Shown here in pieces: positions 1-64,000 of a stretch of DNA of 64,000 nt. Numbering within the stretch: the stretch's first letter is position 1; the number at the start of each line of letters is the position of its first letter. The notes under the pieces were generated by a model. It worked only from the letters and a program-made list of their open reading frames with translations, was not told where the DNA came from and made no database searches. The position numbers and the translations under genes were made by a program. Source of the DNA: Physcomitrium patens (lineage: Eukaryota > Streptophyta > Bryopsida > Funariales > Funariaceae); contig NC_037256.1 of assembly GCF_000002425.4 (NCBI RefSeq), positions 18,407,982-18,471,981 on the forward strand, given 5' to 3'.

Positions 1-299
1 ATACAGTGTCCACCTCATTTAAACCACATTCGACTTCAAAGGTAAGTTCAAATCTTAAAATTTGAGATTCTCCATGGTACTATACCAAATACATTTGTAA
101 CACAATCTTGTCTATTCTCTTTTCAATGGTCAGAGTACCACAATTCCAATCTTTTTGTGCTTTAATTTGATATAATCATCGTCATCCCAATAAAATTGGA
201 TAAGATAAAATTGAACTTTGTAACCAAAAAATAATATAATTAGTTTTGTATTTAATACCAATAATGACAATATGAATACTCTATAAAATATCCATTGAT

Positions 300-500
300 T
301 TAATCTAGCTATGATCATCCATCCTTAATATCAATGTGGTGGACAACAAATTTGCTAAATCCAAAGCTTCTATCATGTCCGCATTCATCAAATTCATATT
401 AGAACCACCATCTACTTGGATGCTAAAAATCATAATTCCGTCAATTGACACATCAATAGTTGGTGTACCTTAGTCAAGATTCAAAATAATCTCACAAATT
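300..500 (-). mobile_element. Protease region of the Tat/Athila-like fossil
   Basis: The minus-strand translation reads TPTIDVSIDGIMIF followed by a VDGG aspartic-protease-like motif and MNLMNAD. It aligns almost word for word with 58.32-58.50 kb on the plus strand, so the two fossils belong to one family. The region is decayed. Confidence 0.7.
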
Positions 501-1501
501 TTTTTATTCCATTGCTTATGCTTTATTAATAATAAATTCAATGTAAAACGACATTCTAATGTTACTACTAAAAGTTGCTTCATTGGAATCAAGGATTAGA
601 TTATGTGAAGATCTTTTAAAATACCATAAGATTCTATATTGGAAGGAATCCTCAATGCTCTGTTCATTTTCATTGATTTCAATTGTGCCCTTGGAGGTAA
701 CAATTTATGTTTAATTGGTACAAAAATTGATATTATTGATTGTTTTTTTTTTTTCTTTTTCTTCAACTAATAAATCTTCTATTGGATATGAAGTATCATA
801 GAATCTTGCCAATATTGGATTAGTTGAAACTGAAATGAATTCTAATTAGACTGCCATATTAATATTGGTTATAGGATTGGTGTATTGAATTGGATTTGGT
901 ATGGACATTGAAATGCCTCCCAACACATCTATTAGAGTACTGTTTCTTAATTCTGGATTGTGGTCCTTGTGCCTCGCTATCTCTTTGACCTATTTAATTG
1001 GACCATTTTTTTTTTATTGGCCTCGCGTCTCTACTGCTTTAACTACCTCAATCCAATAATTGGTGATTCTTGTTGAATTTGACCTTTATCCTTTGTTAGA
1101 TTATTCAACTTTATTTGCTGATTTTGATTATTGAAATTAAATGGAGTATTGCACTACTAATAAGTCTACCCACGTTGCTTATAATTTCCACAAATTGAAG
1201 CATAATTATCACTAGTTCTTAGATTGGGACATTCACTAGTATAATATCGTAGATGTTTGCAACAATAACAACAAAGTGGTCATTGTCTTACACCATCCGG
1301 CATATTGGGTGTTTCTACTAGTATAAACTAGTTAGGCTTGTTCCAAGTTGGATTGGTGAATGATACTGATTGTCTTGTTGGTACCGATGAAATTAAAATT
1401 GATTGCCTTGATAATAGATATTGATGATTATAATTTGGACTTTAAAAATTACTAAAGGTTTGATTTTTTTTATTTGAACAATTTCCATTCTAGCCAAATA
1501 T

Positions 1502-3115
1502 TGTCATATTATGTGGTTTTTTATCTGGAAATACATTGATTACCTAGCTATAGAGAGTTTAATTTTTACTTATTAACCAAGCTCCAATAAGTGATTTAAC
1601 CTTTAAAGTAAAAGCTAAATAAATACTACAATATCAAAAAGATATTATATTAGTAAAACCTTTTATATTTAAGAAGATTTATACATAAGACTTTCTAAAA
1701 TATCTAAAAATTTCCTAATATTTTTGTTTATACCAAATCATAACTAATCATTTGCTAGTAAGTTAGATTTTCAATAATTCCATAGAAAATCCATAATCTC
1801 TTCTCAAAAACTCATCTTTATATCAAAATTTAACCATAGCTCTCTATATCCATCTTCAATATATATATAAAGTCTTGACTTCTAAAAATCCCTTTACTTT
1901 ATATAAAATATTGAGATTGGAATAAAAATCCATCAAAATATATTTTTTCTACAAAGGATTTCTTCTTTCTAAATTTTAGATAATTATATCTCTTGATCCA
2001 ACTATTCAATTTTTGTCAAATTTCCAAATAATATATAATTTATCCTTATGCATTACTACAAAAAAATTCAACTATAAATTTGCTACTGCTCATTTGGCAT
2101 CTTAAAAATCCTAATAGGTACTTCAAACCCTAATTCACAAGTACTTGAGTACCATATTCTTCATATCTCATAAATCCAAAATCCAAATACCACAAATCTT
2201 ATGTATAAAGTTTATTAATATAAAAATATACATTCTTAGAAAGTTTTAATCAAAATCTTATCAAATTGCACAAGATATAGTTCAAAATATAACCACTAGA
2301 AATTTGGATCATTTACTACTCCTTAGATTCTACGTATTGAATTCAACTTCCAATATCTCCCTTATCTTAGCTTAAAATTCATTAAAAATATATATATAAA
2401 ATATAGCCAAAAAAGTGCTTTCTCTAACCTAATTGTCGATCTTCTCTTGCTTTCTATATACATACGTTATATCCAAAAGAGTGACAATAGGTATAAAACT
2501 AACACCTTAACTTTGAGTACCTATATCTCTTTCATAAAAACTCCAAAGGACTCAAAATTTGCACCAAAACCATAGCCAAGAATCTAAACTTGTTGACTTT
2601 AGCCTTTGCTATTCGAATTCTTTCAAAAGACTAATCCTAATTTCTAATATGGCCTCAAGCAGCCTCCTTGAAGTCTATTGGTCATGATTTTTGACCAATA
2701 GGAATGGAGATTTTCATCATCTATCTCCATTCATCTATATAGATGCCATAATTTTTCTTTTTTGCTACCAAGATTGTCCTTCAATCCCTTTTTTTTATAA
2801 GATTAACATAATATATGCCCTAAACATTAAATAAAAGAACCAAAATAAAACTTCAACGATCACCAATGTCTAATAAGGGTGACTCTAAATATTTAAAAGT
2901 TACTACTAATAAGATTAACTTCAAAAGTCACTATCAAAAGAAAATAAATTTATATAAATTCTAATAGAAGTCATTTTAATAACTTCTTTTTGGAGTAGAA
3001 ATCTATCCACATCCTATAATCAACAAAAATCTATTAACATGGCTTTCACTATATTTTCTAGTATATTGTGTATTAAGTATATAAACACATTATTTTCACA
3101 TAGTAGCCAAACGAT
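1502..3115. repeat. Family B solo LTR-like repeat, copy 1
   Basis: About 1.6 kb, repeated at 7164-8790 and, shortened, at 55360-56608. Shared landmarks are a TGTC start, a block reading ATAGAGAGTTTAA near the start, and a block CCTCCTTGAAG(T/C)C near 2665, 8370 and 56260. All three copies interrupt recognisable retroelement coding regions, as solo LTRs would. No coding region, clear TSD or PBS could be tied to the family, so the orientation and the LTR label are inferences. The ends are approximate. Confidence 0.65.
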
Positions 3116-3259
3116 AACGCAAAAATGTATTTTGTATTTGGACTTGATTAACATCCCATTCAATTGGTTGAATCATGGTTTCAGTACCAAACCGTTGCTG
3201 CTTCTATAAATTCCAATAATATGAGGTTGAATATTTTCTTTTACAAAATATATATTATA

Positions 3260-4400
3260 CAATCATTTGTGGTGGCAAAGAATATTTGGTCACCAAATGG
3301 CCTTCGCCCTTACAATTACTACACCATACATTGGTCAATTTCTATTGCTTCTCTTTATCTTTAGCTATATGGACTATCAATTCTTCAATTTTTTTTATCA
3401 AGTTTAACAACAAATTTTCATTTGTATCTTTTGGGGCTGAAATCATAGGCAAGTTAGTTGTAGCCATCAATAATTATTGTTAAAGAAGGGAATTGAAAAT
3501 ATGGAACTATTATTGATTACAGTATCATTTACAATGGAGTAATATTGATTATTCTATGTGTATTAGCACTTGAATTGGTACCTGTAGCCATCAATCTGGG
3601 ATAACTACCTACTATTCTATTCTATACTCAAACTGAATAAATTTTTTAAGCTAGAATCATAGTAGATTTTGCAATTAAAAATTGAACATAATAATATTCC
3701 TCCCATACTTTGGCACTAACAAGAATCGCAGTCACTATGTCTACTTGACCTTCCTTGACAAACATCTTGAATTCAAGTGGATGCAATTCATTAATCAATA
3801 TAAATAATACAAAAAGCTTTGGCATTTGGTTATTTGACTACTTACAAAGTATATCTACTACACGGCTATAATAAGATTCCATCGCCTCTTTTCAACTCAT
3901 TTTACTATTCATTAATCTTTCTTGAAGGTGATCTTTAAAGCCAATTGGATAAAAATGGATTAAAAATATATTCTTTAATGCTTTCCAATTAAAAAATTTG
4001 TCCACTGGTTGATGATTGTACTATTCAAATGTTATATCTTTCAAGGTCGTTGGTAGCCATTGTAATCAAATATCTTCAATTCTATCATTATTGGCTACAC
4101 ATACAATAAAAAATTAAGATAAATATTGATCTCTATTGGTACTTGGCCATCTACTAAAATTTAATAATGGAGCTATACTAGTGGTACGATCTCGTACTAC
4201 TCCCATTTGTACCATAATTGGTACTGCTAGACTTATTGCCGCCATTAGAATTGCTAGTATGTTCCTTGTTTTCTTCTTAACTTGAGTACTCCTCTTCCTT
4301 TTTAAATTCTTTATATTTCCAATTATTCTTTGATAATCTATATCTTTCAATAACTTTATAGTTTGTATTAATGACAAAAAAGATAGATTCTAAAAAATTC
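3260..4400 (-). mobile_element. Gag region of the Tat/Athila-like fossil
   Basis: Minus-strand reading. Near 3330-3285 there is a CCHC-type knuckle (WCSNCKGEGHL). Upstream, 4377-4114 keeps an open basic stretch (KNLKRKRSTQVKKKTRN). The PBS and LTR lie immediately upstream on the same strand, as expected for gag. The region is decayed. Confidence 0.6.
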
Positions 4401-4977
4401 TAAAATAATATCTATTGAAAATTAATGGACTTAAATTTAAAGATAAGGTATTATTAGATTCTGTTGCAACCAATATTAAAAATATATCTAATAGTGTAGC
4501 CAATTCTTTCCTACCTCCTTCGTCTTTAGTAACTAGGCTTGATAGAAATGCTAGACTTTTAAATGAATTCTCTGCAAGTATCTTTGATAATTTTGTTAAA
4601 GTTATATAAGTTTGAAATATTAAAGGTCTTTCTTGAATTGAATATGCTCGAATATGTCTACATGCATATAACCATGGCTTTATCCAACTTTGTTGATGCT
4701 TCCTCTAGTAGGTTTGTCTTTTTTCTTCTTGTAATAAATTCCTCACTTGTATTCTATCTTATCTGTACTTCAACTGTTGAATCTTTCTCAAGACAATGCT
4801 TTCATTTTTATTAACCATAATTCTTCTTTATAAATTTCTTGAAGTAATATCCAATGCCATCCCACTACCATCCATACAACTTCAATTCTAAATTAACTCT
4901 AATTAAATAATAACTCCGTTCAGCATCTAAATATAAATAGTCTATAGTTAATTCCTAAAACTCAATAAAATTATTGA

Positions 4978-4995
4978 TCCCCAGTAGTGGCACCA
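4978..4995 (-). other. Primer-binding site, tRNA-Asp type
   Basis: On the minus strand this reads TGGTGCCACTACTGGGGA. It agrees at 13 of 18 positions with the plant Tat/Athila primer site complementary to tRNA-Asp (TGGCGCCGTTGCCGGGGA). Four of the five differences are C-to-T or G-to-A. It lies three bases after the LTR end, preceded by TTT, as is usual in these elements. Confidence 0.7.
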
Positions 4996-4998
4996 AAA

Positions 4999-5934
4999 TG
5001 AAGTGTCATTTTTCTTATTTCAGACTAATCTAATCAAAATAAACTTGTATAGGTAGATTTGAACAAAAAAAAAGATTATTTGTATAAAATATTCTTATTA
5101 GGGTTATACAATTAATTATTCTTGATTGATTGAATTCAATGGACACATAAAAATACTCCAAAATGACTTTTATTTCTATAACCACCTATAGATTCTTCTT
5201 TACAGTCAAATATAAATGTTTGTAATCTTGTCTCTCATAAATCTCTTATTTTACTCACTTATCTTTATTCAATATCATAACACTATCATGTAATACTGCA
5301 TTTTTTTAACAGACTACATACACTCACTCAATATTTCAATCACTAGATATAAATCTTTACTAAGAACACATTCTAAAACTAATCATTTCTTTTATATTCT
5401 CTTTTATACATCTAATTCTACTCATTTCTTATAGATATCTTTCATTGTTCAACTATTATAGCTAATATGGTACAACATCATCCTTCATAGTTGAATTATA
5501 TCAATATCTTTAGTCACTAGCTTCTAATCTACCAAACAGAATTCAATAATCAATAAATTCAATTTCTTAGTCAATAACATAAAGATTCAATTTCTATTTT
5601 ATTACAATACTCTTAATTTACATTGTTTAACAACCAGAATTGATTCCAATTTATCAACTCTAATATTATCACAAAAAAAAAAAAAAACGAAGAAAATAAG
5701 AAGTAGCACGAAGCTTACTCCAACTCTAGATTTTCACACTTTAGGCCTTTTTTACTTCTTATTCAACAGATTTATACTTACTTCTAAATACCAAACATTA
5801 CACACATGATATCAATTACTTTTCCTTCCTAATCATCTATTATATCTTCTAAATTATTCATTCATTAGTTTATTAGCTTTTTTTAATCTTACATATAATA
5901 TATTATAAGAAAAAAAGATCCTACCCATTCTACA
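4999..5934 (-). repeat. LTR of the Tat/Athila-like fossil (family A)
   Basis: About 936 bp. On the minus strand it begins TGTAGAATGGGTAG and ends CA next to the PBS. A homologous copy in the same orientation stands alone at about 53651-54510. The right edge abuts copia sequence, showing that this element was inserted into the copia fossil. The other LTR lies outside the window. Confidence 0.75.
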
Positions 5935-6692
5935 GGATGCCACCAAGTACATGACTCCATATAAGTATTCATTTGATACTTATGAAGAAATTTCAGTAAA
6001 AAATATTTTTATAGAAGACAATGGTATGGTACAAGCCATTGAAATGGACTCTATAGTAGTAGAGATTGTTATGAGAAGATAAACCAAAAAGATTAAATTC
6101 AAGGACGTCTTTTATGTATCCAAATATGAGCCAAATTTTTTGACTTACAATATAATTAAAAAATATATTTTAAAATAAATCAATGGAATTATAAAGAAAA
6201 AAGTTTGGATGTAGTTAAACAAGATAAATTATCAAAAAAGAAGTTCATTTAGGTATTAAGAGTAGGGTATAATTATAATTGTGGATGAAACAATTATAAT
6301 TTAAAATTAGATTAAGTAAGAATAGTGGTGATATGTTGATAAAGTAGTGAAGAAAAGAATTAATGGTAAAAAATATATTTTCTAGATCTTTAAAACTAAA
6401 AAAATATACTAAAAATAATATAAAATTTAGACATACTATTGCTAAGTAAAAATAGAGTAGAAGAGACTTCTAAAAGGATTCCTAACTATCTTTCATAAAG
6501 GTGTGTTGGAGACTGAAAAAAAAATATTGAACCTACAAATTGATAATCTATTTTGTCAGATCAATTTGGGCTATGCAAGTTCTAGACAAGTTATTAAGTA
6601 GGATAGCAATTAGACCGAGTTTGCATAGAAGATCAAATTATGATCTAATTTTATAGGGTGACTAAGAGATTTTAAGAGAAAGAATATTCAAA

Positions 6693-7046
6693 TGAAGTTC
6701 CTTCATGCTCTTATTATTCAAATGAAAGTATTCAAATGAAAAGTTTTAGAAGAGCACAAGATGATTAAAAAAGAAGCAATGGTAGTACTATGCTGGGTTG
6801 ATATTGACAGATCTAAGCTATGTGGCCATTTTAGAAGAGGCAGCAAAGTGAAGGCATTTCTATTAGAAGAGATTAGAGTGGTGGTGTTACAAAGATGTAA
6901 AGACAATTTAGTAGGGATATGACTTAAGAATTGATGACTATAGTAGATCGGCCATGATTTGATATATTATTGTGATATGATTGTTGATTTCTAGTGGTTA
7001 GATAATGTCCTTTTCATTTGAATACTAAGAGCATGAAGGAACTTCA
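6693..7046. repeat. 354-bp segment bounded by 35-bp inverted repeats
   Basis: The ends 6693-6727 and 7012-7046 are inverted copies of each other, identical at 34 of 35 positions (TGAAGTTCCTTCATGCTCTT at the outer edge). The identity is far higher than the age of the surrounding copia fossil suggests. No target-site duplication is visible. The motif TATTCAAATGAA occurs three times around the left arm (from 6685, 6716 and 6729), which also fits a template-switching origin. It is a candidate MITE, not a firm one. Confidence 0.5.
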
Positions 7047-7163
7047 ATCCATGGTAAGTAGCTTGGATCTTATTCAATTTAGTTACAATACCATGACACT
7101 TGCTTTTGAAGGTTATATTTAAGGCAACAAAGGACCTCATTTCTAAGAAGAGTTGGAATACAT

Positions 7164-7515
7164 TGTCTTATGGCCTGATTTTCTATCTAAAAATATATCA
7201 AATACTTAGATATAGAGAATTTAATTTTCACTTATTAGATAAGTTCTAATAATAGATTTTTTCTTATTATAATAGCCAAAAAAATATAATAGTATCTAAA
7301 GATATTTTATTGATAAAATATTTTTACATTTAAAAAGCTTTATACATAAGGCTTTCTAAAGTATCTAAAAATACTCTTACATCCTTTGCTACACCAAATC
7401 ATAACTAATTATTTACCAATAAGTTTGATTTCTCATAAGCTCAAAGAAAATTCATAATCTTCTTACAAATATCTATCTTTATATCATATTTTTGTTATAA
7501 CTCTATATCTCCATC

Positions 7516-7556
<41 letters not shown>

Positions 7557-7740
7557 CTTGGCTCCCAAAAACTCCTTTATTTTGCATAAAATATTCAAAT
7601 TATAAAAATCCATTTCAAAACATTTTTTTCCTTCAAAGGATTTTTTCTCCTTGAATTTTAGAAATTTATATCTTTTGATCCAATTATTCAATTTTTCTTA
7701 AGTTACTAGATAATTTAGAATTTAATCTTAAGCTTTACCA

Positions 7741-7776
<36 letters not shown>

Positions 7777-8790
7777 ATAAATCTACTAAAAATGATTTGA
7801 CATCATAGAAATCCTAGTATGTACTTTAAATCCTAATTTATAAGTATCGAAGTATTATTTTTTTTTATATTTCAAAAATAAAAACTCAAAATTCTATAAA
7901 ATATATATATAATTTATTAATATGATAATATATATTTTTAGAATTTTTTAGCTAAAATCTTGTCAAATTCTTTAAGATATAGCTCAAAACACAACCACTA
8001 ATAAATTGGGTCACTTACTACCTTTAGATTATAAGCACTTACTTCAACTTCCTATAACTCCTTTATTTCAGCTTAGAATTTATCAAGCAATATGTAAAAA
8101 GGATAGATAAAATAGTGCTCTCTCCAATCCTAATTTAAGATTTTATTACATTTTGTACACATATGTTATATCTAAAAGAGTGACAATAGGTACAAAATCC
8201 ACACCTTAACTTTGAGCACTTATATCTCTTTTCAAAAAACTCCAAATCATCTAAAAAATAGACCAAAATTATAGCCAAAAATCTAAATTTTTTTTTATCT
8301 TGGCCTCTTAAGTTTGAATTACTTCAAAAGAGTAACCCTAATTCCTATTAAGGCCTCAAGTAGCCTCCTTGAAGTCCATTGGGCATGGCTTTTGGTCAAT
8401 AATAATAGAGATTTTCATCATTCATTTCTATTCATCCATATAGATGCCTTAACTATTTTTTTTTACTACTAAAATTCCTCTCGGGACCTTTTTCTTATAA
8501 TATTTATATAATATATGTTCTAAACATCAAATAAAAGAAACAAAAGAAGATTTCAAAGGTCACCAATGTCTAATAAAGATAGTTCTACATAAATATATAT
8601 ATTTTTATTAACATAATATCAATTTCAATAATAGTCCTTTTAAACTTACTATTTCAAAGTATTAATCTAATCATATTTTGTGACTAATTAAAATCTAATA
8701 ATATGGCTCTTATTACATTATATAGTAAATTATATATTAAATATTTATATGCATTATTTTTACATTGTACCCAAACCACAATATGATAAT
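7164..8790. repeat. Family B solo LTR-like repeat, copy 2
   Basis: Homologous over its length to 1502-3115. It begins TGTCTTATGG and separates two parts of the copia fossil; integrase resumes at about 8815. It contains a TA microsatellite (7521-7552) and a poly-A run (7742-7774). The right boundary is uncertain by tens of bases. Confidence 0.65.
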
Positions 8791-8814
8791 GTGCAATAAA
8801 ATTATTAGAAATTA

Positions 8815-9500
8815 TGCATATGGATGTTTGTGAATTAATGAAGACACCATCAGTTAGAGGAACAAGGTACTTTGTCACATTCATTGATGATTTTCAAAGA
8901 AGATGTGGATTTTTATCTTCAAATCCAAGAAAGAATGCTTTTCAAGATTTAAAGAGTTTAAGGCACTTATAGAAAAATAATGTGAGTACAAGATTAAGGT
9001 ATTATACATGGATATTGGAAGTGAATATTTATCAAAGTATTTTGATGAATTCTTAATAATTCAAGGTATTGTAAGACAAACTTCTATTTTATATAATTCA
9101 CAATAAAATAGACTTATTGAAAGAGCAAATAAAACTGTTATGGAGATGGAAAGGATTATGCTACATGCTCAACATCTTGGATATGAATTTTAGGTAGAAG
9201 CAAAGATGAATGTGAGATATGCAAGGAATATGTGCCTTATAAGTGGACTTATATCAATGACTCCAAAAGTAGTATGGAGTAGATAGAAATCTTGTGTTTC
9301 ACATATGAAGACTTCTAGATGTATTACTTATGCAAAGGTACCAAATTAATGATGTTCAAACTTGATGTAAAAGATACAAAATATATATTTGTTAGATATT
9401 ATGAATGTACTAAGAGATATAAGCTACTGTGTTTGGATATAAAGAAGATCATCAAAAGTTATAATGTAAAGTTTACAAAGTATAAGAGTGCTTGTTAGTA
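8815..9500 (+). mobile_element. Integrase region of the copia fossil
   Basis: Plus-strand reading gives copia integrase landmarks: RGTRYFVTFIDDFQRR near 8855, a decayed PYNSQ-N-ERANKTVMEM-type stretch near 9100-9150 and MLHAQHLG near 9160. These correspond to the conserved integrase core of plant copia elements. The region is broken in many places. Confidence 0.8.
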
Positions 9501-9949
9501 CTTAGAGATGTGTCCAAGTAGAAGTAATAGTATATTTATGAATACATCTTTAAATTTAATAAAAATAAATAAAATAAGATGATGATAATAAAGATGGTAG
9601 ATGTGTGAATGAAGATGAAGACACAATGAAGATAAAGAAGAAGGCTTCTATAATTTCTACGACCAACATTGAAGATGTTAAAAATTATGATAATGATGTT
9701 GATAAAGAATACCAATCTTTTAGTCAGAAAAGATAAGATTTTAATGAAAATAAGCTTAGAAGAGAGTATAGAATATAACAAGATGAATCTTCTTCAAATG
9801 GAAGGAGATATCTTTTGAAAAAAAGAAGACCACGTGATGAATGGTAGAAGAATCACATTTTTCTTCAAATAAGTAAAGAATATACTAATATTGAATTTTT
9901 TATATCTATTGAATTTGTGTGATACAATAAAGTCTGCAAATGCTATGAA

Positions 9950-10890
9950 ATAAAAGAAGGCAATGAAAGAAGAGTACAAATCACTCATAAACAATGGATT
10001 ATGAAAACTAACTCAATTTCTATCAAATTGATCTTTAATTAGTTGCAAATAGGTGTTTAAAATCAAAAGAGATGTAATGGATAATGTTTTAAGATATAAG
10101 ATAAGATTAATTGCTAAAGGCTTCTAACAAGTTATTGGTATTGATTTCAATGAAATATATTTTTTTCATAGCCAAATTCACTACCATTAGAACTATTGTG
10201 GCAATTAGGATAGTAATGGATTTTGAAATGCATCAAATAAATGTAAACATGGCTTTTTTGAATGAAAAATTAGAAGAAAATATATACATGGATTAATCTC
10301 AAGGATTTCTTAAAGAAGGCAAATAAAACCTTATTTGTAAGTTGAAGAAATCTTTATATGGACTAAAACAATTATCAAAGGCATGGTACAAGTATATTGA
10401 TACATTCTTTAAAAATGGGAGATTTGTAAGGAGTGAGGCTAATCATTTGTTGTATGTGATGCAATCAAATAAGTTTATATTGATTTTCATCCTCTATGTT
10501 GATGATTTAATCATATTGAATAACACCATGAAGAAAATAGATTGATTGAAGATAAAGTTAGAGAAGGAGTATAACATGAGTGATTTGAGAGAGCTCCATT
10601 ATTGTTTAGGAATAGAGATTATAAGAAATCATGGTAACAAGACCATTATAATGAACCTAGACAAATACATTGAAGAGATGTTGAAACAATTCAATATGGA
10701 AGAATGTAAGCCCATTGGAACATCTTTAGATGTTAATTTGAAGTTGATAAAGCATACAAATGAGAAGTATGCTAAAGTTGAAGATGAAATAAAAGATGTT
10801 CTATATAAGATAATAGTAGGCTCATATATGTATGTAATAGTTGGCAAAAAAATGGATCTTATATATACAATGAATATTATAAATTTCTTC
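9950..10890 (+). mobile_element. Reverse transcriptase region of the copia fossil
   Basis: Readable blocks include KKSLYGLKQLSKAWY (from 10345), FILYVDDLIIL (10487-10520), the copia motif LGIEIIR (10605-10625) and MNLDKYIEEMLKQFNMEECK (10650-10710). Together they are diagnostic of Ty1/copia RT and the start of the RNase H connection. Broken, old. Confidence 0.85.
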
Positions 10891-11039
10891 TACAAATAAA
10901 AGATGTTAGAAGAGAGAAGCATCTCATTCTATATTTTTTTTGTATACAACAATTTTGATTTTTACTTACTTGTATCTTGCTTATTGTATTTCTTTAATAA
11001 AACAAACTCAAGTTGATCTATAAAAATTTGATATGAGAG

Positions 11040-11420
11040 ATTGTTCCACTTCTTTTTAAAAAAACCATGATCTGAACAAAATAGGTATTTAAATCAAAAC
11101 TACAATTGGATGGTATTATAAACAAATGCAAAGCTTAGCTTGTTGCCTTTGATTTTAAGTATAAATATGGAATAGATTTTGAGAAAATCTTTGCTCTTAT
11201 GGTCAAGTGGACTACTATTTAAATTACTATCATAATTATAATACAAATAATTGGATCTTCATTCAGATGGATATAAAAATAACTTTTTTTTATAAAGATT
11301 TGAAAGAAGAGGTAAAGATCTCTTAATCAAAAGGATTCATCGAGGTTGAAAAAGAAAACCTAGTATACAAGCTTTAAAAAGCTATATATGGCCTTTACTA
11401 AGCACTCTAAGCTAGGTATA
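11040..11420 (+). mobile_element. Second copia RT fragment
   Basis: The plus-strand translation around 11100-11400 reads NGIINKCKA, FDFKYKYGIDFEKIFA and SFKKLYMAF, the N-terminal RT block of copia elements (DG.I.KYKARLVAKGF.Q.YGIDY..TFAPV). The 9950-10890 copy includes the same block, so this is a second, independent fragment placed directly after it. Decayed. Confidence 0.7.
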
Positions 11421-11429
11421 ATAATATTA

Positions 11430-14400
11430 ATTCTTCATTATAATTTCAAGGAATTGTAAGAAATAACTCAAATTAAAACATATATGCCATCAAAGATTCA
11501 ATCAAGGAAAAAATATACCTTGATATAAAACCTAGATCAAGGTTTATTTTTTCTCATCAATTCAAGTTTTATAATTTTTTTATTTGATCCACGAATATAG
11601 ATGGGTTTTGATTTTTCATCTTAATAACAAAAAGTAAAAAGCTAATGATTTTCAATCTAAATTTTTTCATGGTTTGGAAAGGCATAATATTCAAATCACT
11701 TCTACAATCTATAATTGTATGTAAAATAATTTTTTTCACAATAGAAATCTCAATTTTTATTACTTTCACATCACTTTATTTAATGTAGGTATCTATTTTT
11801 GTAGCCATCTTTACCTTAGGCCTCTTTTAGAATTTTTATTGAAATCTAGATTTTAAGTGCTTTTTTAACCATGAAAAAAAATTCTAATAATTGGACAAAG
11901 ATTATATTAGCCTTCAACTTATTAAAGTCAATCCATAACTTATACTCTTATAGATTTGATTCCTCTACATTCTTATGTTGTGATGAAATTCAAACATAGG
12001 AATTTTGAAACTCTTCCATCTATAGTTATTTGGATTAATATTCAACTTGTATTTGACCTAAGAATTTTGAAATGATAATTCTCCTACAAAAGGCTCAAAC
12101 CTTATAGATTTAACAACATTATTGAAAGTTACTGTAATTCTGTCCCTTGAGACTTGTTCTAAATTTGAAAAGTAAAATGGACTATTTGAAGCACTAGTTT
12201 TTTCTTCTTGATGGATAAGTAAAGTTATAACTCTAGATCTAGTCATCATTATAAGAACTTATACTATAGATAGGATTTTTTTGCCTTTAATTGATTTTTA
12301 TTAAAATTATTAAATTTAATTCCAAATAAAAGGCTTAATTAACTATTATTTGTGAAGGATTTTGAATCTTTTTTTAACTTTCTTATGAATTGAGATACAA
12401 ATTTCATATCTTAAGATTTTTGGCTGTGTTATAATTAATTAGAAAGGATCTAACTTTGATTTTTTTCCTAATTAGGATTAAATGGAATATATTGAGAATT
12501 GATTTGGAGCCAATTAGATGTATTTTAGTTTTATCTATTATTTTCATAATCATAATATAAATTTTGATGCCTTATGTCATTATCCAATAGAGGTTGTCTT
12601 CCTTTCCTACAATTATTATATGATTATTGAAGATAATTATTAGGTGGAAGTTATAAAGAAATTAATCTATTTATTTTTTTATAAAACTCTATAGGATGGT
12701 TATTACTACAATTTCTATACTATATTTGATTTTCAATCCAATATTGGCCAAATCAATATTTTTTTGTACAAAATAGGTAGAAATCCACTTAATTTCTAGT
12801 TGAATTCCTAGTATCTTAGTTACTAGAATTATATCCTTGTTGCTCCAAATTATATCCTTAAAAACATTGATTTTTATATAAGAGCACATATGATTGAGAG
12901 TGTTGGTTTTGTAAAAGCATAGGATTATAGAATTGAGTCAAATACCTTGATTTTCTATAACAAGTACACCATAGGCTTGTGGTATGTCTTTCTAATTGAA
13001 TGGAAAAGATAAGAGAATTAGAATTAGAATTTTTAGCTAATCCAAATAATTATTCTATCATCAATTTCATTTGATGAGAAATTTGATTTCAAAATTTTAA
13101 TTGAGATAATTTCATTATTTTTTATAAGTCTTCCTTCTATCTATTATCCTCAATAAGATAAGTCAAAGCCAATGAGACCATGAAGGAGGTGGAGGCTTAA
13201 TATTCAAGAATAAAGAATAGCTTCATAAGATAGAAGAAATTAATGAGGATTATTATGCACATGAGAGCTTGATGCATATAGATTTTTAGTATGTATATAA
13301 GTATAACTAAGGATACTATGATCTTTTTGTGCCACAACCTTTTATGCCACTTATTAATTTATTTCACTTTCCTTGCTATATTATTGGTTGCTATCAAATC
13401 TCTAAAATATATATAGAATATATACTTTAAGATATTATTTGTAAATAAGATTCCTACAAACCTTATTACTACTAATTTAAAATAACAAATATAAGAAGTG
13501 ATGTCTTTATCTTTTTTTTTTTTTGAGGGAAGATAAATCAGTTAAGGCATTATTTTGTCTTACTTCAAAGAGAAAGTATTCTAAAAAGGTCTATTATAAC
13601 ATATCTCAATTTAAAAAGATTTTGGAAGAGTGGTTGTGATATCACTTATATGTTCCATCTTATAATGTGGTTGAAAACTACACTAAATAATAATGGCCGT
13701 CTATTTTTAAAGAAGTCATGAATGTTTCTATGAAATATTCTATGTAAGCAGAAAGATCATCATTTCTTATACCTTTAATGATAGAAAGATTAGGATGCAT
13801 GGAAGCAAGACTAAGTCCTTGGAAAACTCGAATAGGTAGATCCCTCAATTGAACCAAAGAATTAATTGGTACAAGTGGTGGTTCTTCTCTCTCTATCCTA
13901 CTTGATTCAAGTGTATCTAATTGTTGAATTGAATAGATGCTTCCTTGATTCAAATTAATTATATTACCTTTTGGAGGAGTTGAGGATAAGTTTCTGAAAT
14001 CCTCTTTAAAGGCTTTTAAAAAAAGATTCTCAAATTCTTTTAAGAAATATCTAGACGTATTAAAATTATATTTATTAATTGAATTTCTATTCATTAGTAA
14101 ATTAGATCTAGTAGCCCTTATAGATTTTCGATTATGTAAAGATTTTAATAATATGGATCTATTATATTATATAATATTACATTGAACATTCTAACATTTA
14201 CAATAGCATCTCTAAAAAATAAAAATAAAAAATAAAAAATAAGCTATAATAATCAATTTACTATATATTTTCTTTAAGATATTATATTTATCAAAACTTA
14301 CATCTCATTTAAAAAGAATTTATTTCAATAAAGAAAGAAAATACAACAAAATTAGCCTAAAAAAAAGAATACTTACTTCACTATCATCCCAAGCAAGACT
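11430..14400 (-). mobile_element. Minus-strand Ty3/gypsy gag-protease fossil
   Basis: Minus-strand order: gag (14094 to about 13000), a decayed zinc-knuckle-like stretch near 12930, and an aspartic-protease-like region at 11769-11569 (IIDCRSDLNIMP). Gag includes MHPNLSIIKGIRNDDLSAYI and resembles plant gypsy capsid N-termini. Pol after the protease is absent. The family C LTR lies upstream on the same strand (14393-14581, continued after 20822), so this was probably the body of a family C element. Old and broken. Confidence 0.6.
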
Positions 14401-14581
14401 TTCATTCTCATAGACTATTATGTGAGGATAAATTCTCCCTTCAATTCAAATTACAAGATGGTTTAATTAAGAGTTGCTTGTTATTGGTGGTATGAAGTAG
14501 AAGATGCAATAAATAAGACAATTTTTTAAAAAAATAATAGTAAATAAGTGAAATAAAAGCAATCAAGTAATTGCATACAAC
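14393..14581 (-). repeat. Family C LTR, left part
   Basis: Homologous to the outer part of both arms of the inverted repeat at 44.9-47.7 kb (landmark CAAATTACAAGATGG). The LTR is split at 14581/20823 by the young gypsy element and continues to about 21.89 kb. Confidence 0.65.
14577..14581 (+). other. Left target-site duplication ACAAC
   Basis: ACAAC directly precedes the 5' LTR and is repeated exactly at 20818-20822 after the 3' LTR, a 5-bp duplication typical of Ty3/gypsy integration. Confidence 0.95.
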
Positions 14582-14620
14582 TGTTAGGGACATATTCCTT
14601 AGAAATTTCTAGAGAGAAGT

Positions 14621-14867
14621 TTCTAGAACCTTCTAGAAAACAAGCCTCTGGAACCTTCTAGAAGAGAAGCCTCTGGAACCTTTTAGAGAGAAGTTTCTAG
14701 AAGCTTCTAGAAAGAAAGTCTCTGGAACCTTCTAGAAGAGAAGTTTCTAGAAGCTTCTAGAAAGGAATCCCCTAGAACTTTCTAGAAGCTTCCTAGTTAA
14801 TAGAAGTAGCTCGAGAAGTTTCTAGAACCTTCTAGAAAGGAAGCCTCTGGAACCTTCTAGAAGCTTC
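14621..14867 (+). promoter_or_regulatory. Array of perfect heat-shock elements in U3
   Basis: Eight sites match the heat-shock factor consensus of alternating GAA and TTC at 5-bp spacing with three or four perfect units: 14621-14638, 14651-14663, 14695-14712, 14725-14737, 14745-14762, 14775-14792, 14820-14837 and 14850-14867. An example is TTCTAGAACCTTCTAGAA. They lie 40-290 bp upstream of the TATA box. In plants such arrays bind HSF trimers, as in the heat-activated copia element ONSEN. Heat response of this element is an inference from the sites. Confidence 0.8.
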
Positions 14868-14908
14868 CTAGTTAATAGAAGTAGCTCAAGAAGCTTCCTA
14901 AGTAGGAG

Positions 14909-14916
14909 TATATAAA
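14909..14916 (+). promoter_or_regulatory. LTR TATA box
   Basis: TATATAAA is followed about 30 bp later by the predicted transcription start at 14941, the standard plant spacing. Confidence 0.8.
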
Positions 14917-14940
14917 GGGATCGAGGCTGAAGAGTTCTTC

Positions 14941-14951
14941 AGTCTCGACAA
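14941..14951 (+). other. Predicted 5' end of R, self-primer sequence
   Basis: AGTCTCGACAA begins at the expected transcript start. It is the exact reverse complement of 15079-15089, just after the LTR. In Tf1/sushi elements the first 11 nt of the RNA anneal to the primer site and serve as the minus-strand primer. The same arrangement, with different bases, is kept at 53256-53266 and 53435-53445. Confidence 0.75.
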
Positions 14952-15078
14952 CACATCTCTTGGAGTTCTAGCTCACTTTTCTGGTGTTGTTCTTGTACTC
15001 ATCTATTTAATCTAGTTCTGCCACTTCTTCTTGAACTTCTTGTTAGATTTCAAGTCTGTATTTTGTGTCCCTGACAGT

Positions 15079-15089
15079 TTGTCGAGACT
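15079..15089 (+). other. Self-priming primer-binding site
   Basis: TTGTCGAGACT starts two bases after the 5' LTR and pairs perfectly over 11 bp with the predicted first 11 nt of the element's RNA (14941-14951). The pairing stops exactly at 11 bp on both sides, the length known for Tf1. No tRNA complement occupies this position. Confidence 0.75.
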
Positions 15090-15130
15090 ACACTAACTTG
15101 AGATATCAGAGCTAGTTCTTTCTTAGTAGA

Positions 15131-15320
15131 GTGTGGATTACCCCTCTACTTGAAGGTATACTAGCATTTTTTAGAGGTTGCGGATTACCCTCCTCTAAAC
15201 TGATACTTCTTCTGTTACAATATTGGAGTCTTATTCTTCTTGGAGAGAGTGGATTACCCCTCTTCTTGAAATTCTTAAGGCATTTTATAGGTTGTGGATT
15301 ACCCTCCTATAAACCAATAT
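15131..15320 (+). repeat. Leader repeats with GGATTACCC motif
   Basis: Four units alternate as type A (GTGGATTACCCCTCT, near 15133 and 15247) and type B (GGATTACCCTCCT, near 15183 and 15297), forming two tandem copies of about 114 bp before gag. The same A-B-A-B layout is still visible in decayed form at 24885-25045 and 53470-53640. Conservation in a noncoding leader suggests an RNA role such as packaging or translation; that part is inference. Confidence 0.7.
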
Positions 15321-15356
15321 TGTCTCTTTTAGGGTCATTTTTGTCCTTCTTTTAGA

Positions 15357-16320
15357 ATGGCCGGAGGTCAAGACATTAGTATGACAGAAAGTTTGGAGTC
15401 TAAGTTAGATGCTATTATGAATGCCCTCGCTACGTTATCACAAAGAACTGCAGAGATTGAAGGAGTAGTGGCAAGGCTTCATAATGATGAAGTATCTAGG
15501 ATAGCACAATCTAAACTACACCAGCCTCAAATTTCGGCACTTGGAGAAACAACTTTACCTCAGGTTCGACAAGAACCACTAGTTCTACAACATAAGGAGC
15601 CTCGAGTTAGCCTTCCAGATAAGTTTGATGGAATACATTCCAAGTTTCGAGGATTCGTCAATCAAATCAGATTGATAATAGTTTTACAGCTCGAACGATA
15701 TCCAACGGAGGAGTCACGTGTTGGGCTTGTTGGAACCTTACTTACGGGACAAGCTCTATCATGGTTTGCTTCTTTGTTTGAGAAACGATCATCCATATTA
15801 AACAACTTCGAAACCTTTTTGGAAGCATTTGCGGAAGCATTTGGTGAACACGATAAGGTTCGATGGGCTACAACAAAGATCCGGTCGCTACGACAAGGGA
15901 TGCATTCTACATCAGTCTATGCTTCAGATTTCAGGCAATTAGTATGCGACATCAATTGGGATGAAGAAGCGTTGATGAGTCAATTCTATTGGGGTTTAAG
16001 AGATGATGTGAAGGATTTGCTGTTAACTCTTCCTGATCCACGAACGCTCAATGAAGCCATTAGCCAAGCTCTGAAGTGCAATAATCGCCTATTCCAACGT
16101 CGCCAAGACCAACGCTCAAGACAACATACAATTCGACATGCTCCAACTATGTCGGCAAGCAATGTGAATTTGCATTCAGAGGTGGAAGACATGTAAATTG
16201 ATGCGGTACGTATCAAATCTCTTACTATAGAAGAAAAAAAACCACATATGGAAGAAAATTTATGCTTGTATTGCGGTGAAGAAGGCCACAAAGTCGAAAA
16301 CTGTCCCAAAAAGCAAAATC
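15357..16320 (+). mobile_element. Gag region of the young chromovirus
   Basis: Starts with MAGGQDISMTESLESKLDA. It carries the capsid-type core of chromovirus Gag (FDGIHSKFRGFVNQIRLII, LLTGQALSWFASLF, KIRSLRQGMHSTSVYASDF) and then a CCHC zinc knuckle (CLYCGEEGHKVENC, near 16264-16305). Part of a broken coding region; the family normally makes one Gag-Pol precursor. Confidence 0.9.
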
Positions 16321-16439
16321 GAGGCATAGTCAAGACTAGGGGAGTATTTGTTCAGGAAAACGAGGATGCCCAGCCACAGTAGGAACCGTGCGGCTGGACA
16401 ATGAAATATCCCAACAACAATCAGGTTCCTTTCTTTCTG

Positions 16440-16820
16440 CCCAACTTGCACTTTGTTTTACAATCCCTCTGTTTATCGGCCCTCAAAAACTGAGAACCTT
16501 AGCACTACTAGACTCAAGAGCATCTGCTTGTTTTTTAGACGAAGAATTTGCAAAGCGTCATAAGATCTCTTTAGTACAAAAATCAAAACCTGTTCATGTT
16601 GAGGTCATAGATGGGCGACCTTTATTGTCTGGTAGCATCACCCATGAATCAAAACCTATAGAAGTAACATTTAAAGACCATAGTAGTCATATTATTTTTA
16701 ATATTATTAGAACCCCATCAAATCCTATTATTCTTGGTCTTTCTTGGTTGGAAAAACATAATCCATTGATAGATTGGAGGTTGAAGGAAGATGACTTTTT
16801 CCACAAAACCACCTAAGAAA
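16440..16820 (+). mobile_element. Protease region of the young chromovirus
   Basis: Contains the aspartic-protease region (TLALLDSRASACFLDEEFA, near 16495-16550) and the downstream ILGLSWLEKHNPLIDW block that marks the protease C-terminus in chromoviruses. Confidence 0.85.
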
Positions 16821-16929
16821 AAACCTAGTAAAAAACCTCGAAAAAAGAAATCCTTATTCATTGGAGCAAGAGCGTTGATAAGATCATCTAAGGAAGGCAC
16901 TCCATTTGTCATTTATGCGGCTCCAACTA

Positions 16930-17860
16930 TCGAGGAGAAGATCTCAACAGCAAGTATACTGGAGCAATATAAAGATTTTGAAGACGTGTTTCAAAAGAAG
17001 AACGCCGACATACTACCGGAACACCGACCATATGATTGTGCCATAGACTTGCAAGAAGGAGCACAACCACCTTTTAGCCCAATCTACAATCTATCGCAAA
17101 TGGAGTTGGCAGAGTTACGAAAGTACATCGACGAGAATCTAGCCAAGAACTTCATTCGTCATTCAAAATCATCAGCTGGAGCACCCATCTTATTTGTGAA
17201 GAAGAAAGATCATTACGGATGTGTGTGGACTATCGAGGCCTCAACAAGGTAACAAAGAAAAATCGTTACCCATTACCCTTGATTTCTAGTCTCTTAGAAC
17301 AACTTGGACGTGCAAAGATCTTTACAAAAATTGATCTAAGGGGAGTTTATAATCTCGTACGAATCAAGGAAGGAGATGAGTGGAAGACAACATTCCGTAT
17401 AAGGTATGGTCATTTCGAATATAATGTCATGCCTTTTGGTCTTACCAATGCTCCAGTGGTTTTCCAACATATGATGAATGACATCTTTGGAGAATACCTC
17501 GACGATTTTGTTGTCATCTACTTGGACAATATTCTAATATTCTCTAAAAACGAGGAAGAGCATGAGGAGCATGTTCGTTTGGTCTTGGAGAAACTACGCA
17601 AGCGAGGACTATATGCCAAATTAGAAAAGTGTTTCTTTCACCAGACGGAGATGGAATTTTTGGGATTCATTGCGACTACAGAAGGTTTGAAGATGGACCC
17701 CAAGAAAGTAGAAGCAATCATGTCTTGGGAGGTTCCGAAGACGGTTAGAGACATACAATGCTTTCTTGGTTTTGCTAACTTCTATCGGATCTTCATCAAG
17801 AATTATTCTCAAGTTGCTGCTCCTCTCACTCGATTAATATGCAAGGATAAGTTGGAATGG
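16930..17860 (+). mobile_element. Reverse transcriptase region of the young chromovirus
   Basis: RT blocks in order: LPEHRPYDCAIDLQ, VDYRGLNKVTKKNRYPLPLI, IFTKIDLRG, MPFGLTNAP, and the active-site block near 17500-17550 followed by FSKNEEEHEEHV. FLGFANFYRIFIKNYS marks the thumb region. These are diagnostic of Ty3/gypsy. Confidence 0.95.
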
Positions 17861-17869
17861 GGACCTTTG

Positions 17870-18300
17870 GCGGAGAAGGCGTTTCAAGATTTGAAGACAA
17901 CATTTACTACAGCTCCAATTTTGGTACATCCAGACTTTACAAAGGCCTTCTATTTAGAAACTGATGCTTCAGATTTTGCTTTGGGAGCTGTGCTTTCACA
18001 AATGAGTGAAGATAAGAAGCTCCATCTAGTTGCATTCTATTCTCGGAAGTTCTCTGCTGCTGAAATCAATTATGAGATCCATGATAAGGAACTTCTTGCT
18101 ATAGTGGATTCTTTCAAAGAATGGCGTCACTTTCTTGAAGGAGCTGCACATCCAGTAACCGTATATACGGATCACAAGAATTTGGAGTATTTCATGACGG
18201 CTTGAGTTTTAAATCGGCGTCAAGCTCGGTGGAATATGTCGCTATCTAGATTCGATTTTGTTATCACTTATCGATCTGGAAGGCAGCAAGGACTATCCGA
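17870..18300 (+). mobile_element. RNase H region of the young chromovirus
   Basis: Contains FYLETDASDFALGAVLSQ, YEIHDKELLAIVDSFKEWRH, VYTDHKNLEYF and DALSRR, the gypsy RNase H signature ending at the connection to integrase. Confidence 0.95.
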
Positions 18301-18399
18301 TGCTTTATCAAGGAGATTGTATCTTGCACCAAAGGTTGGAGAAGCAACGTTTGATCAACAATGTACAACGTTATTGAAGCCAGAGAGATTTCAACTTTG

Positions 18400-19640
18400 T
18401 GCTACTCTTGTATCATTTGATGCTGACTTCCTAAACCAGGTACGTGCTATGACCATTAAAGATTCAGTAGCCATTGATATCAAGCAACGTACCAATGACG
18501 ACAAGTTCAAGGTGGAGGAAGATCTTTTATACTTTGAAGAGCGATTGTACATTCCAAAAGGACTAGCACGACTCCGAGTTCTTCAATCTCGCCATGATTT
18601 TCCAGCTGCGGGATATTTTGGATTCAATAAGACCTTGGAGCTTATTTCCCGAGATTTTTGGTGGCCCCAAATGTGGAAGGATGTGAAAGATTTTGTCCTC
18701 TCTTGTGACATCTGTTCAAGATTTAAGAATCCTCGGCATCGCCCTTATGGACTTCTACAGCCATTGCCAATTCCACATCGACCATGGTCTTCAATTTCTA
18801 TGGACTTCATCACGGACTTGCCATCATCAAACTCATTTCACAGCATCTTTGTCGTGATAGATCGGCTTACGAAGATGGCACACTTTGTTCCTTGTAAGAA
18901 GACATCGTCCAGTGAAGTCACAGCAAGACTCTTTCTCGATAATGTGTATCGATATCATGGACTACCAGATGATATCATATCAGATCGAGGTACCCAATTC
19001 GTGTTAAAGTTTTGGAGATCTCTCTTTGGGATATTGAAGGTAGATATCAAGCTTTCTTCAGCTTTTCATCCTCAAACTGATGGCCAAACGGAACGGGTGA
19101 ACCAAGTCTTGGAGCAATACTTACGATGCAGCATCAACTATCAACAAGACGATTGGACTGCATATCTACCGCTAGCCGAGTTTGCATATAACAACACCCT
19201 CCATGCGTCAACTCAACAAACACCATTCTTTTCCAACTATGGGTATCATCCGAAGCTTGATTTATTCAGTCCGTCAACAAATAACAATCCAGCAGCTGAA
19301 GGATTTGCGAAGCAACTATCAGAGCTTCAAACTATGTTGAAGCTTCAATTACAATCCGCTAAAGAATCCTATAAGACATCTGCAGATAGATTTCGGAATC
19401 CAGCACCTACTTTCAAAGTTGGAGACAAAGTCTGGCTTCTTCGACGAAATATCAAGACCAAGCGACCATGTGATAAGTTGGACTATCGAAAATTGGGACC
19501 ATTTATCATCCAGAAGCAAATTAATCCAGTGGCATACCGGCTGGAGTTACCGGCTTCTATGAAGGTACATCCAGTCTTTCATGTTTCTCTGTTGGAACCT
19601 TATCGAGAGTCATCTTTTCCTGAAAAAGTGCAATGTCTGC
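18400..19640 (+). mobile_element. Integrase region of the young chromovirus
   Basis: The zinc-binding domain has an H...H...C..C pattern ending SCDICSRFK. The DDE core reads SMDFITDLP, ISDRGTQF and TDGQTERVNQVLEQYLR. A GPY/F-like module (LDYRKLGPFIIQKQINP) and MKVHPVFHVSLLEPY follow. Confidence 0.95.
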
Positions 19641-19659
19641 CACCTAGTATTGAAATCGA

Positions 19660-19855
19660 GAACCACGAAGAATACGAGGTTGAAAAGGTATTGGATTCAC
19701 GGCGAAGGTGGGGAAAGTTAGAATATCTTGTTCATTAGTGCGGCTATGACATTAATGAGCGAACGTGGGAGCCAGCTGAAAATCGTGCAAATGCGCCACA
19801 AAAAGTACAGGAGTTTCATCAACGACATCCCGATAAACCTAAATCAATTCGATGA
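19660..19855 (+). mobile_element. Chromodomain at the integrase C-terminus
   Basis: EYEVEKVLDSRRRWGKLEYL, CGYDINERTWEPAENRANAP and VQEFHQRHPDKPKSI form a typical chromovirus chromodomain that targets integration to marked chromatin. Confidence 0.9.
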
Positions 19856-19971
19856 TAGCTTCTTTCTGAAGCTTGTTCTCCCAACAATATAAAAAAAGGA
19901 GAGAGCACGAGTTAAATTCATAGTTGATGTAGTTATTTTCTCCAAGATAGATCGTAGTTTGGTCTTTTGAT

Positions 19972-20325
19972 ATGGATAGCCAAGAGATAGATACTATGTC
20001 AGTCAGAGTATCGCAACCGAGTAGCTCACGAAGGCGACCCCGAGATGAAGAACTACATGTACCACGACGACGACGGAGGATACCGAGTAATCGATCACTA
20101 GTGATCGTATTTGAGATCGAGCCTGCTTACGATGGTCAACCAGAAGGCGTGTTTGTAGGACAATTTGACAATGAGGACACGAAAGTTCATACTTGGTCAG
20201 AAGTCGAAGGCGTGGGCCACTACCATTGGCTTCAAGGGTCCATGAACCACTTGCCTTGTGAACAACAGTTGGAGTTCATAGCAGAAGTTATGCAACAGAT
20301 CTTCATTTTTTTGCGTTGGTACTGA
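19972..20325 (+). CDS. Extra ORF of the young chromovirus, unknown function
   Basis: A 117-codon open frame starting MDSQEIDTMSVRVSQPSSS lies between the chromodomain and the polypurine tract. Its N-terminal third is rich in Arg and Ser (RRRPRDEELHVPRRRRRIP), which looks like a nuclear-localisation or nucleic-acid-binding segment. The rest is acidic to neutral (VIVFEIEPAYDGQPEGVFVG and HTWSEVEGVGHYHWLQG), with no family I recognise and no signal peptide or clear membrane segment. The old relative at 24.3-30.0 kb has no counterpart; its pol runs straight into the 3' LTR. It could be a captured host fragment, an accessory gene or a chance frame. Expression from the element would need a spliced or subgenomic RNA. 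Confidence 0.5.
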   Translation: MDSQEIDTMSVRVSQPSSSRRRPRDEELHVPRRRRRIPSNRSLVIVFEIEPAYDGQPEGVFVGQFDNEDTKVHTWSEVEGVGHYHWLQGSMNHLPCEQQLEFIAEVMQQIFIFLRWY

Positions 20326-20358
20326 TCAACAACATTGCTTCTCAGAGACCTCGAAGCT

Positions 20359-20372
20359 AAAGGAGGGGGTGA
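20359..20372 (+). other. Polypurine tract
   Basis: AAAGGAGGGGGTGA sits directly before the 3' LTR, the expected plus-strand primer. Confidence 0.85.
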
Positions 20373-20817
20373 TGTTAGGGACATATTCCTTAGAACTTTC
20401 TAGAGAGAAGTTTCTAGAACCTTCTAGAAAACAAGCCTCTGGAACCTTCTAGAAGAGAAGCCTCTGGAACCTTTTAGAGAGAAGTTTCTAGAAGCTTCTA
20501 GAAAGGAATCCCCTAGAACTTTCTAGAAGCTTCCTAGTTAATAGAAGTAGCTCGAGAAGTTTCTAGAACCTTCTAGAAAGGAAGCCTCTGGAACCTTCTA
20601 GAAGCTTCCTAATTAATAGAAGTAGCTCGAGAAGCTTCCTAAATAGGAGTATACATAGGGATCGAGGCTGAAGAGTTCTTCAGTCTCGACAACACATCTC
20701 TTGGAGTTCTAGCTCACCTTTCTGGTGTTGTTCTTGTACTCATCTATTTAATCTAGTTCTGCCATTTCTTCTTGAACTTCTTGTTAGATTTCAAGTCTGT
20801 ATTTTGTGTCCGTGACA
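20373..20817 (+). repeat. 3' LTR of the young chromovirus
   Basis: 445 bp, TG...CA, about 98% identical to the 5' LTR apart from one missing block of about 50 bp in the repetitive U3. The heat-shock-element array (from 20412) and the 11-nt R start are both retained. Confidence 0.95.
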
Positions 20818-20822
20818 ACAAC
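20818..20822 (+). other. Right target-site duplication ACAAC
   Basis: Exact match to 14577-14581. Confidence 0.95.
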
Positions 20823-21890
20823 AAAAGTATTTTACAGTTTTTTTACTAAATTTTTACCTATAAAAAATAAAAATAAATATTTAAAATATATTTTCAAATA
20901 CATAATTTTATTATCTTTTTAATTACATAAGAAACATATAAATCCGAATTACTACAAGTAAGTTACGAAAGTTTAAAGATACAAAGTGAATAATTAAAAA
21001 ATTAAGTGAAAATATTTTATCTCAATGATAACTTGCTTATAGATCAAGGATTCGACTCTCACTAAGGCTTGCATGTAGTATATATGGCTTGTTAAGAGAA
21101 GACTCAAGGCTTTAATCTTATCTTCCTACCTACATTCAAGGTGTCACAATCCATATGGGACTTATGCACCTTCTTTTTTATAAGGACTAAATTAGTTGTT
21201 GGTCCTCCTATTTTCTACTAATAAAACTCATTTTTTTATATTTTTAACTTCACCATGGTCTTTAAAAATATCCAAATAGCCTTAGAAACTTATATGGCCT
21301 TCAAATATTTTTTTAATTTTTCAAAATGGATCCCAAGGTAGAAAAACTCAATTTTATCAACGTCTTAAAATCTTCTCTAAAAATTCCTAAAAACTTCTAA
21401 ATAGATTTTAAATAAATTCTAAAAAATCTTGTAATATTATTAAAATACTAATATCTATTTAAGGCTATATTTTCCTATCTTTTGATTTTTTATAGTAATA
21501 AAATAAATTTAAATCCACTAAAAATCCTATTTTTTTATATAATTAATTAAAAAGACATGAAGTTCTTTTTCATGCTTCTTCTAACTACTAACTAATTATT
21601 AATAGGATTTTATAAGTAACACATATAAATAAGGGCCAATAAATAAATTTATCTTAATAACTAACTCTTAATAATTAACAACAAATAAAAATACTAAACC
21701 AACTAAGATAATTACCTCCAAGACTTATTAAGATTGTATTTTTATAAATTTTCTTCAAATAAGATTTTTGTAACTCATAAATATTTTCAGATTCTAATAA
21801 ATAATTAAATAGTTAAAAAGACTTTCTAATCTTAATATTTATATAATTAAATAATTTAAACTATATTTTTAATCAATTCATCAATTAAGA
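20823..21890 (-). repeat. Family C LTR, right part
   Basis: Continues the LTR interrupted at 14581. Homologous to 45.07-46.0 kb and, inverted, to 46.6-47.5 kb (landmarks GATAACTTGCTTATAGATCAAGG and ATTACCTCCAAGACTTA). The orientation follows from the minus-strand gag at 14.1-13.0 kb. The inner end is approximate. Confidence 0.65.
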
Positions 21891-24127
21891 TGTATTGGTA
21901 GGACCTAAAATTATATAGAACAACCTTGTGTAAAGGTGACCCTAATCAATACTAATGCAAAGGCATTCTATACTAAGCCGACATAAAATTTGAGTTCTCT
22001 TTATTTTTTTAATCTTTTATACTAATATAATTAGGAAATTATCCACTATGTGATTAACAATAAAATTTTATTGAGCAAAAAAATTCACTTAGTTATATTG
22101 CTAGCCACCTTATTACTTGTTAATAAATTACTAAAAAAAGTCTATAACAACCTTTCTAATCAATCACGAGCTAAGTTTAAAATATAGGATTAAAAGATGA
22201 AGGTTTTATTTATTCCACTACACCTATGTCCTATAAAAAAGATTTGATAAATACCTTTTTTGCTTCTTCTTCTTAGATTCTATCCTCCAATTTCCTTCTC
22301 CTTGCTCCATGCATATGTATTAAAATTGAATAATTTCAAATAAATTAAAAAAGAACTAAGAAACTTATTTGGTTTTTGCTTCCCAAGTGCTAATTTTTTT
22401 TCTTCTTATTCCTTGCTTCTCATCGTAAAATCTTTATTAATTTTATAAATAAAAAATTAAAAGATTATTCAAAAAAGATTTATCTTAAAATATAGCTTTT
22501 TAAATATTTATTTCTTCTTCTTTCTTTTTTTTTCTTTTTTTATTTATTATTGTTATTTTTTTAATATTTATTTTGATTTATTGATAAATTAAGCTTTTTA
22601 AATTATTTTTGGAGAATCCTTTTACTACACTACATCTATGAATAGAAGCGGTGTAGCAAGTAGAGAAGGTAATTAAATCCTTCTACAATTAGAGAATGAT
22701 TACCAATAAGAAATCACAATGATGAAGAGAAGTGATTAAATTCCTCAATCACTAGAAATGGGCTCTCAACAAAGAAATAATAAAAAAAAAGTGAGATGAC
22801 TGTCTTAAAGTAAAGCTCTATTTTTAATGACAAATCCTTGTCTAAGTCTTATTGATTCTAATTCCTAAATAATTCTAAATTTGTACTTAAGTCTTTGTCT
22901 ACTTCACCTTTGAATACCTTCAAGCTCCTTCTTCAATTCCAAGTTCCTGCAAAATAACAAACTACAGCAAAACTAAAAGGTGATACTACCAAAAGATTAA
23001 AAATAATAAAAAATATAATAAAATAAAATAAAATTCCTTCTAAAAAATCCTAAGATTTTTAGAATAAACTTCCTAAAAAAAATATCAAAAATGTAAGCTA
23101 AAATAAATCTCTATTATTTGTAATTTTATTTTAGTTTATAATAAGTAAATTAATTATGTAAATTTTAAAAATTATAGCTATTATTTAAATCTTGATCAAA
23201 TTACTCTTATTCTTTTTAAATCATCTGATTAATTAAAAAAAAAACCTCTATTATTAATTCACACTCAATAATAAATCATTCAAAAAATTAATATCATAAA
23301 AATTTATTTTTTGATCTAATTTATATATATATATTATTTATTATTTATTATTTATTATTATTTATTATTATTTATTAATATTTATTATTATTTTATTTTA
23401 TCTTTAATTAAAATTTATTCATTAAAAAAATCATCCTCGAATAATAATGCATCTTTGAATAACTTTTCATCCATAATATTTTATCTTTGATTTAATTTCA
23501 TCTACAATCTATTCATCAAATATCTTTAAATTTTAAAACTTTGATATAATTTCATCCAATTAAATATCACTTAGTTATGATCTAAGCTTCCTTAGAAATT
23601 TTCAATAAAATTAAAGTACTTTGAGGATGAGTAGATAATCAATCTTAATTTATAATACAAATTTGGGATAAAAAAACTAATATTATGTTGCCACTTTGAA
23701 GCTTATAGTCCACCAACACTAGCATTCACTTTAGGAGATCGCAAGAAATGTTGAGAATGGACAAATTATGAACAATTTATTGATGGATCTTTTACACTTC
23801 AATTGTTAGTTTAGTCAAGTCAAATACAATTTTTTTAGAGTGTCTTTGTATATAGTAATCTTGATTAAGTTAAAATTGGTATATACTTTTCTTTCATCTT
23901 TGAAGTTTATAATATCAAGTCAAGTAATGATTGCATAGTTTCTAAGCATCTCTTTGGCTTTGAACCATGTACCTTTTTTAGCAACAATAGAATCTAAATA
24001 AAAGTAAAGGTAGATCAATGTCAAAATTGCCAGAGACTGAAGATAAATCCTCCAAAAAGACACCTCTATAAATTGATTTTTCTTGAATAGAAAATTAAAA
24101 TTTAACTTTTGATCAAATTCTAAATTG

Positions 24128-24163
<36 letters not shown>

Positions 24164-24310
24164 AATACTAAGCAAATTCTACAACCTATCGCCTAGCAAT
24201 AATTTAGACTCAAAGCAATGAGCTTGATGTCTTTAATGATTGAAAGATCCAAACTTCAACTAAATTGCCTTACAACACTACACTCCACCAGTACCTCAAT
24301 GCCACTAGAG
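21891..24310. other. AT-rich stretch without recognisable genes
   Basis: No coding region could be supported on either strand. It contains a TTATTA-type simple repeat (about 23330-23400) and a poly-A run (24129-24161). It is probably old repeat debris. Confidence 0.5.
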
Positions 24311-24838
24311 TGTCACAAATATACATATTAATTCTAATATTTATTTATATGATTAAGTAGAAGTAGGTAAAATAGATCTATTTCATTGCATTTTTTAGAA
24401 AAGCTTTTTAGAAGCTCTATTGACATTGCTTTGATTTTATATGCATTAGTAGTTGATTGATAGATTAGAAATTTGATCAAGAAATTAACCATATCTTAAT
24501 AACTTACAAAACAAGTTAATTATGTGGCATATATATAAGAAACTTACCTTACAAGTTAAGATATGTATCTTGCAAAGTCAACATGTTTAGGAGGCCCTAC
24601 AGAACATTACTATATAGTTCTTAATTAAATAGTATATATGGAAACAAGAATGAAGCCTTCTTCATTCTTGTCAATGCCTTTTGAGTTCCTAGTCTTATTT
24701 CATGACTATCTAGACTTCTTGTCTTTGGAAATAGCCATTTTAGTTTAATATATTATCGTCTTTGTATGTTTTTTAGTCTTTTTAAGTGATACAAAAGTAT
24801 ATTGAGGATTTCTTTCTTTGAGATTCATATCTTTCATA
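24311..24838 (+). repeat. Family E 5' LTR
   Basis: Begins TGTCACAAATATACATATT. A TATATATGG box (24633-24641) lies about 30 bp before ATTCTTGTCAA (24664-24674), which matches the R-start position of the self-primed relatives. Homologues lie at 29655, 41711, 42460, 50170, 51050 and 53010. Confidence 0.8.
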
Positions 24839-27800
24839 GTTTAGTTTGAAAGTTAGATTATTATTCTTATCTTATATTAGAAATGAGTGAATTATTTTAC
24901 TTTATTATTGTATTTGGAGGTTACTAATTACCTATCTTTAAACAAATAGTTTAGTTTTTTAACACTATTTTTTTTTAAAGAGAATGAATTACCTCTCTTT
25001 ATAAAAAAATTCATTTGATATTAAAAATTATAGATTATTCTCTTCTAATTTAACTTTTAAATTGTTTTTTGAATTATCTATGAAAAAAAAGATTATGGAT
25101 GCTACTTTAAGTAGAAATCAAAATAAATTTGTAATTATTACAAGACCTTATAAGTTTATTAATACTCTAAGAATAGAAATTTTACATATTATTAATATAA
25201 ATCATAAAGGTACTATTTCTATAGATATGAAAGGAGTTCAAAATCTGTACCAAAAAGTTGTGCAGATGAAAGAAGCAAGTAGATTAGACTCATATCTAAA
25301 TTCAAAAAATCTTGTGTCTACAAGCAGAAGGGAGGCAAAGATCAATATGCTTGATAAGTTTGATGGCACAAGATCAAAATTTTGAATATTTCTACAACAA
25401 ATTAAGTACTATTTAAGGTTGCACCTTTTCTGATACCTTAATGGATTTACTCAAGTTAGGTTCATAGGTGCTCTTCTATTTAGAGGTATTCTTTATTGAC
25501 TTGCATTTTAGATAGAAAAGGATTTATGACTCTTTTATGATTTGAATTCATTCATAGAAGTGTTTATGGCACATTTGAAAAAAGTGATTGAGAAAGAGAA
25601 ACAACAACCAAGCTTGTATTGCTATGACAAGAATTACAGTCAGCTACCATATATACTATTGAATTCCAAAACTTGCTTATAATATATACTATAATAAAAA
25701 ATTCCTTATCAATCAATTCCATATATGTTGAAGGATATTATCAAAGATTTATTATTAACAATACCAAAAGTGAATTCTTTAGAATAATTTATTACTCAAG
25801 TTATTCCATGCAATAATTGATTATTTGAAAGGCATCAAGAACAAAGATTTGGCTAAAGACAAACAAATCAAGTAATAATAGTGATTCTCAATTTGATAAA
25901 AACTTATTCATCAAGACCAAAATAAATGTAAATAAATATAGTATATTTTAAATTTCTCATAAAATAAAAAATAGATTTGACATTGTCAAGATGGTTTTTC
26001 CTCATATTATAGAGAAGCTAAATACACCACTCTATATTATATAAAGAAGCAATGTAATCATAAAATGAAGAGTATGATTGCCAAAGAAGAGAATATGTCA
26101 AAAAATAAATTTTTTTAGCTATTATAGGAATTGTGTGACTGAAATCATATGCATCACTTAATAAAGATCATATTCTCTCTTTAGATCCTTCACTTTATTT
26201 TACAATAGATGTATGTTTAGGACCTAAAATTACAAAGTTTTTGCATTATTACATTTAGGAGCCTCAATCTATTTTATAGATGAAGATTTTGTGAAAAAAA
26301 TAAGAAGATTTTACTAATTAAAAGAACTAAATTTGTATATATAGAAGTCAAAGATTGTTATCTGTTTTCTTTTGGAGATATTATCCATAAAATTATTCCT
26401 TTAGACATAGCAATTAAAGATCATAATAATATAGTAATATTTAATATGATAAGATTTATTTTAAATATGGTTATTTTAGGATTATTATGATTAAAAAAAT
26501 ATAATCCTCAAATAAATTAGATTTCTTATAATCTTAATTTTTTTAATAGTTTAATTTAAAATTCCATAATTCAAGTAGAAATACATAAGTTTAGTATATT
26601 AAAATCCTTATTAGTAGGTAAAAAAGCTTTTATGTATGCAAAAAAGAAGGATCATCTTTTGCTATAAATGTCATGTCTATTTTTTATGATATGAAGATAT
26701 CAAATAGTATTTCTAATCAGTATCAAGATTTTCAAGATATCTTTCAAAAGAAAAATGCAGATATTTTTTCAAAGCATCATTCCAATGATTGTTCAATTGA
26801 TCTACAAGAAGGAGCTCAACCGCCATTTGGATCAATCTGTAGCTTATTATAATATAAGTTGGCTGCACTAAAAGAATACATTGATGAGAATTTGGCCAAA
26901 AACTTTATATACCATTTAAAATCTATAGCAAAACATCCTATCTTATTTGTGGAGAAAAATAATAGATCTTTGTAGATGTATATAAATTATTAAAGACTTA
27001 AAAAGATCACTATAAAAAATAGTTAACTCTTACCTCTGATTTCAAAAAAAATTGATCAACTCTATGAAACAAAGAACTATACAAAAATAGACCTACAAAG
27101 AACATACAACTTAGTCAGTATTAATGAAGGAGATAAATAGAAGACTTCTTTTTAAATTAAATATGGACATTTTGAATATATTGTCATACCTTTTGGACTT
27201 ACAAAAGCTCCAGTTGCTTTTCAATATCTCAAGAATGACATTTTTTGTGAATTTCTTGATGATTATCTAGTCTATTATTTAGATAATATTTTAATCTATT
27301 CTAAATATATATATAAATAAATAAACAAATAAATAATACATATTTATCATATATTACAAAAACTTAGTAAGATAGGATTATATGCCAAGATAAAAAAAAT
27401 GTGTATTTTATATTATTTAAGTTGATTTTTTAACATACTTTATTTCTAATAAAGGCTTAGTAATAGATTTAAAAAAGATTTAGGCTATCATAGATTGAAA
27501 GATTTCAAAAATAATAAGAAATGTGCAATATTTTTTGGACTTCATCAATTACTTCCAAATTTTCATGACGAACTTTTCTTAAGTTACTATTCTTCTTACA
27601 CATTTGACTTCTAAAGACAAACTTTAGTAGAGCAAAGAAGCTAAAGCAACTTCTGAAGCCTAAAAGATAGTATTTATTTTGACATTAATTTTATATTATA
27701 TTGATTTTTTCAAGGCATTCTTCAAAGAAAAAAATACATCAAAATTTATTATAAGTGATATTTTGTCACAAATAGAAGAAAATAATAATTTATATCTAAT

Positions 27801-28101
27801 AGCTTTCTATTCTTAGAAATTTTTAACTATCAAGATTAACTATGAGATTTACAATAAAGAAATTCTTTTAATTATGGATTCATTTCAAAAATATCATCAT
27901 TATCTAGAAGTTGCCTTGAGCCTAATCATCATGTATATAGATCACAAGAATCTCAATTACTATATATTGATATGTATTTTGAATTATTACTAAGCTTATT
28001 GGAATATATCTTTATTAAAATTTGATTTTAAGATCACTTCTAATCCAAAAAACAACAAGGTTTCTTAGACACCTTTTCTAGATAGTTTTATCTTGTAACA
28101 G

Positions 28102-28132
<31 letters not shown>

Positions 28133-29654
28133 CATCTTTAAATTAACATAAAATGGTTTTTTTGAAGCCAAATCAATTTTACCTTCAAGCAATAAAATCA
28201 ACATCAAATTTTTATTCAACCTTTGTCAAGAAAATTCAATCAATTATGTTCTTTGATATTTTTTTTTATAATATTAAAAATAACTCTTCAAAGTCACATC
28301 ATACTACTAAATTCAAATTTAAGAATAATCTATTCTATTTTGAGGAAAAATTATAATTTTTAGAAGATAAAACATGGTTACATGTTCTTTAGGCTTGTCA
28401 CAACTTTCTAGTAAGCAAATATCTTAGATACAACAAAACTTTGGAGCTAATATTAAGAATTTTTTAGTGGCCTCAAATATAGAAGGTAATCAAAGACTTT
28501 GTAAAATCATGTGATATTTGTTCAAGATCCAAAACTCCTTGTTATCAACATTATAGACTTCTTTAGCCATTACTTATTCCAAAACAACCATGGTCTTTTA
28601 TTTCTATAGATTTCATCACAGATATTCTTGTCTTAGATTTGTATGATTTTATATTTGTGATAGTAGATCATTTTACTAAGTTGGAATATTTTTTTATTAT
28701 GTCAATGATATATTTTTTTTATTGTGTAAAGAAATAGCTAAATATTCCTTAACAACATCTAGTGCTATTATGGATTGCCAAAAGATATCATATTAGATAG
28801 AAAAATATAATTTGTATCAAGATTTTGAAGAACCTTTTTTAAGATATTGAAGGTAGATATAAAATTATCTTTGAATTTTCATCTTTAAATTAATAGATAA
28901 ACAAAACAAGTAAATCAAATTCTAGAGTAGTATTTAAAATATACTATTAATTATCATTAAGATGATTGGACAATTCTTTTCTCATTAGCAAAGATTGCAT
29001 ATAATAATTTGGTACATTCTTCTATTCAATAAACAACTTTCTTTGCCAATTATGGTTATCATTTACAACTTGATACTTTTGACTTTTTAAAAGTTGATAA
29101 TCTTGTAACAAAGATTGGACAAAATATTTGTTAGAGCTACATATAACAACAATGGCAAAGTGAAAGGAAGCTTAAGAACATCAAAAGTTCAATGTGGATG
29201 CCTATTACAAGGGATAATCATAATTCAATATAGGAAAGAAAATATGATTACTTCATTGTAATATTAAGACTACTTGTCTAATACAAGATAAGTTGGAGTA
29301 TTGTAGGCTTGGATTTTTTCCTATTTGTAACCAAGTCAATCTTGTTGTTTATTGATTACATCTATTGAAGTCTATGAAGATCCATCTTGTATTCCACATA
29401 TCACTTCTTCAACCATATAAAACAGTGAATATCTTGAGAAGAAGACATATGCCACCTCTTTTTATAAAAATAGATAATAATTAAGAATTTGAGGCAAAAT
29501 AAATCTTAAATTTAAGGTAGAATAAAACAAATTAAAATATCTTATTTATTGCCATAGATATGATATTAATAAATGTATATGGGAGCTAACAAAGAAACTT
29601 GCAAATATAGTAAAGAAGGTTGAGGCTTTTCAACAACAATATCTCTCAAATCTA

Positions 29655-30020
29655 AGATAAACTTGGTAAAAAAATTAATTATGTATTGATAGCTTCCAAA
29701 ACAAGCTAACTATATAGTACACATATAGAAAACTTATTTGGCAAGTTAAGATATGTGTTTTGTAAAGTCAATATGTTTTGAAGGCCCTATTGAACATCAA
29801 CATATAGCTCTTATTTAGATAGTACATATAGAGATGAGAGTGAAGCCTTCTTCACTTTTATCAATGTCTTTCTAGTCTCTAGTCTTATAAGAAGACTTTA
29901 TAGTCTTCTTGTCTTTGGCAATAGCCATTCTATTTCAACATATTACCATCTTTGAGTAATTTGTTAGTCTTTTTGAATAATACAAGAGTGTATTGAGGAT
30001 TTTTTTCTTCAATATTCATG
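29655..30020 (+). repeat. Family E 3' LTR, truncated at its start
   Basis: Homologous to 24480-24838. It begins immediately after the chromodomain region, so there is no room for the extra ORF seen in the young relative. Confidence 0.7.
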
Positions 30021-31530
30021 TCTTTAATATATAGCTACTACTATATTATAGCCAAGCCTTGCAACAATTAAAAAATCTATAATACTATTTATACCACAAT
30101 TCAAATATAGAACTATATAAGATAGAAGATAGAAAATATTAGCACCACTTACTTCTACATCAATATTAAGCACCTTTGATCTACTACATCACCAACATAT
30201 GCCTCTAGAATTGATGACAAATCAGTAAATATTCTCAACATAAAACAAAAATCGCTTCAATTTGCTATTGAAAAAAGATTCCAATTTAATAAAGTACAAC
30301 ATTAATAATACAATGGTTGAAAGCAATCACACATCTACCATACAACCACTGCAATTTGTATAGCACTTTTTTAAAGCCCTATTAAAGATCAAATTTCAAA
30401 GAAAGACCAATGAGGGTCTTAGCAACTTCAATGCAATATTCTTGAATAAAATCACTACAAACAACAAAAAAATAAATAACTAGAGACTATATGGCAGAAG
30501 CATTAATATTGCAAAAATTCAAGCACTACAAGAAGAACATGATCCAAGCCTTCACAATACTATTACCACAAAATATATATATATATATATATACAAAATA
30601 AAAATAAAAATGATTTAAAGCTAAATTATTGACACTAGCTTGCTCTAGCTAACAAGTACATTATAATTCATTACATCAATGCCAACATCGCAACCAAATT
30701 TGCGCCACTTATAAGTTGATTAAATGTATGCTTTTGTTTAGACTTTGGATCTTGCAACAATATCCCACACAATGAAAAACACATAAATCAATTTTAGTAC
30801 CACACAACAATCAACTATTGAATCTAATAATTGTTCAAACATCACAATGCCAATGTCAGGCAGCACCACAATAAAAACCATAGTATCAATGGAGTCCTAG
30901 CTTGTAATACAACAATTGAATTGACAACAATCTGGTTAACATAGTATTATTTTGAACCATAAGCACAGCATTGCATAGGCACTCCAACCGCATCATTATA
31001 TAGGCACTCCTTGCTTTCATCGTAGGAACAAAAAATAGAGCCATTGCAAATTGAAGACAATTGCCACCTTATATGATTATAGCCATGGCACCTCCATCTA
31101 CCAAACAAAAAAAACCAAATAGTAATACACAATGGCTAGTACCCACTTCTCAAATATTTGGAGCTTTACTCTATATAGAAAAATAAGAAAAAAAAAAAAA
31201 AAAAAAAAAAAAATAGGAGAATGCAATGAAGATCTAGAACTACCCTGGATCCAAGTGGCCTCTTCAAAGATTTTCAATTGACATGCATCGAGCTAATAAA
31301 AATTCTTCCTTGTCTTTTCTTTTCACTATTTTTTTTTTCTTTTTTCTTTTTTTCTTTTCTTCCTTATTCTTTCTTTTCTACTTTTCTTTTTTCTCTCAAT
31401 CTTCTTCTTTTTTCTTCTTTTTTCTCTCAACCTTTCTATTTTATTTGTTTAAAACTACTATTGTGTTTTTTCTTTTTCTTTTTGAATTGCTTTGAATCAA
31501 AGATTCTACTTTAGCTTCTAGCCTAATTAA
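30021..31530. other. AT-rich stretch, no gene seen
   Basis: Rich in CAA-type words, with a TA repeat (30575-30593), a poly-A run (31188-31213) and a 200-base T-rich tract (31310-31490). No coding region is supported. Composition changes abruptly at about 31.53 kb. Confidence 0.5.
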
Positions 31531-34153
31531 ATATTCAATCCTATTGAGCATGACCAGTTAAATCCCAATGTCCAGGTTTGCAGGATATAAGTTCTCCACC
31601 AGGACTTGTCTAGCGTGAGCATGAGGAGCTTTTGGATAATTGTCGGTTGATGGCTCATAATCTGAAAGAACCCTCGGCTTAGATCTCAGCCTACGCCCAC
31701 CCAATCATTGACATGTTTTTACAGAGTGTCTACCCAACTAGCAATGACTATCGGGGGTTGCTTACCTCCTACAAAGTACGCCACAATTGCGTGCTTCTGG
31801 AAGTATTTAGAGTCCTTTCTGACATGAGAGCTCCTCCGACGTTTCATTGCGACCCCTATCTGTGCCTGAAGGATGCATTTCACAAGTTCCTCATCTCCAA
31901 CCGGAGCGACCTTGGGAAACTATTATTCCAGATTGCTTCCAAATAATATTAGGAGTGATGTCGATGACTGGGGTTTAAAGTGTGGCACTGCTGATTGCTC
32001 TTTGGTATGCCCTACAATGAACCAATTTCTCTTTAAAGAATGAATGATTTTAGTTGCAGATGGTTATTTATGTATATATATATATATATATATACAGGTT
32101 AGGAGACAATAGACACCAGAGCACCAGTTACTACTTGAGAGTGCTGCATAGCTACGACTGGATAGAGAACAGACAGCTAGGCAATCGTTTCGGAGATCAC
32201 ATACCAGTTCCTTGTTGGTCATCAGGATCACGAGAAGCACCTGCACCCAATAATTAACAAACATGGGATTTCTATAAGATGCGAATTGTGATGGAGATCT
32301 GTGTGTCGGAAACATTGGAATGAACCAAGTGCGTCGCAAGCTAAGAAATAGCCTTCACCCATGTCCTTCATTACCACTTTGCAACTATGATCTTTTTCTA
32401 TGGTTTTCCAAGAGAACAATGGAGATGGGTCTTCCAGAACCTGCTCAATTTTTGACGTGGCAATACGACAATTTACAGGGACTTTTGAGAATTGTCTCAC
32501 AGCTGTAGGATATGGGGCCAGCGCACAGGCCGACAACAAAATTCTGCAAGTCGAAGCCTGTCTTTGATTTGTCAAGACCATGCGTGCTGTAAGCGCTGAA
32601 CAGAATAAACTTCAATTTAAATTAGCCGAATTGGAAATTGGGTCAGGTGGAGAGCACTGCCGGCATCGTGATGAGACTGGGTCCCTGGTAACTTAGTCAA
32701 CCAGGGGCCCAGCCTGCATCAGATTATCGTGTAGCGAAGTGTACTCTAAAGCTTCTCAGACACATGAACGACCCCGAATGCGACAGGTTCTCCAGAAACT
32801 AAGAGAATGGTGCGCTATTCCGTGCACTCACCAGCGGAGCTGCGGTGGCAAACAGTGTACTGACGAATGTACACTGCAAGTTCGGAACTTCTCAGTTGTA
32901 ACTTGTGGCCCTATTGTACCAAATACAAGATCATATGACAAGAACTGCATCTCGGAATTTCACGTCGCGCTGCTGTGGTGATATCACTAGTGCGTGGAGC
33001 CCAAGCCACGAAATTAGGGAGCTTCTTGCGCTTAGTTAAGATTGGAACAAATCGAAATTTAACAATAATGTACAATGGCAACATCATGATGTGCCTAGTT
33101 TGAAACGGGACCTTAGTATAAAATTGGGACAAACAATGGTGACAACAAGCAAACAGGTTTTCATGTCCATGAAAGGAAGATGCGATCGTTCCTGGCCAAC
33201 AGGAGCTTTCAAGGCGTCACATCTCGCACTGCTGAAAGAGCCCTGTTACTTAATGAAATCTGCAGTTTTTACTGAATCATGTAATTTGCAGGAGGGGGCT
33301 AAAATCATGTAACGTTAACAGTCACAATCAAACAAACATGGTTGTTTAGCGCGTAGACACTATCACAAGTTTAAAGATCTGGGTAGTAAGCGTATCCTGG
33401 GTGAAAGCTCCGTTTCAACACTAGACACAATAGCCACAGAAATTTCCTAGTACTTCGTTTGCAACCACAATGGATTACTAAAATTTGACCAAATATAGTA
33501 CAAACTTAGTGGTAATTCGTCTGCTTCAAAACCCCCAGTCTCTGGGCTTGAAACCGGACCCGTCGCTCGACTAGCTTACGTATCTTCTTTCATGGTCCTG
33601 TAGGTTTAGGGCCATGGGAAAAGATAGGTGAACCAGTTGAAAGTCTAGCTTCAGGATGAAAACAGTGTTGTGAGGCCTGATGGTATTCAGCAGTGAATCT
33701 TTTCACAGGAGACTTGGAAACGAATAGTAAAATACCTGCTTCCAACACTTGGGCGTACCACCAATTGAACGAAAAGAAGAGAAGATACGAAGACACGAAA
33801 TTTTATTGAAGTAATCGTCGCAAATTGTATCAATAAAATATGGGATATCAATAAAGCGATGCAATCGCGAAATGTATAACAACCCACTCTCCTTCAAAAG
33901 TGTGAAGACAATTGAGCACCTAGCAAGTGATCCAATACATGCTGCTAGAAGTAGTAGAACAGGCATTTAAAAGCAACTGATGTCATACTAATTAACTCTA
34001 AACAACAGGTCGAGACGATTGAGCTATTGAACTTGGAGGGAAACATCCCACACTAAGACCCTGCTAAAGGGTTAGCAAAACACTGTATCATGTAGCCCGG
34101 GTAACCCACGATCGACTACCTAACATCAACTCAAGCACATGTTAATCACACCC
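31531..34153. other. Left part of gene island, unassigned
   Basis: Balanced base composition and no match to the repeat families in the window. A 78-codon open frame at 31713-31946 (plus) is the best protein-like stretch. A kinase C-terminus-like phrase (HERPRMRQVLQKL) appears near 32760 without context. A TA repeat lies at 32073-32094. It may hold UTRs, decayed genes or promoters; I cannot decide. Confidence 0.4.
31713..31946 (+). CDS. Short unidentified open frame
   Basis: 78 codons starting MFLQSVYPTSNDYRGLL and ending KLLFQIASK. The composition is that of a globular protein, with hydrophobic segments (NCVLLEVFRVLSDM) and a Cys/His pair (FHCDPYLCLKD). It lies within the compositional island, not in the AT-rich repeats. 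I recognise no family. Protein-like sequence seems to continue upstream in the same frame (HEELLDNCRLMAHNLKEP) across one stop, so it may be the last exon or a remnant of a host gene. Low confidence. Confidence 0.25.
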   Translation: MFLQSVYPTSNDYRGLLTSYKVRHNCVLLEVFRVLSDMRAPPTFHCDPYLCLKDAFHKFLISNRSDLGKLLFQIASK

Positions 34154-36205
34154 CTAGTTTTCAGTCTTGGCCTCTTCAGGTGCATCAGCCTTCTCGGCTT
34201 TTGAGCCCACCTTCAACTTATCCAAAAGATCTGCAGCCTCATCAGCCTCTTCGTCCTTCTCCTCTGTCTTGCTGGATGCCTTTTCTTGGGCGGCCTCGTA
34301 CACATCCTTGAATTTTTGAGCGCCTATCAACACAACGAACATGAGACTAGGGGAAAAGCTCAAAAAGTCACAATACAATACAATTGTCACTTGAATGAAT
34401 GCTAAGAAAGAGGGGTCAAAACAAGCAGGTAATGAATCCTCACTAAGAAAGAGAAGCAGCCTTCATGACAATCACTATCAAAGCAGGGAAATTGGACTGA
34501 AATGCAAGTTGTGGAGGTGTCAGAAAAGCGAACCATTCTGTACAAGTGGGAGTGAAAAATAACGTGGCAAGAGTTCTATTGTTAGACATGATAGTAGAAG
34601 CGAGTAGATAAATGATAGTGACTACTTACTTTCAACGCTGCCAAATCGCATGCAGAAAAGCTCCTCTTTTAATTCACCATCTGAGTAATCCCGAGCATGC
34701 CAGACCCAAGTCTTATCGCTACCAGCGTGCTCTTGCAGTTGCGTAGATGACGAGACTGCAATATACAGTTTTTCAGGTCAGTCCAGGTGATCTCGATGGT
34801 GTCCTGGAAGTGTGCCTCAGAAAGGTCATAATCAGAAATAGGAAGCCCGTCCTTCAACCACCTAGTCTACAACCACACTTTCACTAAGGTTCTGCACAGA
34901 ATTATCTCTCACCAGATAACTTCTTTATCATTTTTTTTACTTACCCATGTGGTTGGCACAGATCTTAAGGGTCCTGTTCTGTCGCATTAGCAATCGAACC
35001 TTTCCAGTTGTCTTGTGCTCCAGGATCTTCACCTGACCAACACCTCTCTCTTTCCACTGTGTTCCCTCCTTATCAAATCGATACAGCTTAGCCTTCCTGC
35101 ATCAAACCATATAAAATAAATTACTTCAATCTTAACTATACATTCCGAATTCGACAATAAGTTGCGGCATCAAGTCCTAGAATATAGACATAATTTGATT
35201 ACAATAAGTATCGATGCACGCACGGAATCAATCAGAACACTCGAGATAATGCTGTGCTAGACACAACCAGTCCAGAGCTCTAAGCCGAAGGTCGTCGATA
35301 GAAATGGCACTCCAATGACTTCTGTCTGCTTTACATTTCAATAAAACTAGGGTAATAAAGCCATCCGCTAATAAATTGACCAAAATAACATTCCAAGTAT
35401 GAGAATCATTTGAAGTAATTTCAAGGTTTGGAAAATAATTACTTCATCAAAAATGCGTGCTTCAGGAAGTGTTTATACAAAATAGGAGAAAAAGAGGAAG
35501 ATGATGCCTACTGTGAAGTTTGTTTTGTAAAAGATGATCCAACTGCGATTTCTTTGCATATATCTGTAGTTAACCTTACTGAAAGAGTTCTCACTGTTGA
35601 TTTCTAAAATATATAGTGCGAATAAACACAATCCAGTGCAAAAAAATGGTTCCAAATACTGTAAACTCTGTAAAATAATCATCATCTGGTGATTTATCTA
35701 CCTGTAAGAGAAATAAAAAATAAATAAAAACCCTGAATTAATCAACAGATTCAATCAACGTAATAGACCGTGAAGTTCTACGCGCTGCGAAAATAACAAT
35801 TGAGGAACCAACCAATGGGCTAAACATTTGTACACTATGATAATCAGCATACAACTCAATACGAACACAACAAGCAATCCTCTAAGAGTTCACCAGCTAC
35901 AGGAATCCGTCACAGCTCTGACCCTTACACCCCCAAGGGAGAACAAATCCGATGTTCGGCTAGGAAACCTGAACCTCTCTTCTTACAAGGGTAAGGCGGA
36001 GCTCAACTCACATATCAATTAGCACGTCCTCATTCTCCTCGCCGGTGATAACGGCAACTTCCTGCAGCGTCACGATAGGAGCGATCTGAGCACCAGTATC
36101 CTCTTCCTCACCAGCCTTCGAGACTTCGTCGGATCCCTCCGCAGTGGCTCCCGAGGAAGTGGCCTCCTCTACCTCGCGCACATCCTTCTCATCGTCACCG
36201 GCCAT
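34154..36205 (-). CDS. RANBP1: Ran-binding protein 1 (RanBP1)
   Basis: Coding exons on the minus strand: 36205-36012, 35096-34945, 34755-34630 and 34323-34154, giving 213 codons plus stop. All three introns are GT-AG and all phases agree. The protein binds Ran-GTP in the cytosol and stimulates RanGAP-driven GTP hydrolysis after nuclear export. Residues 1-40 are an acidic, disordered leader. The Ran-binding domain follows (about 42-175): [33 protein letters not shown] (68-85), [39 protein letters not shown] and [19 protein letters not shown]. The C-terminal tail is Lys/Glu/Ala-rich ([19 protein letters not shown]), as in plant RanBP1. Length is usual for the family. The start ATG at 36205 begins MAGDDEKDV. 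Intron 1 is about 0.9 kb and shows no other gene. Confidence 0.93.
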
Positions 36206-37240
36206 TGCGCACTGACCCGACTGAGGGTGAGTAAGGATCAGTGCAAGGGAGGGGAGTCAGGTGCTACAGCAGCAAAATGGTAAAGGGGAACACGATAGGT
36301 TGAGGTGCAGCGAGCTTCGCAATTGAAGAAGGTGAGGAACCCGATCGCGACCCGTCGTCCTGGTACAGAGCTTGACCTAATGCCACCTTTTACAGATCGA
36401 GGGTCGCTAATGGACACCTGTTTGAGCGAGTAATGCGGTGGCCAGGTTTAGTAGGTTCGAGAACGTGAGGATGGTCGCAACGGACGCAGTTGACGAACGA
36501 CCGCAGATTTCGTCCACGTTGTCGTGTTCGTCGGATGGTGCTATTTCGTCGAACTTCCAACAAACTTCGGTTTGATGTGGGCTCTCCCCTTCATCTCCCC
36601 TTGAATTCATTTCATTGCAAGTTCATTTTACTTTCTATGGTTTTGTATTTTGAGAATTTCATGTTCATAATTTTTTCTTGAATATACTTGAAATGAATGA
36701 ATCCACTAGTAACGTTGTAAAAACTTTGGCGGGTAGAAACACACCAAGAAATTTTGTCTTATTCCAAAAGAATTACGGCAAAACGGAAGAAGTACAAATA
36801 AGTAAATAATTAACGGGGTGGATGCTCACCATGAACAACTGCTATGATGTTCAAAAACCCGACAAAGTGGGAAACACTTGTAGAATAAGAACAGTTTTCG
36901 AAGATCATGTTTTATTCAACCGAATCAGAAACACAAGGAAGACACCATACTTGACTTGCCAAGGCTCCAAAGATTCTATTCGACAGGAGCTTTCATTAGA
37001 ATGACAAAAAGCAATCAACAAAAAGAGATGTCTAGCAATCAAAACTTTTTAGATTTTGTGAAAACCACTTCAAAGACTAAGCTAATGCCCTGTCACATGA
37101 AAACCATCGAAGGAACAACGATAATAAGATAAGGTTGCGAGCGTGTGGCTTCAGAACCACATGCTGGATCTAACTTTTGCAACAGTGTTCAATGGCATTG
37201 TCCGAGCAGCAATATTCTGTTGTCGTTCTTGATGTTGTTA
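36206..37240. other. Intergenic region between RanBP1 and the dehydrogenase gene
   Basis: Upstream region of RanBP1 (promoter and 5' UTR expected just above 36205) and downstream region of the dehydrogenase gene. Short open frames here show no protein signature. No core promoter motif could be assigned with confidence. Confidence 0.5.
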
Positions 37241-39051
37241 CTACTGGTGTGTGAATGGTGGGTAAGGTGACCCATCTTTCATGAAAAACTGATACTTCCG
37301 GTCTGTTTCTTCGTCAGGATATGTTTGCGTAGGTAGTGTTGTCGGCACCCAGACGCATTGCCCAGCCTTGGTTTCATCGTCTAGAGTGGAGAGCGCAGCT
37401 GCGGACCGCACTTCTAGAGGGTTAGACATCTAGATCTAGACAGCGGGACTTCGACGCAGAACGGAGCTCTCGTCTCTGGAGCAGTCCAGGTTGTTAAGGA
37501 AAGTAATACTGCCTGAGAGCTATCGTGGAGAGCCTCACCTGCGACTACTTTCTCCATGGGGACAAACCCCACTTTGTCGCGTAGATCGGCCATTGCGCTA
37601 GATGGCAATGGTTGGAGAAGCGGTGTCTCCACAAACTGCATGAGCCAATAACAATACCACTTTTATTTTTAAAGTAAAGTGCACGATTCCTACTAAAGAA
37701 CGAGTGGAAAGGAAACAGTTAACGAACAACGACGTCTTTCTCACACTTTCAATGCGTGGAGCATCGGTCGGTTAGGGGTTCCACCTCGGGACACAGCGAG
37801 TTCACCCGAATGTCCATCTCCAAATTAGTTAGCGACATTGTGAACATGAGTACGCCACCTGTAATTATAGCGCACTTCGTGGTTATTGAGAGGCACGCAG
37901 ATGTCCATGTTGCCGTGTACGCTGTACTTTAAGGTATCGTTCGTGAACACGTATCCCTAGAACGTGAGATGGTGATATCAGGGAATATTTGAGTATCACC
38001 AACCTTTGCTTGCACTGTAAATAGGTTGAAAGGGTAATGGCAAGAAGCCTGCTGCTGATGCTGTGTTCAGGATCATTCCTCCTCGCTCTTTCATCGCTTG
38101 TATCTGAGTTGAAACAGTTTCGTTAGTTTCGTTAGTTTCGTTGGTTTCTCGTCCGTGCAGGAAACAAACATCCTGCAATATTTGAGTGCAAGCTAAGTGA
38201 AACTGGAGAGAGTTGGGTGTACCGCTTTAATCGTGCCATCTATTACAGCCATGAGATTGACCTCAATCACTTTGCGCCAGATGTTTGGATTGGTCTCGGG
38301 AAAGGGCTCCTCGCTGACGATTCCGGCGTTGTTGATACAAATGTCGAGCTGTCCGAAGACATCTTGGTGGCGGGCGAAGGCAGCAGCCACGTCATCTGAA
38401 TTCATAGCGTGTAAGAATTTTGTATTCTAAGACAATAAGACAATAAGTCAGAACATAGACGATTGGAAGGTCCGATCTCTCGATGAGTTTCAGACAATAT
38501 CAAGATGCTCACTATGGGTTTTAGGATACTCGTACCAGTCTTGGTAACATCACACTGGATGAAAATTGCCGACGGAGAGTTGGGCTTGTAGGAAATCTTT
38601 GCATGCTCCTCTTCTACCAAACGGATAGTCTCCTCACTTTGCGTGGCCCTCAGATCGACCAATGTTATCCGCACTCCTCTACCTGCCAGACCGACTGCCA
38701 GGGCTCTTCCTGGAGAAACCGAACAAACTGCAGTTAGTTTTCTATCATCACGATTGAGATCATTCTCTCCATGCAGGACGTCTAAAACAGTACGTTTGGC
38801 TAGTTGACCATATTGGACACATTCACTGTCAGATACAACTTTCTTCTTCGATGATCTCCACGAACAGGATTGCTAATCGAAATACTCTCCAACAAAATTT
38901 TGACCAACGGTGACGGCAATATCTGATTTGAGTTTCATCAACGATTATCAACTCGAGCTGCGATGGACTCAGATTGTGAAGTACAGGTACACGCACCGAT
39001 TCCACTCCCAGCACCTGTGATTAAAGCAGCTTGGCCCCGTTCAATTTTCAT
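37241..39051 (-). CDS. Short-chain dehydrogenase/reductase, 15-PGDH-like
   Basis: Coding exons on the minus strand: 39051-38997, 38709-38536, 38395-38223, 38103-38004, 37858-37785, 37635-37539 and 37398-37241; 276 codons plus stop, all introns GT-AG with consistent phases. A classical NAD-dependent SDR closest in layout to 15-hydroxyprostaglandin dehydrogenase. Rossmann glycine motif TGAGSGIG at 12-19; Asp37 ends beta-2 (ITLVDL), favouring NAD over NADP; FIQCDV precedes Asp-rich binding; NNAG at 98-101; catalytic Asn123 (EVNL), Ser150 (NTAS), Tyr163 and Lys167 (YSASK), with the standard 13- and 4-residue spacing. IRVNSLCPE at 184-192 replaces the usual PG with PE. The tail has the ALSTLDDETKAGQCVWV block. 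No signal peptide, so probably cytosolic. The substrate is unknown; a secondary alcohol or aldehyde is plausible. Confidence 0.9.
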
Positions 39052-40340
39052 TCTTAGTGATCAGCGGAGTCGCCCACCTGATGATCAACGATGCAGAGTG
39101 AGAAAGTGTCGGGTTCGGAGAATCCGTGAGGCAGTTCAGTTCCAATAAGTCTAGATCGAAGGATGACCATGTGACGTAATGACTCCGGCTTCCATGGTGT
39201 GAAATCAAGCTACTCGAACACTGTTGTGCGAATTCAGGATCTCGTCACGCCGATCAAGGAAACTTAAGTGGTACGCATGAAAATGGCGGCTACCAGCATG
39301 ACAACTGGAACGAATGCTCAGAGGACATCACCTGTTTCTGCAGAAATTTGTAAGCGACATAACTGGCAGCTCTTCAGAATTGGTATTGCGTGATGGAGAT
39401 TATTCTGTACCTGATGGGAAGGAGTTCAGATCCGTATGGAAACAAGGTGGTCCTCCAGCTACCTCCGACAAACCTGCAAGGAATGATCTGCTTCTAAGTC
39501 CGGAGTGCGAAGTCTGAGTTCGAGGGCTAACTGTGAGCACGAACCAAGCATAAGTGAGGATATTATACCACTGAACCAACCAACAGCCCGACGTTACCAC
39601 ACGTTAGCAGCTCGTCTTGGTCTTTTTCGAATTTGCCGTGAACTTACAGAGTACTGCCTGAATACTTTTGTCGGATTTTTTTATTTATGCTTTTTAGTGA
39701 TCCCTGCCATGTACTTGGTCATGTTTTTCTCAGGAAAGGCAAATATAGAAATACTTAAAATAGGTGCCAAGAAAAGAAGAGAAAAAATGTGCTTTGGGGT
39801 TATATGTGTCTCCGCAAACGTGTCAACTTGACAAGCCGGGTTCGTCATCACTGAAAAATGCCGAAAAAATTCCACTCATTTCTCATCACCCCAGGGAACA
39901 ACCACTCCCAGCAACTCATTGACTCACCAATAGAGACTCGAAGGTATTCGTGTGTGATGCCGCTGATACAATGGCCACGATCCACCTCGTTTACTCCGGA
40001 AGTGTCCCGAGCACATCCACCGAATAGTTCGAAGCCATGTTCAACAAAAAAAATTGCAAAAATCTGGAATGGCCACATCATACCTGACAAGGAGGAATGA
40101 AGCAAGGAACTTAATGCATATGCACAGAAAAAATGTCCCCATCATACCTGACATGGAGGAATGATGCAAGGAACTTAATGCATATGCACAGAAAAAATGT
40201 CCCCATCAACTACGGATGAGTCGAGTTGAAAAGGTCATGGTGATCCCTTCTATTGGTGTAGCAACCGTGTGCTCTTGAAGAGGCACCAAAGACGTTGATC
40301 AACAAAAAAACATTTTTGCAACACATGTATGAGGTTGCCC
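39052..40340. other. Upstream region of the dehydrogenase gene, right edge of island
   Basis: Balanced composition and no recognised gene. It should contain the dehydrogenase promoter. A 64-bp tandem duplication lies at 40073-40200. Composition falls to AT-rich at about 40.3-40.45 kb. Confidence 0.5.
40073..40200. repeat. Two tandem copies of a 64-bp unit
   Basis: Copies at about 40073-40136 and 40137-40200 differ at only a few positions. Landmarks are CATCATACCTGACA and CTTAATGCATATGCACAG. The partial start of a third unit (CCCCATCA) follows. The unit carries the palindrome-like ATGCATATGCA. Confidence 0.9.
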
Positions 40341-41710
40341 CAGTCATCACATTCTTGCATAATATAGTGGGTTATTAGTTGATTCGTTTTGAAGAATATA
40401 TCTTTAATGCTCAATATTTTTGTTATTTTAAATACAAATTTGTTACTACCTTTATTTGGTAAGATTTTCATTACGCTTCTAAATAAAAAATATATTAGAA
40501 TTTAAATATTATAATATATTAAAAAATCATTCTAATCTATTAAAATACTTTAAAAGATCACAATTGACTTATTTATTTATATGCACTATGTTTCAAATGA
40601 TGTCGCTTTTATTTTTTTAATTATTTTTCTTGCCAAAATAGCAACAACAATTTAAAGTTGGTTTTATTTGAATACAACAAAATCTTTATCCAACCACTTA
40701 AAATATTAATAGAGATCTCATAATGTGTAAAAGCATCTTCAATATACTTCAAAAAGTGTTTCTAAAATCTTAGCATATTTTATTGTAACTCTTATTATTT
40801 AAAAGTTATTTAATTTTAAATAAGTTAATTAGAATATGAAAATAGACTAAAAATAAAAATAAATAAAATTTATTATTATATTTTTTATTAAATAATTGTT
40901 TAAATTAAAATAATAAAATTAAATCATATAAAATCTATTATTTTTTAGAATTATTAATCTATTTTTTTTATATTTTAAGCTTAAAATAAAATTTTGATCT
41001 TCATATTTTTAAAGACAAGAATCATAAAAAAAACTCTAAAGAAGCAATATACACTTGTGATACTCAAAAAAGAGTAGATAAATCAAAAATAGATATGAAT
41101 CATAAATTAAAATATCTTTTACTAAATATAAAGAAATTAGAAATTCTTGAGCTAAGATAAAAATACAAAAATATTATTGATAAGATTAAAAAAGGCATCA
41201 TTAATAAATTAAACTAATGACTTTATTTCTAGTATTATTAATAATAAAATTTTGATATTATATTTTTATCCATATTGAAATTAATTAATGAGGGCTTTAT
41301 TGTTTCAATCTACATTGCAATTAAGGATTTGGAATTTGGCAATATACATGGTAATTGATTATGATCATTTTTATAAAAATAGGACTTTTGTTTCTACTAC
41401 TCTTTTTTAATCAATCTCTTTAAATGTGACTGTAAACACTTTGAAGGATAAATTTAGATTATATAAAGGTCATGAATCTTTTTCCATCAAAGGTACAAAC
41501 TAAGAAAAATACTCCTAAAAAAGAAGGCATGTATGAATCTAATTTAAATAATTTTGTCAAAATATTGAAAAGGATGTCATCTTAAATAAAGCTTGACTTG
41601 TTATAAAAATCCTCAAAGTTTTGATCTTGTTCCATCAAACTTCTTTGGCATATTAGTCTTTATTTTTTTTATACTTACAGTAGCACAATTTTTTGGATTC
41701 ATTTATAAGG
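40341..41710. other. AT-rich stretch, no gene seen
   Basis: No protein signature on either strand. It follows the sharp loss of GC at the right edge of the gene island. Confidence 0.5.
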
Positions 41711-42146
41711 TGTCACAAATATACATATTTATTTAAATAAATATATAGATTATTTAGATAATATATATAGATATAAATAGATTAAAATAAATAAATTTGA
41801 TAATATCTTGTAGAGAAGTTTTTCAAAAGCTTTATAGATGTAATTTTATCTTTATACATGTCTAAAAGTGATTGATAGATTAGAAACTTAACTAACAAGT
41901 TAGTCACATATTGCACATATTTGTGGCTTGTGATACAAGTTAACTATATGACATATATATAAGAAACTTCTCTTATAAGTTAGACATGTATCATGCAAGT
42001 TGGACATTTTTTAGAAATCCTATAAAGCATTGTCACATAGCTTCTAGTTAAATAATATACATGAAAGCAAGAATAAAGCTTTTTTCAATCTTGTCAATTG
42101 ATTTCTAATTTTCTTGTCTATTGACAATAGCTATTCTAGTTTCTTC

Positions 42147-42202
<56 letters not shown>

Positions 42203-42440
42203 CTATTTGGTCATCTTTTTTTGAAAAATATTTTATTTATTTATTTATATTTATCAAGTTCTTATCAATGAATTGATAAGAATATACTTATCATTTCAAA
42301 GCTTTGTCTTTTCTTGATTAAGAGTAGATAATTTCTTTCTCTTGATAAGATATAAGTATATTAGAAGTTGTAGATTACTCTCTTCTAAATTGATTTTTTT
42401 TTAGAATTTCTTTTTTTGTTTTCAAGTTCTCTCTTTTACT
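41711..42440 (+). mobile_element. Family E LTR plus leader fragment
   Basis: Starts TGTCACAAATATACAT. The LTR runs to about 42270 and includes a long TA microsatellite (about 42148-42200). A decayed priming site (TTGATAAGAAT, 42273-42283) and a leader with a GTAGATTACTCTCTTCTAAA-type repeat follow. No gag is attached, because another family E LTR fragment follows at 42460. Confidence 0.7.
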
Positions 42441-42457
42441 TATCTTAAGGTTTAATA

Positions 42458-42459
<2 letters not shown>

Positions 42460-42494
<35 letters not shown>

Positions 42495-42790
42495 TATAAT
42501 TATTATTTAAGTAATATGAATAGATAGAAGTAGATAAAAATAGATTAATTTGATAATATCTTTTAGAAAAGCTTCCTATAAGCTTCATAGATGTTGCTTT
42601 GATTTTATATGTGTTTGTAGTTGATTGATGGGTTAAAAACTTGGTCAATAAATTAACCACATGCTACATGTATTAGTAGCTTAAGGAACAAGCTAACTAT
42701 GTGGCGCCCATATAAAAAACTTACCTTCCAAGTTAAGATATGTATTGTACAAAGTCAATATTTTTTAGAGGTCCTATAAAATGTTGTGAA
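42460..42790 (+). repeat. Family E LTR fragment
   Basis: A TA-expanded start (42461-42493) followed by sequence matching 24340-24610 (landmark GAAAAGCTTCC, then ACATGTATTAGTAGCTT). It ends before the R region. Confidence 0.7.
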
Positions 42791-44912
42791 GTGTGACAAT
42801 TGGCATTTTAAATTTTGATTTGAAAGTTGTACAAGTGAACCTCAATGTTATCATAATGTGGATTGTTTAATGATTAAATAACATAAATTCATATATATTG
42901 TGTCTAATTTAAATATTCAATTAGATTATTATTAATGGATTTTTTTAGTTTATATACTTGTTTGATTATTATTAAAATATTTTTTATTAGATTAATAATT
43001 ATAAAGTTTTAAAAATAAAGATAATGATAGGATAGACCACATGTGGTGGATTCTTAGCTTGAAGACTTTTTGGTGATATTTTCAAAGATAAGGCTGATGA
43101 TAAGGATAGGATAGATTGTATGTATTGGATGATTATCTTAGAGACATCTTAGTAATATTTTGAATAATTAAGGTGACTTAAAGAAGAGAAGAAAACCACA
43201 AAGATATGTTTCTTTTATGGTTATTTTATCTTTTATTTTGATTAATAAAAAAGAAAATTTTTAGAACTTGGATTAAAATATATTATCATTGATTGGAGTC
43301 TTTGATTAAAGCAAGCTTTTCAAATATTGTTTAAGACAAGTGAATCCACTTATGTGCAAAGTTTGAAGAAAAAAACTAACTAGGTCAAGGAGAAACAAAG
43401 TACAAAAACAATAGAGGTCTAATAAGTTTGTAAGTCAAGGTAATAACTTTGAAGGGTCATAACTTGAACTTTATAAGAGACATGGTTATAAAATTTAGAA
43501 TATAGTTGTATTATTAAATCAAAAACTAATTTATTAAGTTTTAAGATATTATAAATTTTGATTTAAGAGATATGCAAAAAAAAATAATTGGATGCAAGAT
43601 TGTGAAAAAAAAACAATGATAAAAATATTAGTTTAAGAAGTTTTCTTTCTTTAAGTGATTTAAATCATCAATTATTTTAAAAATTGGATTTAAAGAGAAA
43701 ATAAGTTATATAATCTATTTCAAAAGATTTCAAATCATTCCAATGATTTTACATTGAGTTATAAAAATTTAAGTTGAGGTAGGTCAAATTAAATATAAAT
43801 AAAGATTTAATTAATAACTTAATATAAATTAATATAAAAAAATAAAAACTATGTGAGATCTATTTAAGTAATAAAAATCTTTATAATAAAAAAATTTGTA
43901 CTTTTTTTTGACCAATAATAAATTTTTTGATATATTTTTGGTGAATCCGAAATAAAAAAGTTTGGAGTAGAAGTACTATTTGTTTGTAGGTATAGGGCAC
44001 ATAGCATACAAAGGTGAAAAACTAATTGAGTTCAATTGTAGTACCTTAAGAATATTTAAGACTTTAAATTTGTACATGCATCAATTAAATATTGAGCATT
44101 AAAAAGAAATTTTAGGAAAAAAGGCATTACATTCTATTATTAATAAGGTGAATTAATTTGATGGGCAAGATATTTGAGTTTATGCAACAAAAATGGAATT
44201 AAATAAGATTTTAGAGAATAAAATAATTGAAAATTTTGAGCTTTTTATGGTTTCTAAAATTTTTAGGCATAAGAGAGAATTAAAAAAAAAAAATAGAATA
44301 AATAAAAAAACATTTATACAACCAATTGTTTTATGGAAGATTTTAAGAAGGTAACAAAGTGAACATTTTTAAAAAAATTTGCACAACCTAATAAAGGTTT
44401 TTTTGGCAAACAAGCTTGTAAAGAAATTTGAGCATTATTGTATTAGAAAGTAGTATAATATATAAAAATAATATAAAATTTTATAAAAGTTTGGATTGTG
44501 ATTTAAAAATAAAATAAAATAAAATTAAATTAAATTATTTATCTAATTTATTTAAATTTTTAGTTTAAATTTTATAATTAAAAGTAGAAGTTGTAGGATT
44601 TATTAATAAAGAGTTTAGAAGGGCTTTGGTATCAAAAGTATAATATTTTGACTCTTTGGCCATTCTAATATGAATAATAATCAAAAGATGGTATTAGAAA
44701 ACTGACTTGAGGAGCTTCATTTGATATGATGAATTGATAAATTATGATTTGAAATGAATAAAGAAGAATTATTGAAGTCTGTGCTTTAAAACTATAACTT
44801 GTATGTATATTTGTTTTATAGAAGTTTTGATTTGAGCCATATCTTAAGTTTTTGGATGAAATTTTGACCCAAAATTTCCACAAGTATAGATGATTATATT
44901 AAGAAATTTATT
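42791..44912. other. AT-rich stretch, no gene seen
   Basis: Low-complexity A/T-biased sequence. No readable retroelement protein blocks of more than a few residues, and no host gene. Confidence 0.4.
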
Positions 44913-47668
44913 AGTGTAAATTTTTATTTCTTAATCCAAGTTACAAGATGGCCTCAATTAAGAGTTACTTTTAATTGGTGGTATGAAGTGAAGTAAGCAA
45001 ATAATAAGATCAAAAGAAGAACAATCACAAAATAATTGAAATAAATGACATGAAGCAAGTACAAAATCTAAAATTTGGTTACAATTTGTTTACTAAGTTT
45101 TTACCGAATAAAAAGTAAAAAATAAAAAATTAAAGATATATTTTTAGATAGATAATTTTTTTAGCTTTTCAATGGTGTAATAAACATATAAATCCGAATT
45201 ACTATGATTATGTTATGAAAGTTTAAAGATTGGAAGTGAATAATTGAATAGAAGTGAAAATATTTTACCTCAAGGATAACTTGCTTATAGATCAAGGGTT
45301 CGAGCTTTACCAAGGTTCACATGTAGTGTATAAAGGTGTCTAAAAGAGGCCACAAGGCCTTAGTCTTATCCTCCTAATTACCTTCAAGGTGCTACAACCC
45401 ATATGAGACTTTTACACCCCCCTTTCTACAAGGACTATACTAGCTACTAGTCTTCCTATTTTAATTCTAGAAGGACCAACATTTTTATATTTTTGACCTC
45501 GCCATGGTGTTCAAAAACATCCAATTATCATAAGAATCTTGTATGGCCTTCAAATCTTGCTCCATTTCTTCATAAAGGCTTCTAAAGTGGTAAAACTTAT
45601 TTTTACCAAGATCTTAAAAATTACTCTAAAAATTCATAAAAAATACTATATAAATTTTAAATAAATTCTGAAAAATCATATAATATTTCTATAATTCTAA
45701 TATCCATTTAAGATTATATTTTTCTATCTTGGTGATTTTTGATAATAATAAAAATCAATTTAAATCCACTATGAATCCTATTTTTTATATCAATAACTAA
45801 AATGACATGAGGTTCTTTCTCATGCTTCTTCTAACTACTAATATTCATATTTTTTATAATTATTATATATATATATATATATAGAAGACCAATATAAATA
45901 TTGGTCTTAATAAATAATCTTTAATATTCAACAATGAATAAAAATACTAAACCATCGAAGTTAATTACCTCCAAGACTTACTAAGTCTTTATTTCTACTA
46001 CTAACATTTTAATTTTCTATTTCTCTAAGGATTTCTATACTATTCACTAAAAATTATGATTTAAAGTATTTTAAATGCATATTTTTATCCTAAAATAATA
46101 AGTGAGTCAATTTGATGACTCACAAAGTTGTTCATAAAAAATTTCATAGTATTTGAGTATTGGATTTTTGAAATATGATGGAATTAGTGTGTAGGTGCCT
46201 AAAAATTGACATGTTTAGTATTTACTAGAAATTAGATAATATTCAAAGATCTATAATGAATTTATGGTTGAATTTTTTTATGGAAGTAATTAAGGATATA
46301 AAGTAACTTGTAGAGAAGTTTGGATCCAACTAAACCGATACATTGAAAGTTGTAAGGTAATACATATTTGGAAGGAATTTTGATATGAATAGAAGTGGTT
46401 TTAAGATATGTAGTCACATCTTAGAAACTCTTATGCTTCCTAGACTTGTATATTTGATGTAAGTTGTGAGTCATCAAATTGACTTACTTATTGTTTTAGG
46501 ATAAAAAAATACATTTAGAATACTTTAAATTATAATATATAGTAAGCAATGTAGAAATCCTTAGAAAAATAGAAAATTAGAATGTTAGTGGTAGAAATGG
46601 AGTCTTAGTAAGTCTTAGAGGCAATTATCTACATTGGTTTAGTATTTTTATTCATTGTTGAATAGTAAGAATTATTTATTAAGACCAATATTTATATTGG
46701 TCTTCTATCTATATGTACTACTTATAAAAACTATAAATGTTCATAGTTAGAAGAAGCATGAGAAAGAACCTCATGTCATTTTAGTTATTGGTATAAAAAA
46801 ATATAGGATCTATAGTAGATTTAAATTGATTTTTATTATTATCAAAAATCACCAAGATAGGAAAATATAGCCTTACACGGATATTAGAATTATATAAATA
46901 TTATAGGATTTTTCAGAATTTATTTAGAATTTATTTAAATTTTTTTAGGAATGTTTAGAGCAATATTTAAGATCTTGGTAAAAATGAGTTTTACCACTTT
47001 GGAAGCCATTATGAATAAAGAGAGTAAGATTTGAAGGCCACGACAAGCCTCTATACTAATTAGGTGTTTTTAAACACCACGGTGAAATCAAAAATAAAAA
47101 AAAATGAGTTTTACTTGTAGAAAATAGGAGGACCAGCAACTAGTCTAGTCCCTGTAGGAAGAAAGGTGTACAAGTCCCAAATGGGTTATAGCACCTTGGG
47201 TATAGGTAGGAAGATAAGACTAAGGCCTCAAGGCCTCTTTAGACACCCGATATATACTACATGTGAGCCTTGGTGAGGCTCTAATCCTTGACCTATAAGC
47301 AAGTTATCCTTGAGATAAAACATTTTCAATTCACTTTTATTTATTCACTTGTTATTTTTAAACCTTCATAACTTACTCATAGTAACTCGGATTTACATAT
47401 TTCTTATATCATTGGAAAGCTTAAAAAATTAACTTCTCAAAAATATACTTTTTACTTTTACTTTTTATTCACTGGATGAAAACTCCGTGAACAGACTGTG
47501 ACCGAGTTTCAGAGTGTGTATTTGCTTGTATACATTCATTTCTCTTATTTGTATTGTTTCTTCTTTTGTTCTTGTTCATTGCATCTTCCACTTCACACTA
47601 CCCATTACAAGCAACTCTTAGTTGAGGCCATCTTGTAATTTGGATAGAGGGGTGAATTTTACACTCAC
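44913..47668. repeat. Long inverted repeat of two family C LTRs
   Basis: The left arm (about 44913-46115) and right arm (about 46465-47668) are inverted copies of about 1.2 kb each, separated by about 350 bp. Paired landmarks: TTACAAGATGGCCTCAA at 44939 against its complement near 47630; GATAACTTGCTTATAGATCA at 45277 against 47290; CTCATGCTTCTTCTAACTA at 45817 against 46740; AATTTGATGACTCAC at 46110 against 46465. Both arms match the LTR split by the young element at 14.4/20.8 kb. Transcription through it would give a long hairpin RNA. Confidence 0.8.
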
Positions 47669-50169
47669 ATAAGTGTCTTCTTAAAGACAAGCTATAAATA
47701 AGATTTGTATTTTATAAACTTTCAATTTATTTGAGCAATTAATAGCAACCAAAGGTCTTGTGATTTTTTGAAGAAAATTCTTTCTATTACAACAACATCA
47801 ATATATGTAATTGACAAAAATCAATAGAACAACTTTCGAAAGCAAAAGTACAAAGTTGTTTATTTAAACTCTAGATTTAAGATTATAAGGATTCCTTAAC
47901 TCACTTTTAGAAGACTAAAATAAAGAGCATAGACTAAAAATTGATTAGAAAGAGGTAGTAGGAGCTATATCATTACATAAATAGAGACAACAACAAAAAG
48001 ATAAGAATTTAACAAGTGATAGAAAAGCCGTGGTACTTCAAACAATACATCTTTATATCAAGATATCTTTTTTAATTTCTATGATTGATGATTCAACTAT
48101 AGATGAACTTATGAAAGTTATTTATTAATTAAAATAAATCTCCATTAGTTGAAATCCTATTCTAATTTATAATAATTTAATTATCTAAATATTTTAATAA
48201 TTATAAATTAGAATTTGATTTAATATCCACAAAATTTAAAAATATTCTACTTATGAAATAAAATAAACCATCATAATAGGTGAATTCATCTAATTCATAG
48301 CTACTAATTATCTTATGACTGATCAAATAAAGATTCTTCTTACTTCTTATTAAGAGACATTAACTTCTTTAATAAATTAAATTCACATTCAAGCACCTAT
48401 AATCCACAATATAAGCCACATAATGATATAAAAGCTATGTATATTTTATAAAAAAATTATTTTTATGATGTTTTATATTATACATATTTTATTTAATTAT
48501 CTAATAAAAAATCATCTAAATTTAAAATTTTATCTATGATAATTTTTTATTTATTAATAATTTTTTATCCAAAAATAAGAAATCATCCATATTTAATCAA
48601 TTTTTATCCATAATTTGTCATCCAATCTTTAAATCCTAATTCATCTATGTATGACCTAATTCAATCCAAGTGATTATTTTATATTTTTTTAATAAATTAT
48701 GCATATGATTTATTCATTAAAAATCTCAATAATATATCTTTGATAAGTTTGCATATTTTACAATGTTGCATTTGATCCCTAAATCTCTACTTTCTTAAAA
48801 AATTAAACTTAGAAAAAATTTGAAAATAGCTACAACTTTCCTTATAGATTGCCTATTTGATCCAGTGTCACTTCTTTTTTATATTTGCCTCTCTCTCTTC
48901 CTTCTATTGATTATAAATAAGGCAATGACAAAATCCAAGCCAAAAGAAGTCAATACCCATATTTTTCCTTCCCTTACTAATTGCCTAATGCAAGATAAGT
49001 CGTTACTATATCAAAATCTAAATAAAAATAAAAAAAAAGAGAAGGAAGCTTGATTTGGCACTATGTTAACACCTCTTCTTTGCTACTCTAGAATTCCATT
49101 GCAACTCTATAACAACAATTATGCTCTCCCTCTCTTGCCTCTATTGCCTCTCTAAAAGATGCTTCAAAATTGACAAATTTGGCTCTCACTGAGCTTGCTC
49201 TTCAACAGAGGTGATGTTCCAATCTTCAAATTTAATGACATTTATGATTAGAACAATATCTGCATTGTGTTCATTCACATATACTTTCAACATGTAATCA
49301 TGTCTTATATGATCACCAAACAACACTTACCATTGGCTCCTCATTCTTAAAGTTCTTAATCCAAATTACTATAATTGACATCCAAAAATATTGCAAAGAA
49401 ATAAGTGATGTTGCATAGAAGGCTAGAAGTATTATTGTGTGGTAATACAATTATATAGTAAAAAATAAAAATATGGATGTTATTATAGAAGAACTTAATA
49501 GAAATATGTAATAAAAAATAAGAATAAATGATAGAAAAATAGTAAAAGATTTAGTCTTAATATTTTTTTTTGTAGAAAGAACTTCTATTTACTTTGTAGA
49601 GGCATAAATGAACCAAATTAAAGTAAATAAGATAAAAATTAATATAAATATAAATAAATATATATATATATATATATTTTAATAATAGGTTAAATAAAAA
49701 ATTACTTTAAATTATCAGAAATTAATACTCAAAGAGGACCAATTGTTAACCTAGATCAAAATTAGATCCTAAAGCACAAAACCATTCCTATATAGCAACT
49801 TCAAAATTCTTTTGGAGATCAAAGAATAGAAATTGAGATCAGACTTAAAGCAGATTTTTTGACATTAGTTTTATGTCATTTGAATTAATATTGAGTTTTT
49901 GAGAGATTTCCAAAATTAATGATATTCTTAGTAGGTTTAGGTTTCGAGAAATAATAATATGTTTACAAATTTAAAGGTTTCTTAAGTTTTTTGGTATATA
50001 TACAAGTAAAATTTAGATAATGCATTGGTGTATTAGTTATAGATTTGTATGCAAATTTTAAAGTCAATCAAACAATTAGATTGAAGTCAATGAGGATTTT
50101 TGTAGATTGAGGTCTCAAAAATTAGAATTTGAGGGTTAATGAATATTTCTAAGATTTTTAGCAATCCAT
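47669..50169. other. AT-rich stretch, no gene seen
   Basis: No supported coding region. A 77-codon frame at 48820-49053 has no family resemblance and typical chance composition. A TA repeat lies at 49657-49678. Confidence 0.45.
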
Positions 50170-50173
50170 TGTC

Positions 50174-50217
<44 letters not shown>

Positions 50218-51049
50218 ATTATTATTACTTAGATAATATAAATAGGTAGAAGTAAGTAAAAATAGATTAATTTTATAATATCTTTTAAAAAAGCTTCTTA
50301 GAAGCTTTGTAGACTCTATTTTTATTTTACATGTGTTTGTAGTTGATTGATAGATTATAAACTTTATCAATAAGCTAATCATAAGCCACATGTATTAGTA
50401 GCTTGTGGAATAAGTTAATAATGTGGCGCCCATATGAAAAACTTGCCTTGTAAGTCAAGATATCTATCATATAAAGTCAACACATTTTTTGAGGTCTTAT
50501 AGAATGTCTCCACATAGATTATAAATAGATAATATATATAGAGGCAAGAATGAAGCCTTCTTCACTCTTGTCAATTCCTTTCTTGCTTTTAGTTTAGATT
50601 CAAGAGTTTCTAGTTTTCTTATCTTTTGGCAATAGCCATTATAATATTTTTTAATATACATATTTTTATTTTTTATTTTATCACTTTTTTTTTGATATGG
50701 ATTTCATAAGTTTATGCATCTTTTTTTAGTACATGTTCTTTATAGATTGATAATAATATATTTATAATATTAGTGCTTTATCTTCTTTTGATCAAAAATA
50801 AATTATTCATTTTTTTTATAATACATAAGCATATTAGAAGTTACAGATTACCCTCTTCTAAATTAATATTATTCTTAATATTTTCTTTGTAATTAAGTCA
50901 TTTTTTTTTTTTTTTTTATCTTGAGTGATATTAGATATTTTTTTAAGTATTAATATGGCAAAGCTTCTTGAAATAAAGAGTACAATGGCATAAATACAAG
51001 AATAATTAAGAAAATTGATGCTTGCGATGCATCAACTCAATTTATTGCC
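50170..51049 (+). mobile_element. Family E LTR, leader and gag start
   Basis: LTR from TGTCACAAATATATAT (50170, TA-expanded) to about 50755, with ACTCTTGTCAA (50564-50574) at the expected R start. A decayed priming site (50757-50767), a leader with an ACAGATTACCCTCTTCTAAA-type repeat near 50840, and the start of gag (MAKLLEIKSTMA, from 50954) follow. It is cut by a further LTR fragment at 51050. Confidence 0.7.
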
Positions 51050-51175
51050 TATCACAAATATATATATATTTATCCCAATAGTTACTTATATGATTAGGTA
51101 TAAATATTTAAATATAGATTAATTTTATAAAGTATTTTAGAAAAGCTTCCTAGAAGCTTCAGGGATGTTATTGTA
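51050..51175 (+). repeat. Family E LTR start fragment
   Basis: About 125 bp matching the first part of the family E LTR (CACAAATATATAT then GAAAAGCTTCCTAGAAGCTTC), ending abruptly. Confidence 0.6.
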
Positions 51176-51249
51176 TTATGTGAAGTCTTGCTCAAAAGTG
51201 CATCAAGCACCTAATTGTAGAAGGTAGAATAAAAATTACAATAATAAAA

Positions 51250-51960
51250 TTTTAATTCTAATAGAATATTAAAAAAAATCTAATTAAACTTTAACAATAG
51301 TAAACAAAATTTAATTAAATTCAAAAGAAACTTTAAAGAAATTATAAAAGAAACAATAAGAAATCTTAAAGAAGTTGAAAGAAAATTCACAAGAAACCTT
51401 AAAAGAATCCTTAAGAAGCCCTAAAAAAAATTAAAACAATCACAAAAATATCTTAAATAAATTTCAATCAAGTTCTAAATTAACCTTTGTTGAAATTTTA
51501 ATGGACTTCAATCAAACTTTAGAAAAGTCCTAAATCTTAAACCAAACTTCAAATCAAATCTTGGATCCTAAACCAAATCTTAAATCAAATCTTAAATAAA
51601 CTCTAAATCTTAAACCAAATCTTAAATCAAATCCTAAATCCTAAATCAAATCATAGATAAATCCTAAACTTTAAACCAAATCCTAGATTAAATCCTAGAT
51701 CCTAAATTAAATCCTAAATTAAATCCTAGATAAATTAAAAATCCTAGACCAAATCTTGAATTGAACCGTAGACAAATCTTAAATCTTAAATCAAATTTTA
51801 GATCAAGTTTTAGATCCTAAATCAAATCCTAAATAAATCCTAAATTTTAAACCAAATCCTAAATTAAATCCTAAAAAAATCCTAAAATCTAAATCAAACC
51901 TTAGATCAAATCTTAGATCCTAAACCAAATTCTAATCCTATTCAATCTAATCCTAGTGTG
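51250..51960. repeat. Degenerate minisatellite of AAATC(C/T)TAAA units
   Basis: About 700 bp of irregular units such as AAATCCTAAATCAAATC and AAACCAAATCTTAAATC, with a period of roughly 12-15 bases and frequent variants. It resembles but is not the plant telomere repeat (CCCTAAA). Confidence 0.75.
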
Positions 51961-53009
51961 ATTTAGAACCTTAATATCTATTAATTGATCTATTGATCTT
52001 GCTTAAAAATTTAAATATCTTTCAACAACTAAATTGACAAAAAGCATACAAAATTTGAAAATAATTGCATTTAACAAATGGAAGAATAATCTTAAATTTT
52101 TCTTGGGTATTGACTAGCTTCCTACTCCAATCTAAATATTGAACTTCTAGTACTAATATCTTCTTATTAAACTATTCAAATGTTCTCAAATTTCACATGT
52201 ATATATAAAATCAAGTCTTTTACTTTTAAATATAAAATTTATCCTAATCCAACTAGTAGATTGTTGAAAAACTTAAAAATCCTAATAGCCTCTCAAAGTC
52301 CAATTTTTGAGGCCTCAACCTACTTAAAATTCAATAGCCTTTAATTCAACCAATTGATCAAGCTCAAAATTATAACATACACTTCAAACAACTACTTTTA
52401 TAAGTCATAAAAATTTTAATTATAGATCTACTATCAAACTCACAAAATTCTCTAAAACGTAATATTTTTTTTTATTTCACATATTTTAGAGTCACCTAAA
52501 AAAATTGTAACTTTGCAAAGCTCTTTTAAAGTCATTATACACTCAATTCCCTCAAAATCAATGATTAAAAAAATTCTATCAAGTTTTTTTTTTTAAATTC
52601 CACTCTTTGATCTATAAAAAAATCTTTTGAATTATTGTAGGTGCTCAGTTATGTACCTCAGGGTCTGATTTTGACGTAGGTTGATAACTAGTCCTCTTTG
52701 GATATCAAATTTTTCCCTTTAGAGTTAATTTTTATTCCAATAAATTCTTAACTTCTTCTTACATATATTCATATTCTTTATTATTCTAATCTACCTTGTT
52801 TTTCTTTATTTATGGCCTTACAAAGTAAGTAGAAGTCTACTTTGTAAAAAGGTAGCATTTAAACCTTTGGTTCTACTTTCTTTTGGACTATTGTTTATTT
52901 TTAAATATAATTTGCTATAATATTTGAAGTAAGATCTTCTATATTATAATAGATTCTTCACTCCTTTCACATATTAGTCATGTTATATCATGACAACATG
53001 GTTATGACC
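51961..53009. other. AT-rich stretch, no gene seen
   Basis: No coding signal. A slightly richer patch near 52645-52710 could not be assigned. Confidence 0.4.
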
Positions 53010-53255
53010 TTAGATATATTTATAAGTTAGAAATTTGGCCAATAAATTAACCACATGTTGGTAGCTTGTAGAACAAATTAACTCTGTATACTAGCTTGTA
53101 GAATAAGCTAATTATGTGGTATATATATAGATAACTTGTCTTGTAAGTTAAGATATGTGGCTAGCAAAGTCAACACATGTTGGAGGTCGTATAGAATATC
53201 GTCACGTAGCTCCTAGTTAAAGAGTATATACGGAGGCAAGAATGAAGCCTTCTTC

Positions 53256-53266
53256 ACTCTTGTCAA
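53256..53266 (+). other. Predicted R start of family E element
   Basis: ACTCTTGTCAA lies about 30 bp after the TATATA box at 53225-53230. It is the exact reverse complement of 53435-53445. Confidence 0.7.
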
Positions 53267-53434
53267 TACCTTTTGAGTCCTTAGTCTTGTTTCAAGACTT
53301 TTTAGTCTTCTTATTTTTGGCAATAGCCATTCCAATTCAATATTATATCATCTTTGAATGGTTTTTTAGTTCCTTTTAATGCTATAAGAGTGTATTAAAG
53401 ATTTTTTTTCTTGAAGATTCATATCCTTCATAGT

Positions 53435-53445
53435 TTGACAAGAGT
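53435..53445 (+). other. Self-priming site of family E element
   Basis: TTGACAAGAGT lies two bases after the LTR end and pairs over 11 (extendable to 12) bases with 53256-53266. The base identities differ from the young element at several positions on both sides, yet pairing is preserved. Confidence 0.7.
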
Positions 53446-53650
53446 GCTAATTTATAATTTTTATCTTATTTTAGAAGTGAATGGATTATCCCACTTCTAT
53501 TATTTTATTTTAAAGGTGGAAGACTATCTATCTTTAAAGAAATAATCTTATTTTCTAACATTGATTTTTCTTTAAAATACAGTGGATTATTCTTCCTCAT
53601 GGAAATTTATATTTGACATTAGAGGTTCCGAATTACTCTCTTGTAATTAT

Positions 53651-54510
53651 TGTTTTACTTATTCTTTAAATACCTTCTCAGAATAAACCTGTAAAGGAGA
53701 GTTCAAATACAAAGAAAGACTATTTGCATGAGTTTATATATTAGCATCACACAATTAATTGTCTTCTTGATTTGCTAAAAACATCCAAAAAAGCTACAAT
53801 GCCTTCTACACTCTATCAATTCTTCTTTTAAAAAATAAAATATTACAATTGATAATTCTATTCTATGCATTCATTCTCTTTTCTCCTCTCCAAACTTATA
53901 ACAACAATATGTAATACTACACTATCTTAAAAGACTACATAAAACATTTTATAATCTAATCATTAGAATTCTCTAAAACTAACTGTCATTCTCAGTAATC
54001 TGCTTCATACAATTCCAAACTCCATAGATTTCTTCTTACGGAACAGTCTCAACTTTCAATGAACAATATATTATAATTCTTCATTCATATCTATATTTCA
54101 TAAATATCTTTAATTATCAACTTTCCAATTTTCGACTTATAATTTAGTACTTAATAAATTCAATTTCTCAATTGACATCACATAAATCAAAACTTTCTTT
54201 TATTACAAAATTTCACTTCATATTATTCAAAATCTATCCATTATCCTTCTTCTATAAAGAAAATAAAAACAAAAAGTATCACCAAGCTTATCCTAGCTCA
54301 TAACTATTATAATTTGGCCCTATCTACTTCTTCTTCAATCAATTTATACTTATCCCGAAATAAAGATTCTAACCAACATTTCTTATTTAATCACTTTTTT
54401 CAACTAAAATATCTATACTATCTCTTGAATTGACTGACCTATAGATGATTAATCAATTTTAGCAATATCTAACTAATATTCTACAAAAACCAATTTCTAC
54501 CCATTCTACA
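53651..54510 (-). repeat. Family A solo LTR
   Basis: Homologous to 4999-5934 in the same orientation, ending (plus strand) CCCATTCTACA. It splits the leader of the family E element from its gag, with no internal region, so it is a solo LTR. The left edge is approximate. Confidence 0.7.
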
Positions 54511-55359
54511 CATCTTCTAATTTAACTTTATGAATTTTTTTTTGAGTTTTCTATAGAAAAAAAAATTATGGATGCTACTCTTAATGAAAATGAGAATAGA
54601 TTTGTAACTATTGTAAATCTTCACAAGCTTATCAATACTCTAAGAGTAGAGATCTCATGTACTTCCAACGTCAATCACAGAGGTACTATTCTTACATCTA
54701 TAGAAAAAGTTCAAAATCTATGTCAAAAAGTTGTGTAATTAAAGGAAAAAAGTAGATTAATTTCACAATCAAATCCAATAAGTTTTATTTCTATAAGTAC
54801 AATAAGAACAAGGATTAGTATGCCCAAAAAGTTGGATAGAATAAAATCAAAATTTTGAGGATTTCTGCAACAAGTCAAGCTCTATTTAAGATTACATCCC
54901 TTCCAGTATCTTAATGGATTTACTCAAGTTGGATTTATAAGCACACTTCTAATTAGAAGTCCTTTCTCTTGATTTATACCTTAGATAGAAAAGGATTCAT
55001 GACTTCTTTATGATTTGAATTTATTTCTAGAAATATTTATGGTTATATTTGAAAAAAATGATCAAAAAAGAGTAATAAAGATCAAGCTCTTATTTTTACA
55101 ACAAAGATCACGATCAACCACCATATATGCTGCTGAATTCCAAAACCTTGCTTGCAACATTGACAGAAATGACAAAGCCCTTATCAATCAATTATAATAT
55201 GGATTGAAAGACAACATCAGAAATTTATTGTTGATAATATCAAAGGTAAAATCTTTGGAATAATTTACTATTCAAGCCATTACATAGAAAAATAGATTAT
55301 TTGAAAGATATCAAGAACAAAGACTCGACTAAAGAGTAAGAAGTCAAGTAATAATGATG

Positions 55360-56608
55360 TAAAGGTAGAGAGAGTTTACTACAAGAAAGCGTTGAGCTTC
55401 TCACTACTACTAAATGCTCAATCAAGTCTAAGATATAAAAGTACCAAGTTTATATATATAATATATTTAATTTTAGGAAAATTATATCAATATATGAATC
55501 CAAGTACCAAAAAAACATCCAAATGTATGATAAAGTATCTTAAAACCTTATATATCCTTATGAGAAATGTTCCAAACTTCAATAGTTCATATCTCACGAT
55601 TGAATTATTCAAAAAATCTAAAATTTTACATAAAGCACTAGTATACTTTCAAAAAATATCACAAAAAAATTCAACCACAAATTTATTACGGATCTTTAGA
55701 TATCACCAAAGCCCTAACAGTAGCTTTAAATCCCAACTTACGTACATCCACATGCTAATTTCTTCATATTTCACAAAATAAGTCCTCAAATACTATGAAA
55801 CTTTGATCTATAGTTTTTTAACTTAATAAATAATATTTATAGAAATTTTGAATTAAAAATTCGTTTAGGAACTCAAGATATGGCTCCAACCATTACTATC
55901 AACAAAATGACTCACTTATTGCCTTTGAATTACATGTGCTATCTTCAATGCCCTATAATTCTTTCATCCAAATTTGAAATTTGTCAAATAATATATATAA
56001 AGTATAGCCAAGAAATTTTTATCTCCAACTCTATTTGCTGATCTTTCATTGCGCTCCATATGCATATGTTATGCTTCAAAGAGTGATAGTAGGTACAAAT
56101 TTGACACCTTAACTTTGAATACTTATATCTCCTTCAAAAAAACTTGAAATCACCTAAACTCTTCACTCAAATTATACCCAAAATCCTGAACTTGTTGGCC
56201 CTAGCCTTCAAAGTTCAAATGACCTCGAAATAAAAATCCTAATCCCTGATAAGGCCTCGGGTAGCCTCCTTGAAGCCCACTGGGCATGGCCTTCGACCAA
56301 TAGGAATGAAGTTTCCCATTCCTTGCCTTCATCTAACCATGCCTTGCTTTCATCCCTCCCAATAAGCCTCCTATTTGTTAAGAATTTCTACTTTAGGCTC
56401 TAATCTCCTCTCAAGGCCTTATACTAAACATTTAGGTCTTATAATTTTTTTAAATGCTATAATCAAAAAAGATAAAACTCAAAGTAAAGTTTCTTAAATC
56501 CACTCTCTTTAAATTAGTCTATTAACGATTCTAACATATATCTAGATTTATTAACATATAATATATTTTAACTAATTTTTATATGCTGTAAGCTTTTATA
56601 GTACGACA
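55360..56608. repeat. Family B solo LTR-like repeat, copy 3
   Basis: Matches 1502-3115 and 7164-8790 with its first part shortened. The intact homologous site in the 24.3-kb element (near 25885) shows where it entered gag. Confidence 0.7.
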
Positions 56609-57833
56609 ATGGTAGCTCCTAAGTATTTTGAAATTTATTCATTAAGCTTGAAATCAATGTAAATTGATATGATATATTTTAAATTCTTCATAAGGTAAGA
56701 AAAAACTTGACATCATCAAGAGGATTTCTACTTATATTATAGAGAAGATAGGTACACTGCTCAACATTGTCTAAAAAAGTAACTCAATTATAAAATACAA
56801 AGCACAATTACCAAAGAAAATAATAAGTAAAAAAATGAATTACTTTAGCTATAATAAGGACCATATGGCTGAAATCATGTACAATATCTAATAAAGGTCA
56901 TATTTTCTCCTCCAATCCCTCACCTTGTTTTATAATAAAAATTTCTTTAGAAACAAAAAATCACAAAGTCTTAGCCTCGTTGGATTCAAGAGCCTCGGCT
57001 TCTTTTATACATAAAGACTTTATCAAAAAATAAGATATATTCTTAATTTATAAAATCAAACTTATGCATGTAGAAGTAATAGATAGATGATTATTAATTC
57101 CTAGGAATATTACATATGAAAGTATTCCTATAGGAGTAGTAACTAGTAATTACAATAGTTAGTAATATTTGATGTAATTAAATCTTCTTTTAATTGAATC
57201 ATTTTAGAATTATCGTGATTGAAAAGATATAATCCTCAGATAGATTAGATTTCTTATAATTTTCATTTCTTCCATAGTTTAGCCTAAGGTCCTATTAGGT
57301 AATAAAAATCCATAAGTCTATTCTATTGAAATCCTTATTTGTAGGTACGAGATCTATCATGACTTGAAATGGATCAAAGATATCGTCAATATGCTCCTCT
57401 GACATCATCGAACCAAGTTTCCTCTTTTCCAACGAGACAACCACGATCATTTTTTAATCCTACATGGAACAAGCCTAGTAGGTATATATCGATAAAGACA
57501 CCCAATATGCCTGATGGAGGTGCAAGAAGACTACTTTGATGTTTTCGTTGCAGACAGATTGATTATTATGCAAGTAAATGTCTCAATGCCAGAGCCAATG
57601 ATGATTATACACTAGTTTGTGGAAATTACAAGCAGTCGGGGCATACTTATCAACAATATAATACTCTGTTCAATTTCAATAATTGAGATCAACAGATCCA
57701 AAACCAAAGAAAAATAAAGGAAATAAATCAAGGTCTTCAAGATTCTCCGAAAAATTGGGTGGAATGTTTCCAAGCCATTCTTAGTAAGAGTCAAAAAAAG
57801 AGGAAAGAATCAATTCAATATTTGGATGAGCCT

Positions 57834-58030
57834 GATGCGAAGGGCCAATTTGACCCAATTATAAGAACATCCAAGCCACGTCCTGTTATGGGCCTCTTAC
57901 TCAGTATGAGACCTGATTCGGTTGGGCTACCGAATGAGGTACCGATTATGGAGGCTTCAGATTCGTTTCAAGCTGTTTTGTTCTCTATGTCATTTTGAGA
58001 AACCTCTTTTCTATTGAAAGATCCTCTTAG
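57834..58030 (-). repeat. Inverted family F LTR fragment inside gag-protease
   Basis: About 200 bp matching 63133-63310 (landmarks CCAATTTGACCCAATTA and CAAGCTGTTTTGTTC against CAGGCTGTCCTGTTT). It is in the orientation of the LTR at the window end, i.e. opposite to the LTR pair at 58.8-61.3 kb. It is a partial copy without LTR ends. Confidence 0.7.
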
Positions 58031-58841
58031 ATGCATGAATTCTCAAAAAGCTCCGTCTACTATTCCAATTCTGAGTCTAGGGCGGAAGAATATCTTACCT
58101 TAAGGAGTTAAACTTCAACCAATGAAAAGAAAGAAGACATTAAATATTACCCTAAATATAGAATCCTATGACATATTGAAGGATCTGGATGTTATTCGGC
58201 CTTCTATTTCTATGAAGCAACTTTTAGCGGTTGTACCAGAGTACCGTTCTACATTGAATTCATCGTTAATACTACATTGGCAACGTAATAAAGAAGTTTG
58301 TGAAGTCAGTTTAAACTTTGACCCAGATGCACCAACCATCGATGTTTCGATTGATGGTCTTATGATCTTGGGTGTTCGGGTAGATGGTAGTTCCAGTGTC
58401 AATTTGATGAACGCTGATACAATAGATGCTTTAGATTTGGAATACTTAGAATCCACGACATTGGTATCATGGATGGCAGATCATAGCCATGTTAAACTAA
58501 TGGATATTTTATGGAGTGTTCAAATTATAATAACTGGTATTCCATATGTAATTGACTATATCGTCTTTCAACTACAATGCTTAATTTTATCTTATCTAAT
58601 TTTATTGGGACGACACTAGCTTTATCAAGCAAAGGCCAAGAATGATTGGGGTCAGGGTACTTTGACAATTGGCAAAGGCGACGACAAAATGGTATTACAA
58701 ATGTACCTAGTACGCTATTGTAGGGAGTTTCAATTGCCAGCATTTGAATTGACATCGAACGATGAACTTGGCTCCATTGATGACGTAATTATACTGATTA
58801 CGGTGTTGTATTACGTGCTAACTTACTTGAGAATGTGCCAG

Positions 58842-59969
58842 TGTCGTATTACGTGCTTTCTTGCTCGAGAACGCATCGGGCGTCTGGCTGTAGAAGGTAG
58901 TATGGAGATTTGCTAATATTCAAGCAGTTTATCAGTTTTTGACTATTGAAATATAAACAACTGCAAGAATATACCGTAAATCTATACGGATGTCCTTCGA
59001 CTGCTCGCTGAAATCCTTTTTGCCCTAGCCGGTAGGTCTCTAGACGTTATAGAGAACCCCAAACAATCCAAACTGCTAATCTTCGATACCGCTTTATATT
59101 CACGATCTTGTATCCACTGACTGTCTCATTAGATTAACCCAATAAATTTCATTCACTCCGCATACTCAATCCTTTAGGCACCTTTTTAATTCTTCATCAC
59201 AGACGTAACTCGATTTCACAAAACAGTCAAGAGTAATGACACCCACTTCATTAAAATCCCGATTCACCAGTACAACACTGACTTCAGCAACGATTGCCTC
59301 AGTCTTTCCAAAACCCTATGAAGAAAAAAAATCCCAATTCTCTGTTTTTTTTCCCTGCCCTGAAGCATGAAGCTAGCTCTCCGACCCTTCTAAAAAACTT
59401 ATTCTCTTCCCTTCCATTTCTTAACCTATCCTCCTCTTTAACCCTAATTCTCTCCTCTCTCAAACCCTAGCCTCTGAATTTCTTCAATCTTCCGTCTTGG
59501 ATCCAAAATTGGCTCTGTCGTCAGAGCTTTCTCCTCCATTTTTACCTTTAAGAGATCCTTTTACTAAAGGGACATTCCCGGATCGGCACAAAGGACGGAA
59601 CAGCCTGAAACGAAATCGAAACCCCCCTAATCGGGACCACATTGAGTCGCCTGACCAAGTCAGGTCTCATATTGGGTAAGAGGACCATAATAGGACATGG
59701 ATTGGATGTCTTGAAATTGGATCCAATTGGCTTTTTGAACCAGGCTCACCCGTCGTTGAATTGGTCCTTTTTCTTTCTGCTGACTCCCGTTATTAGAATC
59801 GAACAAAGCATTTCAGTATGCCCTGACTGACTGTAACGGGGTGACTAACCCTGGCCTCTCAGTATTTGCCCTGGAATTGGTCATTGCTCCCAATATTTGA
59901 GGTAACTGAACATTAATAAAAGTCCCCTTTCTTTATATTTTCACGGTATACTCGTGTTACAACACGACA
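58842..59969 (+). repeat. Family F LTR, copy 1
   Basis: 1.13 kb, starts TGTCGTATTACGTGC and ends ACAACACGACA. A 38-bp partial duplication of its start precedes it (58804-58841). It contains the MDPKLALSSELSPPFLPL-coding-like block shared with 63.3-63.5 kb. Confidence 0.75.
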
Positions 59970-61305
59970 CCGGGCATCTGGCTGTAGGAGGTAATATGAT
60001 GTTTTGCTAGTACTCAAGCAGTCTATCGGGTTCTTGACTACCCAAATACAATCTATATCGGATTACAATGTAAAAGCTTAATTCTAATATAAAATGCCTA
60101 GAGACCCTATATAACTTCAATCTCTTTTATTATTTTTATTTTTATTTTATTTATTTTATGTTTTTTATTTTATCTTTATTGTTAATTACCTTAATTCTAA
60201 ATCGTGAACTTCTGCAAGGTGTGATCCTCAATCTGTCCTTTCGACTTGTTGTGAAACATCTATCGCTAGTGTCTCTGCAAGCCCTTTCGAATGCTCAAGA
60301 AGTTCCAGTTCAACCCCGCTTACAGATTGTGAGGCTATGCTGCAATCCGTACCGATGTCCCTTGGCCGCTTACCGATATTCCTCTTATCCCTGTTGGTAG
60401 GTCCTTAGTTATCATAGAAATCCTAAACAAATCCCAATTTGCCAACTCCCAAAACCTCTTTAAACTGTTGGCAGATATCTTCTATCCGTATAGTCAGATT
60501 AACACAACCACACATGCATTCAGCATACTCAACCTTCTAGACAACTCTGAATTTCAACCACAGAAGTATCTCCCATTCCAACAACAATCAAGAGTACCAG
60601 CCTTTTCTTCTCTTATGGAAAATCCAGTTCACCAATATATCACTGACTTTCAGCAACGATTGTCTCAGTCTTCTTAAAACCCTATGAAGAAAAAAAAACC
60701 CCAACTCTCTGTCTTTTTTTCAACGTGAAGCTAGTTCTCCAACCCTTAAAATTCTGATTCTCTCCTCTTCATTTCTTAACCTATCCTTCCCTTTAATCCT
60801 GAGAAGATCCTATTCTTTCGCCTTGGATTCTTTGAATTGGAACAGCCGATGGAGCTTTCTCTCCCCCATTTTTGCCTTTAAGAGATCTTTTTACTGAAAG
60901 GATGTTTCCGAAACAATACAAAGAATTGGAACAACCTGAAACAAAATTGAAGCCCGTAATCAGACCACATTGGATTGCGTAACCAAGTCAGGTCTCATAT
61001 TGGGTAAGAGGCCCATAATAAGATCTGGATTCGAGGTCTTCTGAAATTGGATCCAATTGGCTCTTCGAACCAAGCTCACTTGTCGTTGAATTAGTCCTTT
61101 CCCATTCTACAGACTCCCATTATTGGAATCGAATGGAGCATTTCGTTATTGGTGAGTATGCCTCGGCTGACTAACGGGGTGACTGAACCTGGCCTCTCAG
61201 TATTTGTACTGGAATTGGCCATCGCTTCTAATACCCAAGGTGACTAAATATTAATAAGTCTTCTTCATTTATATTTTCATCATATAGACGTGTTACAACA
61301 TGACA
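59970..61305 (+). repeat. Family F LTR, copy 2
   Basis: Begins directly after copy 1 (CCGGGCATCTGGCTGTAGG), lacks about the first 35 bp, carries roughly 250 bp of extra sequence near 60080-60330 and ends GTTACAACATGACA. Pol sequence of the host element resumes at 61306. Confidence 0.75.
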
Positions 61306-62504
61306 ATGGAGGCACCCTTGGAGGCAGCGTAACACCTTGGAGTGGTATACCAATGTGGAGGTCCGGGGGAATACTTGATATATCCGACAGATTTGGAAAG
61401 CTCTGATTATGTTAGTATTGATTGGATGATCAAGTATGATGTGCACCATGTTAGTACCATGGACACAGGATTCAGTACTTGACACATGTCAGACTTACCA
61501 ACTGATTTTCAACCAGCGCGGGGGTTGAAACAGAACATCGTTGTTGTAGCTTTAAGTCAAACTATTAATTTGGCAACCAGAGCAGAGCCACAGATAATTA
61601 AGGTCTACAAAGATATTAAGGACCAGAAGTTGACCTATTAGACAGAATTTTTCTTGCATCATAAGTCCACTTTTGCTTGGACTTATGCTGATTTAAAGGA
61701 TATTTTCTCTGACGTCTATGAGCATCGTATCATTTTAGAGGAGAACTCTAAATTGGTACGGCAAAAGCAACATCACCTTAATCCTAAATATTCCCTCATG
61801 GTGAAGGAAGAATTGGACAAGCTTCTTGCAATTGATTTTATTTACTCGATATCAAATAGCGAGTGGATTTCTCCAATTATCATGGTGCCAAAAAAGAATG
61901 AAAAAATACGCATTTGTCAGGATTTTCAAAAACTTAATGCGGCTACCAAGAAGGATTACTTTCCGTTGCCTTTTACAAATAGTATATTGGATGCCATAGT
62001 CGGTCACAAATGTTATTCATTTTATAATCGATTTTGTAGATATAATCAAGACAAATTACAATGGAAGACCAGCTTAAGATGACCTTTACTATGGATTAGG
62101 GCACATTTGCTTATTGCGTGATGCCTTTTGGATTATGTAACATCACAGCCACGTTTCAAAGAGTGATAACTTAAGCCTTCTAAGACTATCTCCGGATGTT
62201 TATAGAGCTCTTTTTAGATGACTTTTGTGCATTCACTACAAAACATGATCATCTTAATTGTCTAGGACAAATGTTTGGCTTGGTGCATTAAATTTGGAAT
62301 ATCATTGTATTTGGAGAAGTGTCAATTTGGTGTTCCGTCCAAAAAATTATTAAGACATATCATCTCTAACCATAGTATTGCTACAGATCTTGACAAAGTA
62401 CAGTATATAATGAACTTGATCTGATCAGAGATGGTCTCCGGTGTTCATGGATTTGTGGACCATGTTAGTTATTATCGAAGATTCATTCGTTTGTTCAAAT
62501 GGAT

Positions 62505-62768
62505 TTGTTGATCCCAATTATTGGAATTAAACGGAGTATTGTATTGCTGATAAGTATGCCCCGATTGCTTGCTATTTCCACATATAGGCACATAATTGTC
62601 ACTGGCTCAAGGATTGAGACATTCTCTAGCACAATTATCAATCGGTTTGCAATGAAAACAACGAAGTCGTCTTCTTGTACCCCCATCAGGTATATTCAGT
62701 ATCTCCACTAGTATATACCTACTAGGCTTGTTCCATGTAGGATTAGAAAATGAACTTGATCATCCCGT
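62505..62768 (-). mobile_element. Minus-strand Tat/Athila-like gag scrap
   Basis: The minus-strand reading matches 57450-57690 (landmarks AAGCCTAGTAGG, and GGGGCATACTTATCA), covering the two-zinc-knuckle part of gag. It is bounded by plus-strand RT on the left and a family F LTR on the right. Confidence 0.75.
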
Positions 62769-64000
62769 TGTCCTGTTCTAACGTGAGTATACAGTGAAAA
62801 ATAAAAAGAAAGGGGAATTTTATTAATATTCAGTTACCTCGAATATTGGGAGCATCGACCAACTCCAGTACAAATACTGAGTGGTCAGGTTCAGTCACTC
62901 CGTTACAGTCAGCCGGGGCATACTGAAATGCTCCATTCGATTCCAATAACGGGAGTCAGCAGGAAGAGAAGGACCAATTCACACGACGGGTTCGAGGAGC
63001 CAATTGGATCCAATTTCGATAATCCAATCCGGGTCTTCTTATCCAATATGAGACCTGAATTGGCTGGGCAACCCAATGCAGTCTAATTACGGGAAATCCA
63101 AGTCTTACTACGGGTCTTAGCCAATCTGATGCGAGGACCAATTTGACCCAATTACGGGAACATCCAGGTTACTACGGGCATCTTTCCCAATACAGGACCT
63201 GAATTGGTCGGGCGACTCAATGTGGTCCCGATTACGGGGTTCGATTCTGTTTCAGGCTGTCCTGTTTTTTGTGCCGTTTCAGGGAACGTTGTTTTCGGTA
63301 AATGGATTTCTTAAAGGTAAAAACAGAGGAGAAAGCTTGACGGCGAGAGCCAATTTCGGATCCAAGCTTGAGGTGGGAGCCAATTCCGGATCTAAGACGG
63401 AAGATTGAAGAAATTCAGAGGATAAGGTTAGGGGAGATATAGTTTTGAGGGAGGAGGTTTTTTTTCTTTCGGAGAATCGGGGGAGGGGGAGGTAGTTTTC
63501 AAGCTTTTGCAAGGTTACTAGTTCAGTTTCATTGGAGGTTTTTGAAGATCAAGGAAATTAGAGAGAGGAGCTTCATGCTTCGGGTCGGGGAAGGAAAGAC
63601 ATAGAATTTGGATTTTTCTTCTTCGTAGAGTTTTGAGAAGACTGAGGCAATCGCTGCTGAAGTCAGTGTTGTAATGGTGAATCGGGATTTTTAAATGAAG
63701 TGGGTTTGAATACTCTTGACTGTTTTGTAAAAATTGAGTTACGTTTGTGATTGAAGGATTAAAGGGGTGTCTATAGGATTGAGTATGCGGAGTGAATGAA
63801 ATTTATTGGGTTAATCTAACAGGACAGTCAGTGGATACAAGATCGTAAGTACAAAGGAGTATTGAAGATTAACAGTTTGGGTTGTTCGGGGTTCTCTGTA
63901 ACCTCTAGAGACCTATCGGCTGGGGCAAAAAAAAAAAGACTTCGACAAGTAGTCGAAGAGCATTCGTATAGATTTACAGTACATTGTTACAGTCGTTTAT
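62769..64000 (-). repeat. Family F LTR, copy 3, runs off the window
   Basis: Inverted relative to copies 1 and 2; its plus-strand left end is TGTCCTGTTC. The minus-strand landmark AATAAATTTCATTCACTCCG is shared with copy 1. An internal duplication of about 90 bp is visible near 63040-63240 (repeats of AATTCAGGTC(T/C)). Its start lies beyond 64000. Confidence 0.75.

Follow-up and report, generated by a model that had tools for sequence, protein, structure and literature searches.

A predicted self-priming, Tf1/sushi-type LTR retrotransposon of the Tcn1 clade in the moss Physcomitrium patens

The window, the whole 64-kb stretch of Physcomitrium patens DNA analysed here, contains a young LTR retrotransposon of a family that we call A. 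All features are given on the forward strand. The 5' LTR (TGTTAGGGAC...GTCCCTGACA) was located at 14582-15076 by reading and LTR alignment and the 3' LTR at 20373-20817 by alignment. The 5-bp target duplication ACAAC is present on either flank (14577-14581 and 20818-20822), and the element is complete in outline. The two LTRs are equal at 436 of 445 aligned bases, with 50 gap columns in addition. When the frame pieces were searched separately for domains, the matches followed the Ty3 order of gag, protease, reverse transcriptase, RNase H and integrase. They comprise a gag-like open frame (Retrotrans_gag, 15333-16196), an aspartyl protease piece (16340-16816), a reverse transcriptase and RNase H piece (17078-18205, also found by searching for relatives), an integrase piece with zinc-binding, core and Tf2-1-like SH3 parts (18206-19738) and a chromodomain (19673-19825). 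The Chromo match (E 1.5e-13) lies at the end of the integrase in a 67-residue stretch, where the in-frame stop of this copy was read as X. Among the best 120 of 7143 reverse transcriptase relatives, those with an organism name were one fungal (Absidia) and four amphibian proteins; relatives were also sought in viral contigs, where none was confirmed. These domains, together with the chromodomain, fit a Ty3-type LTR retrotransposon of the Tcn1 clade (Tf1/sushi chromoviruses), and no feature excluding this clade was found in the elements. The U3 of family A (14610-14880, 20400-20620) is crowded with TTCTAGAAGCTTCTAGAA-like words, which we take to be heat-shock element arrays (motif TTCnnGAA). 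An Rfam scan of 14800-15300 returned only SAM-II, below threshold (E 0.041), and this was taken as chance. Elsewhere in the window, dense tandem repeats occupy 51492-51976, where 18 matches overlap at steps of 11 to 42 nt.

The 5' LTR carries, by reading, the TATA box TATATAAA at 14909-14916 (TATAAA at 14911), and 30-32 nt further a CA step marks the predicted start of transcription. The first 11 nt of the predicted RNA, AGTCTCGACAA (14941-14951), are the perfect complement of TTGTCGAGACT (15079-15089). This duplex is exactly 11 bp long and cannot be extended on either side. The LTR ends with CCTGACA at 15076, followed by GT and then by the complementary word, which therefore lies 2 nt past the LTR. 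Sequence reading, an inverted-pair scan and genome counts point to these two words as a self-primer and its binding site. A second pair was found in an old copy of another family, E, by reading and by the scan. Here, the predicted self-primer ACTCTTGTCAA (53256-53266) pairs perfectly with the putative site TTGACAAGAGT (53435-53445), GT again separates the LTR end from the site, and a TATA box (TATATA, 53225-53230, by reading) lies about 30-32 nt 5' of the predicted start. A C precedes the first base in both families, as is usual for plant transcription starts, and in family E an extra C-G pair is possible just before the start. Both pairs had been claimed in an earlier note on this DNA, the second with bases changed on both sides. 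They are present exactly as it described, and the three positions changed in family E are compensated. The weak relics it listed at 42273 and 50757 are indeed weak: the decayed site TTGATAAGAAT (42273-42283) has 2 mismatches against its start at 42087, and TTGATAATAAT has 3 against its start at 50564 and occupies 50747-50757, so that 50757 is its last base. A further copy in the window, with its start at 24664, has lost the site.

The scan of each strand of the window for perfect 11-nt inverted pairs, with arms 60-250 nt apart, overlaps counted and at least 3 G/C in the pairs shown, gave 48 of them, and just the two sites described above have a TATA word 18-45 nt upstream. When the sequences were dinucleotide-shuffled, a perfect pair was obtained in 0 of 40000 shuffles for each of families A and E, even when the start could shift by ±5 nt and the site could lie 0-5 nt past the LTR. 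The primer is paired with the site in the minimum-energy fold of the leader in both families. The whole leader of family A is no more stable than its shuffles (z -0.51) and that of family E has a z of -4.24. As a separate observation, the leader past the site (15120-15300; 53470-53600) contains several repeats of a GTGGATTACCCCTC-like motif, which are looser in family E and vary in spacing among subfamilies.

The search was then extended to the genome (101 contigs, 470 Mb), in which 3648+3629 places have TTGTCGAGACT or its complement, compared to 38+47 for the reversed word. The perfect pair was found at 1638 loci for family A (gap 112-142) and at 3605 loci for the E-type (gap 150-180), with reversed controls of 0 in both cases. 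Since each pattern is its own complement, both strands report identical loci. Twenty 10-kb stretches picked by position alone contained E-type LTR matches in 13 cases, and one perfect E-type pair (L016) as well as one perfect A-type pair (L019). With stretch L009, which unlike these was chosen for its sites, the 21 stretches (206 kb) gave eight pairs that pass a filter for TATA and complexity; apart from the two just named, these are two overlapping matches of one pair in L009 and four pairs in other sequence. The element family is very abundant in the moss genome, with thousands of copies.

To follow start and site across copies, 5' LTRs were sampled independently of the pair, with a leader word that overlaps neither 11-mer. 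Among the 100 anchor places listed of 3663, 4 were second anchors of copies already counted, leaving 96 copies, all of them on one contig (C1) among the matches listed. From these, 94 were read, with two later-fetched copies outside the count; one copy without a readable start (L084) and one typed as family E were left out, and 92 were scored. A perfect pair was present in 55 of the 92 (34 of 61 in family A and 21 of 31 in E2), and 78 had at most one mismatch (51 and 27, respectively). An alignment was made of 82 copies (78 distinct), consisting of 73 of the first 74 of the sample and 9 hand-chosen from 31 because they reach the site. Start and site pair in 95.2% of its cells, and in 32-43% after sliding by 1-3 columns. 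Among the 78 distinct copies, positions 2, 6 and 8, which are those that differ between family A and E/E2, show two-sided changes in 26, 27 and 31 cases and are unpaired in 9, 10 and 0. The two shuffle measures least sensitive to kinship are weak, with 68 of 500 shuffles as high for pairs changed on both sides and 18 of 500 for further pair types. Compensatory change in other copies, which the earlier note had proposed as a check, is found between the families. The covariation is strong for pairing, yet it reflects mainly one deep split, that of family A versus E/E2.

Within family A, 10 starts and 11 sites are changed at positions 2 and 6, but never at the same position in one copy. Of the 17 changes in the start, 11 affect the CG step (positions 6 and 7), as do 16 of the 28 site changes. 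The within-family mismatches, mostly one-sided, look like decay after insertion. Position 7 is changed on both sides in four copies, all matched, where about one is expected under independence. Covariation within the family was nevertheless set aside, since age differences between copies may account for position 7 and positions 2 and 6 show none. In one family A copy (L080, 87-279), about 18 extra nucleotides that repeat the LTR end are found ahead of the site.

A chance complementarity that was simply inherited by many copies has to be considered here. The copies of a family are related, and hence the 5243 loci are not 5243 tests. Kinship does not account, however, for the absence of a perfect pair from the shuffles in each of two families, nor for the compensation of the three positions that differ between them, and we give this explanation next to no credence.

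The start of R also has a putative partner on its other side. The stretch between the TATA box and the start complements the last 4 nt of U3 together with the first 8-9 nt of R, which predicts a U3-R hairpin spanning the start, so that one 11-mer has two possible partners. In family A, where alignment, folding and shuffles support it, the U3 arm at 14921-14932 pairs with 14937-14948 (the last 4 nt of U3 and R1-R8). The hairpin has 12 bp and -18.9 kcal/mol in both LTRs of the window copy. E2 (L016) has 13 bp and -19.7 kcal/mol. A weaker hairpin (-13.5 kcal/mol) is predicted for the old copy of family E, where the U3 arm at 53235-53247 pairs with 53252-53264 with one internal mismatch. These energies were reached by 0 of 500 dinucleotide shuffles for each LTR of family A, 0 for E2 and 2 for E, the arm of family E resting on this comparison. 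In L142, a diverged copy of family A, the hairpin tip differs, yet 13 bp are retained (-22.7 kcal/mol). Across the 82 aligned copies 92.3% of the hairpin cells pair, against 37-47% when slid, and R positions 2, 6 and 8 co-change with the U3 arm too. For hairpin pairs changed on both sides and for further pair types, the numbers do not exceed those of shuffles (257 and 288 of 500). At one hairpin position a G-U pair stands in 47 of the 78 distinct copies and A-U in 30, which favours a role in RNA over one in DNA. With U3 lying before the predicted start, the 5' end of the RNA lacks one arm of the hairpin, which can be formed in the 3' LTR instead. In that position, it would keep the second primer copy away from the site, while R12 and the nucleotides after it would stay available for strand transfer. 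No mention of this hairpin was found in the accessible parts of the open-licence literature searched.

With such a hairpin of 12-13 bp in families A and E2, though a weaker one in E, it might be argued that the start lies in an inverted repeat that serves the promoter or RNA folding alone and that the downstream copy is a by-product. This would leave unexplained why the second partner stands 2 nt past the LTR in both families and why the site tracks the start where the families differ. The family A duplex, moreover, ends at exactly 11 nt. We regard a pure promoter or folding function as very improbable.

The involvement of a tRNA primer was analysed with the initiator tRNA of the genome. At the self-site at 15079, it matches at 4 of 14 positions, and by reading no TGG occurs in 15070-15112. 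Priming by tRNA-iMet at the self-site was rejected on the number of matches. The comparison with tRNA 3' ends that the earlier note had suggested was thus made for the initiator tRNA, and it favours the self-site. A tRNA-iMet-like match of 11 of 14 positions was, however, found from 15101. Within it, TATCAGAGC (15104-15112) is complementary to the 3' end of tRNA-iMet minus CCA, as word counts in the sample and the tRNA comparison indicate. The tRNA-iMet genes of the genome predict the site TGGTATCAGAGCG; tRNA-iMet-like gene ends fitting the word occur at 12 places, and all three of the genes fetched were tRNA-Met genes by ARAGORN. Most copies of the sample contain TATCAGAGC: 52 of 62 in family A, at 13-14 nt past the self-site, and 22 of 31 in E2, at 10 nt. 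It was sought in three E-type copies (in the window from 53446 onward, L137 and L139) and was absent there. The full 12-nt word TGGTATCAGAGC was observed in 7 of the 62 family A and 0 of the 31 E2 copies; among seven sampled copies that contain it, six have perfect start-site pairs and one has three mismatches. Genome-wide, the full word stands beside a perfect self-site at 298 loci (153+145; control 0), a count that demands the perfect self-site and leaves copies with a broken site uncounted; the pattern allowed a spacing of 8-16 nt, and the spacing was 10 nt among the matches listed. Nine given letters are expected by chance within 40 positions about once in 6500 cases, or more often if other tRNAs count.

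TGGTATCAGAGC starts 23 nt past the LTR. DNA whose synthesis began at this point would carry 23 extra nt, too many for a normal integration end, and for this reason we do not take the word as the working primer site. It may be a relic, a helper site or chance. The opposite assignment, with TGGTATCAGAGC further downstream as the place where tRNA-iMet primes and the 11-bp pair reduced to an RNA stem for packaging or circularisation, could draw on the frequency of TATCAGAGC near the self-site in both families, on the 298 loci and on the fitting tRNA-Met gene ends. It would demand a long tail on the DNA end, the TGG needed to pair with CCA is missing in most copies, that of the window included, and three E-type copies do without the word. 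This assignment is in our judgement very improbable. Plant LTR elements primed by tRNA-iMet usually have the primer site close to the LTR edge, whereas the word described here is distant from it and usually incomplete. The young family A element also differs from tRNA-primed plant chromoviruses in having no site starting with TGG 0-5 nt past the LTR. TGGTATCAGAGC itself is shared with tRNA-iMet-primed plant elements, where it is the published tRNA-Met site according to the part of the source available (PMC3852365). The accessible parts of the open-licence literature searched gave no mention of such a word beside a self-site.

Self-priming has been proposed for related elements. In the available portions of the sources, Tf1 of fission yeast is described with its first 11 RNA nucleotides complementary to a site just past the LTR, as here, and with an RNase H cut between nucleotides 11 and 12 (PMC7175516). 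'Pretzel' side duplexes flank the primer duplex in Tf1 (PMC10085805); they were not clearly found in the moss elements, where the search gave nothing longer than stems of 5-10 bp, and these differed between the families. Cryptococcus Tcn1 and the vertebrate sushi elements, for which self-priming has likewise been proposed (PMC7175516, PMC10085805), live in other hosts and are likened to the moss elements by description and by reverse transcriptase relatives. For plants, Neumann 2019 reports, in the text available, no tRNA sites for most Tcn1-clade elements of mosses and club-mosses and predicts that these self-prime in the manner of Tf1/sushi, the criterion being a complementarity to the 5' LTR of at least 10 bp that starts 0-5 bp after the LTR (PMC6317226). 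The Tcn1 clade of REXdb, including RLG1 and PpatensLTR2 of P. patens, resembles our elements in its chromodomain integrase and predicted self-priming (PMC6317226). RLG1 is also described as abundant and carrying a chromodomain, and as repressed under heat shock (PMC7466625, in part); judged by abundance, family A or E2 may be RLG1. Neither self-priming nor tRNA priming was found for SM-Tcn1 of Selaginella, as far as the accessible part of Novikova 2010 goes (PMC2864245). The earlier note had inferred a self-priming plant lineage. The pair, the compensation between the families and the mismatch to the initiator tRNA bear it out, but as far as the source goes such a plant chromovirus is already predicted in print (PMC6317226), and the inference, though right, is not new. 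What our analysis adds is the position of the start, the counts across the genome and the compensation between the families.

Taken together, Tf1/sushi-type self-priming is very probably the best explanation of the 11-bp pair, as far as sequence can tell. Transcription would start at R1, as suggested by the TATA box, the CA step and the edge of the duplex. The first 11 nt of the RNA could fold back by complementarity onto the site 2 nt past the 5' LTR. As in Tf1, RNase H would cut after nucleotide 11 and the fragment would prime minus-strand DNA synthesis. The end of the new DNA would then lie 2 nt past the LTR's CA, in keeping with the requirement of integrase. Plus-strand synthesis would copy the primer, and the site of a new copy should match the start of its parent; with the primer copied into each new site, start and site would stay matched as the families diverge.

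A few mismatched copies can be read under self-priming as well. L031 (87-261) and L072 (86-254), of family A but of different subfamilies, have in common an unchanged site and the start ACTCTCGACAA, in which position 2 carries C instead of G, like that of family E. In the young E2 copy L014 (871-1091), the site TTGACAAGACT faces the start ACTCTTGTCAA in both LTRs, with a C-C mismatch at position 2; its LTRs are alike at 477 of 484 positions in the stretch compared. As a new site would be copied from the primer, that is, from the parent 5' LTR, and the start of a new LTR would come from the parent 3' LTR, these three copies could be one cycle behind.

More tentatively, the two additional features may be combined with self-priming. 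The post-LTR site and the U3 arm would be rival partners for the start of R, the primer copy of the 3' LTR being locked in the hairpin so that only the 5' copy primes, and a tRNA-iMet site, complete in about 300 loci, would have been kept beside the self-site, either left over from a change from tRNA priming to self-priming or still in use as a second site. We offer this combination as a speculation that is rather unlikely to hold in full.

Self-priming in a plant lineage supports the published idea that the moss Tcn1 elements belong with the Tf1/sushi elements of fungi and vertebrates. With thousands of copies, the P. patens genome is a rich system for studying how the match between primer and site is maintained. 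A hairpin that does conceal the second primer copy would explain how the two copies of R are distinguished in a self-primed element, and a tRNA-iMet word that proved to be a relic would mean that the states before and after a primer change are preserved in one element.
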